From Streptomyces sp. SLBN-31 (GTDB lineage Bacteria; Actinomycetota; Actinomycetes; Streptomycetales; Streptomycetaceae): 64,000 nt of DNA. Under the pieces are notes generated by a model. It had not been told where the DNA came from and searched no databases. It saw only the letters and a program-made list of their open reading frames with translations. The DNA is taken from contig NZ_VFNC01000001.1 of assembly GCF_006715395.1 (NCBI RefSeq), positions 3,472,001-3,536,000 of the forward strand. Direction: 5' to 3'. Of this stretch, positions 1 through 64,000 are shown one piece after another. How positions within the stretch are numbered: position 1 is the first letter of the stretch; each line of letters begins with the position of its first letter. The translations under genes and the position numbers were made by a program.

Positions 1-1125
1 CGGGCCGAGCGGCGCGAGAGCGGTGATGATCGCCGGGGAGACGGCGAGGCCAAAGCCGGTGGAGAGTTGGAAGCGTGCGAGGGCGCGGCCCAGGACAGGG
101 GCCGGCGCCAGAGCGGTGACGAGCGCGGTGGCGCTGCCGGCGTAGAGGATCTCGCCGATCGTGCACACCACGGACACGGCGGCCACCGCTGGTGCGGCCC
201 AGCCGTGACCGAGTGGGGTGACCGCGAGGAAGCCCAGGTAGGACGCGGCCAGGACCAGGCCGGAGAGCGCCAGGACGGTGCGCCGCGAGAAGCGGGACAT
301 GACGACGGTGACGGGCACCTGCAGGGTGACGACCAGCACCGTGTTGGCGACGAAGACGGCTGCCGACCACACCGGGGAGGCATGCAACTGCGTCACCAGG
401 ACCAGCGGGAGGGCGATCTCTGGGACGTTGAGGCAGAAGACGTAGATCACGTTCGCGGCGAGGAGTGCGGACATACGGGGTGCGGGCTCGTCGTCCCGGT
501 CCGTGGCCGGGGTGGCCCGCGCCGGACGGGCGTGTACATGGACCGACCACGCCAGGGCGGCTGCGGCGAGGTAGGCGAGGCCCGTGACGGCGGCCAGGCC
601 GCGCAGTGCGCCCGTCCCGCCCGCCAGGCAGACGATGGCCAGAAGGGCTCCGACGCCCAGGCCGGCGTTGCGCAGGGCGCGGGCTCCCGCGAGCGCGGTG
701 TCGCGTTCGCGGCCGTGGGCCACCGTCGCCACGAGCGCGGCGTGGGCGGCGGGCCATGCCTGGTTGCCGATACCGAGGAAGAGCGCCGCCGCCGCGAACG
801 GCCAGGCATGCCCGGCCGGGGCGGCCAGCAACAGCACAACGCCCAGTACACGCACCAGCATTGACGCCGCCACGACCGTGCTGCGCGCGCCGTGGTCCAG
901 CCAGCGGCCCACCGCGGGCATGCAGACCAGACCCGCGACGATGCCCACGGTCATGGCGGTGCCGGTGACCGGCGCGGACAGCCTGAGCACTGTCACGCCG
1001 TAGAGCAGCAGAAAGGGCCGCAGGAGGCCGGTGCCGAGCGCGTCCACGGCCAGGGCGACGACGTAACGGGGGCCTCCGGAGGCGTGGACGAGGGCGCGAG
1101 GCCGGACTCGGGTGAGGGTTGCCAT
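1..1125 (-). CDS. MFS efflux transporter, 3' end beyond the window
   Basis: The reverse strand reads continuously from an ATG at 1125 (MATLTRVRPR...) to base 1 without a stop, giving 375 codons, so the C-terminus is outside the window. The translation is rich in hydrophobic helices. It shows a typical major facilitator N-terminal half: a first helix around VALAVDALGTGLLRPFLLLYG, then TM2 and a charged 2-3 loop (GRWLDHGARS). It probably exports a small molecule through the cytoplasmic membrane. The substrate cannot be read from sequence. It is divergent from the ArsR-family gene at 1226, with a palindrome between them, so it is the likely target of that regulator. Confidence 0.85.
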   Translation of the reverse strand, partial: MATLTRVRPRALVHASGGPRYVVALAVDALGTGLLRPFLLLYGVTVLRLSAPVTGTAMTVGIVAGLVCMPAVGRWLDHGARSTVVAASMLVRVLGVVLLLAAPAGHAWPFAAAALFLGIGNQAWPAAHAALVATVAHGRERDTALAGARALRNAGLGVGALLAIVCLAGGTGALRGLAAVTGLAYLAAAALAWSVHVHARPARATPATDRDDEPAPRMSALLAANVIYVFCLNVPEIALPLVLVTQLHASPVWSAAVFVANTVLVVTLQVPVTVVMSRFSRRTVLALSGLVLAASYLGFLAVTPLGHGWAAPAVAAVSVVCTIGEILYAGSATALVTALAPAPVLGRALARFQLSTGFGLAVSPAIITALAPLGP

Positions 1126-1167
1126 GGCGCAGACGGTGCGTCCGGCCGTCGAGTTGCGGCACGTGGG

Positions 1168-1184
1168 TTGACGTACATCGTCAA
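1168..1184. promoter_or_regulatory. palindromic operator between MFS and ArsR genes
   Basis: TTGACG-tacat-CGTCAA is a perfect 6-bp inverted repeat with a 5-bp spacer, lying in the 100-bp gap between two divergent start codons (1125 and 1226). ArsR-family dimers bind such short palindromes near their own promoters. Assignment to the neighbouring ArsR protein is inference from position. Confidence 0.6.
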
Positions 1185-1225
1185 TCGGCGCTGTCGCCGG
1201 ACGTCCGGGCGGTGATGATGAGGGG

Positions 1226-2311
1226 ATGACGCTGAGGATCGACATCAGCGGTCTGCCGTCCGAGCGCGTGCGGTTCGCTGCCTCCCCGCTGGCCGAGCTG
1301 ACCGCGATGCTGCACGTGCTGGCCGAACCGGGCCACCATCCGCAGTTCGCCGGCTGGGCCGCGGACGTCTGGGCCGGTCTGCGTCCCGAGCTGGCCGAGC
1401 GGCTGCGGGAGGCCGAGTTCCTCTGGTGTTCCTCGCAGGCCGACTTCCTGATCCCGGGACGGCCTCGGCCGACGCTGGCCGAGGAGCTGGACGACGTGGA
1501 CCGGATCGACGACGAGACGTACGTGACCGCCGCGCTCGTCACCACCTGCGGCAGCAACCGCGTCCACTTTCCCGGCAGGTCACCGCTCACCGACGCGACC
1601 GCGCGCGAGCGGGCCCTGGACGTGGCCCAGGCCCGCGGCGCTCTTCAGGAGGCCTTCGCGGAACGGCTGCTCGCCGATCCGGCCTCCATACGGGCACGGG
1701 TGCGCCGCACCCTCGAAGAATGCGCCGAGGCGTTCTTCGACGCCGCCTGGGCGGACGTGGCGGTGCGGCTCGCGACCGATCTGCGCCTGAAGAACGAGCT
1801 GCTCAGGCGGCAGGGCCTCGGCGTGGCACTCGCGTCGGTCTCCGGTGCGGTCGGCCTGGCGCCGGACGGTGACTGCATCGTCGTGGACAAGGTGCAGGAC
1901 AAGGCGACCGCGGCGCACGGCGCAGGGGTCACTTTCATCCCGAGTGTCTTCGGCCGCCCGCACCTGGTGGCCGTTCACGCGCCCGGGTGGCATCCGGTGG
2001 TGCAGTACCCCGTGGCCGAGCCGGTTCCGGCGGAGCCCGTGTCTTTGGAGACGGTCACCCTCCGGCTGGAGGCGCTCGCCCATCCGGTACGGCTGCGGTT
2101 GCTGCGCACGCTGGCCCGTGGCCCGCACTCCACCGCAGAGCTGGCCCACTTCTGGGAACTCTCGCCCCCGGAGGTGTCCCGCCACCTGGCCGTCCTGCGC
2201 CGCGCGGGCCTTCTGACTGCTCGGCGGCAGGGCCGGTACGTCCGCTACACCCTCAACCTGTCCGACGTGACGTCGCTGGGCGCCGACCTGCTGGCGGCCG
2301 TACTGCGCTGA
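1226..2311 (+). CDS. ArsR-family transcriptional regulator with long N-terminal DUF5937-like region
   Basis: This 361-residue protein starts at ATG 1226 (MTLRIDISG). Residues about 1-260 resemble the DUF5937 domain seen fused to ArsR-type helix-turn-helix domains in actinobacteria. Residues about 275-345 form the winged helix (LEALAHPVRLRLLRTL..., recognition helix SPPEVSRHLAVLRRAG, wing RQGRYVRYTL). No metal-binding cysteine pair is visible, so a small-molecule or protein signal is more likely than arsenic. It is divergent from the MFS transporter, which suggests a local repressor-exporter pair. The inducer is unknown. Confidence 0.9.
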   Translation: MTLRIDISGLPSERVRFAASPLAELTAMLHVLAEPGHHPQFAGWAADVWAGLRPELAERLREAEFLWCSSQADFLIPGRPRPTLAEELDDVDRIDDETYVTAALVTTCGSNRVHFPGRSPLTDATARERALDVAQARGALQEAFAERLLADPASIRARVRRTLEECAEAFFDAAWADVAVRLATDLRLKNELLRRQGLGVALASVSGAVGLAPDGDCIVVDKVQDKATAAHGAGVTFIPSVFGRPHLVAVHAPGWHPVVQYPVAEPVPAEPVSLETVTLRLEALAHPVRLRLLRTLARGPHSTAELAHFWELSPPEVSRHLAVLRRAGLLTARRQGRYVRYTLNLSDVTSLGADLLAAVLR

Positions 2312-2347
2312 GCGGGCCTGCCGCGCACGGCACCGTGCACGAGGGCA

Positions 2348-3277
2348 TCACCAGGGCAGGTCGACGACGACGGGCCGGTGGTCCGACACCGGCATACGCG
2401 GAGCACTCGCGGCGAGCGGCGCGCACCGGCATGCGCCGGAGACGAGGACATGGTCGAACTGGACCACGGGGCGGTGCGAGGGATACGTCCGGACCCGGGC
2501 CGGCTCCCGCCAGCCACCCAGCCCCGTCGGCCGAACGGACCGCTCGTGCGGGCACGACCCGGCGCACAGTGCCGCACCTCGACCGGCCTTGGGGGCGAGG
2601 ATCTCGGCGGTACCGAGCACGACCCTGGGGATCGGGCCGATCAGGTTGAGGTCACCCAGCAGGACGTGCGGCCGAGGCAGGTCGGCGATCCACTCTCGTA
2701 CGGCGAGCAGTTGCCTGATGTTCCATCCGGGGACGAACGAGAGATGCACCGCCACCACCGTCAACAGCCCACGCTCCGCCGCCATTACGGCGGCCAGGGC
2801 AGCGCGCGGCTGGTCGCGGACCACGGTGAGTCCGGGCCTCCCGGGCACCCGCAGCGGCAGCGCCGAGGGGGCCGGCGCGAACCGTCTCGCCCGCCATTCC
2901 CGAACCGGCAGCCTGGACAGCAGCGCGATGCCGTGCGACGGCACCTCATCTTGGGCCGGCGCATCGTGCGGACCGTGGACCCGTAGCTCCGGCGCGGACG
3001 GGTCGAGCAGCCACCCCTTGCCCGGCACGGCCCGGCCGTGGACCGCCGACGCGTACCGCCATTCCGGTGCGTCCGCTGCTTCGGCGGCGACGTGCGCCTG
3101 GTCCATGTGCCCCGACCGCTTCTGGAAGCGGTCGAGCTCCTGCAGCGCCAGGACGTCGGCGTCCAGCGCCGCGACGGCGTCAGCCAGTGGAAGCCCGGCC
3201 TGCGCGGGCGGGACGGAAACGGGCCGGCCGTCCTGAAGTGTCCGGCCGTGCAGCACGTTGAAGGTCGCGAACCGCAT
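2348..3277 (-). CDS. endonuclease/exonuclease/phosphatase family protein
   Basis: The 309-residue protein starts at the ATG at 3277 (MRFATFNVLHG). An in-frame upstream extension to 3328 lacks this family's typical N-terminus and is rejected. Family motifs are in order: TFNVLHG (5-11, metal-ligand Asn7), LQELD with Glu47, VAVHLS with His178, GDLN (208-211) and C-terminal SDHRP with Asp299/His300. These form the metal-dependent phosphoesterase site of the DNase I-like fold. No signal peptide is seen. The natural substrate (nucleic acid, phospholipid or inositol phosphate) cannot be decided. It is convergent with the ArsR gene and lies 51 bp past the downstream end of the minus-strand hydrolase gene. 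Confidence 0.9.
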   Translation of the reverse strand: MRFATFNVLHGRTLQDGRPVSVPPAQAGLPLADAVAALDADVLALQELDRFQKRSGHMDQAHVAAEAADAPEWRYASAVHGRAVPGKGWLLDPSAPELRVHGPHDAPAQDEVPSHGIALLSRLPVREWRARRFAPAPSALPLRVPGRPGLTVVRDQPRAALAAVMAAERGLLTVVAVHLSFVPGWNIRQLLAVREWIADLPRPHVLLGDLNLIGPIPRVVLGTAEILAPKAGRGAALCAGSCPHERSVRPTGLGGWREPARVRTYPSHRPVVQFDHVLVSGACRCAPLAASAPRMPVSDHRPVVVDLPW

Positions 3278-3328
3278 CGAAGAGCACGGTACGTGGCGTA
3301 CGGCACGGCCGCACACCCGTGGGGGCAC

Positions 3329-4201
3329 TCACTTCCAGGCGCGGTCGAGGAAGTCGGCCATCAGTGGCGCGATGTCCGGCAGGTGCGTTTCGAGGGCGAA
3401 GTGGCCGGTGTCGAAGAGGTGGAGTTCGGCGTCGGGGAGGTCGCGGAGGTAGGCGTGGGCGCCGGGTTCGATGAAGAAGGGGTCGCCGGTGCCCCAGAGG
3501 ACGAGCGTGGGCGGGGTGTGCCGACGAAGCCACGCCTGCCAGCGACCGTAGCGCTCGACGTTGGTGTGGTAGTCGAAGATCAGTGACCGCTGGGCGTCCT
3601 TGCGGCCCGGCAGGTCGAGGAAGTGCTGGTCGAGGGTCCAGCCGTCCGGGGCGATGAGGTCCGGGTCGGCGACACCGGTCTCGTACTGGCCGCGGGTGCC
3701 GGCCAGGGTGAGTACGTCGCCGATGGTGTCCTGGGCTCCGGGCGTGTGGGGAGTCAGCTCGACGAGGCCGCGCGCGATGTCCGAGAGACCTTCCTCGTAG
3801 GCGTTGGCGTTCTGCACGACCAGGCCCGCGATCCATTCGGGGTGGCGCTCGGCGATGCGGAAGCCGACGGGGGCGCCGAAGTCGAAGACGTACATCACGA
3901 ACCGGTCGAGGCCGAGGCTCTGGACGAAGCCTTCGGTGATGTCGGCGAGCCGGTCGAAGGTGTATGCGAAGCCGTCCGGAGTCCGGGTGAGGCCGAAGCC
4001 GGGATAGTCCGGGGCGATCAGCCGGTAGTGCGAGCCGAGGGTGTCGATGAGACGCCGGAACTGGTGGGAGGCGGAGGGGAATCCGTGCAGGAGAAGGAGG
4101 ACGGGTGCGTCGGCCCGGTCGGGGACCGATTCCCGGTAGAAGACGGGGACGTCCTCGATCTCCACGTGGCGGTGGACCGTACGAGCGATGACACCAAGCA
4201 T
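3329..4201 (-). CDS. alpha/beta hydrolase, epoxide hydrolase/haloalkane dehalogenase type
   Basis: The start is taken at the ATG at 4201 because AAAGGA lies 7 nt upstream; the 10-residue upstream extension has no such site. The 290-residue protein carries the oxyanion motif HGFP (39-42), an aspartate nucleophile in YVFDFGAP (Asp107), an acid at WGTGD (Asp240) and a catalytic histidine at TGHF (His267). An Asp rather than Ser nucleophile is the mark of epoxide hydrolases and haloalkane dehalogenases. It is divergent from a CGNR zinc-finger regulator across a gap with duplicated inverted half-sites, which implies inducible expression. The substrate is unknown. Confidence 0.9.
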   Translation of the reverse strand: MLGVIARTVHRHVEIEDVPVFYRESVPDRADAPVLLLLHGFPSASHQFRRLIDTLGSHYRLIAPDYPGFGLTRTPDGFAYTFDRLADITEGFVQSLGLDRFVMYVFDFGAPVGFRIAERHPEWIAGLVVQNANAYEEGLSDIARGLVELTPHTPGAQDTIGDVLTLAGTRGQYETGVADPDLIAPDGWTLDQHFLDLPGRKDAQRSLIFDYHTNVERYGRWQAWLRRHTPPTLVLWGTGDPFFIEPGAHAYLRDLPDAELHLFDTGHFALETHLPDIAPLMADFLDRAWK

Positions 4202-4203
4202 GT

Positions 4204-4283
4204 CTAATCCTTTATTCGCCCTGTTATGCATTAGGTTGTAATCGAGAGCGATCTAATGTGTCAAGGGCTCGGTGTAGCATTAG
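4204..4283. promoter_or_regulatory. duplicated CTAAT-N21-ATTAG operator pair in divergent promoter
   Basis: Four 5-bp half-sites occur in 80 bp: CTAAT 4204-4208, ATTAG 4230-4234, CTAAT 4253-4257 and ATTAG 4279-4283. They make two inverted pairs with the same 21-bp spacer. One abuts the hydrolase start codon (4201) and the other abuts the CGNR start codon (4288). The region is also much more AT-rich than its surroundings. Binding by the CGNR protein is inference. Confidence 0.55.
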
Positions 4284-4287
4284 TCAC

Positions 4288-4869
4288 ATGAGTGATCTCG
4301 TGCCGCTGACCGGAGAGCCGCTGGCGCTGGACCTGGTCAACACCCGCCCGTCCACGGGCGACCTGCTGGTCTCCCCGGACGGCCTGCGGGAGTGGTGGAC
4401 GTTGCAGGCCGCCCGCCTCCCGGACGAGGTGCCGCAGAAGATCGACGCGGAAGACCTGGCCGCCGTGCGGGCCGTACGAGAGCACACGGCCCGCGCCCTG
4501 GACCACGTCCGCAGGGGCGACGAGCCCCCGGCCGCCGACCTGCGGGCACTCAATGGCGCCCAGCGCGCCGCGCCGGCCATCAGCGAACTGGGCTGGACCG
4601 GCTCGGCCGTGACAGTCGTCCGTCGGCGGGAGGGCTCCCCGGGTCTGCGGCTCGCTGCCTGGCTCGCGGAAGCCGCCGCCGACCTGCTCGTCGACCCCGC
4701 GGTGGCGACGATCCGTGAATGCGAGGCGGACGACTGCGTGATGCTGTTCCTGCCCACCCATCCACGCCGCCGCTGGTGCTCGGCCGCCCGCTGCGGCAAC
4801 CGTATGCGCGTCGCGCGGCACTATCAGCGCCACAAGGCGGGAGATCCGCAGCGCCCCGACGGCCGGTAG
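4288..4869 (+). CDS. CGNR zinc-finger (ABATE-domain) transcriptional regulator
   Basis: The 193-residue protein starts at ATG 4288 (MSDLVPLTGEPLALDLVNT). The N-terminal region has the ABATE signature, a conserved LALDLVNT stretch followed by a helical domain. The C-terminal zinc finger has Cys145 and Cys150 (CEADDC) and Cys164 and Cys169 within WCSAARCGNR, the family-defining CGNR tetrapeptide, followed by a basic helix (RVARHYQRHK). The family is thought to be DNA-binding. It is divergent from the aspartate-nucleophile hydrolase, its probable target. No strong ribosome site precedes the ATG. An upstream GTG at 4258 is in frame but would overlap the operator half-sites. Confidence 0.9.
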   Translation: MSDLVPLTGEPLALDLVNTRPSTGDLLVSPDGLREWWTLQAARLPDEVPQKIDAEDLAAVRAVREHTARALDHVRRGDEPPAADLRALNGAQRAAPAISELGWTGSAVTVVRRREGSPGLRLAAWLAEAAADLLVDPAVATIRECEADDCVMLFLPTHPRRRWCSAARCGNRMRVARHYQRHKAGDPQRPDGR

Positions 4870-4957
4870 CCGGCTCAATCGCAGTCGTACGCGCGTGACT
4901 TGGCGCGCGAGTACGTGTGCTGAGACGCACGCGCCGGGCGTCAGCCACAACCCCGTC

Positions 4958-5494
4958 TCAGCAGGCCGAGCCCCGCGGGACGAACTCCAGGCGGGTGTGT
5001 TCCTGCGCGGCGAGCGCTTGGTGGTAGGTCGCGCTGCTGACCTGGAACCAGACGTCGTCCTTGGCCTTGTCACCACCGACGTCGTCCAGACGCACGCACC
5101 ACCGCTCCGGCCGGACGACGCGGCGGTACGTTTCCGTGCCGCTGCGGACGTTCTTGCAGCTCCGCGTCCGCTCGGTGGTGTACCAGGTGCGGGTCCTCCT
5201 CTTGGTGCCCGTGCCCGAACTGGCCGTGTGCCTGACCCGTGTGGTGCTGGACGTGCACTTCTTGACCGTGTGCGGTCGGGTCGCCCTCACCGTCCTGACC
5301 GGGAGGTGACGGACCGTGTCCCGCAGGCCGGAGACCGAGTCGCTCCGCGGCGTGGTCTCCTGGGCGGAACTGTCACTGCTGTAGGTGATCGTGTCGCTCG
5401 GCGGCCTGGCATCGGACCGTCCGCTTCCGCATGCGGCGAGCCCGGCTATGAGCATCGCCGTTGCTCCGGCGACCATCAGTCTTCGCGTGTTCAA
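4958..5494 (-). CDS. putative secreted lipoprotein
   Basis: The reading frame begins MNTRRLMVAGATAMLIAGLAACGSG when started at the TTG at 5494, which has GGGAGC a few bases upstream. A GTG at 5515 is the alternative. The lipobox LAAC with lipidated Cys22 predicts export and anchoring to the outer face of the membrane. The mature part is about 157 residues, Thr/Ser/Arg-rich with several cysteines (VKKC, RSC, RWC, final GSAC) and a C-terminal globular-looking segment. No domain was recognised. It is convergent with the CGNR gene and lies downstream of the SARP gene beyond a hairpin. Confidence 0.8.
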   Translation of the reverse strand: MNTRRLMVAGATAMLIAGLAACGSGRSDARPPSDTITYSSDSSAQETTPRSDSVSGLRDTVRHLPVRTVRATRPHTVKKCTSSTTRVRHTASSGTGTKRRTRTWYTTERTRSCKNVRSGTETYRRVVRPERWCVRLDDVGGDKAKDDVWFQVSSATYHQALAAQEHTRLEFVPRGSAC

Positions 5495-5529
5495 AACAGC
5501 TCCCTGCCAGGTCACCGGGTACGGCGAGT

Positions 5530-5566
5530 GATCGTCTGCGCCGTGGCTACGGCAGCGTAGACGATC
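5530..5566 (-). terminator. hairpin downstream of SARP gene
   Basis: Arms GATCGTCT (5530-5537) and AGACGATC (5559-5566) enclose a second GCCGT/ACGGC pairing, giving one long interrupted stem. It lies 48 bp past the SARP stop and before the lipoprotein start, which fits a terminator separating the two minus-strand units. There is no U-run, as is usual in Streptomyces. Confidence 0.5.
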
Positions 5567-5614
5567 ATCCGCCGCCCACGGCCACCGGCAGGGGCCTGCT
5601 TGCGTCCCGCCCGG

Positions 5615-8462
5615 TCAGTCTCGGTCGGGCAGCACGGCGTCGGACGGGTCCAGGTGGAGGTGGTGTTCGATTCTTGCCCGCAGTGCCGCGGTGTCCCGGT
5701 GGTCGAGTTGTTCGAAGAGGGCCAGGGAGCGGGTCCAGGCGTCGCGGGCGTCGCGCGGATTGCGTGCCGCGTAGTGGCAGTCGCCGAGGTGGGCGAGGAT
5801 GTCCGCCTCGTAGTAGAGGTCGCCGATGTGGTGGAAGAGCGCCGCGGCCTTCTCGTAGGAGGCGGCGGCCTCGCTGTGCTCGCCGAGGTGGTGGTGTGCG
5901 ACGCCGAGCGTGTCCCAGGTGTGGGCCTCGCCGGAGACATGGCCGGTGTCGCCGATGAGGGCCAGCGCCTGTTCGCAGTGGTCGATGGCGTGCCGGTACT
6001 CGCCCAGCTGCACGTGATCCCAGCCGACGTTGTTGAGTGCCAGGGCCTGCCAGGCGCGGTCCCCGGCGGCACGGAAACCCTGCACGGCCCGCTGCGAGTG
6101 CCGCATGCCCTCAGGAACCCGGCCCTGCTGGGTGGAGACCCTGCCGAGCGCGAGATGGGTGTGGGCAACGCCCAGCCGGTCACCGATCCGCTCATACAGG
6201 CGCGCGGCGCGCTCGAGGTGGGTGCGGGCTTCGGCGGGACGGCCGAGGGTCGCTTCGGCATTGCCGATGTTGCGGTGGGCGCATGCCTGGCCCGCCTCGT
6301 CGCCCGCCCGGCGGGCGGCGGCCAGCCCGGCCATGTGGGTGCCCGCCCAGTCGGACCACAGCGCCTTCCGCTGGTGGAACGGCGTCAGCGCCGCCGCGAG
6401 CTGCCAGACGTGGACGTCGAAGCCTTCCTGGGCCGCCTGGTCGACAGCGGCGAGGAGCACCGGATGCTCGGCCGTGAACCAGGCCATGGCCCGCTCCCGG
6501 TCGGCCGGTTCCTCGGGGGTCACCTCGGGCTGGGCGGGGGAGGGGAGGACGGGATCCGCGGGCGGCCCGAGGAGGCGCTGGGCGTTCAGGGCGCTGAGCA
6601 GGTAGTGGTCGAGGGCGCGGTGCGTCACCTGGCGGCGGTCGGCGTCACTGTCCTCGGTGCGGGCGAGCTCGGCGGCGTAAGCGCTGAGCAGGTCGTGCGA
6701 GGCGTAGCGGCCGGGCAGGTGCTCGGAGAGGAGATGCGTTCGGGTCAGTTCGGCCAGCGGGGCTCGGACTTGTGGGGGCGCAACACCGGCCAGGCTCGCG
6801 GCGGCCGCGGCCGAGATGTCCGGTCCGGGATGCAGGCCGAGCAGCCGGAACAGCCGTTGGGCGGCGGGGTCGAGGGAGGCGTAGGACCAGGAGAACACCG
6901 CCCGCACCTGCGTGGCGGAATCCCCGCCGTCGAGGGCGTCCAGGCGGCTGCCGCTCTCGCGGAGTTCGTCGGCGAGGGTGGCGAGCGGGACGCGGGGCTC
7001 GGCGGCCGCTCGGGCGGCGAGTACAGCGAGAGCCAGCGGCAGACCGGCGCAGCGCGCGACGATCTCCGCGACGGCGTCGGACTCGGCGGCGATCCGGTCG
7101 GCGTCGAGGCGGTCGGCCAGCAGGGACCGGGACTCGTCCGGGGAGAGCACGCCGACGGAGAGCAGGCGCGCGCCTTCGACGGCCGCCAGGCTGGTGAGCC
7201 GGTTGCGGCTGGTGACCAGCGCCAGACAGCCGGGTGTGCCGGGCAGCAGTGGCCTGACCTGTTCGGCGTCCCGTGCGTTGTCGAGCACGATCAGCACGCG
7301 TCGGTCTGCCAGCAGGCTTCGGTAGAGGGCCGCCTGTGCCTCCAGGCTCGGCGGAACCCGGGCCGCGGGTACCGCGAAGGCGTCGAGGAATCCGCGTACC
7401 GCCTCCGCCGGGTCCACTACGGTCCCGCCGGGATCGAAGCCCCGGAGGTTCACGTAAGCTGCCCGTCGGGGAAGAACTTCCGCACCCGGTGCGCCCAGTG
7501 CACCGCCAGCCTGGTCTTGCCCACGCCGGCCGTGCCCGAAACGGCCGAGATGACCACCGGAGTCGGGAGCTGGGCAATCGCCAGGAGCGTGTCCAGTTCG
7601 GTCAGTTGGAGGTGTCGGCCGGTGAAGCCGCGTACGGCGAGGGGGAGTTGGGCCGGAACCGAGTCCCGCTGCAGTGCCGGCACGGTGGGTTGCCGCGGTG
7701 GGGCGGACGGCGGGAGGTTCCCTCGCAGGATGGCCTGGTGGGTCTCGCGCAGTGCCGACCCGGGATCCGTGCCCAGTTCGTCCGCCAGCCGACGCTGCAT
7801 GGAGGCGTAACACTGCAGGGCTTCGGCGTCCCGCCCACTGTCGTGCAGGGCCCGCATCAGTGTCTCTGCCAGAGGCTCGACCAGGGGAAAGTCGTCGAGG
7901 AGGGTGGACAGCGGTCTCCGATCGTCGCCGTGGGGGCGCCGAGGCGTGCCTGGACGCGGGCCCATGCGATGGTCGCGTCCACCTGTTCCCGCCGCCAGGC
8001 CCGGCGCATCTGCTCGGCCCACGGGCCGTTCAGACCGCTGAGCGGTTCGCCCCGCCACAACCCGAGCGCCTCACCGAGCAGTGCAGCCCGCTCGCTGTCC
8101 GGCACGCGGGCGTCGCGGGCCCGGTCGACCAGCTGCCGGAAACGGTGAACGTCGACCTGTCGCCGGTCGGTCTGCAGGACGTATCCGTCCGACCGACGGG
8201 TCAGCCGCACCGCCTCAGGCGAGGCGTCGGCCGTGCGGTCGCAGGCATTCCGGATACGGGTGATGTGGGCGTAGAGCGAACGCCGGGCACCTTCCGGGGG
8301 ATCGGTGCCCCAGACCCGGCCGACCAGTACGTCCACCCCCACCGGCCGGCCCGCGTCCACGGCCAACGCGGCCAGAACGGTGCGCCGTTGCGGCGGCCCG
8401 ATGTCCACCAGCACGTCTCCCACGGCCAGTTCGACCGGGCCGAGTAATCGCAGTCGCACCAT
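5615..8462 (-). pseudogene. SARP (AfsR/DnrI-type) regulator with NB-ARC and TPR domains, broken by two frameshifts
   Basis: Three frames together encode one about 949-codon regulator. Frame one (8462 to about 7915) has the OmpR-like winged helix (MVRLRLLGPVELAVGD...) and the start of the bacterial transcriptional activator domain. Frame two (about 7915 to 7458) completes that domain (LMRALHDSGRDAEALQCY) and has the Walker A site GTAGVGKT. Frame three (about 7456 to 5615) has NLRGFDPGG, Walker B VLIVLDNA and a TPR array. Each break is repaired by restoring one base: near 7908-7922, and at 7456-7460 where CTTACG stands for an expected CTNTACG. Nothing else is missing. Either this is a very recent pseudogene or the assembly has two single-base deletions. 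Confidence 0.85.
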
Positions 8463-8555
8463 GCCATCCCCTCAGAAAGTGCACCGTTCCCGCAGATTCT
8501 GCTCACAACCGCGGTACCGGAACAGCCTGATCTGCGACGTGCTGGGCACGGACCC

Positions 8556-9587
8556 TCAGGGATGCAGGACGACCTTTCCGGCGACCGTGCCCGACTCGGC
8601 CAGTCGCATCGCCTCGGCGGCCTGGGCGAGGGGCAGCTCGGCGGCGATGTGGGCGGTGATCTCGCCGCGCTGCAGTGCGTTGAACACCTCGGTGAGATCC
8701 GTGCGCAGTCGGGCGCGGAAGCGGCCGGTGCTGAGGGCGCGGCCGGCCCAGACGTTGAAGAAGTAGGCGTGGCGGCGGTTGGGGAGGGTGTTCCACAGCC
8801 ATACGCGGCCGAGCAGCTTGAGTACGGGCCACTGCTTGGAGCCCTCGTCGTCCCGGGTGGAGGCGCTGCCGTAGGAGACGAGCGTGCCGCCGGGCGCGAG
8901 CAGGCGCCAGGAGTCGACGATGCCGCGGCCGCCGACGTGGTCGAAGACCGCGTCCACGCCGGCCGGGGCGAGTTGGCGGACGCGGTCGGGAATGTTCTCG
9001 GTGCGGTAGTCGATGGGCGTAACCCCTTGTTCCCGCAGGGCGGCATGGTGGCGCGCGGACGCTGTGCCGATCACCTTCGCTCCCGCGGCCTGCGCGAGCT
9101 GGACGAGTACGGAGCCGACGCCGCCGTTGGCGCCGTGCACCAGGACGGTCTGCCCCGCACGGACGCGAGCCTTGCGGTGCAGCATCTGCCACGCCGTGAT
9201 GCCGTTGATCACCACGGTCTCGGCCTCCGCCGCACTGATCCCCTTGGGGACCGGCACGACATCGGCGGCGTCGACGACCACGTGGCTGGCCCAGCCGCCC
9301 ACCTTCAGCAGCGCGGCCACCCGGGTTCCGACCAGAGCGGGATCGACGCCTTCGCCGGCCTCCGAAACGGTGCCGACCAGGTCGTAGCCGGGGACGAACG
9401 GGAAGGGCGGCTGGTCGTAGTAGCGGCCTCGGCGCATCTGCTGCTCGGCGAAGGAGACGCCGGTCGCCTCCATGCGGATGACGACCTGGCCCGCTCCGGC
9501 GCCCGGAGCGGCGACCTGGCGTACCTGAAGCCCTTCCGGTTCCACCTTGCCCGGCAGTACGACCTCGACCCGTGTTCCAGCGTTCAT
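8556..9587 (-). CDS. medium-chain dehydrogenase/reductase, quinone-oxidoreductase type
   Basis: The 343-residue protein starts at ATG 9587 (MNAGTRVEVVLPGKVEPEG). The N-terminal GroES-like domain (FVPGYDLVGTVSEAG) is followed by the nucleotide-binding motif HGANGGVGS (151-159), and the C-terminal GKVVLHP is standard for this group. The zinc ligands of classical alcohol dehydrogenases are absent, so it should be a zinc-independent NADPH-dependent quinone or enone reductase. It is divergent from a TetR regulator with a near-palindrome 45 bp upstream of its start, so it is probably repressed by that protein and induced by an electrophile or quinone. Confidence 0.92.
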   Translation of the reverse strand: MNAGTRVEVVLPGKVEPEGLQVRQVAAPGAGAGQVVIRMEATGVSFAEQQMRRGRYYDQPPFPFVPGYDLVGTVSEAGEGVDPALVGTRVAALLKVGGWASHVVVDAADVVPVPKGISAAEAETVVINGITAWQMLHRKARVRAGQTVLVHGANGGVGSVLVQLAQAAGAKVIGTASARHHAALREQGVTPIDYRTENIPDRVRQLAPAGVDAVFDHVGGRGIVDSWRLLAPGGTLVSYGSASTRDDEGSKQWPVLKLLGRVWLWNTLPNRRHAYFFNVWAGRALSTGRFRARLRTDLTEVFNALQRGEITAHIAAELPLAQAAEAMRLAESGTVAGKVVLHP

Positions 9588-9631
9588 GACGACCTCCGTC
9601 GATCCCTCGTCAGTTAGTGGCTGACGCGTTC

Positions 9632-9646
9632 GTTAGAAGTTATAAC
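9632..9646. promoter_or_regulatory. near-palindromic TetR-type operator
   Basis: GTTAGAAGTTATAAC is a 15-bp near-palindrome with one mismatched pair in an AT-rich stretch of the divergent MDR/TetR gap. A further TCTAAC occurs at 9686-9691. Binding by the adjacent TetR protein is inferred from position only. Confidence 0.5.
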
Positions 9647-9766
9647 CAGTCGTGCGCGTGACAGTCAAGAACGTTCGTAATAGGGTCTAACTCAATGAGT
9701 GCGGCGGGGTACCTCGCCGTCCGGCTCTCTCGGAGCCGGTGACCAGAGCGGAGAAGGGACGCGCAC

Positions 9767-10447
9767 GTGACTGTGGCGGGCAAGGAGACACCACGCGAGC
9801 GCTACCGCGCCCGGCTGCGGGCCGAGGTGAAGGAGCGTGCTTGGGAGCAGATCGCCGCCGCAGGTGCTCCGGGGCTGTCCCTCAACGCCATCGCCAAGCA
9901 GATGGGCATGAGCGGCCCCGCGCTCTACCGGTACTTCGCCGGCCGGGACGAACTGATCACCGAGCTGATCCGGGACGCCTACCGCAGCCTCGCCGACACC
10001 GTCCGCGCCGCGGCCGCCCCGGGTGCGGATCTCGCAGAACTCGGGCGCGCACTGCGGACATGGGCCCTTGAGGACCCCCAGCGGTACTTCCTCATCTACG
10101 GCACACCCGTGCCGGGCTACCACGCTCCCGACGACATCACCGAGATCGCCTCAGAGATCATGCAGAGCCTTCTGGAGGCCGCCGAACCGGACGCCGCCGA
10201 ACCGGACGGCGCCGTGGTGAGCGTCGATGCGGGCATCAGGGTCGACGCCCCGCTCGAATCCCACCTCGCCGAACACCGGCAGTGGGCGGCCGGCCATCCC
10301 GCATCGCCGCCCGCCCTGCGCCGCGCCCTGCTCTTCTGGACCCGCCTGCACGGCATCCTCTCCCTTGAACTGGCGGGCCACTTCACCGGCATGGGAATCG
10401 ACCCGGGCGAGCTGTACGAGAACGAACTGCGCCACCTGACTCGGTGA
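9767..10447 (+). CDS. TetR/AcrR-family transcriptional regulator with WHG-type C-terminal domain
   Basis: The start is the GTG at 9767, preceded by GAGAAGGGA at 9751-9759. The 226-residue protein has the TetR helix-turn-helix at about residues 38-57 (LSLNAIAKQMGMSGPALYRYF). Its C-terminal ligand domain contains the WHG-like stretch ALLFWTRLHGILSLELAGHF. The family represses divergently transcribed enzymes or pumps until a ligand binds. Here the partner is the MDR oxidoreductase at 8556-9587. A strong hairpin follows the stop codon. Confidence 0.93.
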   Translation: MTVAGKETPRERYRARLRAEVKERAWEQIAAAGAPGLSLNAIAKQMGMSGPALYRYFAGRDELITELIRDAYRSLADTVRAAAAPGADLAELGRALRTWALEDPQRYFLIYGTPVPGYHAPDDITEIASEIMQSLLEAAEPDAAEPDGAVVSVDAGIRVDAPLESHLAEHRQWAAGHPASPPALRRALLFWTRLHGILSLELAGHFTGMGIDPGELYENELRHLTR

Positions 10448-10453
10448 AAAAGT

Positions 10454-10488
10454 GGCCCCGCGCAGCCACGAAGGGCGTGCGCGGGGCC
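10454..10488 (+). terminator. terminator between convergent TetR and tannase genes
   Basis: GGCCCCGCGCA (10454-10464) and TGCGCGGGGCC (10478-10488) form a perfect 11-bp stem with a 13-nt loop. It starts 6 bp after the TetR stop codon and can also serve the minus-strand gene ending at 10511. Confidence 0.8.
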
Positions 10489-10510
10489 TGCGTCGTCGGC
10501 CTCGGTGAGA

Positions 10511-12280
10511 TCATGCCCTGCCCGGGGTGACGACCCACTTTCCGTGGACCCAGTTGCCGGCCTTCTCGTAGCCGGAGCGGAAGGAGCCCAGCCAGTTCAG
10601 CGTCAGGCCGGCCTCGGCCGTGGACTTGACCGCGGTGTAGCTGGAGGGGGAGTCGGGCGAACCGCCCGTGGTGTTCTTCGCGACGTGGGGGAAGGGGTAG
10701 GTCGGGCGGGAGGAGGTGGTCTTGCCGCTGCTGTCGACCGTCCTGGTCAGCAGACTCTCCGGTGCCCGGTCCTTGGTGACCCAGTCGACGATCGCGGTCA
10801 GCGCGTCCAGCTTGTCCGGGCCCTGGCCGCCGCCGCAGTGGGCGACGCCCGGGAGCAGGAACAGCCGGGCGAAGCCGCTGGTGGCCGCCGCTCCACCCAT
10901 GGCCTTCTGTACGGCCTTGTAGTACGCCATGGTCCCCACGGCCGGGATGTGCTGGTCGCCCAGGCCGTGCCAGAGGATCAGCTTGCCGCCGGCCTTCTTG
11001 AAGGTGCTCAGATCGGGGTCGGTGGCGTCGTACAGACCCTCGTTGGAACGCATGATCTTCTTGAAGTAGGCCGACGTGAACTTCACGTCCCTGTAGGTGA
11101 GTTCGGGGTGCGTCTCGTCGAAGACCTGGTAGCGGATGGTCTCCTTGACGAAGTTCTGGTCACCGGTGGTGCCGGTCGCCGTCGTGGGCACGACGATGCC
11201 GGCCCAGTTCAGTTCCGAGCCGCGCAACTGGTACCCCGGGTACAGGAGTTGGCCGTGTTCGTCGGTCGGCCCCGCGTAGATCCGGCGCAGGGTGGTGATC
11301 TGGTCGGCGGTGAGGCAGAAGTCGGCGGCCGTCGAGGTCTGCCCGGCCTGGCACTTGATGCTCGCCGGGTCCCAGGTGCAGCTCAGCGGGTCGGCGATGA
11401 TCCCGTCGCCGGATGCGCCGCAGCCCTTGAGGACCGCCGTGTGCAACGGGGCGAGGTCGGCCGTGGTGATCGTGGCCGGGCCGCCGTCGAGGAAGACGGA
11501 CTGGGCGGTCCAGGCGTGCGAGAAGGTGTTGAGCGCGGTGAAGTTGTTGGCCGGGGCGCCGGCGACGATGCCGTCGAAGTCGGTCGGGTAGCGCTGGGCC
11601 TCGGTAAGGGCCTGGTGGCCGCCCTGGGAGCAGCCGTCGAAGTAGGAGTGGGTGGCGGGGCGGCCGTAGTAGTGCTTGACGAGGACCTTGGCGACCTGGG
11701 CGAGCAGGTGGTCCGACTTGTAGCCGAAGTCGGCGCGCAGGGTGGGGTCGGTGGAGAACAGTCCGCCGCCCTGGGAGTGGCCCTCGTCGCTGGAGGCCAC
11801 CGCGAAGGCGCCGTCGGTCAGCGGGACGCAGCCGTAAGAGGCGGCGGCAGCGGCGGTACTGACACTGCCGCACAGGCCGCCGCAGCCGAGCTGCAGGTAG
11901 TCGGCCTGCCAGCCGGTCTGCGGCAGGCGCAGCTCGAAGTGGATCTGCGGGGCGATCACGCCCTTGACGTCGCAGTGGGCCCAGTTGCCCAGGGTGTTGC
12001 CGTCGGCGGCCACTTCGGTCGCCGACGTGACCTCGAACGGTACGCCGGGCACGGCGGCCACCAGGTCGAGCGCACCGACCCCGGAACAGGACATGGCCGG
12101 CTCGATCCCGGAAGCAGTGGTGTTCGCGGTCACCGCCGTGGCCGATCCGGACGCCGACGCGCTGCCGGCCGCCGTGTCGGCCAGGGCCATGCTCACCCCG
12201 GTGACGAGAGCGAGGGCGGCGGCCAGGGCGGTCATGAAGGAGGCCGACGACCACCGGCACCATCGGGAAAGCGTGCGCAT
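10511..12280 (-). CDS. secreted tannase/feruloyl esterase family hydrolase
   Basis: The start is the ATG at 12280, with GGAG 8 nt upstream; the frame is open 67 codons further but without coding character. The 589-residue protein has an export signal in residues 1-36 (RWCRWSS, hydrophobic core, ALADTA). The nucleophile elbow is GCSQGG with Ser218. An aspartate (WHGLGDQH) and a histidine (GVAHCGGG) complete the triad. Cysteines lie directly beside the catalytic Ser and His (Cys217 and AHC), the CS-D-HC disulfide arrangement of tannases. It probably releases phenolic acids from plant polymers outside the cell. It is monocistronic, with a palindrome about 195 bp upstream. Confidence 0.93.
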   Translation of the reverse strand: MRTLSRWCRWSSASFMTALAAALALVTGVSMALADTAAGSASASGSATAVTANTTASGIEPAMSCSGVGALDLVAAVPGVPFEVTSATEVAADGNTLGNWAHCDVKGVIAPQIHFELRLPQTGWQADYLQLGCGGLCGSVSTAAAAASYGCVPLTDGAFAVASSDEGHSQGGGLFSTDPTLRADFGYKSDHLLAQVAKVLVKHYYGRPATHSYFDGCSQGGHQALTEAQRYPTDFDGIVAGAPANNFTALNTFSHAWTAQSVFLDGGPATITTADLAPLHTAVLKGCGASGDGIIADPLSCTWDPASIKCQAGQTSTAADFCLTADQITTLRRIYAGPTDEHGQLLYPGYQLRGSELNWAGIVVPTTATGTTGDQNFVKETIRYQVFDETHPELTYRDVKFTSAYFKKIMRSNEGLYDATDPDLSTFKKAGGKLILWHGLGDQHIPAVGTMAYYKAVQKAMGGAAATSGFARLFLLPGVAHCGGGQGPDKLDALTAIVDWVTKDRAPESLLTRTVDSSGKTTSSRPTYPFPHVAKNTTGGSPDSPSSYTAVKSTAEAGLTLNWLGSFRSGYEKAGNWVHGKWVVTPGRA

Positions 12281-12625
12281 GCTCGATCTCCGTTCGATCG
12301 CTTCGATCGCTGAGCCGAGGCGAGTGACCGTCAAAACGGTGCGCACGGCGAGCCGTTCGGCCTGACCGTTCCGGGCGCACCGCAGCATCTTGCGGCTCAC
12401 CCGCCCCTGACGACTGCGGCCTTTCGGGGCGGTACGGCGAGGAACGTAGCCCTGCGGTCGACGGCCACGCAAGGTCGTCAACGAAATTGTTGACGATTAT
12501 TGGCGAGTGGTATGAGGCTGCTCGCGCGAAGGTCGCTGGTTCCAAGGGGTGAAGATGCCCGCTCGACGTGGCCTTTCAGCGACTCGCGGATGTCAGTGAA
12601 CGTCACCTGTTGAAAGAATGCACGG
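12281..12625. promoter_or_regulatory. 345-bp divergent region with a strong palindrome at 12475-12496
   Basis: No convincing gene lies here. Arms TCGTCAAC (12475-12482) and GTTGACGA (12489-12496) form a perfect 8-bp inverted repeat around GAAATT, inside a short AT-rich island. It is well placed to control the tannase gene (minus strand), the small gene at 12626 (plus strand), or both. The protein that binds is not encoded next to it. Confidence 0.55.
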
Positions 12626-13021
12626 GTGCAGCCGCTGCCGGTTCCTTGTCCCGCTCGCCTCATCCCGGACGTCACGGGCGCCGAGGCCTTCCGGGGTGCG
12701 TACCGCGAGGCCATGGGGCGCAACGCCGTCTTCGTGGCCATCGAATCCGAGGCGCCGCGGCAGTGGACCGTGAAGGCGGACACTCTCACCGCCGGCGCGG
12801 ATCATGCGGTTGCCGATGTCGTCAACGATGCCATTCGGAACGCGATCCTCCGCCTGGTCCGCAACCGCGAAGCCGATTTCGGCGCCTACACGGGACCGGT
12901 GTACTTCATGATGCACGGGGTGCGGAACGAAGAGCGGGCCCGCGAACTCGCCGCTGCACTCCATGCCGCCCTCTACGGGGACCTGGAGCTTCTGGCCCGC
13001 GCCGTTCCTTCCGCACCCTGA
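12626..13021 (+). CDS. conserved-looking hypothetical protein
   Basis: This 131-residue frame starts at GTG 12626 (MQPLPVPCPARLIPDVTGAEAF) with strongly GC-biased third positions, which supports real coding. No signal peptide, membrane segment or domain was recognised. The central part (VNDAIRNAILRLVRNREADFGAYTGPVYFMMHGV) and the end (ARELAAALHAALYGDLELLARAV) look helical and globular. The ribosome site is weak (GAAAG), so the start is uncertain. It stands alone between the tannase promoter region and glgX. Confidence 0.6.
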   Translation: MQPLPVPCPARLIPDVTGAEAFRGAYREAMGRNAVFVAIESEAPRQWTVKADTLTAGADHAVADVVNDAIRNAILRLVRNREADFGAYTGPVYFMMHGVRNEERARELAAALHAALYGDLELLARAVPSAP

Positions 13022-13220
13022 CGCGCAAGCCCTTGGCTCGGCCGCATGCCGCGCACAAGTGCCCTGGTGACAGTGCGCGGCAGGTCGGTCACGGTGGGCG
13101 TTCTCGCTGTGACAGGGGACGCGTACCGTTCCCACCTCGCACTGCATGCTCGCTGATTGGAGGGGCACTAGGGAGCAGACGAGCGCGGCTGTCCCCCGGC
13201 TGCGCGGGGGAGGGTGAGGC

Positions 13221-15362
13221 ATGCGCATCTGGCAGGAGAACACGGAGGTCGGCGCGCGGCCGGGGCAGACGGCGCCATTGGGTGCCACCTTCGACGGCGC
13301 GGGTACGAACTTCGCGGTGTTCTCCGAGGTGGCCGAGCGCGTCGAGCTGTGCCTGTTCGACGAGGACGGCTCGGAGGAACGCGTCGCGCTGAAGGAAGTG
13401 GACGGCTTCGTCCACCACATCTACCTGCCGGACGTCGGCCCGGGCCGACGGTACGGGTTTCGGGTGCACGGGCCGTACCGGCCGGAGTCCGGTGAGCGCT
13501 GCAACCCGAACAAACTGCTGCTGGATCCCTACGCCAAGGCGATCGAGGGCCACGTCGAGTGGAACGAGGCGCTGTTCCCCTACCACTTCCAGGACACCGA
13601 CCGCTACAACGACCTGGACTCCGCCCCGTACATGCCGAAGTCGGTCGTGGTGAATCCGTACTTCGACTGGGGCAGTGACCACCCGCCGCGGACTCCGTAC
13701 AACGAGACCGTGATCTACGAAGCCCACGTGAAGGGCATGACGAACACCCACCCGGCGATACCCGAGTCGATTCGCGGCACCTACGCGGCGCTGGCTCACC
13801 CGGCCATGATCGACTACTTCGTCAAGCTGGGCGTCACCGCGGTCGAGCTGATGCCGGTGCACCAGTTCGTGCAGGACCACGCCCTGGTGGACAAGGGCCT
13901 GTCGAACTACTGGGGATACAACACCATCGGCTTCTTCGCCCCGCACAACGCCTACGGCTCGTCGGGCCAGCGGGGCGAGCAGGTCCAGGAGTTCCGGGCC
14001 ATGGTGAAGACCCTGCACGAGGCCGGTATCGAGGTGATCCTGGACGTCGTCTACAACCACACCGCCGAGGGCAACCATCTCGGGCCGGTGCTGTCGCTGC
14101 GAGGGCTGGACAACGCGGCCTACTACCGGCTCTCCCCGGAGGACCCGCGCTATTACTGGGACACCACCGGTACGGGCAACAGTCTGCGGATGAACCACCC
14201 GCACACCCTTCAGCTCATCATGGACTCACTGCGGTACTGGGTGACCGACATGCATGTCGACGGCTTCCGCTTCGACCTTGCCGCCACCCTGGCACGGCAG
14301 TTCCACGAGGTGGACCGGCTGTCGTCGTTCTTCGACCTCGTCCACCAGGACCCGGTCATCTCCCAGGTGAAACTGATCGCCGAGCCGTGGGACGTCGGCG
14401 AGGGCGGCTACCAGGTCGGCAACTTCCCGCCGCTGTGGACCGAATGGAACGGCAAGTACCGCGACACGGTACGTGACCTGTGGCGCGGTGAGGGCGGCAC
14501 GCTGGGAGAGTTCGCCTCCCGTTTGACCGGTTCCGCCGACCTGTACCAGAGCGACGGCCGCCGGCCCTTCGCCTCGGTCAACTTCGTCACCGCGCACGAC
14601 GGTTTCACCCTGCGCGACCTGGTCTCGTACGACGGCAAGCACAACGAGGCCAACGGCGAGGACAACCGCGACGGCGAGGATCACAACCGCTCCTGGAACT
14701 GCGGCGTCGAGGGCCCCACCCAGGACCGCAGCGTCCTCGCGCTCCGCGCCCGTCAGCAGCGCAACCTGCTGGCCACCCTGCTGCTCTCCCAGGGTGTGCC
14801 CATGATCTCCCACGGCGACGAACTCGGCCGAACCCAGCAGGGCAACAACAACGCGTACTGCCAGGACAACGAGTTGACGTGGATCGACTGGGAGAGGGCC
14901 GCGGAGGGAAGCGAACTGCTCGAGTTCACCCGCAAGTTGATCGCCCTGCGCCGCGACCATCCGGTGTTCCGCCGACGGCGCTTCTTCAAGGGGCGCGTCC
15001 CGCGGGGGAGCGAAACGGAGTCGAAGGACATCGGGTGGTTCACCCCCGGTGGGCAGGAGATGACGGACAACGACTGGGACACCGGGTTCGCGCGTTCCCT
15101 CATGGTGCACCTCAACGGCAAGGCCATCACCGAACCGGATCTGCGGGGCCTGCCCGTGCAGGACGACTCCTTCCTGCTCCTGGTCAACGCCCACAGTCAG
15201 GCCCTCACCTTCACGGTGCCCGACGAACTCGGCCCCTGGTGGGCGGTCGAGGTGGACACGGCCATCCCGTACACCGAGTTCAGGCCGCTGATCAAGGCGG
15301 GCAGCGACGTGGAGGTCGAGGCGCGATCGCTGCTCGTGCTGCGCGGGCACGAGGACGCGTAG
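13221..15362 (+). CDS. glgX: glycogen debranching enzyme (isoamylase-type, GlgX)
   Basis: The 713-residue protein starts at ATG 13221. An N-terminal CBM48-type domain (GATFDGAGTNFAVFSEVAERVELCLFDEDG) precedes a GH13 catalytic barrel. The four GH13 regions are visible: DVVYNHT, GFRFD with nucleophile Asp352, AEPWD with general acid Glu388, and TAHDG with Asp460. The GlgX hallmark HNEANGEDNRDG follows. It hydrolyses alpha-1,6 branch points of glycogen or limit dextrins in the cytoplasm. No other glycogen gene is adjacent, so this may be a secondary copy of the core enzyme. Confidence 0.96.
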   Translation: MRIWQENTEVGARPGQTAPLGATFDGAGTNFAVFSEVAERVELCLFDEDGSEERVALKEVDGFVHHIYLPDVGPGRRYGFRVHGPYRPESGERCNPNKLLLDPYAKAIEGHVEWNEALFPYHFQDTDRYNDLDSAPYMPKSVVVNPYFDWGSDHPPRTPYNETVIYEAHVKGMTNTHPAIPESIRGTYAALAHPAMIDYFVKLGVTAVELMPVHQFVQDHALVDKGLSNYWGYNTIGFFAPHNAYGSSGQRGEQVQEFRAMVKTLHEAGIEVILDVVYNHTAEGNHLGPVLSLRGLDNAAYYRLSPEDPRYYWDTTGTGNSLRMNHPHTLQLIMDSLRYWVTDMHVDGFRFDLAATLARQFHEVDRLSSFFDLVHQDPVISQVKLIAEPWDVGEGGYQVGNFPPLWTEWNGKYRDTVRDLWRGEGGTLGEFASRLTGSADLYQSDGRRPFASVNFVTAHDGFTLRDLVSYDGKHNEANGEDNRDGEDHNRSWNCGVEGPTQDRSVLALRARQQRNLLATLLLSQGVPMISHGDELGRTQQGNNNAYCQDNELTWIDWERAAEGSELLEFTRKLIALRRDHPVFRRRRFFKGRVPRGSETESKDIGWFTPGGQEMTDNDWDTGFARSLMVHLNGKAITEPDLRGLPVQDDSFLLLVNAHSQALTFTVPDELGPWWAVEVDTAIPYTEFRPLIKAGSDVEVEARSLLVLRGHEDA

Positions 15363-15435
15363 GCCGTGCGGGTCAGGTGCTCCACGGCTCCGCAGGGGTC
15401 GGTGGTGGCGGGGCCGACCGGGCCCAAGGCACTCG

Positions 15436-15798
15436 TCAGGTCGTCAGGGCCTGGTGCAGGGTCGGGCAGCAGTCGATGACGGTGTCGATGCCCACGATCT
15501 GCAGGACGCGGAGTACGGACGCGGTGGGGGCGGCCAGTCGCAGCCAACCGTCGGCCTCGGCGAGGGTGTTGTGGGTCGAGATGAAGATGTTGATGCCCGT
15601 GGAGTCCAGGAACGTGACGTGTTCGAGGTCGACCACGACGCGGAGACGCGGGGCATCGGGCCGCGGCAGGGCCTGGCGCAGCACCTGGGCGGTGTCCCGG
15701 TCGATCTCCCCGGCAAGGGTGATCACGTGGATGCCGTCGATGACGGTGGGGGTGGCCGACAGTCGGCCGGGGCGCCCAGTGGGGTCGACGTCGGTCAT
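15436..15798 (-). CDS. STAS-domain anti-anti-sigma factor
   Basis: The start is the ATG at 15798, preceded by GAGGGAGAA; a longer in-frame reading runs antisense to the next gene and is rejected. The 120-residue protein is a single STAS domain. The phosphorylation motif is VTFLDSTGIN, with the predicted acceptor Ser66. Family members release sigma factors by binding their anti-sigma kinases when dephosphorylated. It is divergent from an HATPase kinase-like gene at 15968, an obvious candidate partner. Two adjacent cysteines (DCC, 110-111) near the C-terminus are unusual. Confidence 0.92.
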   Translation of the reverse strand: MTDVDPTGRPGRLSATPTVIDGIHVITLAGEIDRDTAQVLRQALPRPDAPRLRVVVDLEHVTFLDSTGINIFISTHNTLAEADGWLRLAAPTASVLRVLQIVGIDTVIDCCPTLHQALTT

Positions 15799-15967
15799 TT
15801 CTCCCTCGAACAGGACGTTGGGACTGGCACACTGAAGCGTTGGCCCGAGCTGCTGTGTGAAGGATACGTGTGACTCATGTGCGTGGCGCAGCCATCGGTA
15901 GCAGAGGGGCGACTCGCGATTCGGCGCCAGATCAGCGGCGTTGAAGACAGCGGCCAGGGATCTCGCT

Positions 15968-16402
15968 GTGAGGGAGGCGAAGACCACGGCGTCGGACCAG
16001 GGGCCGGAGACCAGCGTCGCGCTGGACGGTGACGGAACGTGCATCGCCCGTGCCCGGCACCTGGCCGCGGACTTCCTCACCCGCCAGGCCGGACACGCTG
16101 TGGCGGTCTCCGCGCGCGTGCGGGAAGTGGTCCAGCTGGTGGTGAGCGAGCTGGTCACCAACGCCTACAAGTACGCGCCCGGCCCGGTCATAATGGTGCT
16201 GAGGATCACCGGTGAGGCGGTGGAGGTCCAGGTGTGGGACTCCCACCCGGGGCTGCCCGAGGCCCGGACCGCAGACGCCAACCGGGTGGGCCAGCACGGC
16301 CTGGAGATCGTGAAAGCCCTCGCCGTGGGCTTCGAGGCCCGGCAGATGACGGCCGGCAAGTGCATCACGGTTCGTATCGCGCTGACGGACGGCCAGGGGT
16401 GA
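15968..16402 (+). CDS. anti-sigma regulatory factor, serine/threonine-kinase-like ATPase (RsbW/SpoIIAB type)
   Basis: The start chosen is GTG 15968, with AGGGA 7 nt upstream; a TTG at 15941 is the alternative. The 144-residue protein has the HATPase_c_2 fold: N-box SELVTNAYKYAP (Glu61, Asn65), the G1 box WDSHPGLP, and GQHGLEIVKALA. Proteins of this kind bind and inhibit a sigma factor or phosphorylate a STAS partner. Small stand-alone versions are numerous in Streptomyces. Pairing with the divergent STAS protein is inferred from position. Confidence 0.88.
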   Translation: MREAKTTASDQGPETSVALDGDGTCIARARHLAADFLTRQAGHAVAVSARVREVVQLVVSELVTNAYKYAPGPVIMVLRITGEAVEVQVWDSHPGLPEARTADANRVGQHGLEIVKALAVGFEARQMTAGKCITVRIALTDGQG

Positions 16403-16460
16403 TGTTGCCACTTGGGGGCATCCGGGAGAAGACACGTCAGGCAACTTCGGGAGGTACGTC

Positions 16461-16616
16461 ATGCTCGCCATCGGTATCATCCTGCTTGTCATCGGCTTCC
16501 TCACCGGCGTCTCGATCCTGTGGACCCTCGGCCTCATCCTGACCGTGGTCGGAGCCGTCCTTTGGATCATGGGTTCCACGGGTCACGCGGTCGCGGGCCG
16601 TCGCCACTATTGGTGA
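16461..16616 (+). CDS. small membrane protein, DUF6131-like
   Basis: A 51-residue protein starts at ATG 16461 behind a clear GGGAGG at 16449-16454. It consists of two hydrophobic helices (MLAIGIILLVIGFLTGVSI and ILTVVGAVLWIMGSTG) and a short basic tail (GRRHYW). It resembles the tiny DUF6131 membrane proteins common in actinobacteria, whose function is unknown. It lies 58 bp downstream of the anti-sigma ATPase on the same strand, so co-transcription is likely, and a strong terminator follows. Confidence 0.8.
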   Translation: MLAIGIILLVIGFLTGVSILWTLGLILTVVGAVLWIMGSTGHAVAGRRHYW

Positions 16617-16654
16617 CGCGAGCCGAGAAATCCGGGCCTGCGGCCCGTCGTAGT

Positions 16655-16696
16655 GCGAGAGCCCCGGGAGGAGAAACAGCCTCCCGGGGCTCTCGC
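16655..16696. terminator. strong bidirectional terminator
   Basis: A perfect 17-bp stem runs from 16655-16671 (GCGAGAGCCCCGGGAGG) to 16680-16696, with an 8-nt A-rich loop. It lies between the small membrane protein (plus) and the fucosidase (minus), so it can terminate both. Confidence 0.9.
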
Positions 16697-16737
16697 GACT
16701 CGGCTCGCCGATCGGCGGAGTCGTACGGTCAGGGGCG

Positions 16738-19077
16738 TCAGGCCACCTTGAAGACCCAAACGTACCGGCCCGCCGAGCGCGCGGCTTCGGGTACGTCGAT
16801 GACCAGTGCGCCCTTGCTCGTGGTCCACGACAGTGGCCGGTCGTGGCCGAGGAGGGTGATCTTGTCGCCGCCGCGGACGGGTACCGGCGCCTCGACGCGG
16901 AGCCTGGCGCCCGGCTCGGCGAGTGAATGGATGTAGAAGGCGTGGTTGGGGCGGACGGTGAACCGCAGATCGTCGCCGAGTTGCGCCATGCGTGACCAGT
17001 ATGTCGTGTCGTAGATCGCCTCGCCGTTGGTGCGCAGCCACCGGCCCGTCTCCCGCAGCCGGGTCTGCATGATCTCCGGGATGGTGCCGTCGGCGCGTGG
17101 GCCGATGTCGAGCAGGAAGTTGCCGTTCTTGGAGACGATGTCGACGAGACTGCGCACGACTTCCTCGGCCGTCATGTAGGCGTTGTCCGGGGTCGCCTGG
17201 TTGTAGCCGTAGCTGAAGGGGTCCAGGCCGCGGCTCGACTCCCATTTGGCGACGACCGTGTTCTCGTACGTCGTGTACTCGGGTGTGGTGAAGTCGTGGA
17301 AGGCGATGCCCGAGCGGTCGTCGACCGTGACGTCGATCGGGCGGGCCCGGTTCTTGGCGTGGTTGAAGTACTCGGCGAGCACATGGAGGCTGTCGTTCGC
17401 GCCGCCGATGTCGCACCAGATGAGTTCGGGATCGTAGCCGTGGATCAACTCCAGCATCTGCGGGGCCTGGTAGTCCCGGACGAAGTCCTTGCCGGCGGCG
17501 TAGCCGGTGTACGGCACCGGCTGGAGGGTGTACGGATTGCGCGGGGCGTGGCCCATCCACGGGCTGTCGGGGTTGAACCACTCCGGCATCGAGAAGTAGA
17601 GCCCGCGGTGCAGCTCGGGTGCGTAACGGCGGGAGGCGTCGAAGAGCTCCTTGACCAGGTCCCGTCTCGGGCCCATCTTCACGGCGTTGCGGTCCGAGAC
17701 CTTGGTGTCCCAGAGCGCGAATCCCTCATGGTGCTTGGAGGTCAGGACGTGGTACTGCGCGCCGGCGTCGCGGAACAGCTCCACCCAGGCGCGCGGGTCG
17801 AACTTCTCGGCGGTGAAGCGCGGGATGAAGTCGTCGTAGGCGAAGTCCTCCCCGTAGGTCTGCCGATGGTAGGAGTGCACCGCGTTGGCCGGGTCCTGCA
17901 TGTGGTTCCAGTACCACTCGGCGTACTGCTTGCCCACCGGTGACCAGGCGGGCACCGAGTACACGCCCCAGTGGATGAAGATGCCGAACTTGGCGTCCTG
18001 GAACCAGTACGGCGCCTGGTGACCGGAGAGGGAGGCCTCGGTGGGCAGGTAGTCGGCCACGCCGAGCTTCAGGCGGCTCTGCTGGGAGGCGGCGCGGGCA
18101 CCGCGGCCGGTGACGGTCACCGACCCGTCCTGAACGGTCCCCGGAACCACGCCCCGACGGTTGCGGATGCCGACGCGCACGCGGGCCTGCTCGCCGGGGG
18201 TCAGGCGCCGGACCCGGGCCGGCTCCACCGTGCGGGCCCCGGGCACCTCGACGGCCACGGACACCCCGTCCCCGGCCAGGATCGGGACGGTGCCCGCGTT
18301 GACGACGGTCGCCTCGACGCTCTGCGCGCCCGTGGAGTCCATCAGGGAGTTCGTGGAGCGGGCGTTGCGCAGCGCCAACGCCCGTCCCTGGGCGACGGGT
18401 TGCAGGGAGAGGGCGAACACGTGCAGGGAAGGTTTGTTCGGCTGCGGCGAGTTGGTGACCGGCAGGGTGAGCGCGATCGCCTCCCGCTGCGGGTCGATCC
18501 ACACCTCCGCCGTGCCGATCCCGACGCTGTGCGCGTCCTTGGCGCCGTCCGGGGTGTAGCGGTACTGGGCGGACAGTGAGCCGCCCGCCGAGTACCAGTC
18601 GGCGCCACCGAGAGCGGCCGTCGTGGTCGATCCGTCCGCGTAGTGCACGGTGGCCGTGCCGGAGGCGCTTCCGTAGCTGCCCGCGGTGAGGAAGTGCGCC
18701 GACAGGTAGCGGCCCTTGGGCAGTTCGATTCGCTGACCGAGGGCGACGACGTTGTTCTTGGCGCCGGCCGCCGAGGACGGGAACACGAAGGGGATGCCGT
18801 CGACCTCGACGGGCCCTACGGCGAGTTCCTCGCCGGGGAAGGTGTAGCCCGAACCGTCGAAGTCGCCGCCGCGTGCGGAGGTGGTGTCGATGCCGTCGTT
18901 GTCGTAGAGGGCGTCGAGCGGGACGGGCACGGGGTCGGGGACGGAGGCCCACGGCTCGGGGTGCCGGTCGACCGGTTGGGCCGCGTGCGCGGATGTGGCG
19001 GTGCTGAGGGGGAGGACGGCGGCGGTGGTGATGCCTGCTGCCGCGCCCAGAACCTGACGTCTTGGAGGAGTACTCAT
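16738..19077 (-). CDS. Tat-exported GH29 alpha-L-fucosidase with N-terminal beta-sandwich regions
   Basis: The start is ATG 19077, with GGGAG upstream, giving 779 residues. A twin-arginine signal is visible (PPRRQVLGAAAG, cleavage near SAHAA). Residues about 40-370 form accessory beta-rich domains. The GH29 barrel begins near YWFQDAKFGIFIHWGVYSVPAW. The nucleophile is predicted at Asp556 in ELIWCDIGG, and the family-typical NFLLDIGP follows. It should act outside the cell on fucosylated glycans. A -35/-10 promoter with an overlapping operator lies directly upstream (19091-19133). Confidence 0.95.
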   Translation of the reverse strand: MSTPPRRQVLGAAAGITTAAVLPLSTATSAHAAQPVDRHPEPWASVPDPVPVPLDALYDNDGIDTTSARGGDFDGSGYTFPGEELAVGPVEVDGIPFVFPSSAAGAKNNVVALGQRIELPKGRYLSAHFLTAGSYGSASGTATVHYADGSTTTAALGGADWYSAGGSLSAQYRYTPDGAKDAHSVGIGTAEVWIDPQREAIALTLPVTNSPQPNKPSLHVFALSLQPVAQGRALALRNARSTNSLMDSTGAQSVEATVVNAGTVPILAGDGVSVAVEVPGARTVEPARVRRLTPGEQARVRVGIRNRRGVVPGTVQDGSVTVTGRGARAASQQSRLKLGVADYLPTEASLSGHQAPYWFQDAKFGIFIHWGVYSVPAWSPVGKQYAEWYWNHMQDPANAVHSYHRQTYGEDFAYDDFIPRFTAEKFDPRAWVELFRDAGAQYHVLTSKHHEGFALWDTKVSDRNAVKMGPRRDLVKELFDASRRYAPELHRGLYFSMPEWFNPDSPWMGHAPRNPYTLQPVPYTGYAAGKDFVRDYQAPQMLELIHGYDPELIWCDIGGANDSLHVLAEYFNHAKNRARPIDVTVDDRSGIAFHDFTTPEYTTYENTVVAKWESSRGLDPFSYGYNQATPDNAYMTAEEVVRSLVDIVSKNGNFLLDIGPRADGTIPEIMQTRLRETGRWLRTNGEAIYDTTYWSRMAQLGDDLRFTVRPNHAFYIHSLAEPGARLRVEAPVPVRGGDKITLLGHDRPLSWTTSKGALVIDVPEAARSAGRYVWVFKVA

Positions 19078-19090
19078 GGCGGCTCCCAAT

Positions 19091-19133
19091 TCATCGGATG
19101 TCTGATGATTGAGGAGGTGTGATGCCCTGTCAA
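19091..19133 (-). promoter_or_regulatory. fucosidase promoter with overlapping operator
   Basis: Read on the minus strand, TTGACA (19133-19128) and AATCAT (19110-19105) are separated by 17 bp, a good vegetative promoter. A near-palindrome, TCATCGGATGTCTGATGA (19091-19108), overlaps the -10 and the expected start point. It resembles GntR/FadR-type operator architecture. This implies repression of the fucosidase until an inducer is present; the regulator is not local. Confidence 0.65.
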
Positions 19134-19292
19134 TGGGGCGTACCTGGCGGTGAGTTGACGAATTGGTCGGATGGGTGGCGTAGGCGGCACCTCTGGTGCA
19201 CGTGTCGTGGCCGTCGTCGAAGGCAGGGTGCTTGTGCGCCACCTGTGACATAGCTCACGGGAACTGGTCCGCACCGTCGGTCAGTTCAGAAC

Positions 19293-19937
19293 GTGATCAC
19301 AGATATGCGAACGCGGGTACGAAACGGAGATCCGGATGCCTTCGCGGAACTCTTCGACGAGTACGCCCGCGCGGTCTACAACCATGCCTTCCGGTTGACC
19401 GCCGACTGGTCCGCGGCCGAGGACGTCATGTCGGCCACGTTCATGGAGGCGTGGCGGCGCCGCGCCTCGGTCGAGGCCGAAGGGGGCTCCCTGCGGCCGT
19501 GGCTGCTGGGCATCGCCACCAACGTCGCCCGCTCCCAGTACCGCAGCAATCGCCGCTACCGCAACGCGGCGAGCGCCGCGGCCGCCGCGAACGCCGCCGA
19601 GGAGCAGGTCCAGGACCATGCCGAGGAGACCGTCGGACGTCTGGACGACCGGCGCAGGATCGCTGCCACGGTGGCCGCCCTGAGCCTGCTCAAGCGCCCT
19701 GAGCGCGAGGTCCTGACCCTGTGCCTGTGCGAGGGGATGGAGTACGCCGAGGCGGCCCGCGTCCTCGGTATCCCGGTCGGCACCGTCCGCTCCCGCCTCT
19801 CCCGCGCCCGCGGCAAGCTGCGCAGACTCACCGACACTCAACTCGCGCGAGAAAAACGGGAACCTACCCGCACGAACCGGCAGACAACAGGTGATCGCGG
19901 ATACGCGGTCCGGTCCGCACAGGAAGGAAACCGATGA
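19293..19937 (+). CDS. ECF-type RNA polymerase sigma factor
   Basis: The 214-residue frame starts at GTG 19293; an ATG four codons later (19305) is an alternative. Region 2 is at residues about 10-70 (FAELFDEYARAVYNHAFRL, DVMSATFMEAWRR). Region 4 is at about 125-180 (LKRPEREVLTLCLCEGMEYAEAARVLGIPVGTVRSRLSRARGKLRR). The C-terminus has a polar tail of about 35 residues. The stop codon overlaps the next start (ATGA), so it is translationally coupled to a membrane protein that may be its anti-sigma partner. Confidence 0.93.
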   Translation: MITDMRTRVRNGDPDAFAELFDEYARAVYNHAFRLTADWSAAEDVMSATFMEAWRRRASVEAEGGSLRPWLLGIATNVARSQYRSNRRYRNAASAAAAANAAEEQVQDHAEETVGRLDDRRRIAATVAALSLLKRPEREVLTLCLCEGMEYAEAARVLGIPVGTVRSRLSRARGKLRRLTDTQLAREKREPTRTNRQTTGDRGYAVRSAQEGNR

Positions 19938-20998
19938 ACGCCAGCCCCTCCCACCAGCCGCACCCGGCTGAGTGGACGGAGACGCAGAGTCTGCTGCCCT
20001 CCGCCGAGCGGGATCTGCCGGCGGGCCGCCACCAGTTCCACAAGGAGCAGCTGATGGCCCGGATCCACGAAGACCTCCGCACCTCCCCGGCAGCGCCCCC
20101 GAAACGGCCCAACCCGTTCCTGCGCCGTACGATCCTGGTGCCCGCCGCGGCCCTCGCCCTGGCCGGCGCGGTCGTCGGTGGTCTCGCCCTCACGGGCAGC
20201 GGCTCCGACGGCGGCAGGACCCCCCTGGCCACCGGCCCCGCACTGACCACCCAGGTCGGAGTCGCCGACGCCAAGGGCGCCCCCCGGCTCCTCGACCGCA
20301 TCTCCCTGGCGGCCGCCGACGCCTCGACGCCCACGCCGCGCGAGGGCCAGTACATCTACATCGCCTCCAAAGTGGCGAGCACCTACCCGCGTACGGTCGG
20401 CGACAAGACCACGGTCGTCAGCCAGCAGCTGCACTCCCGCCAGGTCTGGAACTCCCTCGACGGCAAGGACGGCTGGCTGATCGAGGCCGGACAGACCGGC
20501 GACAAGGGCATCACCCTCTCGAGCGACATACCGCTGAGCGGGGCCTACAACGCCCTGGCCCAGCTGCCCACCGACCCCGGCACGCTGCTGCGGCGGATCT
20601 ACCGTGCCTCGGACGCCAACCGCGACCCCGAAGTCCCGCGCGACCATGCGGCGTTCGTCGCCATCGGCGATCTGCTGACCGAGAGCTACCCGCCCGCCGC
20701 GATCAGCGCCGCCCTCTACAAGGCCGCGGCCAAGATCCCCGGCGTCGTCTCGGTGGACGACGCGGTCGACGCCACCGGCCGGCACGGGATCGCGATCGCC
20801 CGGCAGAACGACACCGACGGCGAGCGCACCGAGTGGATCTTCGACAGGAAGACCTTGCGGTTCCTCGGCGAGCGCACCGTGGTGGTCAAGGCCGTGGCGG
20901 GCAGTCCGTTCAAGGTCGGCACCGTCACGTTCACCAGCGCGATCACCCGGCGGGCGATCGTCGACGCCGACAAGCAGGTCCCCGGGCAGGCGAGCTGA
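19934..20998 (+). CDS. CU044_5270-family membrane protein, probable partner of the ECF sigma factor
   Basis: The 354-residue protein starts at ATG 19934, overlapping the sigma stop by 4 nt. A cytoplasmic N-terminus of about 60 residues (Trp and Leu-rich with a helical KEQLMARIHEDL) is followed by one membrane helix (ILVPAAALALAGAVVGGLAL). An extracytoplasmic domain of about 260 residues contains YIYIASKV, TDPGTLLRRIY and a C-terminal beta-rich region. This layout and gene order are typical of the CU044_5270 family, found after ECF sigma genes in actinobacteria. An anti-sigma role is inferred, not shown. Confidence 0.88.
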   Translation: MNASPSHQPHPAEWTETQSLLPSAERDLPAGRHQFHKEQLMARIHEDLRTSPAAPPKRPNPFLRRTILVPAAALALAGAVVGGLALTGSGSDGGRTPLATGPALTTQVGVADAKGAPRLLDRISLAAADASTPTPREGQYIYIASKVASTYPRTVGDKTTVVSQQLHSRQVWNSLDGKDGWLIEAGQTGDKGITLSSDIPLSGAYNALAQLPTDPGTLLRRIYRASDANRDPEVPRDHAAFVAIGDLLTESYPPAAISAALYKAAAKIPGVVSVDDAVDATGRHGIAIARQNDTDGERTEWIFDRKTLRFLGERTVVVKAVAGSPFKVGTVTFTSAITRRAIVDADKQVPGQAS

Positions 20999-21223
20999 AT
21001 GCGTGACAGGACGGCTGCCGGTGCCGCGCTGGCAGCCCTCCTGGCGTCGGGGTTGTTGACCGGCGCCGCGCTGTCGGCCACCGGCTCGGGCCTCGGCGTA
21101 CGGACGGAGGCGACGGTCACCGTCGTGGGGGCCGGCTCCCAACCCGGCGAGCGCACCACGGGATCCGGCCCCGGCCGTGAGAAAGGCCCCGGCTGGACGG
21201 GGGAGACCAGCCGGGGCCGCTAG
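20999..21223 (+). CDS. possible small exported protein at the end of the sigma operon
   Basis: A 74-residue frame starts with an ATG directly abutting the previous stop (TGA-ATG). Its first 30 residues look like a signal peptide (RTAAGAALAALLASGLLTGAALSATG). The last 15 residues are encoded by the operon terminator stem at 21185-21218, so the C-terminus has no independent support. It may be a real short secreted peptide or an accidental frame. No homologue was recognised. Confidence 0.4.
   Translation: MRDRTAAGAALAALLASGLLTGAALSATGSGLGVRTEATVTVVGAGSQPGERTTGSGPGREKGPGWTGETSRGR
21185..21218 (+). terminator. terminator of the ECF sigma operon
   Basis: GGCCCCGGCTGG (21185-21196) pairs perfectly with CCAGCCGGGGCC (21207-21218) around a 10-nt loop. 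It overlaps the end of the small frame 20999-21223. Confidence 0.8.
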
Positions 21224-21426
21224 GCGGTGGCGTGCGGAGGGCGGTCGCCTCTCGGCGGGATGCTCCATGGGGCTTCAGCCGAACGATCGTCCCCATGGGC
21301 GGAAGGTGAGGCCCGGGGACACTGTCCCCTCCGCAGCCACGATTGGATGAACGGTCAACCGCCCCGGACTGTTCCCGGCCCCTCACCCCTGCCGGAGTGA
21401 TCTGAGGCACACCTCCTGGAGAGGGA

Positions 21427-23508
21427 TCACCCGATGAAGTCGGCGACCAGGGTGGCGAACTCGTCCGGGGTGGCCAGTCGGACACCGAGGGTCTCGGCCT
21501 TGGCCCGCTTCGATCCCGCGCCTTCCCCGGCGACGACCAGGGTGGTCTTCTTGGAGACGCTGGAGGACGAGCGGCCGCCGGCCCGCTCGATCAGCTCGTT
21601 CATCTGATTGCGGCTGAGCTTCTCCAGAGCGCCGGTCATCGCGCCGGTGACCACGACCGTCATCCCGGCCAGCGGTCCACCCATCGCGCCCTCGGCGTCC
21701 GCGGACTCGGTCGAGGCGGCCGTCGACGGGGGAGTGGCGCCGGGTTCGGTCATGTTCACCCCGGCGGCAGCGAGTTTGTCGATGAGCGGGGCGAGTTCGG
21801 CGAGTTCGGCGACGATCGACGGGGCCTTCTCGGTGCCGATGCCCTCCACCTGCTGCATCGCCTCGGCGTCCGCGGCCCGGATGCCGTCCATGGTGGCGAA
21901 GTGCCTCGCGATACGGCGGGACATGGAGCGGCCGGTGCCGCGGATGCCGAGCGCGCACAGCACCCGGGACAGCGGCTGGTCCTTGGCCGCGCCGATCGCC
22001 GCCAGGAGGTTGTCGGTGCTGGTCTCGCCCATCCGCTCCAGGCCCAGCAACTGCTCGCGGGTGAGGGCGAACAGGTCGGCGAGGTCGGTGACGAGACCGG
22101 CGTCGACCAGCTGGACGACCCGGGTGTGGCCGAGGCCCTCGATGTCGAGCTGGTCGCGGCCGGCCGCGTAGGACAGGGCGGCCACCAGGTGGCAGTTGCG
22201 TCCGTTCTCGCAGCGCCAGCGCTGCTCGCTGGTGTCGATGCCGGACCCGCAGCGCGGGCACACGTCCGGGAAGACGATGGGCTGTTCGTCACCGGTGCGC
22301 AGGTGGGCGACGGGAGCCTCGATACGGGGGATGACGTCACCGGCCCGGTGCACCATGACCTGGTCGCCCAGCCGCAGGTCACGGCGGGTGATGTCGGCCG
22401 GGTTGTGGAGGGTGGCGTAGGTGATGGTGGCGCCGTCGATCTCGACCGGCTCCAGGACGGCACGCGGGGCGATGATGCCGGTACGGCCGACGTTCCACTC
22501 CACCTCCAGCAGCCGGGTGATCTTCTCGACGGCCGGCAGCTTGTAGGCGATGGCCCAGCGCGGAGCCCGCGAACCCGACCCCGCGGCCTGCTGGTCGGCG
22601 GCCAGGTCGGCCTTGATGACGATTCCGTCGATCCCGAACGGCAGCTCGGCCCGCAGCGCTGCGATCTCCTGCACCCGGGCCAGCACCCGTTCGACGGTGT
22701 CGGCGGTGATGCCGGGCACCGCGGTGGTGGCGGTGGTGTTGATCCCGTACGCGGCGGCCTGCGCCATCAGGTCGCTGTGCGCGAGTTCGCCCAGCCGCGC
22801 GGCGAGCTCGGTCCCGGTGTCGGGCAGGGGCAGCAGGCCGTAGCCGAAGAACGTCATCGGCACCGTGTAGGCGCGCTCCTTGGCACGCAGGGTGCCGGCG
22901 GACGCGCCGCGCGGGTTGGCGAACGGCTGCCCGCCGTGCGAGGTACGCGTCTCGTTGGCGTGCTCGAACTGGGCGGTCGTCATGAGGACTTCGCCGCGCA
23001 CCTCGACGGTGACCGGCTCGGCGAGTTCGTCCGGCAGCCCCTCGATGGTGCCGATCGCGTGCGAGACGTCCTCACCGGCCGTCCCGTCGCCGCGGGTGAT
23101 CAGCTGTCTCAGGCGTCCGTGGGTGTAGCGGGCGGCGACCGCGAGACCGTCCAGCTTCGGCTCGACACTGAACCGCTCGACGTCGTGGCCGATGCGCCGG
23201 GCGAGCGAGGCCGTCCAGGCCGTGAACTCCTCGGGCGAGAACACGTTGTCCAGACTCAGCATCGCCACCGTGTGCGGGACATCGCCCTCCACCGCGCCGC
23301 CGGCGACCTTCCCCGTCGGAGTGTCGGGCAGCACCTGCTCGGGATGGTCGGCCTCCCACGCGGCGATGCCACGCACCAGACGGTCGTAGGCGTCGTCGTC
23401 GAGTGCCGACGTCCCGCCCGCGTAGTAGGCGGCGGCTGCCTTCACCGCCTCTTCGACCGCCTGGGCGTAGGCGGCGGCATCCGTGATCACTGCTGCAGGT
23501 GTTGTCAT
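21427..23508 (-). CDS. ligA: NAD-dependent DNA ligase (LigA family), divergent copy
   Basis: The start is ATG 23508, with AGG 9 nt upstream; an ATG at 23517 is also possible. The 693-residue protein has the adenylation lysine in VEPKLDG (Lys118), nucleotidyltransferase motifs ([25 protein letters not shown]), an OB fold, a four-cysteine zinc finger (CPRCGSG...CENGRNC), helix-hairpin-helix repeats and a C-terminal BRCT domain ([16 protein letters not shown]). All catalytic features are present. It is somewhat shorter than the usual Streptomyces LigA, and its NAD-binding segment is unusual ([13 protein letters not shown]). With no housekeeping neighbours, it is probably a second, accessory ligase. 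Confidence 0.93.
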
Positions 23509-23585
23509 GCCGGTCATCCTGCCTGCCACCACTGACAATGCCCCGCGGAGCGGACCTGAGGGCCTCGACGACGGGCGTGCGAGGC

Positions 23586-23801
23586 TCAGTGCTCCCACAT
23601 GTCGGGCCCGCCGCCCCGCCACTCGATCGAACCCGACTGCCGTACCCACGTCTCGTCGGTGCTCTCCAGGCCCGCGAGGCGCAGGAACTCGACGATGTCC
23701 AGCAGCCCGTACGCCATCCCGACGAACCGCTCGCCCATCCGTACTCGCCGTCCTCCGTCTTCGGCGGGCGGGTAGATCACGATGGACTGCGTGCTGGTCA
23801 T
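23586..23801 (-). CDS. small hypothetical protein
   Basis: A 71-residue protein starts at ATG 23801 ([45 protein letters not shown]) and ends [11 protein letters not shown]. It looks compact, with a beta strand, a DGGRRVRM turn, a helix, and a Trp-rich end. No catalytic motif or membrane helix is visible. It lies just upstream of the ligase gene on the same strand, with 77 bp between them. Function unknown. Confidence 0.65.
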
Positions 23802-23896
23802 GGCACCAGCGTGCGGTCTGAGGCGCCGGCTCGCATGCGGGGCGCCGGCGCCGCTCAAAGGTTCCGGCATCGGTGCGCCCTGCCGTGACACCTGGG

Positions 23897-24307
23897 TCAG
23901 CGGCTGCCGTTCACGGCGTCGGCGTACTGCTCGTCGGTGACGGGCTCCAGCCATGTGGTGCCGTCGCCGTCGGCGTTGCCGACGACCATGGCGATGTGCG
24001 CCATGAACGTGCTGTCGGTGGCGCCGTGCCAGTGCTCCTCGCCCGCGGGGCACTTGACCGTGTGGCCGGCGCTCACGCGCACGACGTTGCCGTCGCGGGT
24101 GCCGACCAGTCCGGTGCCGTCGGTGACATAGAGGGTCTGGCCGCCTGCGTGCCTGTGCCAGTTGGTGCGCGCGCCGGGGGTGAAGCGGACCAGGGCAGCG
24201 GTCAGACGAGCGGGTTCGCTCGGGGTGTCGATCATGTTGAGGTAGACGTCCCCGGTGAACCGCTCGGCCGGTGCCTTGGCGGTGGGGGTCGAGTTGACGT
24301 GCTCCAT
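23897..24307 (-). CDS. cupin-domain protein
   Basis: The start is ATG 24307 ([22 protein letters not shown]) with AAGGAAG upstream, giving 136 residues. The two cupin motifs are clear: [19 protein letters not shown] with two metal-ligand histidines, and AGEEHWHGA with another. A single small metal-binding barrel like this may be an oxygenase, isomerase or lyase, but the reaction cannot be assigned. It is co-directional with an MFS exporter (24452) and a zinc alcohol dehydrogenase (25863), so these may act on the same compound. Confidence 0.88.
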
Positions 24308-24451
24308 GTTGATCTTCCTTGGGGTGGTGGTGTGGTTGTACGGGGGTGGGTCTTCGGTGGAGTCGCGTTCGTCGACGATCTTCTTGAGCCGTGGGATGGC
24401 GCTCATGGCGTGGCCGGTGACTTCACGGAAGATGCCCTGCTGGGGCCGAGG
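24308..24451 (-). other. in-frame protein-like remnant between MFS stop and cupin start
   Basis: Between the MFS stop (24452-24454) and the cupin ATG the same frame stays open and reads QQGIFREVTGHAMSAIPRL, then KKIVDERDSTEDPPPYN. This has the look of a real enzyme C-terminus rather than random sequence. The cupin ribosome site lies inside its end. It may be the tail of a lost gene left by a deletion. The parent family was not identified. Confidence 0.3.
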
Positions 24452-25714
24452 TCAGGACCGTGCCCGTGTCGCTGCACCGTTCTCCCTCGCTGCGGGGATC
24501 CGGACTTCGCCGGCGCTGTGGGTGACGATGCGGGTCACGTCGCGCTTGGCCGTCACGGCGAGGGCGATCAGCGGCAGCAGGGTCAGCCCGGTGAAGACGG
24601 TTCCTACCAGGGCGGGGCCGGTCACGCCGAGGGAGGAGTCGAGGGCCTGTCCGGCGAGTGCGGAGCCGGCGGCGATGCCGGTGTTGTAGGCGGACGTGGT
24701 CAGTGCCGAGGTGAGGGTGGGCGCGTCACCGGCGAAACGGACCGCGAGGGCGGTGACGACCGGGTTGATCGTAAACCCGGTGAGCGCCATGAGGAAGATC
24801 AGGACGACGGCGGCTGCCGGGCTCGCGGACAGCGGGATGAGCGCGAGCAGGAGAAGCGCGGTCGCCGCGGAGGCCGGGATCGTCGTGGACATGGGACGGC
24901 GGTCGCCGAACCGGCCGCCGACGAAGGTGCCGCCCAGCGCGCCGGCCCCGAAGGCGACCAGGACCAGCGGCACGGCTCCGGCGGGGATGCCGGCCCGGTC
25001 GGTCAGCAGTGGGGTGATGTACGTGTAGGCGGCCAGCACACCACCCATGATCAGAACGGCGGCGGCCAGCGCCAGCCACAGCCTCCCCTGGCGCAGTGCC
25101 CGGATCTCACCGCGCACCGAAACCCGGGCGCGCTGCTCCGTTCGAGGGAGGAAGCGTCCGATCGTGGCGGCGGCGAGCGCGGCGAGCGCGGCGAGGGTCC
25201 AGAACAGTCCGCGCCAGCCGGTGATGTGTCCGGCCAGTGAGCCGGCCGGGACGCCGACGACGTTGGCCAGGGTCAGGCCTCCCATCATGACGCTCACCGC
25301 CCGTGTGGCGTCGGCGGGACCCGCGGCGGCGGTGGCGATGACGAAGCCGACGGCCCAGAACGCGCCGGTGGCCAGCGCGGTGACGAACCGGGCGGCCATG
25401 GCGACGGTGAAGGAGCTGGTGAGAGCCGCGACGACGTGGCCGGCGGCGAAGACCGACAGCGCGAGTACGAGAGTGAGGCGTCGTGGGAGGCGCAGGGTCG
25501 CCAGGGACATGGCCGGCCCGCCGACGATCATGCCGACGGCGAAGGCGGTGATCAGCAATCCGGCGTGGGAGACGGAGACGCCGAGGTCGGGGGCGATGTC
25601 CGGGAGGATGCCGGCGATGACGAACTCGGTGGTGCCCATCAGGAAGGTGCCGCCGGCGAGCACCCACACGACAGGGGGCAGCTTGCCCGACGCGGCCGCG
25701 GCGGGGTGGGGCAT
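24452..25714 (-). CDS. MFS transporter, DHA1 family (Cmx/AraJ-like drug efflux)
   Basis: The start is ATG 25714, with GGAAAGAG upstream, giving 420 residues and 12 predicted membrane helices. The N-terminus GTTEFVIAGILPDIAPDLGVSVSHAGLLITAFAVGMIVGGP is characteristic of DHA1 exporters of the chloramphenicol/AraJ type. The conserved GDRRPMS loop between helices 8 and 9 is present. It likely exports drugs or toxic metabolites by proton antiport. It sits between the cupin and alcohol dehydrogenase genes on the same strand. A triple 8-bp repeat lies just upstream of its ribosome site. Confidence 0.92.
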   Translation of the reverse strand: MPHPAAAASGKLPPVVWVLAGGTFLMGTTEFVIAGILPDIAPDLGVSVSHAGLLITAFAVGMIVGGPAMSLATLRLPRRLTLVLALSVFAAGHVVAALTSSFTVAMAARFVTALATGAFWAVGFVIATAAAGPADATRAVSVMMGGLTLANVVGVPAGSLAGHITGWRGLFWTLAALAALAAATIGRFLPRTEQRARVSVRGEIRALRQGRLWLALAAAVLIMGGVLAAYTYITPLLTDRAGIPAGAVPLVLVAFGAGALGGTFVGGRFGDRRPMSTTIPASAATALLLLALIPLSASPAAAVVLIFLMALTGFTINPVVTALAVRFAGDAPTLTSALTTSAYNTGIAAGSALAGQALDSSLGVTGPALVGTVFTGLTLLPLIALAVTAKRDVTRIVTHSAGEVRIPAARENGAATRARS

Positions 25715-25726
25715 GGAGGACTCTTT

Positions 25727-25750
25727 CCGTGTGTCCGTGTGTCCGTGTGT
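25727..25750. repeat. three tandem copies of CCGTGTGT
   Basis: Three exact copies of an 8-bp unit occupy 25727-25750, followed at once by a GATCGGGT duplication around 25757-25772. They lie in the leader of the MFS gene. The copy number could vary by slippage. Confidence 0.8.
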
Positions 25751-25862
25751 CCTGTGATCGGGTGATCGGGTCGTGGGGTGCACGGATGCCCTGGGGGCCT
25801 TCAGGAGGAGGGCGAGGTTCCCCATGCGCGTAGGACGCGAGGTCGCCCGGCATCCTCGCGGG

Positions 25863-26879
25863 TCAGGGCTTGAGGAGGGTCTTGATGGCTCGGCGCTCGT
25901 CCATCGCCGCATAGCCCTCGGCGACCTGGTCGAGCGGCAGCGTGAGGTCGAAGACCTTGCCCGGCGTGATCGCGCCGGACAGGACGCGGTCGACGAGGTC
26001 GGGCAGGTAGCGACGGACGGGGGCCGGGCCACCGCGCAGGCCGACATGGGAGAAGAACAGCTCCTGTCCGTCCACGGCGACGCCGTGGGGCACGCCGACG
26101 AAGCCCACGTTGCCGCCCGGCCGGGCGCAGCGCAGGGCCTGGTGCATGGCCTCCTCGGTGCCGACACACTCCAGCACGCTGTCCGCGCCGATCCCGCCGG
26201 TCAGCTCACGAACCCGGGCGACACCCTCGGCGCCCCGCTCGCTGACGATGTCGGTGGCGCCGAACTCGCGGGCCAGGTTCTGCCGCGTCTCGTGCCGCGA
26301 CATGGCGATGATCCGTTCCGCGCCCATCTCCTTCGCGGCGATCACCGCGCACAGGCCGACCGCGCCGTCCCCGACGACCACGGCGGTCGAGCCGGGCCCG
26401 ACCTCGGCGGCGTCCGCGGCCCACCAGCCGGTGCCCATGACGTCGGACACGGTCAGCAGGCTCGGCCACAGCTCCTCGCCCGGGACCTGGTCGGTGGCGA
26501 CCAGGGTGCCCTGGGCGTTGGGGATGCGGACGTAGTCGGCCTGGCAGGTCGACATGAACTCGCGGTGCAGACAGTTGGACTGGAAGCCGTTGCGGCAGTT
26601 GGCGCAGGTGTTGTCGGAGGTGGCGAAGGAGCCGATGACGAACTGGCCCGCCCTGACCGCCGTGACCTCGCTTCCGACCTCCTCGACGAAGCCGACGTAC
26701 TCGTGCCCCATCGGGTGCGGCGCGTCGGTCGGCTCCAGGCCGCGGTAGGGCCAAAGGTCCGAGCCGCACACGCAGGTTACGGCCGTACGGATGACCGCGT
26801 CGGTGGGAGCGAGGATCTTGGGGTCGTCCAGGGTCTCGAAGCGGATGTCACGGGGGGCGTAGATCATTGCGCCGCGCAT
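25863..26879 (-). CDS. zinc-dependent alcohol dehydrogenase
   Basis: The start is ATG 26879, with AAGGA 7 nt upstream, giving 338 residues. Catalytic zinc ligands are visible: Cys38 in CGSDLW and His59-Glu60 in MGHEYVG. A structural-zinc segment CANCRNGFQSNC (92-103) supplies three of the usual four cysteines. The NAD motif is VVVGDGAVGLCA. It oxidises or reduces an alcohol/aldehyde pair; the physiological substrate is unknown. It is divergent from an MmyB-like regulator with a perfect 17-bp palindrome between the two, so local control is likely. Confidence 0.93.
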   Translation of the reverse strand: MRGAMIYAPRDIRFETLDDPKILAPTDAVIRTAVTCVCGSDLWPYRGLEPTDAPHPMGHEYVGFVEEVGSEVTAVRAGQFVIGSFATSDNTCANCRNGFQSNCLHREFMSTCQADYVRIPNAQGTLVATDQVPGEELWPSLLTVSDVMGTGWWAADAAEVGPGSTAVVVGDGAVGLCAVIAAKEMGAERIIAMSRHETRQNLAREFGATDIVSERGAEGVARVRELTGGIGADSVLECVGTEEAMHQALRCARPGGNVGFVGVPHGVAVDGQELFFSHVGLRGGPAPVRRYLPDLVDRVLSGAITPGKVFDLTLPLDQVAEGYAAMDERRAIKTLLKP

Positions 26880-27035
26880 GGGGAGTCCTTCGCGTGCCGG
26901 GGCGATACCGGGGAGACGGCCGTCGCCGGGTGCAGAGCCGGGTGGCGTCCCGCTCGCCGGCTCGCGGCCGGGGGAACAGCACCACGTCATCCAGGTAACC
27001 CGCTGCCGGCACGCGTAGCGAGGCACCGTCAAAGG

Positions 27036-27052
27036 GTGTACTGCCAGTACAC
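27036..27052. promoter_or_regulatory. perfect 17-bp palindrome in ADH/MmyB divergent region
   Basis: GTGTACTG-C-CAGTACAC is fully palindromic around one central base. It lies 36 bp upstream of the MmyB-like start (27088) and 157 bp upstream of the dehydrogenase start (26879). It is a likely operator for the adjacent XRE-type regulator. Confidence 0.7.
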
Positions 27053-27087
27053 TCCTACGGTCCCGCACGGGACGTACCGTCGAACGC

Positions 27088-27972
27088 GTGGACAACCAAG
27101 CAGAGGTCCGCGAGTTCCTGACCTCGCGGCGAGCGAAGATCACCCCCGAGCAGGCGGGCCTGCCCTCGGGCAGCCGGCGCCGGGTGCCGGGCCTGCGCCG
27201 CAGCGAGGTCGCGGCCCTGGCGGACATGAGCGTGGAGTACTACTCCAAACTCGAGCGCGGCAACCTCGCCGGCGCCTCCCCGGCCGTCCTGGAAGCCCTC
27301 GCCCGGGCCCTGCGGCTCGACGACGCCGAACGCGCGCACCTGCTCAACCTCGCCCACGCGGCCGACGGTTCCGACACCCTCACACGACCCCGACGCCGCT
27401 CCGCGCAGTGGAAGGCCCACCGCAGCCTGCAATGGGTCCTGGACGCCGTCACCGCCGGTCCTGCCTTCGTCCGCAACGGCCGTATGGACATCCTCGCCAC
27501 CAACCAACTCGCCCGCGCCTTCTACGCCGACGTCTACGCCACCCCCCACAACCAGGCGAACCTGGCCCGCTTCAACTTCCTCGACCCCGCATCCCGCCGC
27601 TTCTACCCCGACTGGGACTGGGCGGCCGACATCTCCGTCGCCATCCTGCGCACCGAAGCCGGTCGCAACGCCCACGACAAGGACCTCCACGACCTCGTCG
27701 GTGAACTGTCCACCCGCAGCGACGACTTCCGTACCCGCTGGGGCGCCCACGACGTCCGCCACCACGGCACCGGTACCAAACGCTTCCACCACCACGCCGT
27801 CGGCGATCTCACCCTCGCCTACGAAGGTCTGGAGATGGCCGCCGAACCCGGCCTCACCCTCACGATCTACACCGCCGAACCGGGCTCCCCCTCCGAGGAG
27901 GGCCTACGTCTGCTCGCCTCGTGGGCCGCCACCCAGGACGCCGGCTCCGCGGAGGCCCCCGCAGCGAACTGA
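27088..27972 (+). CDS. XRE-family regulator with MmyB-like ligand domain
   Basis: The 294-residue protein starts at GTG 27088. The helix-turn-helix spans about residues 33-65 (GLRRSEVAALADMSVEYYSKLERGN). Residues about 105-285 form the MmyB-like PAS-type ligand domain (MDILATNQLARAFYADVY, RFNFLDPASRRFYPDWD, TRWGAHDVRHHGTGTKRFHHHAVGDL). In Streptomyces these regulators usually sit divergent from one oxidoreductase gene and bind a fatty-acid-like ligand. Here the partner is the zinc alcohol dehydrogenase. Ligand identity is not readable. Confidence 0.94.
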   Translation: MDNQAEVREFLTSRRAKITPEQAGLPSGSRRRVPGLRRSEVAALADMSVEYYSKLERGNLAGASPAVLEALARALRLDDAERAHLLNLAHAADGSDTLTRPRRRSAQWKAHRSLQWVLDAVTAGPAFVRNGRMDILATNQLARAFYADVYATPHNQANLARFNFLDPASRRFYPDWDWAADISVAILRTEAGRNAHDKDLHDLVGELSTRSDDFRTRWGAHDVRHHGTGTKRFHHHAVGDLTLAYEGLEMAAEPGLTLTIYTAEPGSPSEEGLRLLASWAATQDAGSAEAPAAN

Positions 27973-28000
27973 CCGACTCTGTCCCCGGTCAGGGGTCGGG

Positions 28001-28951
28001 TCACGCCCCCGAGGGGGCCGTGGAAGGCCTGCCGTCCGGGCCAATACCGGTACCGAGGAGGCCCGCGGCGTCCTTGCTCAGCTCGGCGGTGAACTGCGCG
28101 CCGCCGAGCAGCGCGAGGTTGGAAAGCCACAGCCAGATCAGGAAGACGACGGCTCCGGCGAGAGAGCCGTACAGCCTGCTGTACGTGCTCAGGGTGGAGG
28201 CGTACAGCGCGAAACCGGTGGAGACGGCCAGCCACAGCACGGCGGCCAGGACACCGCCGGGCAGACTGTGCGCGCGTCGGCGTGCCGCGACCGGACCGGT
28301 GTGGAAGACCACGAGGATCAGCAGCGCCACCAGGCACAGCAGCAGCGGCCAGCGCAGCACGCTCCACCCCCAGGCCGCCGTCGCGCCCAGCCCGAACACC
28401 CGGCCGAGATCCTCGGCGAGAGGCCCCGTCAGCAGCAGGGCCAGGGAACCGGTCAGCAGCAGGACGAGCAGCCCGAACGCGGTGAGCACGATGCGGTGGG
28501 CCCGGCGCAGCGGCGAACGGCTGTCCTCGATCCGGTGCATACGGTGCAGCGCACGGCGGAAGACGGCGAGGTAGCTGGAGGCCGACCAGAGCGCACTCAC
28601 GGTGCCGACCACCAGCAGCGGCCACGCGCCGCCGTCCACGCCCAGCATCCGGGACAGGGCGGCGTGCAGCGCCACCGCCGACTCGGCGGGCGCGTAGGCG
28701 GTGACCTGCGTGACGAACTCCCGGGCCGTGCCCGGACTGATCAGACCGAACGCGAGGACCGCCACCAGCAGAGCGGGCAGCACCGCGAGGATCGCGTAGT
28801 ACGTCAGGGCCGCCGCGAAGTCCGAGATGTCGTCGTTCCACAACGACACCGGCGTGCGCCGCAGCGCCGGCCACCAGGCGGCATGCGGCCGGGCCCGGGG
28901 CACGGGGCGGACGGCGGGGCGGGTCTCGCCGGGGACGGGGTCAGCGGACAT
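28001..28951 (-). CDS. YihY/BrkB-family inner membrane protein
   Basis: ATG 28951 is taken as the start (MSADPVPGETRP); a GTG at 28960 is the alternative, and neither has a clear ribosome site. The 316-residue protein has about six membrane helices with family features: LWNDDISDFAAALTYYAILAVLPALL near the N-terminus, a central HRMHRIEDSRSPLRRA loop, and YGSLAGAVVFLIWLWLSNLALLGGAQF near the C-terminus. The family is often labelled ribonuclease BN in error; its true role is unknown. It is convergent with the MmyB-like gene. Confidence 0.9.
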   Translation of the reverse strand: MSADPVPGETRPAVRPVPRARPHAAWWPALRRTPVSLWNDDISDFAAALTYYAILAVLPALLVAVLAFGLISPGTAREFVTQVTAYAPAESAVALHAALSRMLGVDGGAWPLLVVGTVSALWSASSYLAVFRRALHRMHRIEDSRSPLRRAHRIVLTAFGLLVLLLTGSLALLLTGPLAEDLGRVFGLGATAAWGWSVLRWPLLLCLVALLILVVFHTGPVAARRRAHSLPGGVLAAVLWLAVSTGFALYASTLSTYSRLYGSLAGAVVFLIWLWLSNLALLGGAQFTAELSKDAAGLLGTGIGPDGRPSTAPSGA

Positions 28952-29126
28952 GGGACTCACGATGCGGTACGCCGAGGTGCGGCTGGATGTGCGGGCTGTA
29001 CGGCGCTGTCGACTCGTCGGCCTCGGTGGTCACCGCGCGCGAGGTGGGCCGCGGTGCGGTGCCGCCGGGAGCGGCTGACGTCCGGGCCGTCCTCGCGTCC
29101 GGGGCCGAGGGCCCGCAGGCATCCAT
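28941..29126 (-). CDS. tentative small protein overlapping the BrkB start
   Basis: A 61-residue frame from ATG 29126 (MDACGPSAPDARTARTS) ends at 28941, overlapping the BrkB start as coupled genes do. GGAAAGGA lies about 17 nt upstream of the ATG and about 11 nt upstream of a GTG at 29132. Third positions are GC-biased. The product is hydrophilic with no recognised domain. It is a weak call that rests on arrangement and codon bias. Confidence 0.35.
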   Translation of the reverse strand: MDACGPSAPDARTARTSAAPGGTAPRPTSRAVTTEADESTAPYSPHIQPHLGVPHRESHVR

Positions 29127-29496
29127 GGTCACGGTGGTGGTGTCCTTTCCTGCCCTGCTCGGTCGTGGGGCGTCAGCCCTCGGTTCGACCCGCTTCGGCC
29201 GCTGCCGTGACGCGGATGCCCCGAAAAGGCCCCGCCAGACCACCGCAGTCCGGTTCGTCGACCGCGTCGTCCAGTGCATGCCCGCACATGCCGGATTCAT
29301 CCGCCCGGCAACGGCGTCGCCTCCCGGCCGGCCTTCCCTTGGCGCGTTCTCGTGCTCTCGGACACGCCCCGGACAGGGGGGCGTAGGCTCGAACGCACCG
29401 AGGGTTCCTCGTGTGCCGGCCCCAGGCGCTGCACCGTTCTCGGTGAACGACGACGCCGAGCCGGATCTTGTCCGGTTGCGGAGCAAGGTTTGCCCC
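29127..29496. other. 370 bp with no supported gene
   Basis: Frames are open on both strands because of the high GC content, but none has a start with a ribosome site, biased third positions and a plausible product. It should contain the promoters of the GNAT-like gene (plus) and of the BrkB unit (minus). No palindrome or clear -35/-10 pair was found. Confidence 0.5.
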
Positions 29497-30204
29497 ATGA
29501 CCGTGCACGTGCCGGGCCACCCGGCGACCAGCCGTCCCCGTCCGGTGGGGCGACATCCGATCGCTTCCGATGACTCGGTACCGCACTCCCGCCGGCGTGG
29601 AGCGCCGCCCGAGGAGGGCGAGTTCGTCCGGCCGCTGAACAGGCGGCAGGTCGACGACCGGATGTGGGAACTCGACGAGTTGTACGAACGCACCTCGTCG
29701 TGCGCTCCACGGGAGCCGGCCAACGTGGGCCCGTCGGGCCGGGACCGGTGCACCGCCTTTCAGCAACGGCTTGCCGACCATGTACGGCGGCCGGGGTTCG
29801 AACTGCTCGTGGCGGAGGCGGTCGGCCCCTCCGGTGCGAGGGACCTCACGGCATGTGCCTACGGCTTCCCCGTGCACCGCGCCGGGTCCTGGTGGCGGGA
29901 CCTCGACGGGCACCTTCCGGAGGACCTCCTCGACGTCGCCGCCGTCGACGGGCTCTTCGCGATCGCCGACATCCTCGTAGAGCGCCGGGTGCGCACTCAG
30001 GACCAGACCCGCGACTGGAACCTCGCCCGACGCCTGCAGAAACGGCTGCTCCGCGCCCACACCGGCGCCGTCGGCGTCACCCTGGTGGACCGCTGCGACA
30101 TGGAGTCCTACCGAGCACTACAGGCCTGGGGCTGGCGCCCCTCACCGGCCGAGACCTGGGCGACATCGCACTTCGTATCCCACCGCCTCCTGGTGCTCCG
30201 CTGA
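29497..30204 (+). CDS. GNAT-like acetyltransferase with degenerate acetyl-CoA loop
   Basis: The ATG at 29497 is chosen (AAGG about 9 nt upstream); the frame is open for a further 170 codons that lack coding character. The 235-residue product has the order expected of Streptomyces GNAT proteins: RPGFELLVAEA, CAYGFPVHRAGSWWRDL, FAIADILVERRVR, ARRLQKRLLRA, TLVDRCDMESYRALQAWGWR. The acetyl-CoA pyrophosphate loop, normally R/QxxGxG/A, reads RTQDQTRDWNLA and lacks the glycines, so catalysis is doubtful. The first 60 residues are a polar extension. It is convergent with sapA. Confidence 0.7.
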   Translation: MTVHVPGHPATSRPRPVGRHPIASDDSVPHSRRRGAPPEEGEFVRPLNRRQVDDRMWELDELYERTSSCAPREPANVGPSGRDRCTAFQQRLADHVRRPGFELLVAEAVGPSGARDLTACAYGFPVHRAGSWWRDLDGHLPEDLLDVAAVDGLFAIADILVERRVRTQDQTRDWNLARRLQKRLLRAHTGAVGVTLVDRCDMESYRALQAWGWRPSPAETWATSHFVSHRLLVLR

Positions 30205-30236
30205 CGACGACGGCCACTCCGCGCCCCCGTCGGCAG

Positions 30237-30291
30237 CAGGGCCTCTTGACGCTCGCCGGATTCGGTGGCCGCGAGCTGTCAAGAGGCCCTG
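30237..30291. terminator. long-arm inverted repeat between convergent genes
   Basis: CAGGGCCTCTTGAC (30237-30250) pairs perfectly with GTCAAGAGGCCCTG (30278-30291) over 14 bp, with a 27-nt loop. It lies between the GNAT-like gene and the sapA-like gene and can terminate both. Confidence 0.75.
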
Positions 30292-30334
30292 ATCGGAGAG
30301 GCAGGTCGGACATGCGACGCCGGAGTTGAGTGGC

Positions 30335-30784
30335 TCAGCGAGTCGAGGTGACCCGGTGCTCCTTGAGGGCGGCGCAGTTGGAGCCCGTCACCTGTACGGT
30401 CACGTTGGAGATGCTGCCGCCCCAGTCGATGCAGTGGCCCTTGCCGTAGACGTACGCCGGTCCCGCGTACGACGTGTACTGCCCGAAGTCGTTGGCGCCC
30501 TGGTCGGTGTCGGGCACGTAGATCCAGGTGGACATGTCCACGGCGGTGCCCGGGTTGCTGCGGATGGTCGCGACGCAGTTCTTGCCGTTGGAGGCGTTGT
30601 ACGTCAGGTAGACGGTGCCCAGAGAACCGACGGCAGCGGAGTTCACCGTCTTGTAGGCGCTTCCGCAGACCTTCTGCGGCGTGGTGTTGGGTGCGGCCGA
30701 GGCCGGCGCCGCCAGGGCCGTGGCGGTCCCCAGCGCCAAGGCGGCCATGGCCGTGGAGATCAGGGCAGACCGATGGAATCTCAT
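30335..30784 (-). CDS. sapA: spore-associated protein A-like secreted protein
   Basis: The 149-residue protein has a signal peptide (MRFHRSALISTAMAALALGTATALAAPASA). The mature domain begins near APNTTPQKVCGSAYKTV. Conserved SapA-type segments are GTVYLTYNASNGKNCVATI, TSYAGPAYVYGKGHCIDWGG and a third cysteine in VTGSNCAAL. SapA proteins are small, secreted, and found on Streptomyces spores; their molecular role is unknown. An AT-rich promoter region separates it from the divergent terD-like gene. Confidence 0.85.
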   Translation of the reverse strand: MRFHRSALISTAMAALALGTATALAAPASAAPNTTPQKVCGSAYKTVNSAAVGSLGTVYLTYNASNGKNCVATIRSNPGTAVDMSTWIYVPDTDQGANDFGQYTSYAGPAYVYGKGHCIDWGGSISNVTVQVTGSNCAALKEHRVTSTR

Positions 30785-30962
30785 GTTTCCCCCTTGTGAC
30801 TGTCAACTGGCCTTGCCAGCCTCCGTCGCAGAGGTGCGCACCACAAAGCTTTCGATGGTGGTCGAAGCGGATCGTCGACGTGAACGGACCCGTCATGTGG
30901 AACCAAAAGGGCGCCAGGCACACTCTGCGTGTTGTAGTTCCATCAACAAAGGATGCGCACAC

Positions 30963-31547
30963 ATGATCACGCTCACCAAGGAAGACGGTCCGGCCGACCT
31001 GGACGGAGTGACCCACCTGTCCATCGGCGTTTCCTGGGATCCCACGGCCGGCAGCAGCGGCGGAGTGCTGGGCAAGCTGCGCCGCAAGAGCGGGACCGAT
31101 CTGGACCTGATCGCCATCGCCATGCAGGGCGGAGATCCGGTGCGCCTGGCGGGGCTGGACTCGCTCGACCCGATGGGCAACGGCTCGTTGACCCACAGCG
31201 GCGACAACCAGACCGGACACGGCGACGGTGACGATGAGAAGGTGACCGTCGAGTTCGCGCGGATCCCGCCCAACATCACGTCGATCGTCTTCGTGGCCGC
31301 CGCGTACAAGAAGGGCAGCTCATTCCAGAAGGCGCGCAACGTCAGCTTCAAGGTCTACGACGCCACCGGGGGCAACTCCCAGCAGGTCGCCGACATCTGG
31401 CCGAGCCTCCTCACCCAGGACAACGGCTGCGCCGTGGCCAAGGCGGTGCGTGTCGGTGGCAGTTGGAAGCTCGAGGTGATCAACACGACGGGGAAGATCA
31501 AGCAGGGCGATGAGCACGCCCTGATGCGTTTCGCTGTCAGCAAGTAG
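30963..31547 (+). CDS. terD: TerD-family stress/tellurium-resistance protein
   Basis: The start is ATG 30963 (MITLTKEDGPADLDGVTHLSIGVSWDP), with AAAGGA upstream, giving 194 residues. The TerD fold's calcium-binding acidic segments are visible (DLDLIAIAM, SLTHSGDNQTGHGDGDDEKVTVEF). Residues about 140-194 retain the NGCAVAKAVRVGGSWKLEVI ending. These soluble proteins act in general stress and membrane protection rather than in tellurite chemistry itself. Streptomyces has several copies, and this one is isolated from other ter genes. It differs from many copies in lacking a typical MGVSLSKGG N-terminus. Confidence 0.88.
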   Translation: MITLTKEDGPADLDGVTHLSIGVSWDPTAGSSGGVLGKLRRKSGTDLDLIAIAMQGGDPVRLAGLDSLDPMGNGSLTHSGDNQTGHGDGDDEKVTVEFARIPPNITSIVFVAAAYKKGSSFQKARNVSFKVYDATGGNSQQVADIWPSLLTQDNGCAVAKAVRVGGSWKLEVINTTGKIKQGDEHALMRFAVSK

Positions 31548-31649
31548 TACGGCGGTCACCGGAACGTGAGGACAGATCTCGCCGGCGGTGCACCGGGTGT
31601 GCCGCTCGGCGTGGGCCTCCACGACTGGACCGCGCCCGCGCTCCCTTGT

Positions 31650-33368
31650 TCACGTCCGGTCGCTCTCGTGCCCGGCCGCATCGATCGCGTCTCGTTTGCC
31701 GGCGTGCTCGCGCTGGTCGAGTGCCGCGACCTCGGGATGGTGCAGGTCGAAGGCGGGGGATTCGGAGCGGATACGGGGCAGGGCGACGAAGTTGTGGCGC
31801 GGCGGCGGGCAGGAGGTCGCCCACTCCAGTGAGCGGCCGTAGCCCCAGGGGTCGTCGACCTCGATCCGCTCGCCGTACTTGGCGGTCTTCCAGACGTTGT
31901 AGAGGAAGGGCAGGGTGGACAGGCCCAGCAGAAAGGCGCCGATGGAGGAGATGGTGTTGAGGGTGGTGAAGCCGTCGGCGGCGAGGTAGTCGGCGTAGCG
32001 GCGCGGCATGCCCTCGGCCCCCAGCCAGTGCTGGACGAGGAAGGTGGTGTGGAAGCCGACGAACAGTGTCCAGAAGTGGATCTTCTCCAGGCGGTGGTCG
32101 AGCATCTTCCCGGTCATCTTCGGCCACCAGAAGCTGAATCCGCCGAACATCGCGAAGACGATGGTGCCGAACAGCACGTAGTGGAAGTGCGCCACCACGA
32201 AGTAGGTGTCGGTGACGTGCCAGTCCAGGGGCGGGGAACCGAGGATGACGCCGGTCAGGCCGCCGAAGAGGAACGTGACCAGGAAGCCGGCGGCCCACAG
32301 CATGGGTGGTTCGAAGGACAGCGAGCCTTTGAACATGGTGCCGATCCAGTTGAAGAACTTCACCCCTGTGGGCACCGCGATCAGGTAGGTCATGAAGGAG
32401 AAGAACGGCAGCAGTACGGCCCCGGTGGCGAACATGTGGTGCGCCCACACGGTGACCGACAGACCCGAGATGGCGATGGTCGCGCCGACCAGGCCCACGT
32501 AGCCGAAGATCGGCTTGCGGGCGAAGACCGGGATGATCTCGGTGATCACGCCGAAGAACGGCAGGGCGAGGATGTAGACCTCGGGGTGGCCGAAGAACCA
32601 GAACAGGTGCTGCCACAGCAGCGCCCCGCCGTACTGGGCGTCGAAGATGTGCGAGCCGAACTTGCGGTCCGCCTCCAGCGCGAGCAGGGCCGCTGCCAGG
32701 ACGGGGAAGGCGAACAGCACCAGGACGGAGGTCAGCAGTACGTTCCAGGTGAAGATCGGCATGCGGAACATGGTCATGCCCGGGGCGCGCATGCAGATGA
32801 TGGTGGTGATGAAGTTGACCGCGCCGAGGATGGTGCCGAAGCCGGCCAGTGCCAGTCCCATGATCCACAGGTCGGCGCCGATGTAGCCGCTGCGAATGGG
32901 GCCGCTGAGCGGTGTGTAGGCGGTCCAGCCGTAGTCGGCGGCGCCCTGCGGGGTGAGGAAGCTGCTCAGGACGATCAGCCCGCCGAGCAGGAACAGCCAG
33001 TAGGAGAACATGTTCAGCCGGGGGAAGGCCACGTCCGGTGAGCCGATCTGCAGAGGCATGATCGCGTTGGCGAACCCGGCGAAGGTCGGGGTGGCGAACA
33101 GCAGCAGCATGATCGTGCCGTGCATGGTGAACGCCTGGTTGTACTGCTCGGTGGACAGGAACTGCAGGCCCGGCCGGGCCAGTTCCGCCCTGATGGCCAT
33201 CGCCAGCACGCCGCCGACCAGGAAGAAGCAGAAGGATGTGATCAGGTACAGGTGCCCGATCTTCTTGTGGTCGGTCGTGGTCACCCAGGAGACGATCACT
33301 TTCCCTCGGCTCCGGCGCCCCTCGGCCGCCGGAGTCGGAGAGATCGGTTCAGTGGTGTGCGTCGCCAT
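31650..33368 (-). CDS. ctaD: cytochrome c oxidase subunit I (aa3 type), orphan copy
   Basis: The start is ATG 33368, with GAGGGA upstream, giving 572 residues and 12 membrane helices. Heme and copper ligands are recognisable: [16 protein letters not shown] with the His-Tyr pair, the WAHHMF pair, and [11 protein letters not shown] with two heme histidines. The C-terminus has [23 protein letters not shown]. It is the catalytic subunit reducing oxygen to water. Subunits II and III are not adjacent, so it probably replaces the main CtaD under certain conditions. A DUF2231-Rieske gene lies just upstream on the same strand. Confidence 0.95.
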
Positions 33369-33635
33369 CGCAATCCCTCGTTCGAGCCAGGGCGGGTCTG
33401 GTCCGCAGGCGGTCACCGCGGCGCCTGGGTAACCAGTCATGGCGAACGTAGTCTCACTTACGCCGACGCAATTCGCTCGCGGAGCCGCCACATGGCCGGT
33501 CCGACCATTCCTCTGAGCGAGCCGCGCCGCGGTGACGGAGCGCCGGCAGGGGTCGGACTCCCCGGCGACCGGGCTCGTCGGTCCGTGATGTGTCAGGTGC
33601 GGCGTGTCCGCCGCACGCACCGTGCCCGGCCGGTG

Positions 33636-34586
33636 TCAGTCGCCGTGTCCTTCGAGCCCCTGAGACACGGTCTGCGGTGTCGGCCGGCTGTGGTTCTTGT
33701 GTTCCGGCTCGTGCAGCCGCACCTCGACGTGGCCGTCGACGATCCGGGTGTCGAACGCGGGCTGGGGAGCGGTGGCCGGGCCGCGTACGTTCCAGCCGTC
33801 CGAAAGCCGGAAGACACTGCCGTGCCACGGGCATCGCACGCAGCCGTCGGCGATGGTGCCCTCGGACAGCGGTCCCGCCAGGTGACTGCACCGGTCGGCC
33901 AGCGCGTGGAGGGTCCCACCGGTCTCACGGACCACCAGCACCGGGACGTCGTCAACGGTGCGCCGCACCGCCTGGCCGGCTGGGAACTCGGCCACGGCAC
34001 CGATCCGGTGCCAGCCCGGCGAGACGACGTGCGGGACCTCTTCGGCGTGGTTGGCGCCCGACGCCTGCCGGTAGGCGAGATGGCCGCCCAGCATCCCTCC
34101 TGTGGCAGCCGCCGTCAGTCCCAGGAAGGCGAGCCCGCGGCCGGCTCGGGTGCGGTCCGTGGCGCGGCAGGCGAGCGAAGCGGCGTACAGTCCGACGGCC
34201 GCCGTGTTCGCCAGCGCGTGCACCAGGCCGACCCGTTGCTGAGGGCGGTGCAGTTCGGCCCAGTCGACGGCTCCCGCCAACGTGGCCGGGGCGGCGGCGG
34301 CCAGGCCGACGCCGATCAGCAGTCCGGCCTCCCGCGAACGGCCGGGGCGCAGGTCCAGCACCGCCGCCGACAGCCAGCTCCCGATGGGGACCTGCACCAT
34401 CAGCGGATGCACCGGATGGCCCAACCACTTGCCGTGCAGCAGATCCCGGCCGGCACCCAGCGGCAGGGCGCGCACGCCGCGGCTGACCAGGTCGATCACC
34501 GAATCGGCACGCGTCTGCCGCTCCAAGCCGTCCAGCAGTTGCAGAAGCTTGTTCTGCCCCGTCCGACGATGTCTTGTGTCCTTCAT
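33636..34586 (-). CDS. DUF2231 membrane domain fused to Rieske [2Fe-2S] domain
   Basis: ATG 34586 gives 316 residues. Residues about 50-170 are a four-helix DUF2231 domain (GHPVHPLMVQVPIGSWLSAAVLDL...). Residues about 200-290 are a Rieske domain with both ligand pairs intact, CSHLAG and CPWHGSVF. Such fusions presumably pass electrons between a membrane component and an unknown partner. Its position 267 bp upstream of the orphan ctaD suggests an alternative respiratory branch, but no direct evidence shows they interact. The C-terminal tail is polar and His/Thr-rich. Confidence 0.9.
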   Translation of the reverse strand: MKDTRHRRTGQNKLLQLLDGLERQTRADSVIDLVSRGVRALPLGAGRDLLHGKWLGHPVHPLMVQVPIGSWLSAAVLDLRPGRSREAGLLIGVGLAAAAPATLAGAVDWAELHRPQQRVGLVHALANTAAVGLYAASLACRATDRTRAGRGLAFLGLTAAATGGMLGGHLAYRQASGANHAEEVPHVVSPGWHRIGAVAEFPAGQAVRRTVDDVPVLVVRETGGTLHALADRCSHLAGPLSEGTIADGCVRCPWHGSVFRLSDGWNVRGPATAPQPAFDTRIVDGHVEVRLHEPEHKNHSRPTPQTVSQGLEGHGD

Positions 34587-34792
34587 GGGTCGCAGGGTCC
34601 CCCTTCTGCGCAGACCACAAACGGCCTGCCCGGCCATGCGGGTGTGTCGTGCGACCGCGACGGCCTTCGGCGACCGGAAAGCTTTCCGGAAGGCGGGGAG
34701 CAGCGGCGTTGTGGGAGCGGGGCGCGCTCACCCGGCGCGGCGCCGGTCCGCTGCTGAGTCCTCGCCCGCGTCCGGTCGCTACCCGCCCCCGC

Positions 34793-36253
34793 TCACTGGC
34801 CAGCCGCGTTCAGCAGATCCAGTGCGCTCTGCTGGCAGCCGTAGTCGCTGGTGCCGGTTCCGCCGTTCCAGTGGGGGCCGTACTGGTCGAGGGAGTTGCG
34901 GTCGTTGGTGTAGGCGGCGTCCGCCCACCGGTCCAAGGCGGCGGCGTAGGGGTGGTCGGACAGCTGGGCGTCGAGTCTGCCGAGGCCGCGGACGTAGGCG
35001 CCCTTGAAGGAGGGGCCGTCGCCGGTGCAGCTGTCGGACTCACCCGGTTCGCGAAGAACTCCGTCGGTCTGGAGGCGGACCGTGGAGGCGTCGGCCAACT
35101 GCCGGGCCGTGGTGAGCAGAGAGCTGTCGTTCGTGGCCTTGTACAGCTCGGTGAGGCCGCCGAGGACGACGCCCTGGTTGTAGGTCCAGGTGGTCTGGCC
35201 GTTGTTGGCGCAGGCGTCGGTGAGACCGTCGTTGATCATGTGGTCGGCGTTGATCATGCCGCTCTGCCGGAACCAGGCCCACTCGTTCCTCGCCCGGGAC
35301 AGATAGACGCTGTCGCCACTGATCCGGTTGTGGAGCGCCGCGTTGAGCTGGAGGAACAGTTCGTTGGTGATGGCGTTCTTGTAGGTCTTCGTCTCGTTCC
35401 AGAGCACTCCGCCGCCGCAGGTCGCGGTCCAGTAGGCGTTCATGTGGTCGGCGTCGGCGCGTGCGGTGTTCAGGTAGCGGCTGTCGCCGGTCGCGTCGTA
35501 GGCGGCGACCCAGGCCAGGCCCCACCAACCGGTGTCGTCCAGATAGTCGTTGGTGAAGTTGCCGCCCTGGGCGCCGATGTTCTTGTCGTAGGTCGAGGCG
35601 ATGGCGTACCGGTAGCTGGGCATGCCGCTGACGCGGGCGTTGTCGAGGACGGCGGTGAGGGCGTTGGCGGCGGTCCACCAGCCGTTGCCGCCGAACAGGC
35701 CCGTCCCGCGGTCGTACGACATCATCAGCGCGGTCGCCGCGGCGGTGCCCCGGCTCCAGGCGTTCCAGTCGACCCGGGCCCAGGCGGTACAGGTGATCTC
35801 CGGGCGGTCCCCGGCCTTGCCGCAGGCGCGCAGCGCTCCTACGCCGCTGGTGTTCCAGTCGTCGACGTTGTACATGAGGGTGCGCCAGCCGCGGGAACCC
35901 GAGGGCGTCGTGGTGTCGCCGAGTTTGCTGCCGCCGGACCAGGTACGACCGCCGTCGAAGCTCCGGTCCAGCCAGACCTCGTCACCCGGGTTGCCGCCGT
36001 CGATGGAGGCCCAGCCCATGACATCGTTGTCCGAGAGATGCAGTCGCACGGTACGGCCGTACAGGGTGCTGCTGACGGGAGTGCGGTCGGAGGTGGCCGC
36101 CGCGGGGTCGCGTGTGTCGCAGTACTTGTTGCAGACGGTGGCTGTCGCGGCTGCGGCTGCGGGCGAGGGTGTGGTGAGGGTCAGGAGAGCGCCCAGGACG
36201 GCGGTCGCCGACGCTGTCGTTGCCGCGCGGCGGGGTCTGAGTGAGTGGGGCAC
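34793..36253 (-). CDS. secreted GH76 alpha-1,6-mannanase-type hydrolase
   Basis: The start is GTG 36253, with GGAGGTGG directly upstream, giving 486 residues. An export signal is visible (RPRRAATTASATAVLGALL..., cleavage near PAAAAA). Residues 40-150 form a beta-rich domain (VCNKYCDTRDP, RTVRLHLSDNDVMGWASID). The GH76 domain follows, with the paired catalytic aspartates in LDDTGWWGLAW and conserved NETKTYKNAITNELFL. It should cleave alpha-1,6-mannan, for example fungal or mycobacterial cell-wall mannan. A perfect palindrome lies 83 bp upstream of the start. Confidence 0.94.
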   Translation of the reverse strand: MPHSLRPRRAATTASATAVLGALLTLTTPSPAAAAATATVCNKYCDTRDPAAATSDRTPVSSTLYGRTVRLHLSDNDVMGWASIDGGNPGDEVWLDRSFDGGRTWSGGSKLGDTTTPSGSRGWRTLMYNVDDWNTSGVGALRACGKAGDRPEITCTAWARVDWNAWSRGTAAATALMMSYDRGTGLFGGNGWWTAANALTAVLDNARVSGMPSYRYAIASTYDKNIGAQGGNFTNDYLDDTGWWGLAWVAAYDATGDSRYLNTARADADHMNAYWTATCGGGVLWNETKTYKNAITNELFLQLNAALHNRISGDSVYLSRARNEWAWFRQSGMINADHMINDGLTDACANNGQTTWTYNQGVVLGGLTELYKATNDSSLLTTARQLADASTVRLQTDGVLREPGESDSCTGDGPSFKGAYVRGLGRLDAQLSDHPYAAALDRWADAAYTNDRNSLDQYGPHWNGGTGTSDYGCQQSALDLLNAAGQ

Positions 36254-36581
36254 TGGCCACCTCCGGTGGGGGTGCGGAAGTCTGGTATGGACCTGTGCTG
36301 TGAGGGCTCTCAGCGTCCCGCTTGGTAAAGGACATGTCAATGAGTCGGGTCATTGACGACTGGCGCCGGAATGCCTGGCCTTGAGCCCGGAGGACATGCG
36401 GAGCGTCGTCGTTGCGCGGCGGCACCTCGCCGCGGTCACACGCCGCCGGGCAGGCGGCCGGACACGAGTCCGGCAATACGCCGCTCCTGCGCGCTCATCG
36501 CCACCGCGCCCCCGCCCTGGGGCAGTCCGACGTCCACACCGACGGGTGGCACCGACCGTGGCCGGCGCCACCGGGTGTGCC
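36254..36581. promoter_or_regulatory. 328-bp leader of GH76 gene with palindrome at 36336-36357
   Basis: No supported gene lies here. Arms GTCAATGA (36336-36343) and TCATTGAC (36350-36357) are a perfect 8-bp inverted repeat around GTCGGG. On the minus strand the inner arm includes TTGACA, so the site probably overlaps the GH76 -35 element and acts as an operator. Confidence 0.55.
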
Positions 36582-37973
36582 TCAGTCCTCCCACTTGGTG
36601 AAGAGCATGTTCAGCCCCTCGGCCATGGTCGGGTGGGCGATCAGTCCGTCCCGAAGTCGGGTGAAGGGCATCCCGGCCCACATGGCCGTCTGCACCACGC
36701 TGAGCACCTCCAAGGATTCGGGGCCCAGGAGCGCGACACCGAGGATCTCCTCGGTGTCGCGATCGACGACCGCCTTCCACAGGCCCCGGGTCTCACGCAG
36801 CGTGCGGGCCCGGGGGATGGCTTCCACCGGCAGCCTGGCGACCCGGATGTCACGGCCGGTGACGCGGGCCTGCTCCTCGGTGAGCCCCACCCGGGCGAGT
36901 TCCGGGTCGGTGAACAGGTTCCACGGGACCAGGCGCCCGGCGGTGCTGCGCGAACCGCCCGCGATGTTGGCCTTCACGATCCGGTAGTCGTCCAGCGAGA
37001 CGTGGGTGAACTGCGGGCTGCCCGCCACGTCGCCCACCGCCCAGGTGTGCGGCGCGTCGGTGGCGAGGGTTTCGTCGACACGGATGAAACCGCGCTCGTC
37101 GGTCCGTACACCGGCGGCGTCCAGGCCCAGATCACGGGTGACGGGTTCACGGCCGACGGCCACGAGTACGTCGTCGGCGACGAGGGTCCGGCCGTCCTCC
37201 AGTACGAGGCGCACGGCCTGTTCCTCGTCGCGGAAGACCTCCTTGACGGATACACCCGCGAGCACGTCGACACCGTCCTGGCGCAGACAGTCGGTCAGCA
37301 CTGCGGCGATGTCGGCGTCCTCGTGCGGCAGCAGGCGGGAGTTGTGGTCGAGTACCGTGACCCGGCTTCCGAAGGCTGCGAACATCTGCGCGAACTCCAG
37401 GCCGACATAACCGCCGCCGATCACTGCCAGCCGCTCCGGGATCCGCTCCAGGCTCAGGAGCGTGTCGCTGGTGAGCGGCTGGACGTCGGCCAGTCCCGGG
37501 AGTGAGGGGAGACGCGGCACCGTACCGGTGTTGATCACGACGTCCGTGCCGCGGACGATGCGGCGTCCACCGTCGTTCACATCGATTTCGACCGTGCGCT
37601 CGGCCACGAAGCGGGCCGTGCCGAGGACGAAGTCCATCCCGCTGTCCAAGAACTGGCGGTGGTTGAGCTCGACCATGTCCGCCACCACGCCCTCCTTGTG
37701 GGAGCGCAGCATCCGAAGGTCGACCTCGAGCTTGCCCAGGCTGAGCCCCAGTGACTGCGCGGCGGCGGCCCGGCGGGCCAGCCGGGCACTGGTGACCAGG
37801 GACTTGGTGGGTATGCAGGCCACGTTGATGCACGTGCCGCCGATCATGCCGCGCTCGACCATGACGACCCTGCGGCCGGCCCGCGCCACATCCATGGCCA
37901 GGGTCTTCCCCGCCTTCCCACCACCCACGACCAGCAGGTCGACATCCTCTACGACATCACCGGGATCGATCAT
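36582..37973 (-). CDS. pyridine nucleotide-disulfide oxidoreductase (mercuric reductase-like)
   Basis: The 463-residue flavoprotein starts at ATG 37973. FAD is bound by LLVVGGGKAGKTLA near the N-terminus. The redox-active disulfide is GGTCINVACIPTK (Cys48, Cys53). The NAD(P)-binding motif is AVIGGGYVGLEFA and the second FAD motif is TWAVGDVAG. The dimer domain ends AHPTMAEGLN with a catalytic-type histidine. No N-terminal HMA domain and no C-terminal Cys pair is present, so mercury reduction is unlikely. Its true electron acceptor is unknown. It lies next to a hydrolase and a flavodoxin-domain protein. Confidence 0.93.
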   Translation of the reverse strand: MIDPGDVVEDVDLLVVGGGKAGKTLAMDVARAGRRVVMVERGMIGGTCINVACIPTKSLVTSARLARRAAAAQSLGLSLGKLEVDLRMLRSHKEGVVADMVELNHRQFLDSGMDFVLGTARFVAERTVEIDVNDGGRRIVRGTDVVINTGTVPRLPSLPGLADVQPLTSDTLLSLERIPERLAVIGGGYVGLEFAQMFAAFGSRVTVLDHNSRLLPHEDADIAAVLTDCLRQDGVDVLAGVSVKEVFRDEEQAVRLVLEDGRTLVADDVLVAVGREPVTRDLGLDAAGVRTDERGFIRVDETLATDAPHTWAVGDVAGSPQFTHVSLDDYRIVKANIAGGSRSTAGRLVPWNLFTDPELARVGLTEEQARVTGRDIRVARLPVEAIPRARTLRETRGLWKAVVDRDTEEILGVALLGPESLEVLSVVQTAMWAGMPFTRLRDGLIAHPTMAEGLNMLFTKWED

Positions 37974-38200
37974 GACTGTGCGCCCTCCTCGCAGCTGTGC
38001 CCCTGCGGCGACCGGGCCGTGCCACGTCGTGCGCGCGCCACGGCCGCCGTGCCCAGCATCTCCTCACGGCTCGGGCCGCGCATCCGACTGGAGGACGTCA
38101 GCCCCAAGGTCCTGGAGGGCAAGGGGTTTGTGGACCGGATCGTCTACCCGGCCGTCCACCCGGCGCAGCTGCGGCTGGTCCGCGCTCCCTGGAGCGGCAC

Positions 38201-38234
38201 GCGCCTCACCTCTGCCGTGGCCGAGGTGAGGCGC
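38201..38234 (-). terminator. terminator after chloroperoxidase-like gene
   Basis: GCGCCTCACCTC (38201-38212) and GAGGTGAGGCGC (38223-38234) form a perfect 12-bp stem with a 10-nt loop, 7 bp past the stop codon of the minus-strand gene ending at 38242. Confidence 0.85.
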
Positions 38235-38241
38235 GCTCGGG

Positions 38242-39587
<1,346 letters not shown>

Positions 39588-40097
39588 ATGACTGTTCTGG
39601 TGGCATACGCGACCGCTCACGGGTCCACTCGCGAGATCGCGCACCGTATCGCTTCAAGAATGCGGACGGAGGGTGTGGAGGTCGATGTGCGCGCCGTGGA
39701 GGCGGTCGCCGATATGAACGGTTATGACGCGTTCGTCGTCGGCAGTGCCGTGCACGACCAGAAGTGGCTGGCCGAGGCGCGGAGCTTCGTCCGCCAGGGC
39801 ATCGCCGCACCCGGTTCCCGGCCGGTGTGGCTGTTCAGTGTGGGCATGCCGGGTGCGCTGCGCGGCCCCTGGAAGGGGCTGATGTACAAGGAGGTGCCGG
39901 TCATCGAGGCGGATCTCGCGGTACCGTTCTCCGCGCGCGGACATCGGCTGTTCTCCGGTGTCATCAGGCCCGAGCATCTGTCGCGCCGGGGCCGGTTGCT
40001 GTTCCGGCTGATGGGCTGCCGGTACGGCGACCACCGCGACTGGGACGAGATCGACGGCTGGGCCGAGCAGATCGCGGGGGCGCTCACGCCCCGCTGA
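39588..40097 (+). CDS. flavodoxin-domain protein
   Basis: ATG 39588 follows GGAGGGATCGCC. The 169-residue protein has the FMN phosphate-binding loop at its N-terminus (VAYATAHGSTREIAHRIA), then YDAFVVGSAVHDQKW and WLFSVGMPG, and ends DWDEIDGWAEQIAGAL. It resembles protoporphyrinogen-oxidase-like (HemG-type) flavodoxins of actinobacteria that occur with stress genes. A redox role is likely but no partner is certain. The decayed MFS gene lies convergent just downstream. Confidence 0.9.
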   Translation: MTVLVAYATAHGSTREIAHRIASRMRTEGVEVDVRAVEAVADMNGYDAFVVGSAVHDQKWLAEARSFVRQGIAAPGSRPVWLFSVGMPGALRGPWKGLMYKEVPVIEADLAVPFSARGHRLFSGVIRPEHLSRRGRLLFRLMGCRYGDHRDWDEIDGWAEQIAGALTPR

Positions 40098-40168
40098 GTC
40101 GGTGTGCGGCGGCAGGCGCCGGTTCGCCTCTGTGTCGGGCGGCGGACTCGCGGTGGTCCTGCAAGCCC

Positions 40169-41110
40169 TCACCAGGGAACCGAGGCCCTGGAGGATGGAA
40201 CCGGGCTCAGGTGTGGACCTTGGGAGCAGCGGGACTGGAGGCTCTGGCGGTCGGGGGGCCGAGATTCTCGGGGCAGGAGCACGCCCGCGGCGAGGCCGCC
40301 GACGCCGATGACGGCCAGGCTGATCATCGCGGCGGCGTAAGCGCCCTTAGTGAGGCCGGCCGCAAGGATGGTGCCCGCGATCGCCGTGCCGAAGGACGAG
40401 CCGAGGTTCGACACGCTCCGGGACAGCCCTGAGATCTCTCCCCGTTGTTCCTCGGGGAAGCTCGACTGAACGACGTTGACCGACGGGGTCCGCATGACGC
40501 CCAGGCCGAGCCCTATGAGGAGCACCCAGGGACGAACGCCCAGGCGGTGGAGAAGCTCTCGGTCAGGATGATCAGGACCACCACGCCGGCGATGGAGACG
40601 ACGAAGCCGGACGTGATGAGGGTTCTCCGGGGGAGGCGGCGGGCCGGGCGCTCGGAGGACAGGGACGACGCCAGCAGGCCCAAGGTGGCCGCCCTGAAGA
40701 CGACGCCGGTCTGGATGGCGTCGTAGCCGCGCATGTAGACGGGTGGGATGAGCAGCGCGGTGCCGATGCCTTCGAGGATCGAGTTGCCGACGATCAGGAC
40801 GCCGAGTCCCGGAGCGGCGGCGCTGGCAGGGCCCCTGTCGCGTAGACGCCCAGGCCGGTCAGGAAGACCGTTTGCGGCCGTAGCGGTCGGTGAGACTGCC
40901 GCCCGGGATCATCAGCGCGGCCATCACCAACAGGAAGATCGTGATGGCCACCTGGACTCCTTGGACGGTGGTGTCCAGGTCCTCGCTGATGTCATTGATC
41001 ATCACGTTCATGTTGGAGCCCGCGAAGCTGCAGATGAACTGCGCCAGCGCGAGGGCGGCCAGCGCTCGTCTCGGACCTGCCGGCCGGCTCGTCCCGGCCG
41101 TCTGAGCCAC
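40169..41110 (-). pseudogene. degenerate MFS (DHA2-type) exporter
   Basis: Fragments in different frames read as one exporter: residues from 41110 ([29 protein letters not shown]... to DRYGRK), then LTGLGVYATGAL and LGVLIVGNSILEGIGTALLIPP, then RGYDAIQTGVVFRAATLGLLASSL..., then LLIGLGLGVMRTPSVNVVQSSFPEEQRGEISGLSRSVSN to the end. Breaks lie near 40873, in about 40820-40840 and near 40520. Roughly 150 residues are missing after TALLIPP. Two kinds of damage (frameshifts plus a deletion) make true decay more likely than sequencing error. It overlaps the end of the neighbouring GH15 remnant. Confidence 0.85.
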
Positions 41111-42900
41111 CGGTGACGCCCCCGCCTGTGTCCTCGTTCGGCACCGTCAGTCCACGCGTTGCAGGATTCCCGTGGTTGCCGTGGCGCGGTCCGCTGTGCG
41201 CATTCTCCAGCTCTTCGTCGAGCGCCATGGCCGCGGTGACCAGGGCGAGGTGGGTGAATGCCTGTGGGAAGTTCCCGAGTTGCTCGCCCGAAGGGCCGAT
41301 CTCCTCGGCGAACAGGCCGACATGGTTGGCATAGGTGAGCATCTTGTCGAAGGCATGGCGGGCCTGGTGGAGCCGGCCGCTGCGCGCGAGTGCCTCGACG
41401 TAGAAGAAGCTGCACAGGTTGAAAGTTCCTTCCGAGCCGCGCAGTCCGTCGGGGGATGCCGCCGGGTCGTAGCGGTAGACGAGACTGTTCGCTGACCAGT
41501 TCCTTGTCCATGGCGTCCAGCGTGCTCAACCAGTCGGGGTCGTGGGGCGAGAGGAAGCCCACGCGCGGCATCAGCAGGAGTGAGGCGTCCAGGACGTCGG
41601 TGTCGTAGTGCTGTACGAAGGCCTGGCGCTTGTCGTGCCAGCCGCGTTCGATGATTTGACGGAAGACTGTGTCGCGCGCGCCGGTCCAGCGGGCGATGTC
41701 GGCGGGGCGGGAGAATTCGGTGGCCGCGCGGATACCGCGGTCGAACGCAACCCAGGTCATCAGACGGCTGTAGGTGAAGTCCTGACGCCCGCCCCGGGTC
41801 TCCCAGATCCCCTCGTCGGGCTGGTCCCAGTGGGCGGCGAGCCAGTCCAGTACGTCGCTCAGTGCCTTCCATCCGCGAACCGCGCCGATGTCCCCGCCCA
41901 CGATCAGCGCGTCGGACACCTCGCCGTAGATGTCGAGCTGGAGTTGGTCGGCGGCCGCGTTGCCCGCACGCACCGGCCGGGATCCTCGATAGCCCTCGAG
42001 GTGGTCGAGGGTGTCCTCGGTCAGGTGGGGGTCGCCGTCGACCCGGTACATGATCTGGAGGGGGTCCGCCGAGGGCGTGGCTTTGGCTTCGATGCGGTCG
42101 CGCAGCCAGCGAGGGAAGGCCTGCGCCTCGTCGTAGAAACCCAGGTCGATGAGTACTCTGACCGACAGCGATGCGTCCCGGATCCATGTGTATCGGTAGT
42201 CCCAGTTGCGCTCGCCGCCGATCTGCTCGGGCAGACCCATGGTCGCGGCGGCGATGGGCGCTCCGGTGGGGGCGTACGTGAGCAGCTTCAGGGTGATCGC
42301 CGACCGGTTCACGATGTCCTGCCAGCGGCCCCGGTAGGTGCACGAGCGGAGCCACGACAGCCAGAACGTGCGGCAGGTCTCCAGGGCGTCGGCGCACCCT
42401 TCCAGCGACGGGCGGGGTGGGGCGGGATCCTGGCTGGGCGTGCTGGTCAGCACCACTGCCGCCGCTTGGCCGGCGGAGGACGGCAACGACATCAGTGCCC
42501 GCTTCACCCTCCTTATCAGCTGGTGGACGCCGGTCGGGGCCGAGGAGTCGTTGGGCATCATGAAGTCGGCCACCTCACCGACCCCGCCCGGTGCCATGAA
42601 CCGGGTGACCAGGACGGCTGTGTCCGACAGATAGAGCTGCCGGACGGTCATGGTGTCGCCGTCGGGGAACTCCACGGCCAGGCGGCAGTGGCCGCCGCGT
42701 TCATCGTCCAGGAGTGAGGCGAAGACACTGGGCGAGTCGAAGCGCGGCGTGCACCACCAGTCGACGGTTCCGTCGGACGACACAAGGGCAGCGGTCTGGA
42801 GATCGCCGACCATGCCGTGCTCCGCGATGGGCGGGTACCGGTTCGCGTGATCCCCCTCCGAGGTCAGGGACGCCGCGACGACACGGCGGGGAGCCGTCAC
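40992..42900 (-). pseudogene. GH15 glucoamylase/trehalase-like gene, frameshifted and internally deleted
   Basis: The frame from GTG 42900 reads a GH15-type protein: YPPIAEHGMVGDLQTAALVSSDGTVDWWCTPRFDSPSVFASLLDD, then GGERNWDYRYTWIRDAS and so on to [10 protein letters not shown]. It then loses frame near 41487-41491, where one extra base is inferred. The correct continuation ([15 protein letters not shown]... [33 protein letters not shown]) is in another frame ending at 40992. In addition about 110 residues usually found between the N-terminal beta domain and the barrel are missing after IRRVKRA. It is therefore probably inactive. Confidence 0.85.
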
Positions 42901-43063
42901 GGACCTGTGCGTGCAAAGCCTTCGTCAGGCCCGTGACCGTCGCTTCACCCACTGCGGGTGAAACCCCACGCCCAAGTGCCGAAGGCGGACCAGATTCTGT
43001 GGTGAGCCAGGGTGCACAGGTGTCCCACCCGACGAGGAGTGCGGCGAACGGACGAGGAGGCAC

Positions 43064-43492
43064 TCACCGGTTTCGTCTTCGGTTGATGAGGAGCGAGGCG
43101 CAGCACACCACTGAGCAGGCCAGTCCCGCGTACATCAGGGGCGCAGTCCAGAACCACACCGCTTCGGTGCTGTGGCCGCTGGTCCAGTGGCAGGTGAGGG
43201 ACGGAGGGAAACTTTCCACGCTCACCGATGTCAGCCCGTAGTCCCGCCCGGCGTCCATGTACACGCCGGCACCGGTCTTGTCCGCGCACACATCGAGCGG
43301 ATTCGTGAAGGCCATCCCGTAGACGGTTCCTGCCCCGTAGGCGGCGATCGCTGCCGCGCCGCCCAGCACTGCCCAGCGAACCGGCCGTGAGGGCTTCCTC
43401 CTGGTCACCCACAACGCGTAGGGGAATGTCCCAACGGCGAGGAGGAGGACGGTGATCGCGGGCGGACCGAACACTGCGAACAGAGACACCAT
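43064..43492 (-). CDS. hypothetical membrane protein
   Basis: The 142-residue protein starts at ATG 43492 and has three clear membrane helices: VSLFAVFGPPAITVLLLAVG, WAVLGGAAAIAAYGAGTVYG, and LMYAGLACSVVCCASLLI near the C-terminus. Between helices 2 and 3 is a loop of about 50 residues with two cysteines (DVCADKTG, LTCHWTSGH), possibly extracytoplasmic and disulfide-linked. The tail is basic (NRRRNR). No family was recognised. It lies alone between the GH15 remnant and an esterase gene. Confidence 0.75.
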   Translation of the reverse strand: MVSLFAVFGPPAITVLLLAVGTFPYALWVTRRKPSRPVRWAVLGGAAAIAAYGAGTVYGMAFTNPLDVCADKTGAGVYMDAGRDYGLTSVSVESFPPSLTCHWTSGHSTEAVWFWTAPLMYAGLACSVVCCASLLINRRRNR

Positions 43493-43564
43493 GCGGTCAG
43501 AGGTTACGTGGACGCGGCAAGCGCAAGGCGGGTGAAGGGGACAGGTCGAACCAGCGGGAACCGC

Positions 43565-44413
43565 TCACCGCGTGTCGGTCCGCCACAGCCAGCGCAGAGC
43601 GTCCGGCAGCAGGACGCCGCCGTGGTTGGGGCTGTGTCCGCCGTCTCCCAGGACAAGGCGGAAGTCGTACCCCGCTTCGGCGAGAGCGGCGGCCACGCGC
43701 AGGTTTTCGGCGAGCCAGTTTTGCTGCGGCTCGTTCCAGCGCAGATCGCGGTGGCCGCTTTGCAGCAAGATGCGCAGCGGCTTGCGGGGAACGCGGGGGA
43801 TGAGGTCCGGGTAGGGATTGCCGTCCGGCATCTGCGCGAAGCTGGACAGGTATCCGATGACGCGACGGAACCTGTCCGGCCGCAGCCACGCGGCGGTGAA
43901 GGCGCAGTTGCCGCCGCTGCTCCCGCCGCAGATGCCCCACCGTTCGGGCGACCGGGCGATGGCATGGCGTTGCGCGACCTGCGGGATGATCTCGGTGAGG
44001 AGGAAGGTGACGTACCGGTCGTCGAAGGCGTCGTACTCGGTGTTGCGGTTCTTCGGGTTCTCCGCGCCGGGGAAGACGCCGGGATCGACGAACACGCCGA
44101 TGGTGACGGGGATGTCGCCGCGGTGAACGAGGTTGTCCAGGACGATCGCGCCGCGTACCTCACCCGCGGGGTCCAGATACCACCATCCGTCCTGGAACAC
44201 CATCAAGGATGCCGGTTCGGTCGGGTCGTACTGTGCCGGCACATGGACCCAGAACTTACGGAAGGTTCCCGGGTAGACCTTGCTGTCCCTCCACTCGAAC
44301 GCGACCGTCTCGCCGGCGGGCACGCCGGGCTGCAGAGCGGAATCGGGTCCGTGGGCGTAGCGCACGTCCGACTGGTCGAGTGGAAGTGGCTGGTAGGGCA
44401 TCTCGATGGTCAC
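43565..44413 (-). CDS. enterochelin-esterase-like alpha/beta hydrolase
   Basis: GTG 44413 (VTIEMPYQPLPLDQSDVRYAHGPDS) or ATG 44401 is the likely start; the 50 residues upstream have no coding character. The protein of about 280 residues has an N-terminal beta region (FEWRDSKVYPGTFRKFWVHVPAQYDP). The esterase D/enterochelin esterase fold follows, with nucleophile elbow GICGGSSGGNCAF and catalytic histidine in GDGGHSPNHGG. It is cytoplasmic by sequence. The family cleaves siderophore or carbohydrate esters. No siderophore genes are near, so the substrate is open. Confidence 0.88.
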   Translation of the reverse strand: MTIEMPYQPLPLDQSDVRYAHGPDSALQPGVPAGETVAFEWRDSKVYPGTFRKFWVHVPAQYDPTEPASLMVFQDGWWYLDPAGEVRGAIVLDNLVHRGDIPVTIGVFVDPGVFPGAENPKNRNTEYDAFDDRYVTFLLTEIIPQVAQRHAIARSPERWGICGGSSGGNCAFTAAWLRPDRFRRVIGYLSSFAQMPDGNPYPDLIPRVPRKPLRILLQSGHRDLRWNEPQQNWLAENLRVAAALAEAGYDFRLVLGDGGHSPNHGGVLLPDALRWLWRTDTR

Positions 44414-44756
44414 GGGGGCAACCGTAGGGCCATCAACACCCTTGCCCGCAAGGGACGTTGACCACTCGCAGTAGGTGTCCGGCTGCGGCCGAAAAGCGGT
44501 GGCAGGCGGTCCGATTTGCCTGATCTTCCTGACCAATTCAAGCCGTTGAGTTGCCCCAGGCATGACAGTGCAGGTCGTCGGGTGTCACTCTTCTCCGGAA
44601 GTTCACCATTCCTTGCCAGATTCCTCACGCGGCGCAGCCGTGGCACCCCCCCACCTCCTTCCACCCGCATGCCGTGCAGCCCTCGGACCGGCGCACCCTG
44701 CCGGCCCGTGCCGTCCGCGGCCCCCACAACGGACCGTCGTACTGAAGGAGTTCTCG

Positions 44757-47024
44757 TTGTCCCTGCGACACCGCACCTCCCCGCGGCGCAGACGCGCCAC
44801 CGCACTCGCTCTCGCGTCCATAGGATCCCTGCTCACCCTGGCCGTCACCGGTCACGCCGACGCCACCCCGGCAGCCCCGAGCCCCGCGAAGATCACCGCC
44901 AAGCCCCGCACCGGTGCACTGCCGGCCTCCCTGACACCCGCCCGCCGCGCCGCCCTGGTGAAGAGCGCGCAGTCCGCGGCCGCGGAGACAGCGCGGCACA
45001 TCGGCCTCGGCGCCAAGGAGAAACTCCTCGTCAAGGACGTCGTCAGGGACGCCGACGGCGCCACGCACACGCGCTACGAGCGCACTTACGCCGGTCTGCC
45101 CGTGCTCGGCGGCGATCTCGTCGTCCACGACAAGAGCGGCCGCCTCGCCCTCACCAAGGCGCACCGGGCCGCCCTCTCACTGCCCTCGCTCCGTCCGAAG
45201 ATCACCGCGGCGGGGGCCGCCGACCGGGCCGAGGCCGCCTCGAAGCGTGCCAAGGTCACCGGCTCCCGGATGGCGAAGAAGCCGCGCCTGGTGGTGTGGG
45301 CGGGCACCGGCAAGCCCGTCCTGGCCTGGGAGAGCGTCGTCGACGGCGTCCAACGGGACGGCACCCCAAGCGAGTTGCAGGTCGTCACCGACGCCGGATC
45401 GGGCAAGCAGCTGCTGGCCGCGCAGAAGGTGGAGACCGGTACGGGCACCGGCCAGTACGTCGGCACGGTTCCGCTCGGCACCACCCCCTCGGGATCGACG
45501 TACCAGCTCGTCGACCCCGACCGTGCCGGACACAAGACGTACGACCTCAACCAGGGCACGTCCGGGACCGGCACGCTGTTCACCGATGACAACGATGCCT
45601 GGGGCGACGGCCAGCCGTCGAACCGGCAGACCGCCGGCGTCGACGTGGCCTTCGGCGCCGCGGCCACCTGGGACTACTACAAGGACATGTACGGCCGCAA
45701 CGGCATCCGCAACGACGGCGTCGCCGCCTACAGCCGTGCCCACTACGGCAACAACTACGTCAACGCCTTCTGGCAGGACTCCTGCTTCTGCATGACCTAC
45801 GGCGACGGCTCCGGCAACTCCCACCCCCTGACCGCGCTGGACGTGGCGGCCCACGAGATGAGCCACGGTGTCACCGCCGCCACCGCGGGGCTGAACTACT
45901 CGGGCGAGTCCGGTGGTCTGAACGAGGCGACCTCCGACATCTTCGCCGCCGCCGTGGAGTTCCACGAGAACCTCCCGGCCGACCCCGGCGACTACCTCGT
46001 CGGCGAGAAGATCGACATCAACGGTGACGGCACACCGCTGCGTTACATGGACAAGCCCTCCAAGGACGGTGCCTCCCGCGACAGTTGGAGCTCCACCCTG
46101 GGCGGGATCGACGTCCACTACTCCTCGGGCCCCGCGAACCACTTCTTCTACCTGCTCTCCGAGGGCAGCGGCGCCAAGACCGTCAACGGCGTGTCCTACG
46201 ACAGCCCGACGTACGACGGCCAATCCGTCACCGGCATCGGCATCCAGAACGCCGCCGCCATCTGGTACCGCGCCCTGACCACCTACATGACCTCGACGAC
46301 CGACTACGCGGGCGCCCGCACCGCCACCCTGTCCGCCGCCGCCGACCTCTTCGGCGCATACAGCCCGACCTACCTCGCCGTCGCCGATGCCTGGGCGGCG
46401 ATCAACGTCGGCAACCGCATCGCCCTCGGCGTCAACCTCGCCCTGATCGGCGACCAGATCAGCGGCATCGGCCAGGCGGTGAGCCTCCAACTGGACGCCT
46501 ACACCACCAACACCGCAGCCTCCCTCACCTACGAGGCCACCGGGCTGCCCGACGGTCTGAGCATCAGCCCGAGCGGTCTGATCACCGGCACGCCGACCAC
46601 CCTCGGCACGAGCGACGTCACGATCACGGTCACGGACAGCACCGGCGCCTCCACCTCGAAGACCTTCAGCTGGCGCATCGCCTACGTCTACGCCAACGCC
46701 AACCGCGTGGACATCCCGGACAACGGACCCGCCGTGGAGTCGCCGGTCACCATCACCGGCCGCGACGGCAACGCCTCCGCGACCACCTCGGTCTACGTCA
46801 ACATCGTCCACACCTACCGCGGTGACCTCACCGTCGACCTGGTCGGACCGAACGGCACCGTCTACTCCCTGCTCAACCGCAGCGGCGGCTCCGCCGACAA
46901 CGTCGACCAGACGTTCACGATCGACGCGTCCGCACAACCGCTCAACGGCAAGTGGACGTTGCGCGTTCAGGACAAGGCGTCCATCGACGTCGGCTACATC
47001 GCGCGCTGGCAGCTGACTCCCTGA
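44757..47024 (+). CDS. secreted M4 (thermolysin-type) metalloprotease with Ig-like and P domains
   Basis: The start is TTG 44757, chosen because AAGGAG lies 6 nt upstream. The 755-residue preproprotein has a signal (RRRRATALALASIGSLLTLAVTGHADA), an FTP/PepSY propeptide to about residue 240, and the catalytic domain. Zinc ligands are HEMSH (366-370) and NEATSD with Glu390. A putative Ig (He_PIG) domain follows (LTYEATGLPDGLSISPSGLITGTP). The C-terminal P domain has VNIVHTYRGDLTVDLVGPNGTVYSL. It degrades extracellular protein. A strong terminator follows. Confidence 0.95.
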   Translation: MSLRHRTSPRRRRATALALASIGSLLTLAVTGHADATPAAPSPAKITAKPRTGALPASLTPARRAALVKSAQSAAAETARHIGLGAKEKLLVKDVVRDADGATHTRYERTYAGLPVLGGDLVVHDKSGRLALTKAHRAALSLPSLRPKITAAGAADRAEAASKRAKVTGSRMAKKPRLVVWAGTGKPVLAWESVVDGVQRDGTPSELQVVTDAGSGKQLLAAQKVETGTGTGQYVGTVPLGTTPSGSTYQLVDPDRAGHKTYDLNQGTSGTGTLFTDDNDAWGDGQPSNRQTAGVDVAFGAAATWDYYKDMYGRNGIRNDGVAAYSRAHYGNNYVNAFWQDSCFCMTYGDGSGNSHPLTALDVAAHEMSHGVTAATAGLNYSGESGGLNEATSDIFAAAVEFHENLPADPGDYLVGEKIDINGDGTPLRYMDKPSKDGASRDSWSSTLGGIDVHYSSGPANHFFYLLSEGSGAKTVNGVSYDSPTYDGQSVTGIGIQNAAAIWYRALTTYMTSTTDYAGARTATLSAAADLFGAYSPTYLAVADAWAAINVGNRIALGVNLALIGDQISGIGQAVSLQLDAYTTNTAASLTYEATGLPDGLSISPSGLITGTPTTLGTSDVTITVTDSTGASTSKTFSWRIAYVYANANRVDIPDNGPAVESPVTITGRDGNASATTSVYVNIVHTYRGDLTVDLVGPNGTVYSLLNRSGGSADNVDQTFTIDASAQPLNGKWTLRVQDKASIDVGYIARWQLTP

Positions 47025-47041
47025 CCCACTCCCGCCGTACG

Positions 47042-47075
47042 CGGCTGCCCGGGCCCCGACCGGCCCGGGCAGCCG
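47042..47075. terminator. terminator between protease and LysR genes
   Basis: CGGCTGCCCGGGCC (47042-47055) pairs perfectly with GGCCCGGGCAGCCG (47062-47075), a 14-bp stem with a 6-nt loop, starting 17 bp past the protease stop. It lies between convergent genes. Confidence 0.9.
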
Positions 47076-47133
47076 TCCGCCGGTCGGCCGCGCGCGGAAG
47101 GATCGTGTAAGCGGCCGGTGGGTCCCCGGCCAT

Positions 47134-48033
47134 CTACTGCGGCGCCGGCCCGTGTGCTTCCGGATGAACATCGGCGAGGGAATCCGCCGCGGCCTCGGCG
47201 AAGTCGTGGATGAGTGGGGACCGGCGGCCGGCCACCCACGCCAGGGCCACCTCATTGGGGCCGATGCCGTCGACGCGCAGTGCGACCACGTCCGCCCGGG
47301 TGTAGAAGCCGGCGGTGGACAGCGGGAGCACACAGATCCCGGCACCGGCGGCCACCAGTTCGAGCTTCTCCTCGACCTGATGGATCACCGGAACCTCGGG
47401 TCGCCGATTGCCCCTCAGCTCCACAGCCACATGGCGCCACTCGGGAACGGCATTCGGGTCCTGCAGAAGGTGCTCGGAGGCAAGATCGGCGACGGTCACC
47501 GACTTCCGGTCCGCCAAGGGATGCCCGACAGGCAGGACGACGACCCGTGGCTCCCGGAAGAGTGGCCGCACCTCCAAGCCGTGCTCGTTGATGGGCAGCC
47601 GTACGATGCTGATGTCTGCCCGGCCGTCCTGCAGCACTTCCACCTGGTCGTCCCACGTGGTGCGCAACAGGCGCACGTTCACGTCCGGGTGCCGTGCGGC
47701 GAACGCGACCATGGCAGGGGTGACCGTGATGCCGGGCATGAAGCCGATGGTCAGCGTCTGGGTGTCGTGTGCCGCCGCCGTCACGCGCGTGAGCAGTGCC
47801 TGGGCCGAGGCGAGCAGGGGAACGGCGTCCTCCAGCAGCTGCTCTCCCGCTGCGGTGAGCACAGTGCCCCTGCGGTCACGGGTGAACACTTCCGCCCCGA
47901 GCTCGTCCTCCAGGCTGCGGATCTGTCGGGACAGCACGGGCTGCGCGATGTGCAGCCGCTCGGCCGCCCGCCCGAAGTGCAGCTCTTGCGCCACCGCCAC
48001 GAAGTAACGGAGCTTCCGCAGGTCGAGATCCAC
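47134..48033 (-). CDS. LysR-family transcriptional regulator
   Basis: The 299-residue protein starts at ATG 48033. The N-terminal helix-turn-helix is classical (LRKLRYFVAVAQELHFGRAAERLHIAQPVLSRQIRSLEDELGAEVFTR). The effector domain follows (TLTIGFMPGITVTPAMVAFAARHPDVNVRL..., VEEKLELVAAGAGICVLPLSTA). LysR proteins normally control a nearby gene in response to a small molecule. The epimerase gene upstream is on the same strand rather than divergent, so the target is not obvious. Confidence 0.93.
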   Translation of the reverse strand: MDLDLRKLRYFVAVAQELHFGRAAERLHIAQPVLSRQIRSLEDELGAEVFTRDRRGTVLTAAGEQLLEDAVPLLASAQALLTRVTAAAHDTQTLTIGFMPGITVTPAMVAFAARHPDVNVRLLRTTWDDQVEVLQDGRADISIVRLPINEHGLEVRPLFREPRVVVLPVGHPLADRKSVTVADLASEHLLQDPNAVPEWRHVAVELRGNRRPEVPVIHQVEEKLELVAAGAGICVLPLSTAGFYTRADVVALRVDGIGPNEVALAWVAGRRSPLIHDFAEAAADSLADVHPEAHGPAPQ

Positions 48034-48186
48034 CCGGAATCACCGCTTCCTCGCTACGCGCGCCGCCTTGGCGATAGGCGCTTTGCCGCGGCCGCCCAGG
48101 GGCACGCGGCCGCGGCAACCGATCACGAATCTACCCTTCCGGCTGTGGGAGCCCTCGCAGCCGGTGCGCGGCTTCGTCCGGGTGGA

Positions 48187-49047
48187 TCACTTGCCGGCTG
48201 CGAGGACGGCCAGCGGGTCGGTGTGCGCTGGTGTCCACCCGAGTTCGGCCTCGGCACGCGCCGGAGTGAACTGCTGGTCCACGGCGAAGGCGTCCGCGAT
48301 CGGGCCCATCTGCAGGCGGGCCTCCTCCAGGGTGACCGACGCGATCTTGCCGTCGAGGCCGACAGAGCGGGCGATGGCCAGCGCGCATTCCTTCGCGGTC
48401 GGGTTGACCCCGCCGACGCCCACGTACTCCGCTCCGGGCTTCGCGTCGAGCGCGGCGACGTACAACTCCGCGATGTCGTCGACGTGCACCAGCGCCCAGT
48501 GGTTCGCACCGTCGCCGATGCAGGGGACGGCGCCCGCTTCCTTGCCCGGGGTGGTGTAGAAGATGTCGATCAGACGGTTCTCGCCGCCGTACAACAGGCC
48601 GGGTCGCACCACGACGGGGCGACCGCCGTGACGCGCGCGCTCCAGGACGGCGTCTTCCACGGGTTTGCGCCAGGCGACCAGGGCCGGCGGGTTCCAGGCG
48701 GCGGTCTCGTCGGCGACGCCGTCGGTGTCTCCGTAGACCCAGGTCCCGCCGGTGTGCACGTACGTGCCGGTACCGATGCCGTCCTGCATGGCGGTGGCGG
48801 CTGCCAGGTCCTCGGCCCCGGTCTCGGCCTGCGCCAGGTGCACGACCGCCTCCGCTCGGGCGGCCGCGGCGTTGAGTACGCCGAGATCGCCCAGGCCGCC
48901 GATCAGCGGTGCCGCTCCGAGGGAGCCGACCGTCCCGGCCGCGCGGTCGCTGCGGGCCAGCGCCTCCACGGTGTGGCCGTGCCGGACCAGAGCGCTGATC
49001 GTCGCCCTGCCGATGTATCCGGATCCACCGGTGAGGAAAACCCTCAT
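48187..49047 (-). CDS. NAD-dependent epimerase/dehydratase-family (extended SDR) protein
   Basis: The 286-residue protein starts at ATG 49047. The NAD motif is VFLTGGSGYIGRA, and VHLAQAETG and VYGDTDGVADE follow the extended SDR pattern. The usual YxxxK catalytic pair is not obvious: the expected position reads VAWRKPVEDAVLE, with Trp-Arg-Lys, so the tyrosine may be replaced. It resembles actinobacterial proteins annotated as epimerases of unknown substrate. It is co-directional with the LysR gene, 153 bp apart. Confidence 0.88.
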   Translation of the reverse strand: MRVFLTGGSGYIGRATISALVRHGHTVEALARSDRAAGTVGSLGAAPLIGGLGDLGVLNAAAARAEAVVHLAQAETGAEDLAAATAMQDGIGTGTYVHTGGTWVYGDTDGVADETAAWNPPALVAWRKPVEDAVLERARHGGRPVVVRPGLLYGGENRLIDIFYTTPGKEAGAVPCIGDGANHWALVHVDDIAELYVAALDAKPGAEYVGVGGVNPTAKECALAIARSVGLDGKIASVTLEEARLQMGPIADAFAVDQQFTPARAEAELGWTPAHTDPLAVLAAGK

Positions 49048-49202
49048 GATCTTGAGTCCAATCTCCGTCGGTCGATGACTGGTTCAAAGCCTGCGCTCGG
49101 AGACCGGAATGCGTCCAAGACCTCTTTCGTCACCTGTGATACCCGAAGGGCATCAGCGTGCAGATGCGGTCGGACAGGTCCGGGAGAGTGTGCCGCCGTC
49201 GG

Positions 49203-50000
49203 TCACACCGCGACCGGGGCCTTGATGGCCGGGTGATGCTGGTAGCCGAGTATTTCCACATCGCCGTAGGCGTAGTCGAACAGTGACTCCGCTTGGCGCA
49301 GACTCAACTGGGGAAACTCGAACGGCGTGCGCGAGAGCTGCTCGGTCACCTGCTGGAGGTGATTGTCGTAGAGGTGGCAGTCGCCGCCGGTCCAGATGAA
49401 GTCGCCCGGTTCGAGGCCGACTTGCTGCGCCACCATGTGCGTGAGCAGGGCGTAGCTCGCGATGTTGAACGGGACGCCGAGGAACAGGTCCGCGCTGCGC
49501 TGGTACAGCTGACAGGAGAGCCTGCCGTCGGCGACGTAGAACTGGAAGAAGGCGTGACACGGCGCCAGCGCCATCTTGTCCAGCTCGGCGACGTTCCACG
49601 CGGAGACGAGCATCCGGCGGGAGTCGGGGTCGCGGCGCAGTGTGTCGAGGACGTTGCTGATCTGGTCGATGTGCCGGCCGTCCGGGGCGGGCCAAGAGCG
49701 CCACTGCGCGCCGTAGACCGGGCCGAGGTCACCGTTCGCGTCGGCCCATTCGTCCCAGATGGTGACGCCGTGCTCGCGCAGCCAGCCGACGTTCGAGTCG
49801 CCGCGCAGGAACCACAGCAGCTCGTACACGATGGACTTCAGGTGCACCTTCTTGGTGGTGATCAGCGGGAACCCCTGCGAGAGGTCGTAGCGCAGTTGGT
49901 GTCCGAAGACACTTCGGGTCCCGGTGCCCGTCCGGTCGGCCTTGGCCGTCCCGGACGTGAGCACCAGCCGCAACAGGTCTTCGTACTGGGTGTCCGCCAC
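49203..50000 (-). CDS. thyA: thymidylate synthase ThyA
   Basis: The start is GTG 50000 ([17 protein letters not shown]), giving 265 residues, equal to the usual ThyA length. The catalytic Cys148 lies in [12 protein letters not shown]. Folate and dUMP-binding segments are present ([67 protein letters not shown]). It methylates dUMP using methylenetetrahydrofolate. Many Streptomyces rely on ThyX, so this may be an additional copy. It lies 3.5 kb from a GTP cyclohydrolase gene but in a separate transcription unit. Confidence 0.96.
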
Positions 50001-50182
50001 GGACGCCGATTCTACTGGCGGCGCGTTCGGTGGACGCCGCCGCGGTGACCGGCAGGGACCGCCGCGGCGCGCTCCGGACACGGTGAGGTGGGCTGTTGCA
50101 CGGAACGATAGCCTTCAGACGCGCTCCGGCAGTGCCCGTCCGGTGGCGTCCCACTCATGTTCGAGACTCCAGGAGCGACCGC

Positions 50183-50773
50183 GTGACCAGCCGCGTCATC
50201 CTCATCTCGCCCGCGAGCAACCCGTCCCTGCGCCAGGCTCGCTTCGACGACGGCCGGACCCCGCTCGATGAGAGCGGTACTGCGCGGGCCGGGGCGGCGG
50301 CCTGGACGCCGCGTTCGCCCGCCCGTGTCCTCACTTCCCCCAGTCTGCGCTGCCGGGAGACGGCCGCCGCACTCGGACTGCGCGAGGGTGACCCTCGGGC
50401 GGAACTCGCGGGCCTGCACGTGGGCCGGTGGCAGGGCCGCACGCTCGACGAGGTCGGCTCGGCCGAGCCGGAGGCGGTGGCGCAGTGGCTCGCCGACCCG
50501 GCTTCGGCGCCTCACGGCGGGGAGTCGGTGCAGCAGCTGTGCTCGCGCATCGGACAGTGGCTGGACAGCGAGTACGTGGCGGACGACCGCACGATCGCCG
50601 TCGTGGAGCCCGATGTCGTGCGGGCCGTGGTGGTGCAGGTGTCGCAAGCGCCGCCGACGGTCTTCTGGCGCATCGACGTGGCGCCTCTCACGGCGACGGA
50701 GATCAGCGGCCGAGCGGGACGCTGGAACCTGCGTGTGGGGCGCCCTCTCGGCGGGCGGGACACCGACGGCTGA
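50183..50773 (+). CDS. histidine-phosphatase-fold protein lacking the RHG motif, linked to cobalt transport genes
   Basis: The start is GTG 50183, with AGGAG 7 nt upstream, giving 196 residues. The fold is recognisable from SPSLRCRETAAALG, LHVGRWQGRTLDEVG, PHGGESVQQLCSRIGQWL, and a C-terminal LTATEISGRAGRWNLR. The catalytic RHG at the end of strand 1 is replaced by LISPASN (residues 7-13), so phosphohistidine chemistry should be impossible. Proteins of this kind are found beside CbtA/CbtB genes, as here (convergent with cbtA). A regulatory or ligand-binding role is inferred. Confidence 0.85.
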   Translation: MTSRVILISPASNPSLRQARFDDGRTPLDESGTARAGAAAWTPRSPARVLTSPSLRCRETAAALGLREGDPRAELAGLHVGRWQGRTLDEVGSAEPEAVAQWLADPASAPHGGESVQQLCSRIGQWLDSEYVADDRTIAVVEPDVVRAVVVQVSQAPPTVFWRIDVAPLTATEISGRAGRWNLRVGRPLGGRDTDG

Positions 50774-50789
50774 GGTGCCGGAAAACGCC

Positions 50790-50821
50790 AGAGGGCCCTC
50801 GGACGGTTCCGTGGACCCTCT
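50790..50821. terminator. hairpin between convergent phosphatase-like and cbtA genes
   Basis: AGAGGGCC (50790-50797) pairs with GGACCCTCT (50813-50821) with one bulged base and a 15-nt loop. It lies between two convergent stop codons. Confidence 0.5.
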
Positions 50822-50839
50822 CGCGTGTGGCGGCGCCTG

Positions 50840-51595
50840 TCAGTTGAGGCCGGCCGCCGGTTGGCGTGCCGTGGCAGCCGCGGCGGGCTTGGGATTCAGC
50901 AGCCGTTCGGCCAACTCGCCGAAGACCAGACCGAATCCGGTCCACAAAGCCATCTGGATGGCCAGCGCGGAGAGCCGGAAGCGCCACAGCACGGTGGCCG
51001 GGAACTCTCTCGGCACCTCATTGACGACGGGCAGGAACGCGTACGCGAGCCCGATCACCAGCACGAAGGCGGCCACCGCGACCACGGTCGCCCACCATGT
51101 GCCCAGGGACGGCGCCAGGCGCTTGCCCAAGATCGTGGCGGCGATCGTGAGGAGGACGCTGAGCACCATCATCAGGAAGTACAGGGTGGTCCGCTTGCCA
51201 ATGGTGTCGGGGTGGCCGACGGACGGCGGGTTGGCCGGGTACTTCAGGAAGGGGACGACGTAGACGGTGAGCAGTGCGCAGCCGGACAGCAGCAGTGCCG
51301 TCGCGCGGGGGGTGAAGCGGCCGACGCGGCCGAGTGCGAAGGCGTAGGCGAGGGCGGCGATGCCGCCGAAGGCGACCCCGTAGATGAGGACGCCGGTGGC
51401 CAGGCCGGCGGTGGACTGCAGGGAGCGGGAGACCACTTCCATCTCGTGCCCGTGGGAGTGGCCCTCCTCGAAGGCGATCGCCTTGTCGACGTACGGCTCG
51501 CCGAGAAGGTAGGCCACGACCAGCGCGAGCACGCCGGCCGCGAGGCCGGCGAGCATGCCGCGCACGAGGAGGTTTCTTACCGTTGCGGAGTTCAT
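50840..51595 (-). CDS. cbtA: CbtA cobalt transporter subunit
   Basis: The 251-residue protein starts at ATG 51595 and has about six membrane helices. The first loop has the His/Glu-rich metal segment EEGHSHGHEMEVVSR typical of CbtA, after the helix LLVRGMLAGLAAGVLALVVAYLLGEPYVDKAIA. The central FLKYPANPPSVGHPDTIGKRT is a conserved CbtA signature. CbtAB is a proposed B12-regulated cobalt uptake system of the cytoplasmic membrane. It lies 22 bp downstream of cbtB in one operon behind a cobalamin riboswitch. Confidence 0.94.
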   Translation of the reverse strand: MNSATVRNLLVRGMLAGLAAGVLALVVAYLLGEPYVDKAIAFEEGHSHGHEMEVVSRSLQSTAGLATGVLIYGVAFGGIAALAYAFALGRVGRFTPRATALLLSGCALLTVYVVPFLKYPANPPSVGHPDTIGKRTTLYFLMMVLSVLLTIAATILGKRLAPSLGTWWATVVAVAAFVLVIGLAYAFLPVVNEVPREFPATVLWRFRLSALAIQMALWTGFGLVFGELAERLLNPKPAAAATARQPAAGLN

Positions 51596-51617
51596 GGAGC
51601 GCTCGGTGTCCCTTGCC

Positions 51618-51839
51618 TCAGTGGCAGGGGAAGCCGAGCAGGTGGCGGGCGTCGTGCACCCACTCGTGAACGTCCGTGCCGTTGAACACGGAGGTGGCGC
51701 CCTGCTCGGCGCCGACGAAGTACAGCAGGACCAGCATCAGGATGCCGAAGAAGACCGCCCAAGGAGCGATCGCGCCGATCGGCAGCTTGGCGGGAAGAGC
51801 GGGAGTGGTGGCAGTCGGCTGGGCGACATGCTGCGCCAT
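51618..51839 (-). CDS. cbtB: CbtB cobalt transporter subunit
   Basis: The 73-residue protein starts at ATG 51839 with a perfect AGGAGG upstream. It has one membrane helix (IGAIAPWAVFFGILMLVLLYFVGAEQG). The C-terminus is the histidine-rich CbtB signature, DVHEWVHDARHLLGFPCH. It is the first gene of the cbtBA operon, and its leader (51887-51989) contains a cobalamin riboswitch, so expression should fall when B12 is plentiful. Confidence 0.95.
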   Translation of the reverse strand: MAQHVAQPTATTPALPAKLPIGAIAPWAVFFGILMLVLLYFVGAEQGATSVFNGTDVHEWVHDARHLLGFPCH

Positions 51840-51886
51840 GGCAGGGCCTCCTCTGGGAGTTCGCGTCCCATCTCGGTGGTGCACAT

Positions 51887-51989
51887 GACGACGGCTACGG
51901 GTCTGACTCGCCGCCACCTCTTCGCGAGGCGCAGGCACACAGTGGCGCGACCGTTCCGGATTCCCACCGGCTTCCGTCTTGCCGTCGTC
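51887..51989 (-). ncRNA. cobalamin riboswitch upstream of cbtBA
   Basis: On the minus strand the B12 box reads GGAAGCCGGTGGGAATCCGG, then CGCGCCACTGT (51939-51977), matching the conserved cobalamin element. The 3' conserved GCGAGTCAGACCC follows. A perfect 9-bp closing stem GACGACGGC/GCCGTCGTC joins 51981-51989 with 51887-51895. Extra 5' sequence to about 52045 may also belong to it. It ends 47 nt before the cbtB start, so control could be at translation initiation. Confidence 0.9.
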
Positions 51990-52205
51990 GATATCCCAGC
52001 GACCGTACCGCGTGTCGCGAACATGGCCAAGACCGCACCACCTGGAGTGATGCATCTCGCGGCGGAAGGGGGATGCGGCGATGGTGCAGTCGGTGCTCGC
52101 GTGGCGGCGCACCCCGGCCGTTGGTGAGGGAGACAGGGGGATTGAGCCCTCGTGTCGGAAGCCGCTGCCTGCGGACCGTCCGGCGGCCGTTACACTGGTC
52201 GGCAG

Positions 52206-52314
52206 CGAAGGGGAGTAGTCCCGCAACACCGGCAGGTCGACATACTGGATGTCCACGGATGTCCCGGCCTCCGGGCTCTCGCATCACATGGTGCGGGGGT
52301 GGACGAGACCTTCG
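52206..52314 (+). ncRNA. yybP-ykoY (manganese) riboswitch upstream of the GDT1-family gene
   Basis: The element opens with CGAAGGGGAGTAGTCCCGC and closes with GGACGAGACCTTCG. The closing stem CGAAGG (52206-52211)/CCTTCG (52309-52314) and the GGGGAGTAG and GACGAGACC blocks are the conserved parts of this class. It senses Mn2+ and usually switches on exporter genes. A strong hairpin follows at 52329-52352, then the exporter start at 52442. Confidence 0.92.
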
Positions 52315-52328
52315 GCCAAGGCAAGACC

Positions 52329-52352
52329 CGGCCCGCACGGCTGTGCGGGCCG
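52329..52352 (+). terminator. hairpin after the manganese riboswitch, probable expression platform
   Basis: CGGCCCGCAC (52329-52338) and GTGCGGGCCG (52343-52352) form a perfect 10-bp stem with a 4-nt loop, 14 bp after the riboswitch and 89 bp before the start codon. It could terminate transcription unless manganese-bound aptamer folding prevents it. Confidence 0.6.
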
Positions 52353-52441
52353 CTCCGTCATGCCGGGCCGAGTGGTTCTTCCCGTCGCCCGCCTGGGTGC
52401 CTCACGAGCCCGTGGCCCGGCCCCGGCAGAAAGCACCAGTA

Positions 52442-53023
52442 ATGACCTTCGACCCCGTGGCGCTCGTCACCGCGTTCGGACTGATCTTCCTCGCGGAGCT
52501 GCCCGACAAGACGATGTTCGCCTCGCTGGCCATGGGCACCCGCATGCGGCCGCTGTACGTGTGGTTCGGCACCTCCACGGCATTCGTCGTGCACGTGACC
52601 ATCGCCGTGGGCGCCGGCAGCCTGCTCAGCCTGCTGCCCACCCTGGCCGTCAAACTCGTCTCCGCCGCCCTGTTCGCCTTCGGCGCCGTCGTCCTGCTGC
52701 GAGGGTCGGGCGACGATGAGGACGAGACCGCCGGGAAGACCGTCACCGGTTTCTGGCCCGTCTACACCACTGCCTTCATGGCCGTGTTCATCAGCGAATG
52801 GGGTGATCTGACGCAGATCACCACGGCCAACCTTGCCGCCACGAACGGCTGGCTGCCCACCGCGATCGGATCCGCCGCCGCCCTGATGTCTGTCTCCGCC
52901 CTGGCCCTGCTGGCCGGGCGGTTCATCGCCAAGAAGGTGCCGCTGAAGACCGTGCAGCGCTTCGGTGCCCTCTGCATGGCGGGCCTTGCCATCTGGACCC
53001 TCGTCGAGGCGGTCACCGGCTGA
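52442..53023 (+). CDS. TMEM165/GDT1-family manganese exporter
   Basis: The start is ATG 52442, giving 193 residues and six membrane helices in two related halves. Each half has the family cation motif: FLAELPDKTMFASLAMGTR in helix 1 and ISEWGDLTQITTANLAA in the second half. Bacterial relatives export Mn2+ and protect against its toxicity. The yybP-ykoY riboswitch in the leader agrees with this role. The first motif has Pro in place of the usual Gly (E-L-P-D-K instead of E-x-G-D-K). It is divergent from cbtBA. Confidence 0.94.
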   Translation: MTFDPVALVTAFGLIFLAELPDKTMFASLAMGTRMRPLYVWFGTSTAFVVHVTIAVGAGSLLSLLPTLAVKLVSAALFAFGAVVLLRGSGDDEDETAGKTVTGFWPVYTTAFMAVFISEWGDLTQITTANLAATNGWLPTAIGSAAALMSVSALALLAGRFIAKKVPLKTVQRFGALCMAGLAIWTLVEAVTG

Positions 53024-53070
53024 GCCGGTCGGCGGCTGGCGGTGGTGCTGGGTCGCTGAGGCCGCGCGTG

Positions 53071-53106
53071 CCGGCCCGGGGATCGTTCGCGGCAGACCCG
53101 GGCCGG
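53071..53106. terminator. terminator between GDT1 and arsC-like genes
   Basis: CCGGCCCGGG (53071-53080) pairs perfectly with CCCGGGCCGG (53097-53106) around a 16-nt loop, between convergent stop codons. Confidence 0.7.
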
Positions 53107-53120
53107 CGGCGACGGCGCGT

Positions 53121-53477
53121 CTAGGGCAGGACGGACCGGACAGCGTCCGGTGTGCGGCCGATCACCGTGGTCCCGTCGTCCGCGGTGATGATCGGTCGCT
53201 GGATCAAGGACGGGTGGGTGGCCAGCGCGTTGATCCAGCGCGCGCGGGAGGCGGTTTCGCGGGGCCGTGCGGAAAGGCCGAGCTCGGCCGCTTCGGGTTC
53301 GTTGCTGCGGGTGATGTCCCATGGCTCCAGCCCGAGGCGCAGCAGTACCTCCTCGATCTCCTGCGCCGTGGGCGGTTCCTCAAGGTAGTGCCGCACGGTG
53401 TAGGAGGCGTCTTCCGCGTCCAGCATCGAGAGCGCGGAGACGCACTTGCTGCAGCCGGGGTTGATCCAGATTTCCAT
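53121..53477 (-). CDS. arsC: ArsC/Spx-family thioredoxin-fold protein
   Basis: The 118-residue protein starts at ATG 53477 (MEIWINPGCSKCVSALSMLD). The ArsC active cysteine is in NPGCSKC, here in a CxxC form. The family's RPI segment (LIQRPIITADDGTTVIG) is present. ArsC enzymes reduce arsenate with glutaredoxin or mycothiol; other members (Spx, YffB) regulate or act on thiols. It is the last gene of the DUF2231-membrane-folE-arsC unit, 34 bp after folE. No other arsenic gene is present here, so arsenate may not be the substrate. Confidence 0.85.
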   Translation of the reverse strand: MEIWINPGCSKCVSALSMLDAEDASYTVRHYLEEPPTAQEIEEVLLRLGLEPWDITRSNEPEAAELGLSARPRETASRARWINALATHPSLIQRPIITADDGTTVIGRTPDAVRSVLP

Positions 53478-53511
53478 GTAGTGGGTCTTTCGGTACGCGG
53501 GGGAGCGGTTG

Positions 53512-54156
53512 TCAGCCGGGCAGGCCGGTCAGTGTGAGGAATTCGCTGCGCGAGCGGGCGTCGGTGCGCAGCAGGCCTAGCAGGGTGGAAGTCATGGTGG
53601 TGGTGCCGGTGGCCTGGACGCCGCGCAGGGTCATGCAGGTGTGCTCGGCCTCGATGACCACCCCGACGCCTTTGGGCTGCAGCTGGTTCTGCAGCCAGTC
53701 CGCCACCTGCTTGGTGAGGCGCTCCTGTACCTGTGGCCGACAGGCGAAGTGTTCCAGGATGCGGGCGAGTTTGGACAGTCCGAGGATCCGTCGGCCCGGC
53801 AGGTAGCCGATGTGGGCGGTGCCGACGAAGGGCAGCAGATGGTGCTCGCACACCGACCGCAGGGGAATGTTGCGGGCCAGGACGAGTTCGTCGTACCCCT
53901 CGTCGTTGGGGAAGGTCGTCAGGTCGAACGAGCGGGGCGAGAACAACTCGGCATAGGCGCGTGTCATACGGCCCGGAGTGCCGCGCAGGCTCTCGGAGTC
54001 GGTGCTGATGCCCAGAGCTCGCAGGAACTGCCCGGCGGCCTGCTCGGCGGCTGCCAGGTCGGTCTCCTGCTCGACGGGGGAGACCACATGCAGGGCAGGC
54101 ACCTGCTGAGGTATCGGCTCGGACGAATGCGACAGGGCGGCGTGGTGCTGGGACAT
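53512..54156 (-). CDS. folE: GTP cyclohydrolase I (FolE)
   Basis: The start is ATG 54156, with the previous gene's stop codon 1 bp upstream, so translation is coupled. The 214-residue protein carries CEHHLLPFVGTAHIGYLPG (zinc Cys and His), LGLSKLARILEHFA, QVQERLTKQVADWL and EAEHTCMTLRGV (second zinc Cys). These are the complete type IA catalytic features. It makes dihydroneopterin triphosphate for folate or pterin. A housekeeping folE is usually in the ftsH-folP-folB cluster, so this is probably a second copy under the control of the divergent SufR-like regulator. Confidence 0.95.
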   Translation of the reverse strand: MSQHHAALSHSSEPIPQQVPALHVVSPVEQETDLAAAEQAAGQFLRALGISTDSESLRGTPGRMTRAYAELFSPRSFDLTTFPNDEGYDELVLARNIPLRSVCEHHLLPFVGTAHIGYLPGRRILGLSKLARILEHFACRPQVQERLTKQVADWLQNQLQPKGVGVVIEAEHTCMTLRGVQATGTTTMTSTLLGLLRTDARSRSEFLTLTGLPG

Positions 54157-54157
54157 G

Positions 54158-54619
54158 TCAGCTGCCCCCGACACTCAGGGCGGACAGCAGGACGAGCAAC
54201 ACGGTCGCCACGGCGAACAGCCCGTGCGCGATGACCACGGCGACGGGGAAGTGCCGCTCAGCGGGAACGTCCTGTCCGGCTCCGGCTCCGGATGCGGCGC
54301 CTGCTCCTGCTCCTGCTCCCGCCGGGACGGTGGCGTGCGAGCGGTGGACCGGGATCCAGCGGGCCAGCATGACGAATCCGAGCAGCGCGACGGGTACCAG
54401 CAGGATGAAGGCGGTCCAGGCCAGAGCCTCCTTGTCGGCGACGACGTAGACGATCCATACGACCAGTCCGATCGCGGCGAGGGCGAAGTGGCCGAAGATC
54501 ACCGGGACCGGGAGGTGGCTGCTGCCGCCGCGGGCACCGCCGCGTGAGAGCCAGGTGCCGAGCATGTAGAAGCCGCCGAGAGCGGTGATCACCCAGGTGA
54601 CCAGTGCGGCGATGTCCAT
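54158..54619 (-). CDS. hypothetical four-helix membrane protein
   Basis: The start is ATG 54619, with GGAG close upstream, giving 153 residues. The helices are ALVTWVITALGGFYML, VIFGHFALAAIGLVVWIVYVV, AWTAFILLVPVALLGFVML and VAVVIAHGLFAVATVLLVLLSAL. Histidines sit at the start of helices 2 and 4 (FGHF, AHGLF), possible heme ligands. An Ala-Gly-rich linker (AGAGAGAASGAGAG) lies before helix 4. The arrangement resembles small cytochrome b-like or DUF2231-like proteins, but no family was confirmed. It is coupled to folE. Confidence 0.8.
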   Translation of the reverse strand: MDIAALVTWVITALGGFYMLGTWLSRGGARGGSSHLPVPVIFGHFALAAIGLVVWIVYVVADKEALAWTAFILLVPVALLGFVMLARWIPVHRSHATVPAGAGAGAGAASGAGAGQDVPAERHFPVAVVIAHGLFAVATVLLVLLSALSVGGS

Positions 54620-54704
54620 GAGAACTCCAGTTGGGGAAAGCGGCTGCCCAGGCCTATGCCGGACAGAGGGAGCCGATGCCGGACAGAAGGAAGAAACGGC
54701 CGGG

Positions 54705-55277
54705 TCAGCCGGTGCGACCCTGTGCACCTGGCTGTACGGGGGTGAGCTTCTCGGCGTGTGCGGGGGTGAACCCCTCGGCCTGGGTCGCCTCGTCGGCGAC
54801 CCGGACGCCGTAGCGGTAGGACAACTTGCCGCCCAGCCATCCCGAGACGCCCAGTACGACGAAGGTGGCGGCATTGAGCGCCAGCTGCCCCGCCCCCACG
54901 CTGCCGGAGGGGCCTCCACCGGCGTGCCGCCACAGGAAATTGCCGAGGTAGGCGGCGGTCACCAGCAGGTTCAAGGTCATGTGGACCAGGCCCACCCGGA
55001 AAGCACGGGTACCGGTCGGGATGGCGAACAGATCCAGGAAGCCCACCGTGGCCGCCGCCAGGGCGCCGATGACGCCGAGGGCGATCAGCCACATCGCCCC
55101 CCGGGACAAGAACTCCGGCCCCTTCACGAGGTGGGAGGCGATGTCGAAGACCAGGGCGGCCGCCCAGGCTCCGATCGGCACGGTGACGAGGATCGGGTGG
55201 AACGGGTGCCCATAGGGGCCGGCAAGCGCGGCACTGACCGGCTGCTTGGCCTGATGCGGCTGATGAGGCGTGGTCAT
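54705..55277 (-). CDS. DUF2231-domain membrane protein
   Basis: The start is ATG 55277, 8 nt after AAGGAGG; an in-frame GTG at 55286 is inside that site. The 190-residue protein has four membrane helices with the DUF2231 signature GHPFHPILVTVPIGAWAAALVFDI. Histidines recur in helix regions (GHPFHP, LVHMTLN). DUF2231 proteins may bind heme. It is the first gene of the operon that continues with a membrane protein, folE and arsC, and its promoter faces the SufR-like regulator across a possible operator at 55298-55313. Confidence 0.92.
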   Translation of the reverse strand: MTTPHQPHQAKQPVSAALAGPYGHPFHPILVTVPIGAWAAALVFDIASHLVKGPEFLSRGAMWLIALGVIGALAAATVGFLDLFAIPTGTRAFRVGLVHMTLNLLVTAAYLGNFLWRHAGGGPSGSVGAGQLALNAATFVVLGVSGWLGGKLSYRYGVRVADEATQAEGFTPAHAEKLTPVQPGAQGRTG

Positions 55278-55297
55278 CGGGGCCACCTCCTTATTTC

Positions 55298-55313
55298 ACC
55301 AACAAATCTTGGT
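55298..55313. promoter_or_regulatory. ACCAA-N6-TTGGT operator candidate
   Basis: ACCAA-caaatc-TTGGT is a perfect inverted repeat in the AT-rich 120-bp gap between the DUF2231 gene and the SufR-like regulator. It is 21 bp upstream of the DUF2231 start, a position suited to repression. Confidence 0.55.
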
Positions 55314-55397
55314 CTTATTCCGGGAGGTGGTCAAGTCCTCCAGCTCAAGCACGCGCGATTCGCCCACGCCGAGGACAGTTGGCGTTACCGTGATGAT

Positions 55398-56147
55398 GTG
55401 ACCTCCGACATGACCCCGCCCACCTCTTCCGACGACGCCGCGATCGAATCCGTCAGCGCGCTCGGCGAGGGCACCCGGCGGCAGATGTTCGCCTTCATCC
55501 GCCGCGCCCGTCGCCCCGTCACACGCGACGAGGCGGCCGCCAGCGCCGGCATCTCCCGCAAACTCGCCGCGTTCCACCTCGACAAGCTCGTCGACGCCGG
55601 CCTGCTGCGCGCCCGCTACGCCTCTCCCACGGGCGTCCGCAAAGTGGGCAGGCAGCCCAAGGTGTACGAGCCCACCGACACGCCGATCCGCGTCAGCATC
55701 CCCGACCGCCGCCACGAGCTCCTGGCCGACCTGCTCGTCCAGGCAGTCGTGACCGAAGGCGAGCACGAGACCGCGGTCCAGGCGGCGATGCGCACGGCCG
55801 GACAACGGGGCCAACAACTCGGCGAGGAGGAACGCACTCAGACGCGCCCCGGCCGGCTCGGCGCCGAGCGGGGTCTGACCCTGTGTGAGCGCATGCTCGA
55901 CCGGCACGGCTTCGAACCCTCACGCGAGGCCCCCGACCGGCTACGACTGCGCAACTGCCCCTTCCACCCCGTAGCCGCCCAGGCCCCCGACCTCGTCTGC
56001 GGCATGAACCACGCCTTCCTCACCGGCTATCTGCAAGGACTGCGCGCTCCGGCAGTCGAGGCGGTTCTGGCTCCGCGCCCGGGCGAATGCTGCGTCGAAC
56101 TCCGTCACACGGCGGTACGCGACGAGACGGAGGGGGCGGCCCCGTGA
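55398..56147 (+). CDS. SufR-like winged-helix regulator with C-terminal cysteines
   Basis: GTG 55398 is taken as the start; ATG 55410 is possible. The 249-residue protein has an N-terminal winged helix (LGEGTRRQMFAFIRRARRPVTRDEAAASAGISRKLAAFHLDKLVDAGLL). The C-terminal region carries NCPFHP (Cys187), LVCGMNHAFL (Cys201) and PGECCVEL (Cys231/232). This cysteine layout matches SufR-type proteins that bind an iron-sulfur cluster. It is divergent from the DUF2231-folE-arsC operon, so it likely senses redox or iron-sulfur status and controls that operon. The suf genes themselves are not near. Confidence 0.9.
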   Translation: MTSDMTPPTSSDDAAIESVSALGEGTRRQMFAFIRRARRPVTRDEAAASAGISRKLAAFHLDKLVDAGLLRARYASPTGVRKVGRQPKVYEPTDTPIRVSIPDRRHELLADLLVQAVVTEGEHETAVQAAMRTAGQRGQQLGEEERTQTRPGRLGAERGLTLCERMLDRHGFEPSREAPDRLRLRNCPFHPVAAQAPDLVCGMNHAFLTGYLQGLRAPAVEAVLAPRPGECCVELRHTAVRDETEGAAP

Positions 56148-56160
56148 CGCCCCCGTGGGA

Positions 56161-56715
56161 TCACGATCTGCGAGTGGTGGGTGGCTCGGCCCAACCGCTG
56201 GTGGTCACAACCTCCCGTGCGATGTCGACGACGCCCCGGCCGTCCGTCGCCACGCGCACGGTCGCTGCGTGGGCCCGCTGATCCAGGAGCCGCGCCTTGC
56301 GGACGCTTCCTTCCAGCTCCTGTTCCAGCTCCGAGCCGAGTTCTCGTCCCAACAGCCGCTCCCGGGCGGTGATGTCGGAGGCGGTCAGCAGGACGCGTGT
56401 GATCCTCACCCCGGCCCCCATGGCACGTTCGAACATGCCGGTCGCCTCGGGCAGCACGCTCACGGTGTTCGTGTAGATCAGGCGCCGGTAGCCGCGCCGG
56501 GCGAAGTTCGCCCACACGGCGGTCAGATTGCTCTCGGTGATCTCCGCGCGGTGAGGGTCCCCCTCCGGTGCGGGATGTACCTGACCCATGAAGTCACCAT
56601 CGATGATCGCGTGAGCCACTGCCTGGGAGCGCAGCAGCGCCGAAACCTCCCACCCCACCGTCGTCTTGCCGACACCGGCACGTCCTCCGATGAGCAGTAC
56701 CTCTGCGTGGTTCAT
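56161..56715 (-). CDS. P-loop kinase-like ATPase
   Basis: ATG 56715 (MNHAEVLLIGGRAGVGKTTVGWEVS) gives 184 residues; the frame is open upstream without coding character. Walker A is GGRAGVGKTT (residues 10-19). The region VAHAIIDGDFMGQVHPAPE resembles the acceptor-binding part of small-molecule kinases. RLLGRELGSELEQELEGSVRKARLLDQ resembles the lid. It is probably a nucleotide or metabolite kinase; the substrate is unknown. It is convergent with the SufR-like gene, only 13 bp apart. Confidence 0.85.
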   Translation of the reverse strand: MNHAEVLLIGGRAGVGKTTVGWEVSALLRSQAVAHAIIDGDFMGQVHPAPEGDPHRAEITESNLTAVWANFARRGYRRLIYTNTVSVLPEATGMFERAMGAGVRITRVLLTASDITARERLLGRELGSELEQELEGSVRKARLLDQRAHAATVRVATDGRGVVDIAREVVTTSGWAEPPTTRRS

Positions 56716-56886
56716 GCGCAGAGCGTGCCAGCGGGCGCCCACGTCACGCGATCCGATATCGATTAGGCCGTCTGACCCCGGGTATGTCCCGCACCGGGAG
56801 GCGGGGACGAGCCGGTGCGGAGAGTCGTGCTGACCGCGATGTCGTATCACCGGTGCCGACGGCTGTGGGCGTGGCATCGTGGCCGG

Positions 56887-57113
56887 GTGACGCATGGGGA
56901 AGAACAGGAGTGGCTGGCGACTCAGCGTCCGTCGCGTGCGCGCGAGGTCCAGGCCGGGCGCCTGGCCTGGACGGAGATCGACCTGATCGACATCAGAAAC
57001 TCACCGCGGCCTACCTCCGCGCGCAGCTCCAGTCCGGCGTCTCCCCGTGGCAGGCCGAGTGCGAGGCGCCGGCGTCCGACCTCGATGCGGTCGGGCGGGT
57101 CGAGTCCAAGTAA
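56887..57113 (+). pseudogene. small protein gene split by a one-base frameshift
   Basis: From GTG 56887 the frame reads MTHGEEQEWLATQRPSRAR, then EVQAGRLAWTEIDLID. At about 57000 the coding pattern moves to the next frame, HQKLTAAYLRAQLQSGVSPW, then QAECEAPASDLDAVGRVESK, ending at 57113. Restoring one base in GACATCAG (expected GACCATCAG) gives a single 75-residue soluble protein. No family was recognised. Either it is a pseudogene or the base was lost in assembly. Confidence 0.55.
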
Positions 57114-57170
57114 GACCCTGGGGCGGCGTGAAGTCAGCCGCCGTAGGCCCACCCGTGCGGTTCACACCTC

Positions 57171-57482
57171 TCAGAGGTCGAGTACCGCGCGGATCGCGTT
57201 GTCGACGAGCTCTTGCTGCTCCGCGCCGATGTTGCCGTGCAGCGTGCCGGTTTCGAAGCGGATGGCGGAGAGCTGGAGGAGGTTCACGGCGACGAGGGAG
57301 GCGTCGACCGGGGTGGTCAGGTGCACGCTCATCGCCGTGTCGGGGTGCTGCGCGGGGGCGTGGAGGACCAGGACGACGACGGCGTTGTAGGCCTCGGCGA
57401 GGCCGTCGAGGCTGACGACGAGGACGGTGCGGGTTCCCTTGCCGGTGTCGACGTCCCACACATCGCCCTTGCGGATGGTCAC
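57171..57482 (-). CDS. PemK/MazF-family toxin
   Basis: The start is GTG 57482, overlapping the antitoxin stop (GTGA), giving 103 residues. The fold begins MTIRKGDVWDVDTGKGTRTVLVVSLDG, matching the opening beta strands of PemK/MazF endoribonucleases (usually RGDVWxVDLG...RPVLVVS). The C-terminal GNIGAEQQELVDNAIRAVLDL matches the usual helix. The usual RP before VLVVS is RT here. It is expected to cleave mRNA when free. It is paired with the ribbon-helix-helix protein at 57479-57664. Confidence 0.85.
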   Translation of the reverse strand: MTIRKGDVWDVDTGKGTRTVLVVSLDGLAEAYNAVVVLVLHAPAQHPDTAMSVHLTTPVDASLVAVNLLQLSAIRFETGTLHGNIGAEQQELVDNAIRAVLDL

Positions 57483-57664
57483 AGGGCGTCGCCCTCGCCG
57501 GTGAGGTCGAGGGGCGCGATGGAGGCGAGCTTGCGGGCCGCATCGAGCGTCATCTGACGGCGCACGGCGCGCAGGATGTAGTCGTTCAGTGAGGGTGCGT
57601 CGGCGGCCGCGTCGCGCAGCGGTTTGTCCATCGCGTCGGGGATGCGGAGGGTGATGGCAGTCAT
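57479..57664 (-). CDS. ribbon-helix-helix antitoxin
   Basis: The 61-residue protein starts at ATG 57664 (MTAITLRIPDAMDKPLRDAAADAPSLNDYILRAVRRQM). The first strand TAITLRIP and the helices after it are the Arc/CopG-type DNA-binding fold. The tail DAARKLASIAPLDLTGEGDAL is the probable toxin-binding part. It should repress its own promoter, where a perfect palindrome lies at 57680-57691, and neutralise the MazF-like toxin encoded directly downstream. Confidence 0.85.
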   Translation of the reverse strand: MTAITLRIPDAMDKPLRDAAADAPSLNDYILRAVRRQMTLDAARKLASIAPLDLTGEGDAL

Positions 57665-57679
57665 GACGCCAAATTTAGT

Positions 57680-57691
57680 GGCATCGATGCC
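57680..57691. promoter_or_regulatory. toxin-antitoxin operator palindrome
   Basis: GGCATCGATGCC is a perfect 12-bp palindrome 16 bp upstream of the antitoxin start, in an AAATTTAG-containing promoter stretch. Autoregulation by the RHH protein is the usual arrangement. Confidence 0.65.
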
Positions 57692-57774
57692 GTCACGGAA
57701 GTCGTCGGGCCGGCACCTCGACGAAGCCGTCCCGACGGCGCCGCACAACCACACCCGCCCGCCTTGCGGGCCCG

Positions 57775-59043
57775 TCACGGAACCCCGAGCTCGAACAACG
57801 CGTATCCGGCGTACGAACCCGACGCCACCGCCACGACGGCCAGGAGTGCGCACAGCAGGGGCAGGCCGACCGTGCGCAGGCGTACGGCCAGCGGGATGAA
57901 CAGGGGGAAGGCGGGGAGCAGATAGCGCGAGACGTTGCCGAAGATCTGCTGGCTGCCCAGGACCAGGACGAAGGTGAGGACGGTGTAGACGGTCAGCACG
58001 CCAGGTGGGCGGAGCCGGATCAGGAAGGGGATCAGCAGCAGGCCCGTCAGGACGACCAGCGCGCCGATGACGTCCTCGAACGGGCTCGGGAAGAGGTAGT
58101 CGGTGCGGCCCACGGCCAGGGAGGTGAAGACGTCGAGTGTCTGGCTGCCGTAGTCGAAGGTGTGGGCCCAGGCACCCTTCTGCAGTTTGAAGTAGCCGGT
58201 CAGGTCGCCCATTCGGTCACCGACCCAGAGGAGGTAGCCCATGAGTCCGAGGGGGGCGATGAGGATCGCGGTCATCGGGCGGGCGACGTCTTCCTGCCGG
58301 TGGTGCAGTGTTCGCAGTGCCGCGACGGTGAGGGCGGCTATGAGTGCGAGCGCGGTGGGGCGGGCCAGGCCTGCGGTGAAGGTGAGGACGCCCGCGGTCA
58401 GCCAGCGGTCGCTCATCACCGCGTGGCAGGCCCAGACGGCGAGGGCGACGTAGAGCGACTCGGAGTACCCGGACCACTCGGCGCCGGAACCGGGCCACAC
58501 GGCCCACAGTCCGGCCGCGGCGAGGCCCGCGCGACGGCCGCCGAAGCGGGCGGTGACGGCGTAGACGCCGAGCGCGGCCACGAACGAGGCGAGGATCGAG
58601 ACCAGCATTCCCCCGCCGTAGAGGCCAAGGCCCGTGCAGGAGGAGACGAGCCGCATGGTGCCCGGGTAGAGCGGGAAGAACGCCGCCGAGTTGCCTTCCA
58701 GGGTGATCAGACCCGAGGCCTCGGGGATCCGGACGAGGGCCGGGTCGTAGCCGTGTGCGGCGATCTGCTGGTACCACCAGCCGTCCCAACTGGCCAGGAC
58801 GTCCCACGCGTGGGCGCCGCCGCCGAAGCGCGGGTTCTTCCTGCGGAAGTCTCCGTTGGAGTCCAGCAGGTGCATGAAGACGGCGAACCCGATGAACTTC
58901 AGGATGCCGTACATCGCCAGGACGGGTCCGTGGTAACGGAGTTGGCGCCACGCCGGGTGGAGCAGGGAGGCGACGCGGGTCCCGCCGGTGGGCGCGGGGG
59001 AGTGGGTGTCGGGGCGCGTGGCCGGGGTCAGCGTGTCGTTCAT
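57775..59043 (-). CDS. PIG-V-like polytopic mannosyltransferase
   Basis: ATG 59043 overlaps the preceding gene's stop (ATGA). The 422-residue protein has about ten membrane helices. Its first periplasmic loop carries ASWDGWWYQQIAAHGYDPA, the signature of PIG-V-type GT-C mannosyltransferases, and FFPLYPGTMRL is nearby. It should transfer mannose from a polyprenol-phosphate donor on the outer membrane face. The upstream GT2-GtrA protein could make that donor, so the two genes are likely one pathway for a surface mannosyl modification. Confidence 0.9.
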   Translation of the reverse strand: MNDTLTPATRPDTHSPAPTGGTRVASLLHPAWRQLRYHGPVLAMYGILKFIGFAVFMHLLDSNGDFRRKNPRFGGGAHAWDVLASWDGWWYQQIAAHGYDPALVRIPEASGLITLEGNSAAFFPLYPGTMRLVSSCTGLGLYGGGMLVSILASFVAALGVYAVTARFGGRRAGLAAAGLWAVWPGSGAEWSGYSESLYVALAVWACHAVMSDRWLTAGVLTFTAGLARPTALALIAALTVAALRTLHHRQEDVARPMTAILIAPLGLMGYLLWVGDRMGDLTGYFKLQKGAWAHTFDYGSQTLDVFTSLAVGRTDYLFPSPFEDVIGALVVLTGLLLIPFLIRLRPPGVLTVYTVLTFVLVLGSQQIFGNVSRYLLPAFPLFIPLAVRLRTVGLPLLCALLAVVAVASGSYAGYALFELGVP

Positions 59044-60260
59044 GCGGTCGCGGAGTCCGTCCCGTGCCGGCGGGCGCGGAACACCCAGGCGCGCAACAGC
59101 GCGAAGCGGACGAGGGTGGCTGCCAGGTTGGCGGCGACGAGCACCGCGATCTCCGCGGTCCGTGCCGCCGCGGGGAACAGGTGGTGCAGCGCGGCGAGTG
59201 ATCCACTGGTGAGGGCCAGGCCGATGGCGAAGACCAGCAGGCCCTTGGCGTGGTGGCGCAGCGCGCCGCCGTGGCCTCGCAGCCCGAAGGTGAGCCGCCG
59301 GTTCGCCGCCGTGTTGGCCAGAGCGCAGACCAGTAGCGCGATCGCGTTGGCGGCCTGCGCCCCGGTGGCGGGGCGCAATGCCGCGTACAGCAGTACGTAC
59401 CCGACGGTGCTGACGGCTCCCACCGCGCAGAACCGCAGCAGTTGGCCGGCCAGACCGCCCGACGGCCCGTCGTCGCCGCTGCGGCGCAGTGCGGCCGTCG
59501 GCAGCGCCCCGCGGGCCAGCGCCCGGCCGATCCGGGCGATGCCCCGCAGGTCGGCCAGGGCCGTGGACAGGACGTCGACCCTGCTGTCGGGATCGTCGAC
59601 CCAGTCGACCGGCACTTCGTGGATGCGCAGTCCGGCCCGCTCCGCGATCACCAGAAGTTCCGTGTCGAAGAACCACCCGGTGTCCTGCACCAGGGGCAGC
59701 AGCCGTTCGGCGACATCCCGCCGCACCGCCTTGAAACCGCACTGCGCGTCGGAGAAGCCGACGGCGAGCGTGGAGCGCAACAGGGCGTTGTAGCAACGGG
59801 AGATGACCTCGCGACGGGGGCCGCGCACCACCCGGGCGCCGCGGGCCAGGCGGGTGCCGATGGCGATGTCGGAGTGCCCGGATATGAGGGGGGCGACCAA
59901 CGGCAACAGCGCGGCGAGATCGGTCGACAGGTCCACGTCGACGTAGGCGAGCACCGGCGCCCGCGAGTTCGACCATGCGGCGTGCAGGGCGCGGCCGCGG
60001 CCCTTCTCCGACAGACGGAGCCACTGCGTCTGCGGCAGCGTGGCAGCGAGCCGGGCCGCGATCCGCGGGGTCTCGTCGGTGCTGGCGTTGTCCGCGATGG
60101 TGATGCGGAAGGGGTACGGGAAGGTGTCCCGTAGATGGGCGTGCAGCCGCCGTACGCTGCGCTCCACATCTGCCTGCTCGTTGAACACCGGCACGACCAC
60201 GTCCAGGACGGGCTCGCGGTGGTGCGCCGACACCGGTGTGGGCTGCGGCAGTTGGTTCAT
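59040..60260 (-). CDS. GT2 glycosyltransferase fused to a GtrA-like membrane domain
   Basis: ATG 60260 is the likely start (MNQLPQPTPVSAHHREPVLDVVVPVFNEQ); a GTG at 60272 is an alternative. The 406-residue protein has a dolichyl-phosphate-mannose-synthase-like domain (residues 20-260; VVVPVFNEQADV, DVDLSTDL with the metal-binding acid cluster, QCGFKAVRRD). A GtrA/DPMS domain with four helices follows (residues 275-395). It should make a polyprenyl-phosphate sugar and deliver it across the membrane. It is translationally coupled to the PIG-V-like gene. Confidence 0.93.
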   Translation of the reverse strand: MNQLPQPTPVSAHHREPVLDVVVPVFNEQADVERSVRRLHAHLRDTFPYPFRITIADNASTDETPRIAARLAATLPQTQWLRLSEKGRGRALHAAWSNSRAPVLAYVDVDLSTDLAALLPLVAPLISGHSDIAIGTRLARGARVVRGPRREVISRCYNALLRSTLAVGFSDAQCGFKAVRRDVAERLLPLVQDTGWFFDTELLVIAERAGLRIHEVPVDWVDDPDSRVDVLSTALADLRGIARIGRALARGALPTAALRRSGDDGPSGGLAGQLLRFCAVGAVSTVGYVLLYAALRPATGAQAANAIALLVCALANTAANRRLTFGLRGHGGALRHHAKGLLVFAIGLALTSGSLAALHHLFPAAARTAEIAVLVAANLAATLVRFALLRAWVFRARRHGTDSATA

Positions 60261-60411
60261 CAGGTCTGTCACGGTCCGTCCAGATTCGAGTCGTGGCGGA
60301 AGGCATGCCGACGGCGGGCACGGCGGTTTCGCGGTGCTGGACTGTGCGGCGGGTGCGGCGGTGCTGTGCGATGCGGTGGGCGCGGTCAGTACGAGGGGGG
60401 AGTGGCTCCTG

Positions 60412-60930
60412 CTATCCGGGGCCGGCAGAGCCCGACGCCGAAGCCGGTGCCGTCGACGGTGCTGCCGGTGGGGTGGGCGTCGTCGTGCCCTTCGGCGGCG
60501 ACGTCGTCGGCGCTGTCGGGGGTGGGGCGGAGGTGGAGTCGGATGCGGATGAACTCCCGGTCGGGGGCGGCGCCGTGGACGTCGACGGCGGGGGTCCGGT
60601 GACGCTGCTGGTGCTCTCCGGCGTCGTGGTGCTGGGGGGCTCCGTCGTGGGTGCCGAGGTCGGTGTCGTCGGCGCCGGGGACACCTCGCTCGTCGTCGGC
60701 CGCGGGCGCGGTGCCTGCGGCTTGTCCGCCCCCGGGTCGTGGGGCAGTACGAAGAGGCCGAGCCCGAGTCCCGCAACCGCGAGGACGGAACCCGCTGCCT
60801 TCTGTGCCATGCGGACCCGCTTACGGTTCTGTACCCCGGCCCGCAGGCGCGCCCGGTGTTCCTCCCCGAAGGGGGTGTACTCCTGGGTGTCGCGCATCAT
60901 CCGCGTCAACTCCCGTTCGAAGTGCTCCAT
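60412..60930 (-). CDS. single-helix membrane protein with Pro/Thr/Ser-rich tail, probable sigma partner
   Basis: ATG 60930 follows AAGGGGAA. The 172-residue protein has a cytoplasmic segment of about 40 residues (MEHFERELTRMMRDTQEYTPFGEEHRARLRAGVQNRKRVRM), a membrane helix (AAGSVLAVAGLGLGLFVLP), and an external tail of about 110 residues. The tail is almost wholly Pro, Thr, Ser and Ala (TTPTSAPTTEPPSTTTPEST). The tail may cross the cell wall or be glycosylated. It lies 10 bp downstream of a SigE-family sigma gene, as anti-sigma-like proteins do. Confidence 0.85.
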   Translation of the reverse strand: MEHFERELTRMMRDTQEYTPFGEEHRARLRAGVQNRKRVRMAQKAAGSVLAVAGLGLGLFVLPHDPGADKPQAPRPRPTTSEVSPAPTTPTSAPTTEPPSTTTPESTSSVTGPPPSTSTAPPPTGSSSASDSTSAPPPTAPTTSPPKGTTTPTPPAAPSTAPASASGSAGPG

Positions 60931-60940
60931 CGGTTCCCCT

Positions 60941-61453
60941 TCACCCCACCGGCTCGATGACGTCGAACAAGATGCGACGCAGCCGGGCCACGCCCCGCGA
61001 GGCATGGGACCGGGCGGTGCCCACCGGGCACCCCAGTACTTCGGCGACCTGCTTTTCGGAAAGGTCCTGGTAGTAGCGCAGTACCACCGCGGCCCGCTGC
61101 CGCGGCGGGAGTTGGGCCAGGGCCCACTCCAGCCGCGAACGCTCTGCGACGGCCGCGGACACGTCGCCCGCCGCGGGCAGGTCCGGCAACTGCTCGACCG
61201 GGCTCTCGCCCCACCAGCGTCGCCGTGCCGAGCGTGCCGCCGCGCGCGCCAGCACCTTGCGTACGTACGCCTCCGGGGCCTCCTCGGCGATCCGCGGCCA
61301 GACGAACCAGAGCTTGACCAGGGCTTCCTGCAGCAGGTCCTCGGCCCGGTGCCGATCGCCTCCCACGAGCAGACGGGAGAGGTGGAACAACGCCGACCAG
61401 CGAGTTGCCACGAACCCGTCGAACCCTTCGGCTCGACCCTGTTCCACACGCAC
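60941..61453 (-). CDS. SigE-family ECF sigma factor
   Basis: GTG 61453 is favoured as start (VRVEQGRAEGFDGFVATRWSALFHLSRLLVG); ATG 61495 is an alternative with no ribosome site. The 170-residue protein has region 2 (RAEDLLQEALVKLWFVWPRI) and region 4 (LAQLPPRQRAAVVLRYYQDLSEKQVAEVLGCPVGTARSHASRGVARLRRIL). The family is numerous in Streptomyces. It is followed by the membrane protein gene at 60930 as a two-gene unit. It is divergent from the FMO operon at 61679. Confidence 0.92.
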   Translation of the reverse strand: MRVEQGRAEGFDGFVATRWSALFHLSRLLVGGDRHRAEDLLQEALVKLWFVWPRIAEEAPEAYVRKVLARAAARSARRRWWGESPVEQLPDLPAAGDVSAAVAERSRLEWALAQLPPRQRAAVVLRYYQDLSEKQVAEVLGCPVGTARSHASRGVARLRRILFDVIEPVG

Positions 61454-61678
61454 CGTCCCCGTTTCGACCAGGCCCCTACATCTGTGGAAAGACATTGGAC
61501 AGCACGCCACGATGCACCTGACCTGTGTGATCCCGGTCACCGCATCCGGGCCCCGGACAGCAGCGGCCTGTCGCTGGCCGCTGCGGTCCCCTCTGTGGCC
61601 GCAGGGGTCAGTTCCCGCCGATCGAGCGGTGCATAGGTTCCCCGCAACCCCTGCTGCATCGAAGAAGGGATCGGGACA

Positions 61679-63025
61679 GTGAGTGAGAACCAGCACGACA
61701 CCTGTGTGATCGGTGCCGGACCCGCGGGACTGGCGGTCGCCAGGGCGCTGGCCGAGCGGGACCTGCCGTACACGCACATCGAACGCCACACCGGGCCGGG
61801 TGGGCTGTGGGACATCGACAACCCGGGCAGCCCGATGTACGAGTCGGCCCACTTCATCTCCAGCAAGTCGCTGTCCGGGTTCGGTGGCTATCCGATGCCG
61901 GACCACTTCGCCGACTACCCGCCGCACCGCCAGATCCTGTCGTACCTGACGTCGTTCGCCGATGCCTACGGGCTCACGGACCGGATCGACTTCGGCACCG
62001 AGGTCCGCAGCGTGGAGAAGAATCCGGACGGCACCTGGACGGTCATCCGGGCCGACGGCCGGGCCGGCACACACCGGCAGGTCGTGGTGTGCACGGGGTC
62101 GCAGTGGCACCCCAACGTCCCCGATCTTCCCGGCCACTTCACCGGCGAGATCCGGCACACGGTCACCTACCGCAGCAGCGCGGAACTGCAGGGAAAGCGT
62201 GTGCTGGTGGTGGGCGCGGGCAATTCCGGGCTGGACATCGCCTGCGATGCGGCGCGGTCCGCCGACCACGCGGCGATCAGCATGCGCCGGGGCTACTGGT
62301 TCATTCCCAAGCACCTGTTCGGCCGGCCGGTGGACACCATCGCCGCGGGCGGCCCCCACCTTCCGATGTGGTTGCAGCAGAAGCTGTTCGGCGGCCTGCT
62401 GCGGCTGGTCAACGGTGACCCGCGCAGGCTCGGTCTGCAAAAGCCGGACCACAAGCTGTTCGAGACCCACCCGGCCATCAACTCGCTGCTGATCCACCAC
62501 CTCCAGCACGGGGACATCACCGCCCGGCCAGGCATTGCCCGCGCCGAGGGCCGGACGGTCCACTTCACCGACGGCACCAGCGACGACTTCGACCTGATCC
62601 TGCTGGCGACGGGATACGTCCACAAAGTCCCCGTCGCCCAGCGGTACTTCGGCGACGAACAGCACCCCGACCTCTACCTGTCCTCCTTCTCCCGCGACCA
62701 CGAGGGCCTGTTCGGCGTCGGCTTCGTGGAGACCAACTCCGGCGCCTACCAACTCTTCGACAGCCAGGCCCAGTTGATCGCCTCCTTCATTCAGGACTCC
62801 AGGGCCGGGCTGCCGACCGCCGAACGGTTCGCCCGCCTGGTCCGCAGCGACCGGCCGGACCTGTCCGGCGGACTGAAGTTCGTCGACTCTCCTCGCCACA
62901 TCGGCTACGTGCACAGCGACGCCTTCGTGAAGTACCTCGGCAAGGTCGCCGACGGGATGGGCTGGCGCACCGCGGGTCTGCCACCGCGGGCGACGTCCGT
63001 GCGGCAGGAGGCGGTGGCGTCATGA
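61679..63025 (+). CDS. flavin-containing monooxygenase
   Basis: GTG 61679 follows GAAGGGA. The 448-residue protein has an FAD motif (IGAGPAGLAV, 11-20), an NADPH motif (VLVVGAGNSGLDIACDAA) and LLATGYVHKVP near the C-terminal third. It is related to FMO and Baeyer-Villiger-type enzymes, with GGLWDIDNPGSPMYESAHFISSK as a typical substrate-side segment. Start and stop overlap with the next gene (ATGA). With the SDR and aldehyde dehydrogenase downstream it resembles the mymA-type operons of mycobacteria in content, but the substrate is unknown. Confidence 0.93.
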   Translation: MSENQHDTCVIGAGPAGLAVARALAERDLPYTHIERHTGPGGLWDIDNPGSPMYESAHFISSKSLSGFGGYPMPDHFADYPPHRQILSYLTSFADAYGLTDRIDFGTEVRSVEKNPDGTWTVIRADGRAGTHRQVVVCTGSQWHPNVPDLPGHFTGEIRHTVTYRSSAELQGKRVLVVGAGNSGLDIACDAARSADHAAISMRRGYWFIPKHLFGRPVDTIAAGGPHLPMWLQQKLFGGLLRLVNGDPRRLGLQKPDHKLFETHPAINSLLIHHLQHGDITARPGIARAEGRTVHFTDGTSDDFDLILLATGYVHKVPVAQRYFGDEQHPDLYLSSFSRDHEGLFGVGFVETNSGAYQLFDSQAQLIASFIQDSRAGLPTAERFARLVRSDRPDLSGGLKFVDSPRHIGYVHSDAFVKYLGKVADGMGWRTAGLPPRATSVRQEAVAS

Positions 63026-63900
63026 CGTACGACTTCCGTGACAAGGTCATCCTGGTGACCGGCGGCGCCGGTGGTATCGGCAGCGCCCTGTGCCACCGTT
63101 TCGCGGCAGGCGGGGCACGCGTCCTCGTGGTCGACATCGACGAGGTGCGGGCCGAACGGACCGCCGCCGAACTGCCCGGGAGCGGGCACACCGGGGTGGG
63201 CTGCGATCTACTGGACGGCGCCGCCGTGCAGCGGATGCTCGACGGCGTCGCCGTCACCCACGGCCGTATCGACGTCCTGGTCAACAACGTGGGCATGACC
63301 AGCGCGGAGCGCTTCGACGTGCGCAGTGTCGAGAGCATCGAGCGGGAGATCGACGTCAACCTGGTCGCCCCGCTGGTCACCACCCGGATCGCCGTGCCGT
63401 TGCTACGGGCCTCCGGCGACCCGCGCGTGGTCACCACGGTGTCGCTGGGCGGGATCTTCCCGCTCGGTGAGACCCCGATCTACACCGCGTCGAAGTTCGG
63501 ACTGCGCGGTGCCATGCTCGCCATCGGGCTCGATCTGAGGGACAAGGGCATCCAGGCGGGTTCGGTGCTGCCGTCGGCGACCGACACCCGCATGCTGCGG
63601 CAGGAGGCGGTCGACGGCGGGAACTCCATGCAGTTCCAGGACCCGCCGCAGCAACCGTCCGATGTCGTGCACGCCGTGGTGAGCCTGCTCGACAAGCCCC
63701 GCCTGGAGTCCTACGTCCGCTCCGGAGAGTCTCGACTGGTGCGGTTCGCGATGCTGGCACCGAACCTGCTGCCCAGACTCTTCCCGCTGTTCCGTAAACG
63801 AGGCGAGCGGGGCATGGCCCGCTATCTGGAGGATCTGCGTCGCAGGGGGCTGGCCCGCCAGCTCGGCGGCGGGCGATGGGAACTGGTGGAGGAAGCATGA
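63022..63900 (+). CDS. short-chain dehydrogenase/reductase
   Basis: ATG 63022 overlaps the FMO stop by 4 nt. The 292-residue protein has the cofactor motif TGGAGGIG (13-20), NNVG, the catalytic Ser in VSLGG and the YTASK active-site pair (Tyr and Lys). The C-terminal 60 residues extend beyond the core SDR fold (LFPLFRKRGERGMARYLEDLRRRGL) and are amphipathic, perhaps for membrane contact. It should oxidise or reduce an alcohol/ketone in the same pathway as the flanking FMO and aldehyde dehydrogenase. Confidence 0.94.
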   Translation: MTYDFRDKVILVTGGAGGIGSALCHRFAAGGARVLVVDIDEVRAERTAAELPGSGHTGVGCDLLDGAAVQRMLDGVAVTHGRIDVLVNNVGMTSAERFDVRSVESIEREIDVNLVAPLVTTRIAVPLLRASGDPRVVTTVSLGGIFPLGETPIYTASKFGLRGAMLAIGLDLRDKGIQAGSVLPSATDTRMLRQEAVDGGNSMQFQDPPQQPSDVVHAVVSLLDKPRLESYVRSGESRLVRFAMLAPNLLPRLFPLFRKRGERGMARYLEDLRRRGLARQLGGGRWELVEEA

Positions 63901-64000
63901 GCCGGTCGGGCGACACCCGTGTCGAGGAGACGCTCGACGTCGTCAATCCCGCGACCGGGGAACTGATCACGACCCTGCCGGCGGCGAGCGAGCATGACGT
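63897..64000 (+). CDS. aldehyde dehydrogenase-family protein, 5' end only
   Basis: ATG 63897 overlaps the SDR stop. The visible 34 residues (MSRSGDTRVEETLDVVNPATGELITTLPAASEHDV) contain the NPATGE motif that begins the aldehyde dehydrogenase fold. The catalytic Cys and Glu lie beyond the window. It is the third gene of the FMO-SDR-ALDH operon. Confidence 0.85.
   Translation, partial: MSRSGDTRVEETLDVVNPATGELITTLPAASEHD

Follow-up and report, generated by a model that had tools for sequence, protein, structure and literature searches.

Riboswitches of the yybP-ykoY type (RF00080) that respond to Mn2+, their partnership with GDT1 genes and, through PMC9495176, a three-way-junction form of their aptamer are already known. 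According to PMC6754395, loop L3 of the X. oryzae aptamer reads ACA48U49ACU52, and its adenosine coordinates Mn2+ in crystal structures. In the L. lactis riboswitch, as described in PMC11087558, the 3' strand of helix P1.1 is exchanged between the aptamer and a terminator hairpin, and Mn2+ favours P1.1 and expression. The aptamer of S. pneumoniae mgtA is reported to form a three-way junction (PMC9495176, citing Martin et al. 2019), and a review places 328 of 333 screened UPF0016 genes under a yybP-ykoY riboswitch (PMC7380456). For the cobalamin riboswitch (RF00174, clan CL00101), cobalt transporter genes are a known target class (PMC3766115). Finally, two riboswitches that lie close together have been described as tandem or contiguous riboswitches (PMC12452182), which in that work share one transcript and one strand; neither 'divergent' nor 'opposite strand' is used there. 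Among open-licence papers, we found no study of a yybP-ykoY or manganese riboswitch in Streptomyces.

We analysed by computation a locus of Streptomyces sp. SLBN-31 (genome size 9.47 Mb) that lies within a stretch of 64,000 nucleotides, termed the window. It contains a cobalamin element on the minus strand and a Mn2+-type element on the plus strand which are arranged 5' to 5', a layout that an earlier reading of the DNA, made without database searches (the sequence-only reading), had described correctly. In contrast to the published tandems, the two elements are found on opposite strands and belong to separate transcripts. The genes that the sequence-only reading had named are borne out by Pfam: cbtB (51618-51839, minus strand, 73 aa; PF09489, E 1.1e-9) is the first gene 3' of the B12 leader and is followed by cbtA (50840-51595, minus strand, 251 aa; PF09490, E 1.2e-71), both coding for cobalt transporter subunits, and on the plus strand there is a GDT1/UPF0016 cation exporter of 193 aa (52442-53023; PF01169, E 9.5e-34), which is 93% identical to the GDT1 of Streptomyces echinoruber. 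The exporter carries ELPDKT and EWGDLT in place of the family signature E-x-G-D-(R/K)-(S/T) (PMC7380456), both copies being altered.

The cobalamin element upstream of cbtBA

The minus-strand element is a genuine cobalamin riboswitch. Its aptamer core (51887-51989, minus strand), delimited by the RF00174 match and by motifs, shares with the members of this family the B12 box (GCGCCACTG, 51940-51948), the closing stem P1 and the conserved core block GAGTCAGACC (51900-51909), and like known members it precedes cobalt transporter genes. P1 comprises 9 bp (GACGACGGC/GCCGTCGTC, 51981-51989/51887-51895), and both this stem and the B12 box are present as the sequence-only reading had it. Moreover, a GGUGG in the region of 51963-51968 is complementary to CACCACC (51875-51881), which may be compared to the L5-L13 kissing loop of the family. 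What sets the element apart is its score: at permissive Rfam settings applied to 2 kb, RF00174 matches 51875-52027 (minus strand) at an E of 1.7e-5, and its 30.7 bits are 0.8 bits short of the gathering score of 31.5, while the relatives span from slightly below to above this value. In its own genome, which has five RF00174 matches, three of them over the cut-off, the window element ranks fourth.

The leaders of other cbtB genes support the assignment. An Rfam scan that took in 20 of 29 cbtB loci recovered a cobalamin-clan match at the leader in all 20, of which 12 score above the RF00174 cut-off and one slightly under it (L102, 31.0 bits); the remaining seven are assigned to the sister family RF01482, whose cut-off of 50 they do not reach. 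One of the loci, L103, contains a further cobalamin riboswitch downstream of cbtA (2836-3040), with a high score of 70.7 bits. In an alignment of the window with the 29 loci (n=30; subset A3, 24 of 30), the cobalamin element, a promoter-like pair and the segment CTCCCAGAGGAGG are conserved with small variants. By inspection, at least 4 of the 30 leaders show compensatory changes in P1, and a few others have single mismatches. The segment CTCCCAGAGGAGG (51847-51859, minus strand), conserved in the 30 leaders as well as in the 24 of A3, contains the Shine-Dalgarno sequence AGGAGG and, just 5' of it, a complementary CTCC, which is suggestive of a possible hairpin that would sequester the Shine-Dalgarno sequence.

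The leader of the GDT1 gene and its relatives

Judged by its sequence, the plus-strand element is a yybP-ykoY-type leader, and its ligand is probably Mn2+. Motifs, the consensus fold and a model built from GDT1 leaders (R1) delimit an aptamer at 52205-52314 (plus strand). Motif searches place in it L1 (GGGGAGTAG, 52210-52218) and the GACGAGACC block (52302-52310), closed by the 6-bp stem P1.1 (CGAAGG/CCTTCG, 52206-52211/52309-52314), and thus find the two blocks and the closing stem that the sequence-only reading had noticed. The predicted fold adds L3 (ACATACT, 52240-52246) as the loop of P3, and a P4 hairpin at about 52275-52299. The L3 of the window is identical to the ACAUACU of X. oryzae, and by motif comparison A52242 corresponds to the Mn2+-coordinating A48.

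With the RF00080 members from E. coli (mntP), L. lactis and X. oryzae the element has in common L1 GGGGAGUAG facing (G/A)CGAGACC, the closing helix P1.1, whose 3' strand is also part of a downstream hairpin, a seven-nucleotide L3 with the invariable Mn2+-coordinating adenosine (present in 79 of 79 sequences), and the kinds of target gene, namely GDT1, TerC and cation ATPases. For E. coli mntP, L1, L3 and GGCGAGACC are the same as in the window. Unlike these members, the window element has no P2 between P1.2 and P3 and therefore a three-way instead of a four-way junction. We did not treat the absent P2 as excluding a yybP-ykoY identity, since a member with a three-way junction has already been reported (PMC9495176). 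The idea that such a junction is new was dropped, because S. pneumoniae mgtA is described in that source as having one.

The window element is also far below the Rfam cut-off: at permissive settings on 2 kb, RF00080 recovers only a 10.1-bit fragment at 52236-52268 (plus strand, E 5.6), compared to a cut-off of 45. However, the same model gives 41.6 bits for the leader of E. coli mntP, which is an established member. The low score is therefore weak evidence against a Mn2+ element, the 45-bit cut-off is an unfair definition of the family, and we rejected a sub-threshold score as a disproof. As a gathering score above that of E. coli mntP implies, Rfam-based annotation misses known members. At gathering scores, no Rfam family is detected anywhere in the window. 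The check with Rfam models that the sequence-only reading had proposed thus leaves both elements under their cut-offs; the identities that it gave to them and to the genes behind them are nevertheless supported, those of the elements by the cobalamin-clan matches at all 20 cbtB loci scanned and by the conserved motif set and covarying fold of the manganese leader, and those of the genes by Pfam.

Conservation of the manganese leader was assessed in 80 GDT1 loci from public genomes, mostly of Streptomyces together with Actinomadura, Kitasatospora, Actinacidiphila and Microtetraspora. The motif set, consisting of the L1 block, GRCGAGACC and the downstream hairpin motif, is kept in 78 of them, the exceptions being L005 and L062. 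All 79 motif-set sequences, window included, contain GTCGACA[TC][AG]CTGG. Among the relatives, L3 occurs as ACACACT (n=48) and ACACGCT (n=9), so that 57 of the 79 sequences have a C at the position of the X. oryzae U49, whereas the window keeps the U. From the motif-set sequences we derived alignment A1 (44 of 79, similarity below 0.93), and from the loci alignment A2 (35 of 80, similarity below 0.90), from which L062, without the motif, was left out; the leader ranges of L001 and L057 were set by hand. The consensus fold of the 44 non-redundant leaders consists of P1.1, P1.2, P3 with its seven-base L3, and P4, without P2. Covariation in the aptamer amounts to 0.305, compared to 0.126±0.007 in shuffled alignments, and 14 of 31 pairs show compensatory changes, P1.1 being invariant in this set. 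In an alignment of 31 loci from the phylum (A4), which was fitted to the model and is biased towards it, 23 of the 31 pairs vary on both sides, including three of the six in P1.1.

Model R1 matches its training sequences by construction, as is the case for the 104.9 bits of the window. It finds matches in 93 of 101 same-genus genomes, own genome included, of which 33 reach at least 70 bits. RF00080 matches 11 of the 101 genomes at E <= 1e-3; all 11 stay below its cut-off, and the own genome is not among them. Five of these loci were fetched, and four lie before GDT1, the fifth (L118) before a Na/Ca exchanger. When R1 was run on 296 genomes of the phylum, 37 were matched. GDT1 is located downstream in 20 of the 29 phylum loci that were fetched from genomes other than the own one (tblastn), and other targets identified by Pfam are TerC (L132), a Na/Ca exchanger (L137) and a P-type cation ATPase (L145). 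Thus, the genes at R1 loci are mostly of kinds known for the yybP-ykoY riboswitch. RF00080, run on 20 of these 29 loci, detects one at E <= 0.01. On E. coli mntP, R1 aligns in the right register with 20.1 bits (E 0.015), which is less than the 22.1 bits of an unrelated segment at 22060-22144 of the window. The evidence for kinship with mntP is therefore the shared motifs, their register and the RF00080 matches to relatives.

Several observations concern other R1 loci and GDT1 genes. Among the 29 phylum loci, the type of L3 goes with the gene: CGACAnnCTG-like sequences, as in the window, are found in the 20 that have GDT1, and CGTCAnnACGG in the nine that lack it (L132, L137, L140-L143, L145, L148 and L149); the exception is L118, where a Na/Ca exchanger follows an L3 of the window type. 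Same-genus genomes (G013, G067, G088, G095 and others) also contain R1 matches of a second class, which score lower (about 35-60 bits); the five loci of this class that were inspected (L144, L146, L147, L150 and L151) precede a GDT1 paralogue that is 45-48% identical to the protein of the window. The own genome has a second GDT1-family gene (G000:C2:2901300-2901509) without a detectable Mn2+-type leader, as neither R1, in the surrounding 2.8 kb, nor RF00080 matches at this locus.

The expression platform of the GDT1 leader

Downstream of the aptamer, Vienna folds and the alignment suggest an expression-platform hairpin (52309-52372, plus strand) in which CCTTCGGCC (52309-52317), shared with P1.1, pairs with GGCCGAG (52366-52372), enclosing GCCCGCAC/GTGCGGGC. 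In Vienna folds of growing transcripts, calculated without metal or tertiary contacts, P1.1 is kept up to an end at 52365, and with the end at 52380 its 3' strand CUUCGG has moved into the hairpin closed by GGCCGAG. Both alternative pairings are conserved. Over the 35 leaders, 95.2% of the cells of the hairpin are paired, compared to at most 49% in slid controls, and its covariation is 0.170, compared to 0.147±0.007 in shuffled alignments. As modelled, the exchange between P1.1 and the hairpin is the known ON-switch layout, as described for L. lactis.

Such a hairpin might stop either transcription or translation. No U-run follows it and no terminator-like site was found by scan, which would fit an action on translation instead of transcription. 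The hairpin contains CCGGGCC, which is complementary to GGCCCGG (52414-52420), and this lies beside AGAAAG (52428-52433), a putative Shine-Dalgarno-like sequence by its position. Freed CCGGGCC might therefore pair with GGCCCGG and open or shape the ribosome-binding site. The complementarity holds in 34 or 35 of the 35 sequences at most pairs, and RNAalifold on A2 prefers this pairing. However, although 98.4% of the cells are paired, there is no covariation, so that the pairing figure is no test; slid controls reach 66%, and the absence of covariation in a G+C-rich region means that the complementarity may be compositional. We regard regulation of translation as a tenable possibility, if not the one we would favour.

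Two modules in a head-to-head arrangement

Two separate promoters are a better reading of the sequence between the elements than the one divergent promoter proposed by the sequence-only reading. On the minus strand, the alignment of 30 leaders points to a cbtBA promoter (52002-52030) consisting of TTGGCC (52025-52030), a spacer of 17 nt and TACGGT (52002-52007). On the plus strand, TACACT (52191-52196) is a candidate -10 of the GDT1 leader, TAnnnT being kept at the same place in the aligned GDT1 leaders, and the predicted start sites would be about 200 bp apart. A consensus promoter and terminator scan of the region returned no promoter-like and no terminator-like sites. The 30-leader alignment also reveals a conserved stretch 5' of the cbt promoter (GCGAGATGCATCACTCCAGG, 52041-52060, minus strand), whose form in many relatives is GAGAGGAAGATCACGCC and which could be the site of a regulator.

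None of the other genomes examined shows the two modules paired, at variance with a synteny conserved across Streptomyces. A 983-bp query covering the junction has matches in 390 of 392 same-genus genomes; among those listed, the own genome is the only one matched over the full length, and in the others the matches are to one half or the other (cbt or GDT1), at separate sites. In these listed matches, the cbt side ends at or before base 448 of the query and the GDT1 side starts at or after base 543, corresponding to window positions up to 52065 and from 52160, respectively; the inter-module stretch of about 94 bp (52066-52159) is unmatched among them. In about 40 relatives, too, no junction-spanning match besides that of the own genome is found among the matches listed. 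Moreover, neither cbtA nor cbtB is present in any of the 80 GDT1 loci, of which 72 extend 3.9 kb or more upstream, whereas two, with under 400 bp, could not show the pairing. A cobalamin-type motif is likewise absent from all 80, the positive control being 29 of 29 cbtB loci, and within about 1.5 kb, none of the 29 cbtB loci contains GDT1. Outside the matches listed, the two modules could still be paired at another spacing, and the pairing itself could exist in close kin of the source strain. The short flanks of the 29 cbtB loci contain cbtA in 28 and a histidine phosphatase in 16 cases, and in contrast to cbtB, cbtA and histidine phosphatase, which travel together, the neighbours of GDT1 are varied. 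The head-to-head meeting of the modules thus looks like an accident of rearrangement.

These results bear on two readings that would see more, or less, in the locus than we do. The sequence-only reading had suggested that cobalt import and manganese export are linked through the shared intergenic region, the two metals competing for sites, and it did so from co-location alone. It is true that the 5' ends of the elements face each other, with predicted starts about 200 bp apart, and divergent promoters can affect each other via supercoiling. However, a separate conserved promoter-like sequence accompanies each module, the intervening stretch is unmatched among the matches listed, no shared operator was found and, above all, nothing that we searched shows the pairing to be conserved, which leaves linked control unsupported and, in our view, highly unlikely. 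Both outcomes which that reading had itself named as speaking against it, an Rfam score below threshold for either element and a pairing unique to this genome, have literally come about, and only the uniqueness of the pairing is telling. At the other extreme, the plus-strand element might be a chance resemblance and not a riboswitch at all, as could be read from the RF00080 fragment of 10.1 bits with its E of 5.6 and from the absence of RF00080 matches at E <= 1e-3 in the own genome. This is contradicted by the conservation and covariation of the leader, by RF00080 matches at the same place in relatives and by an identical Mn2+-site loop, and we consider it extremely improbable.

Very probably, the locus consists of two complete and independently inherited regulatory modules which came to lie head to head in the source genome by rearrangement, and no linking mechanism is needed. 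On the minus strand, a promoter would drive transcription through the cobalamin riboswitch into cbtB-cbtA, and family and anatomy suggest that B12, once bound, would turn cobalt uptake off, probably via a masked ribosome-binding site. On the plus strand, a second promoter would be followed by an actinobacterial Mn2+ riboswitch of the yybP-ykoY type, P2-less and folded as a three-way junction, and by the GDT1 exporter. In the direction of response that we infer, L1 and L3 would dock around the ion at high Mn2+, and P1.1 would hold. At low Mn2+, the 3' strand of P1.1, CCUUCGG, would pair with GGCCGAG, the long downstream hairpin would close and expression would be blocked, be it at transcription or translation. 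The GDT1 exporter would thus be made only at high Mn2+.

Since the pairing is not conserved, the paired device as such is of no importance. What remains after the pairing has failed is a known type of riboswitch in a diverged, actinobacterial branch that Rfam mostly misses. That Actinomycetota have their own branch of Mn2+ riboswitches in the wider sense, P2-less, largely missed by Rfam and with an L3 that tracks the target (ACAYRCU for GDT1; UCAnnAC for TerC, Na/Ca exchangers and P-type ATPases), in which loss of P2 and U49C may have altered metal affinity or selectivity, is a proposal we regard as rather doubtful. As a by-product, the analysis reveals a leader of the Mn2+-riboswitch type in most of the Streptomyces-like genomes searched (93 of 101), in none of which Rfam scores it above the cut-off. 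Annotation pipelines that rely on this cut-off therefore miss the manganese control of GDT1 exporters. Finally, P2-less aptamers that naturally carry U49C offer a small test bed for the determinants of metal selectivity in the docked structure.
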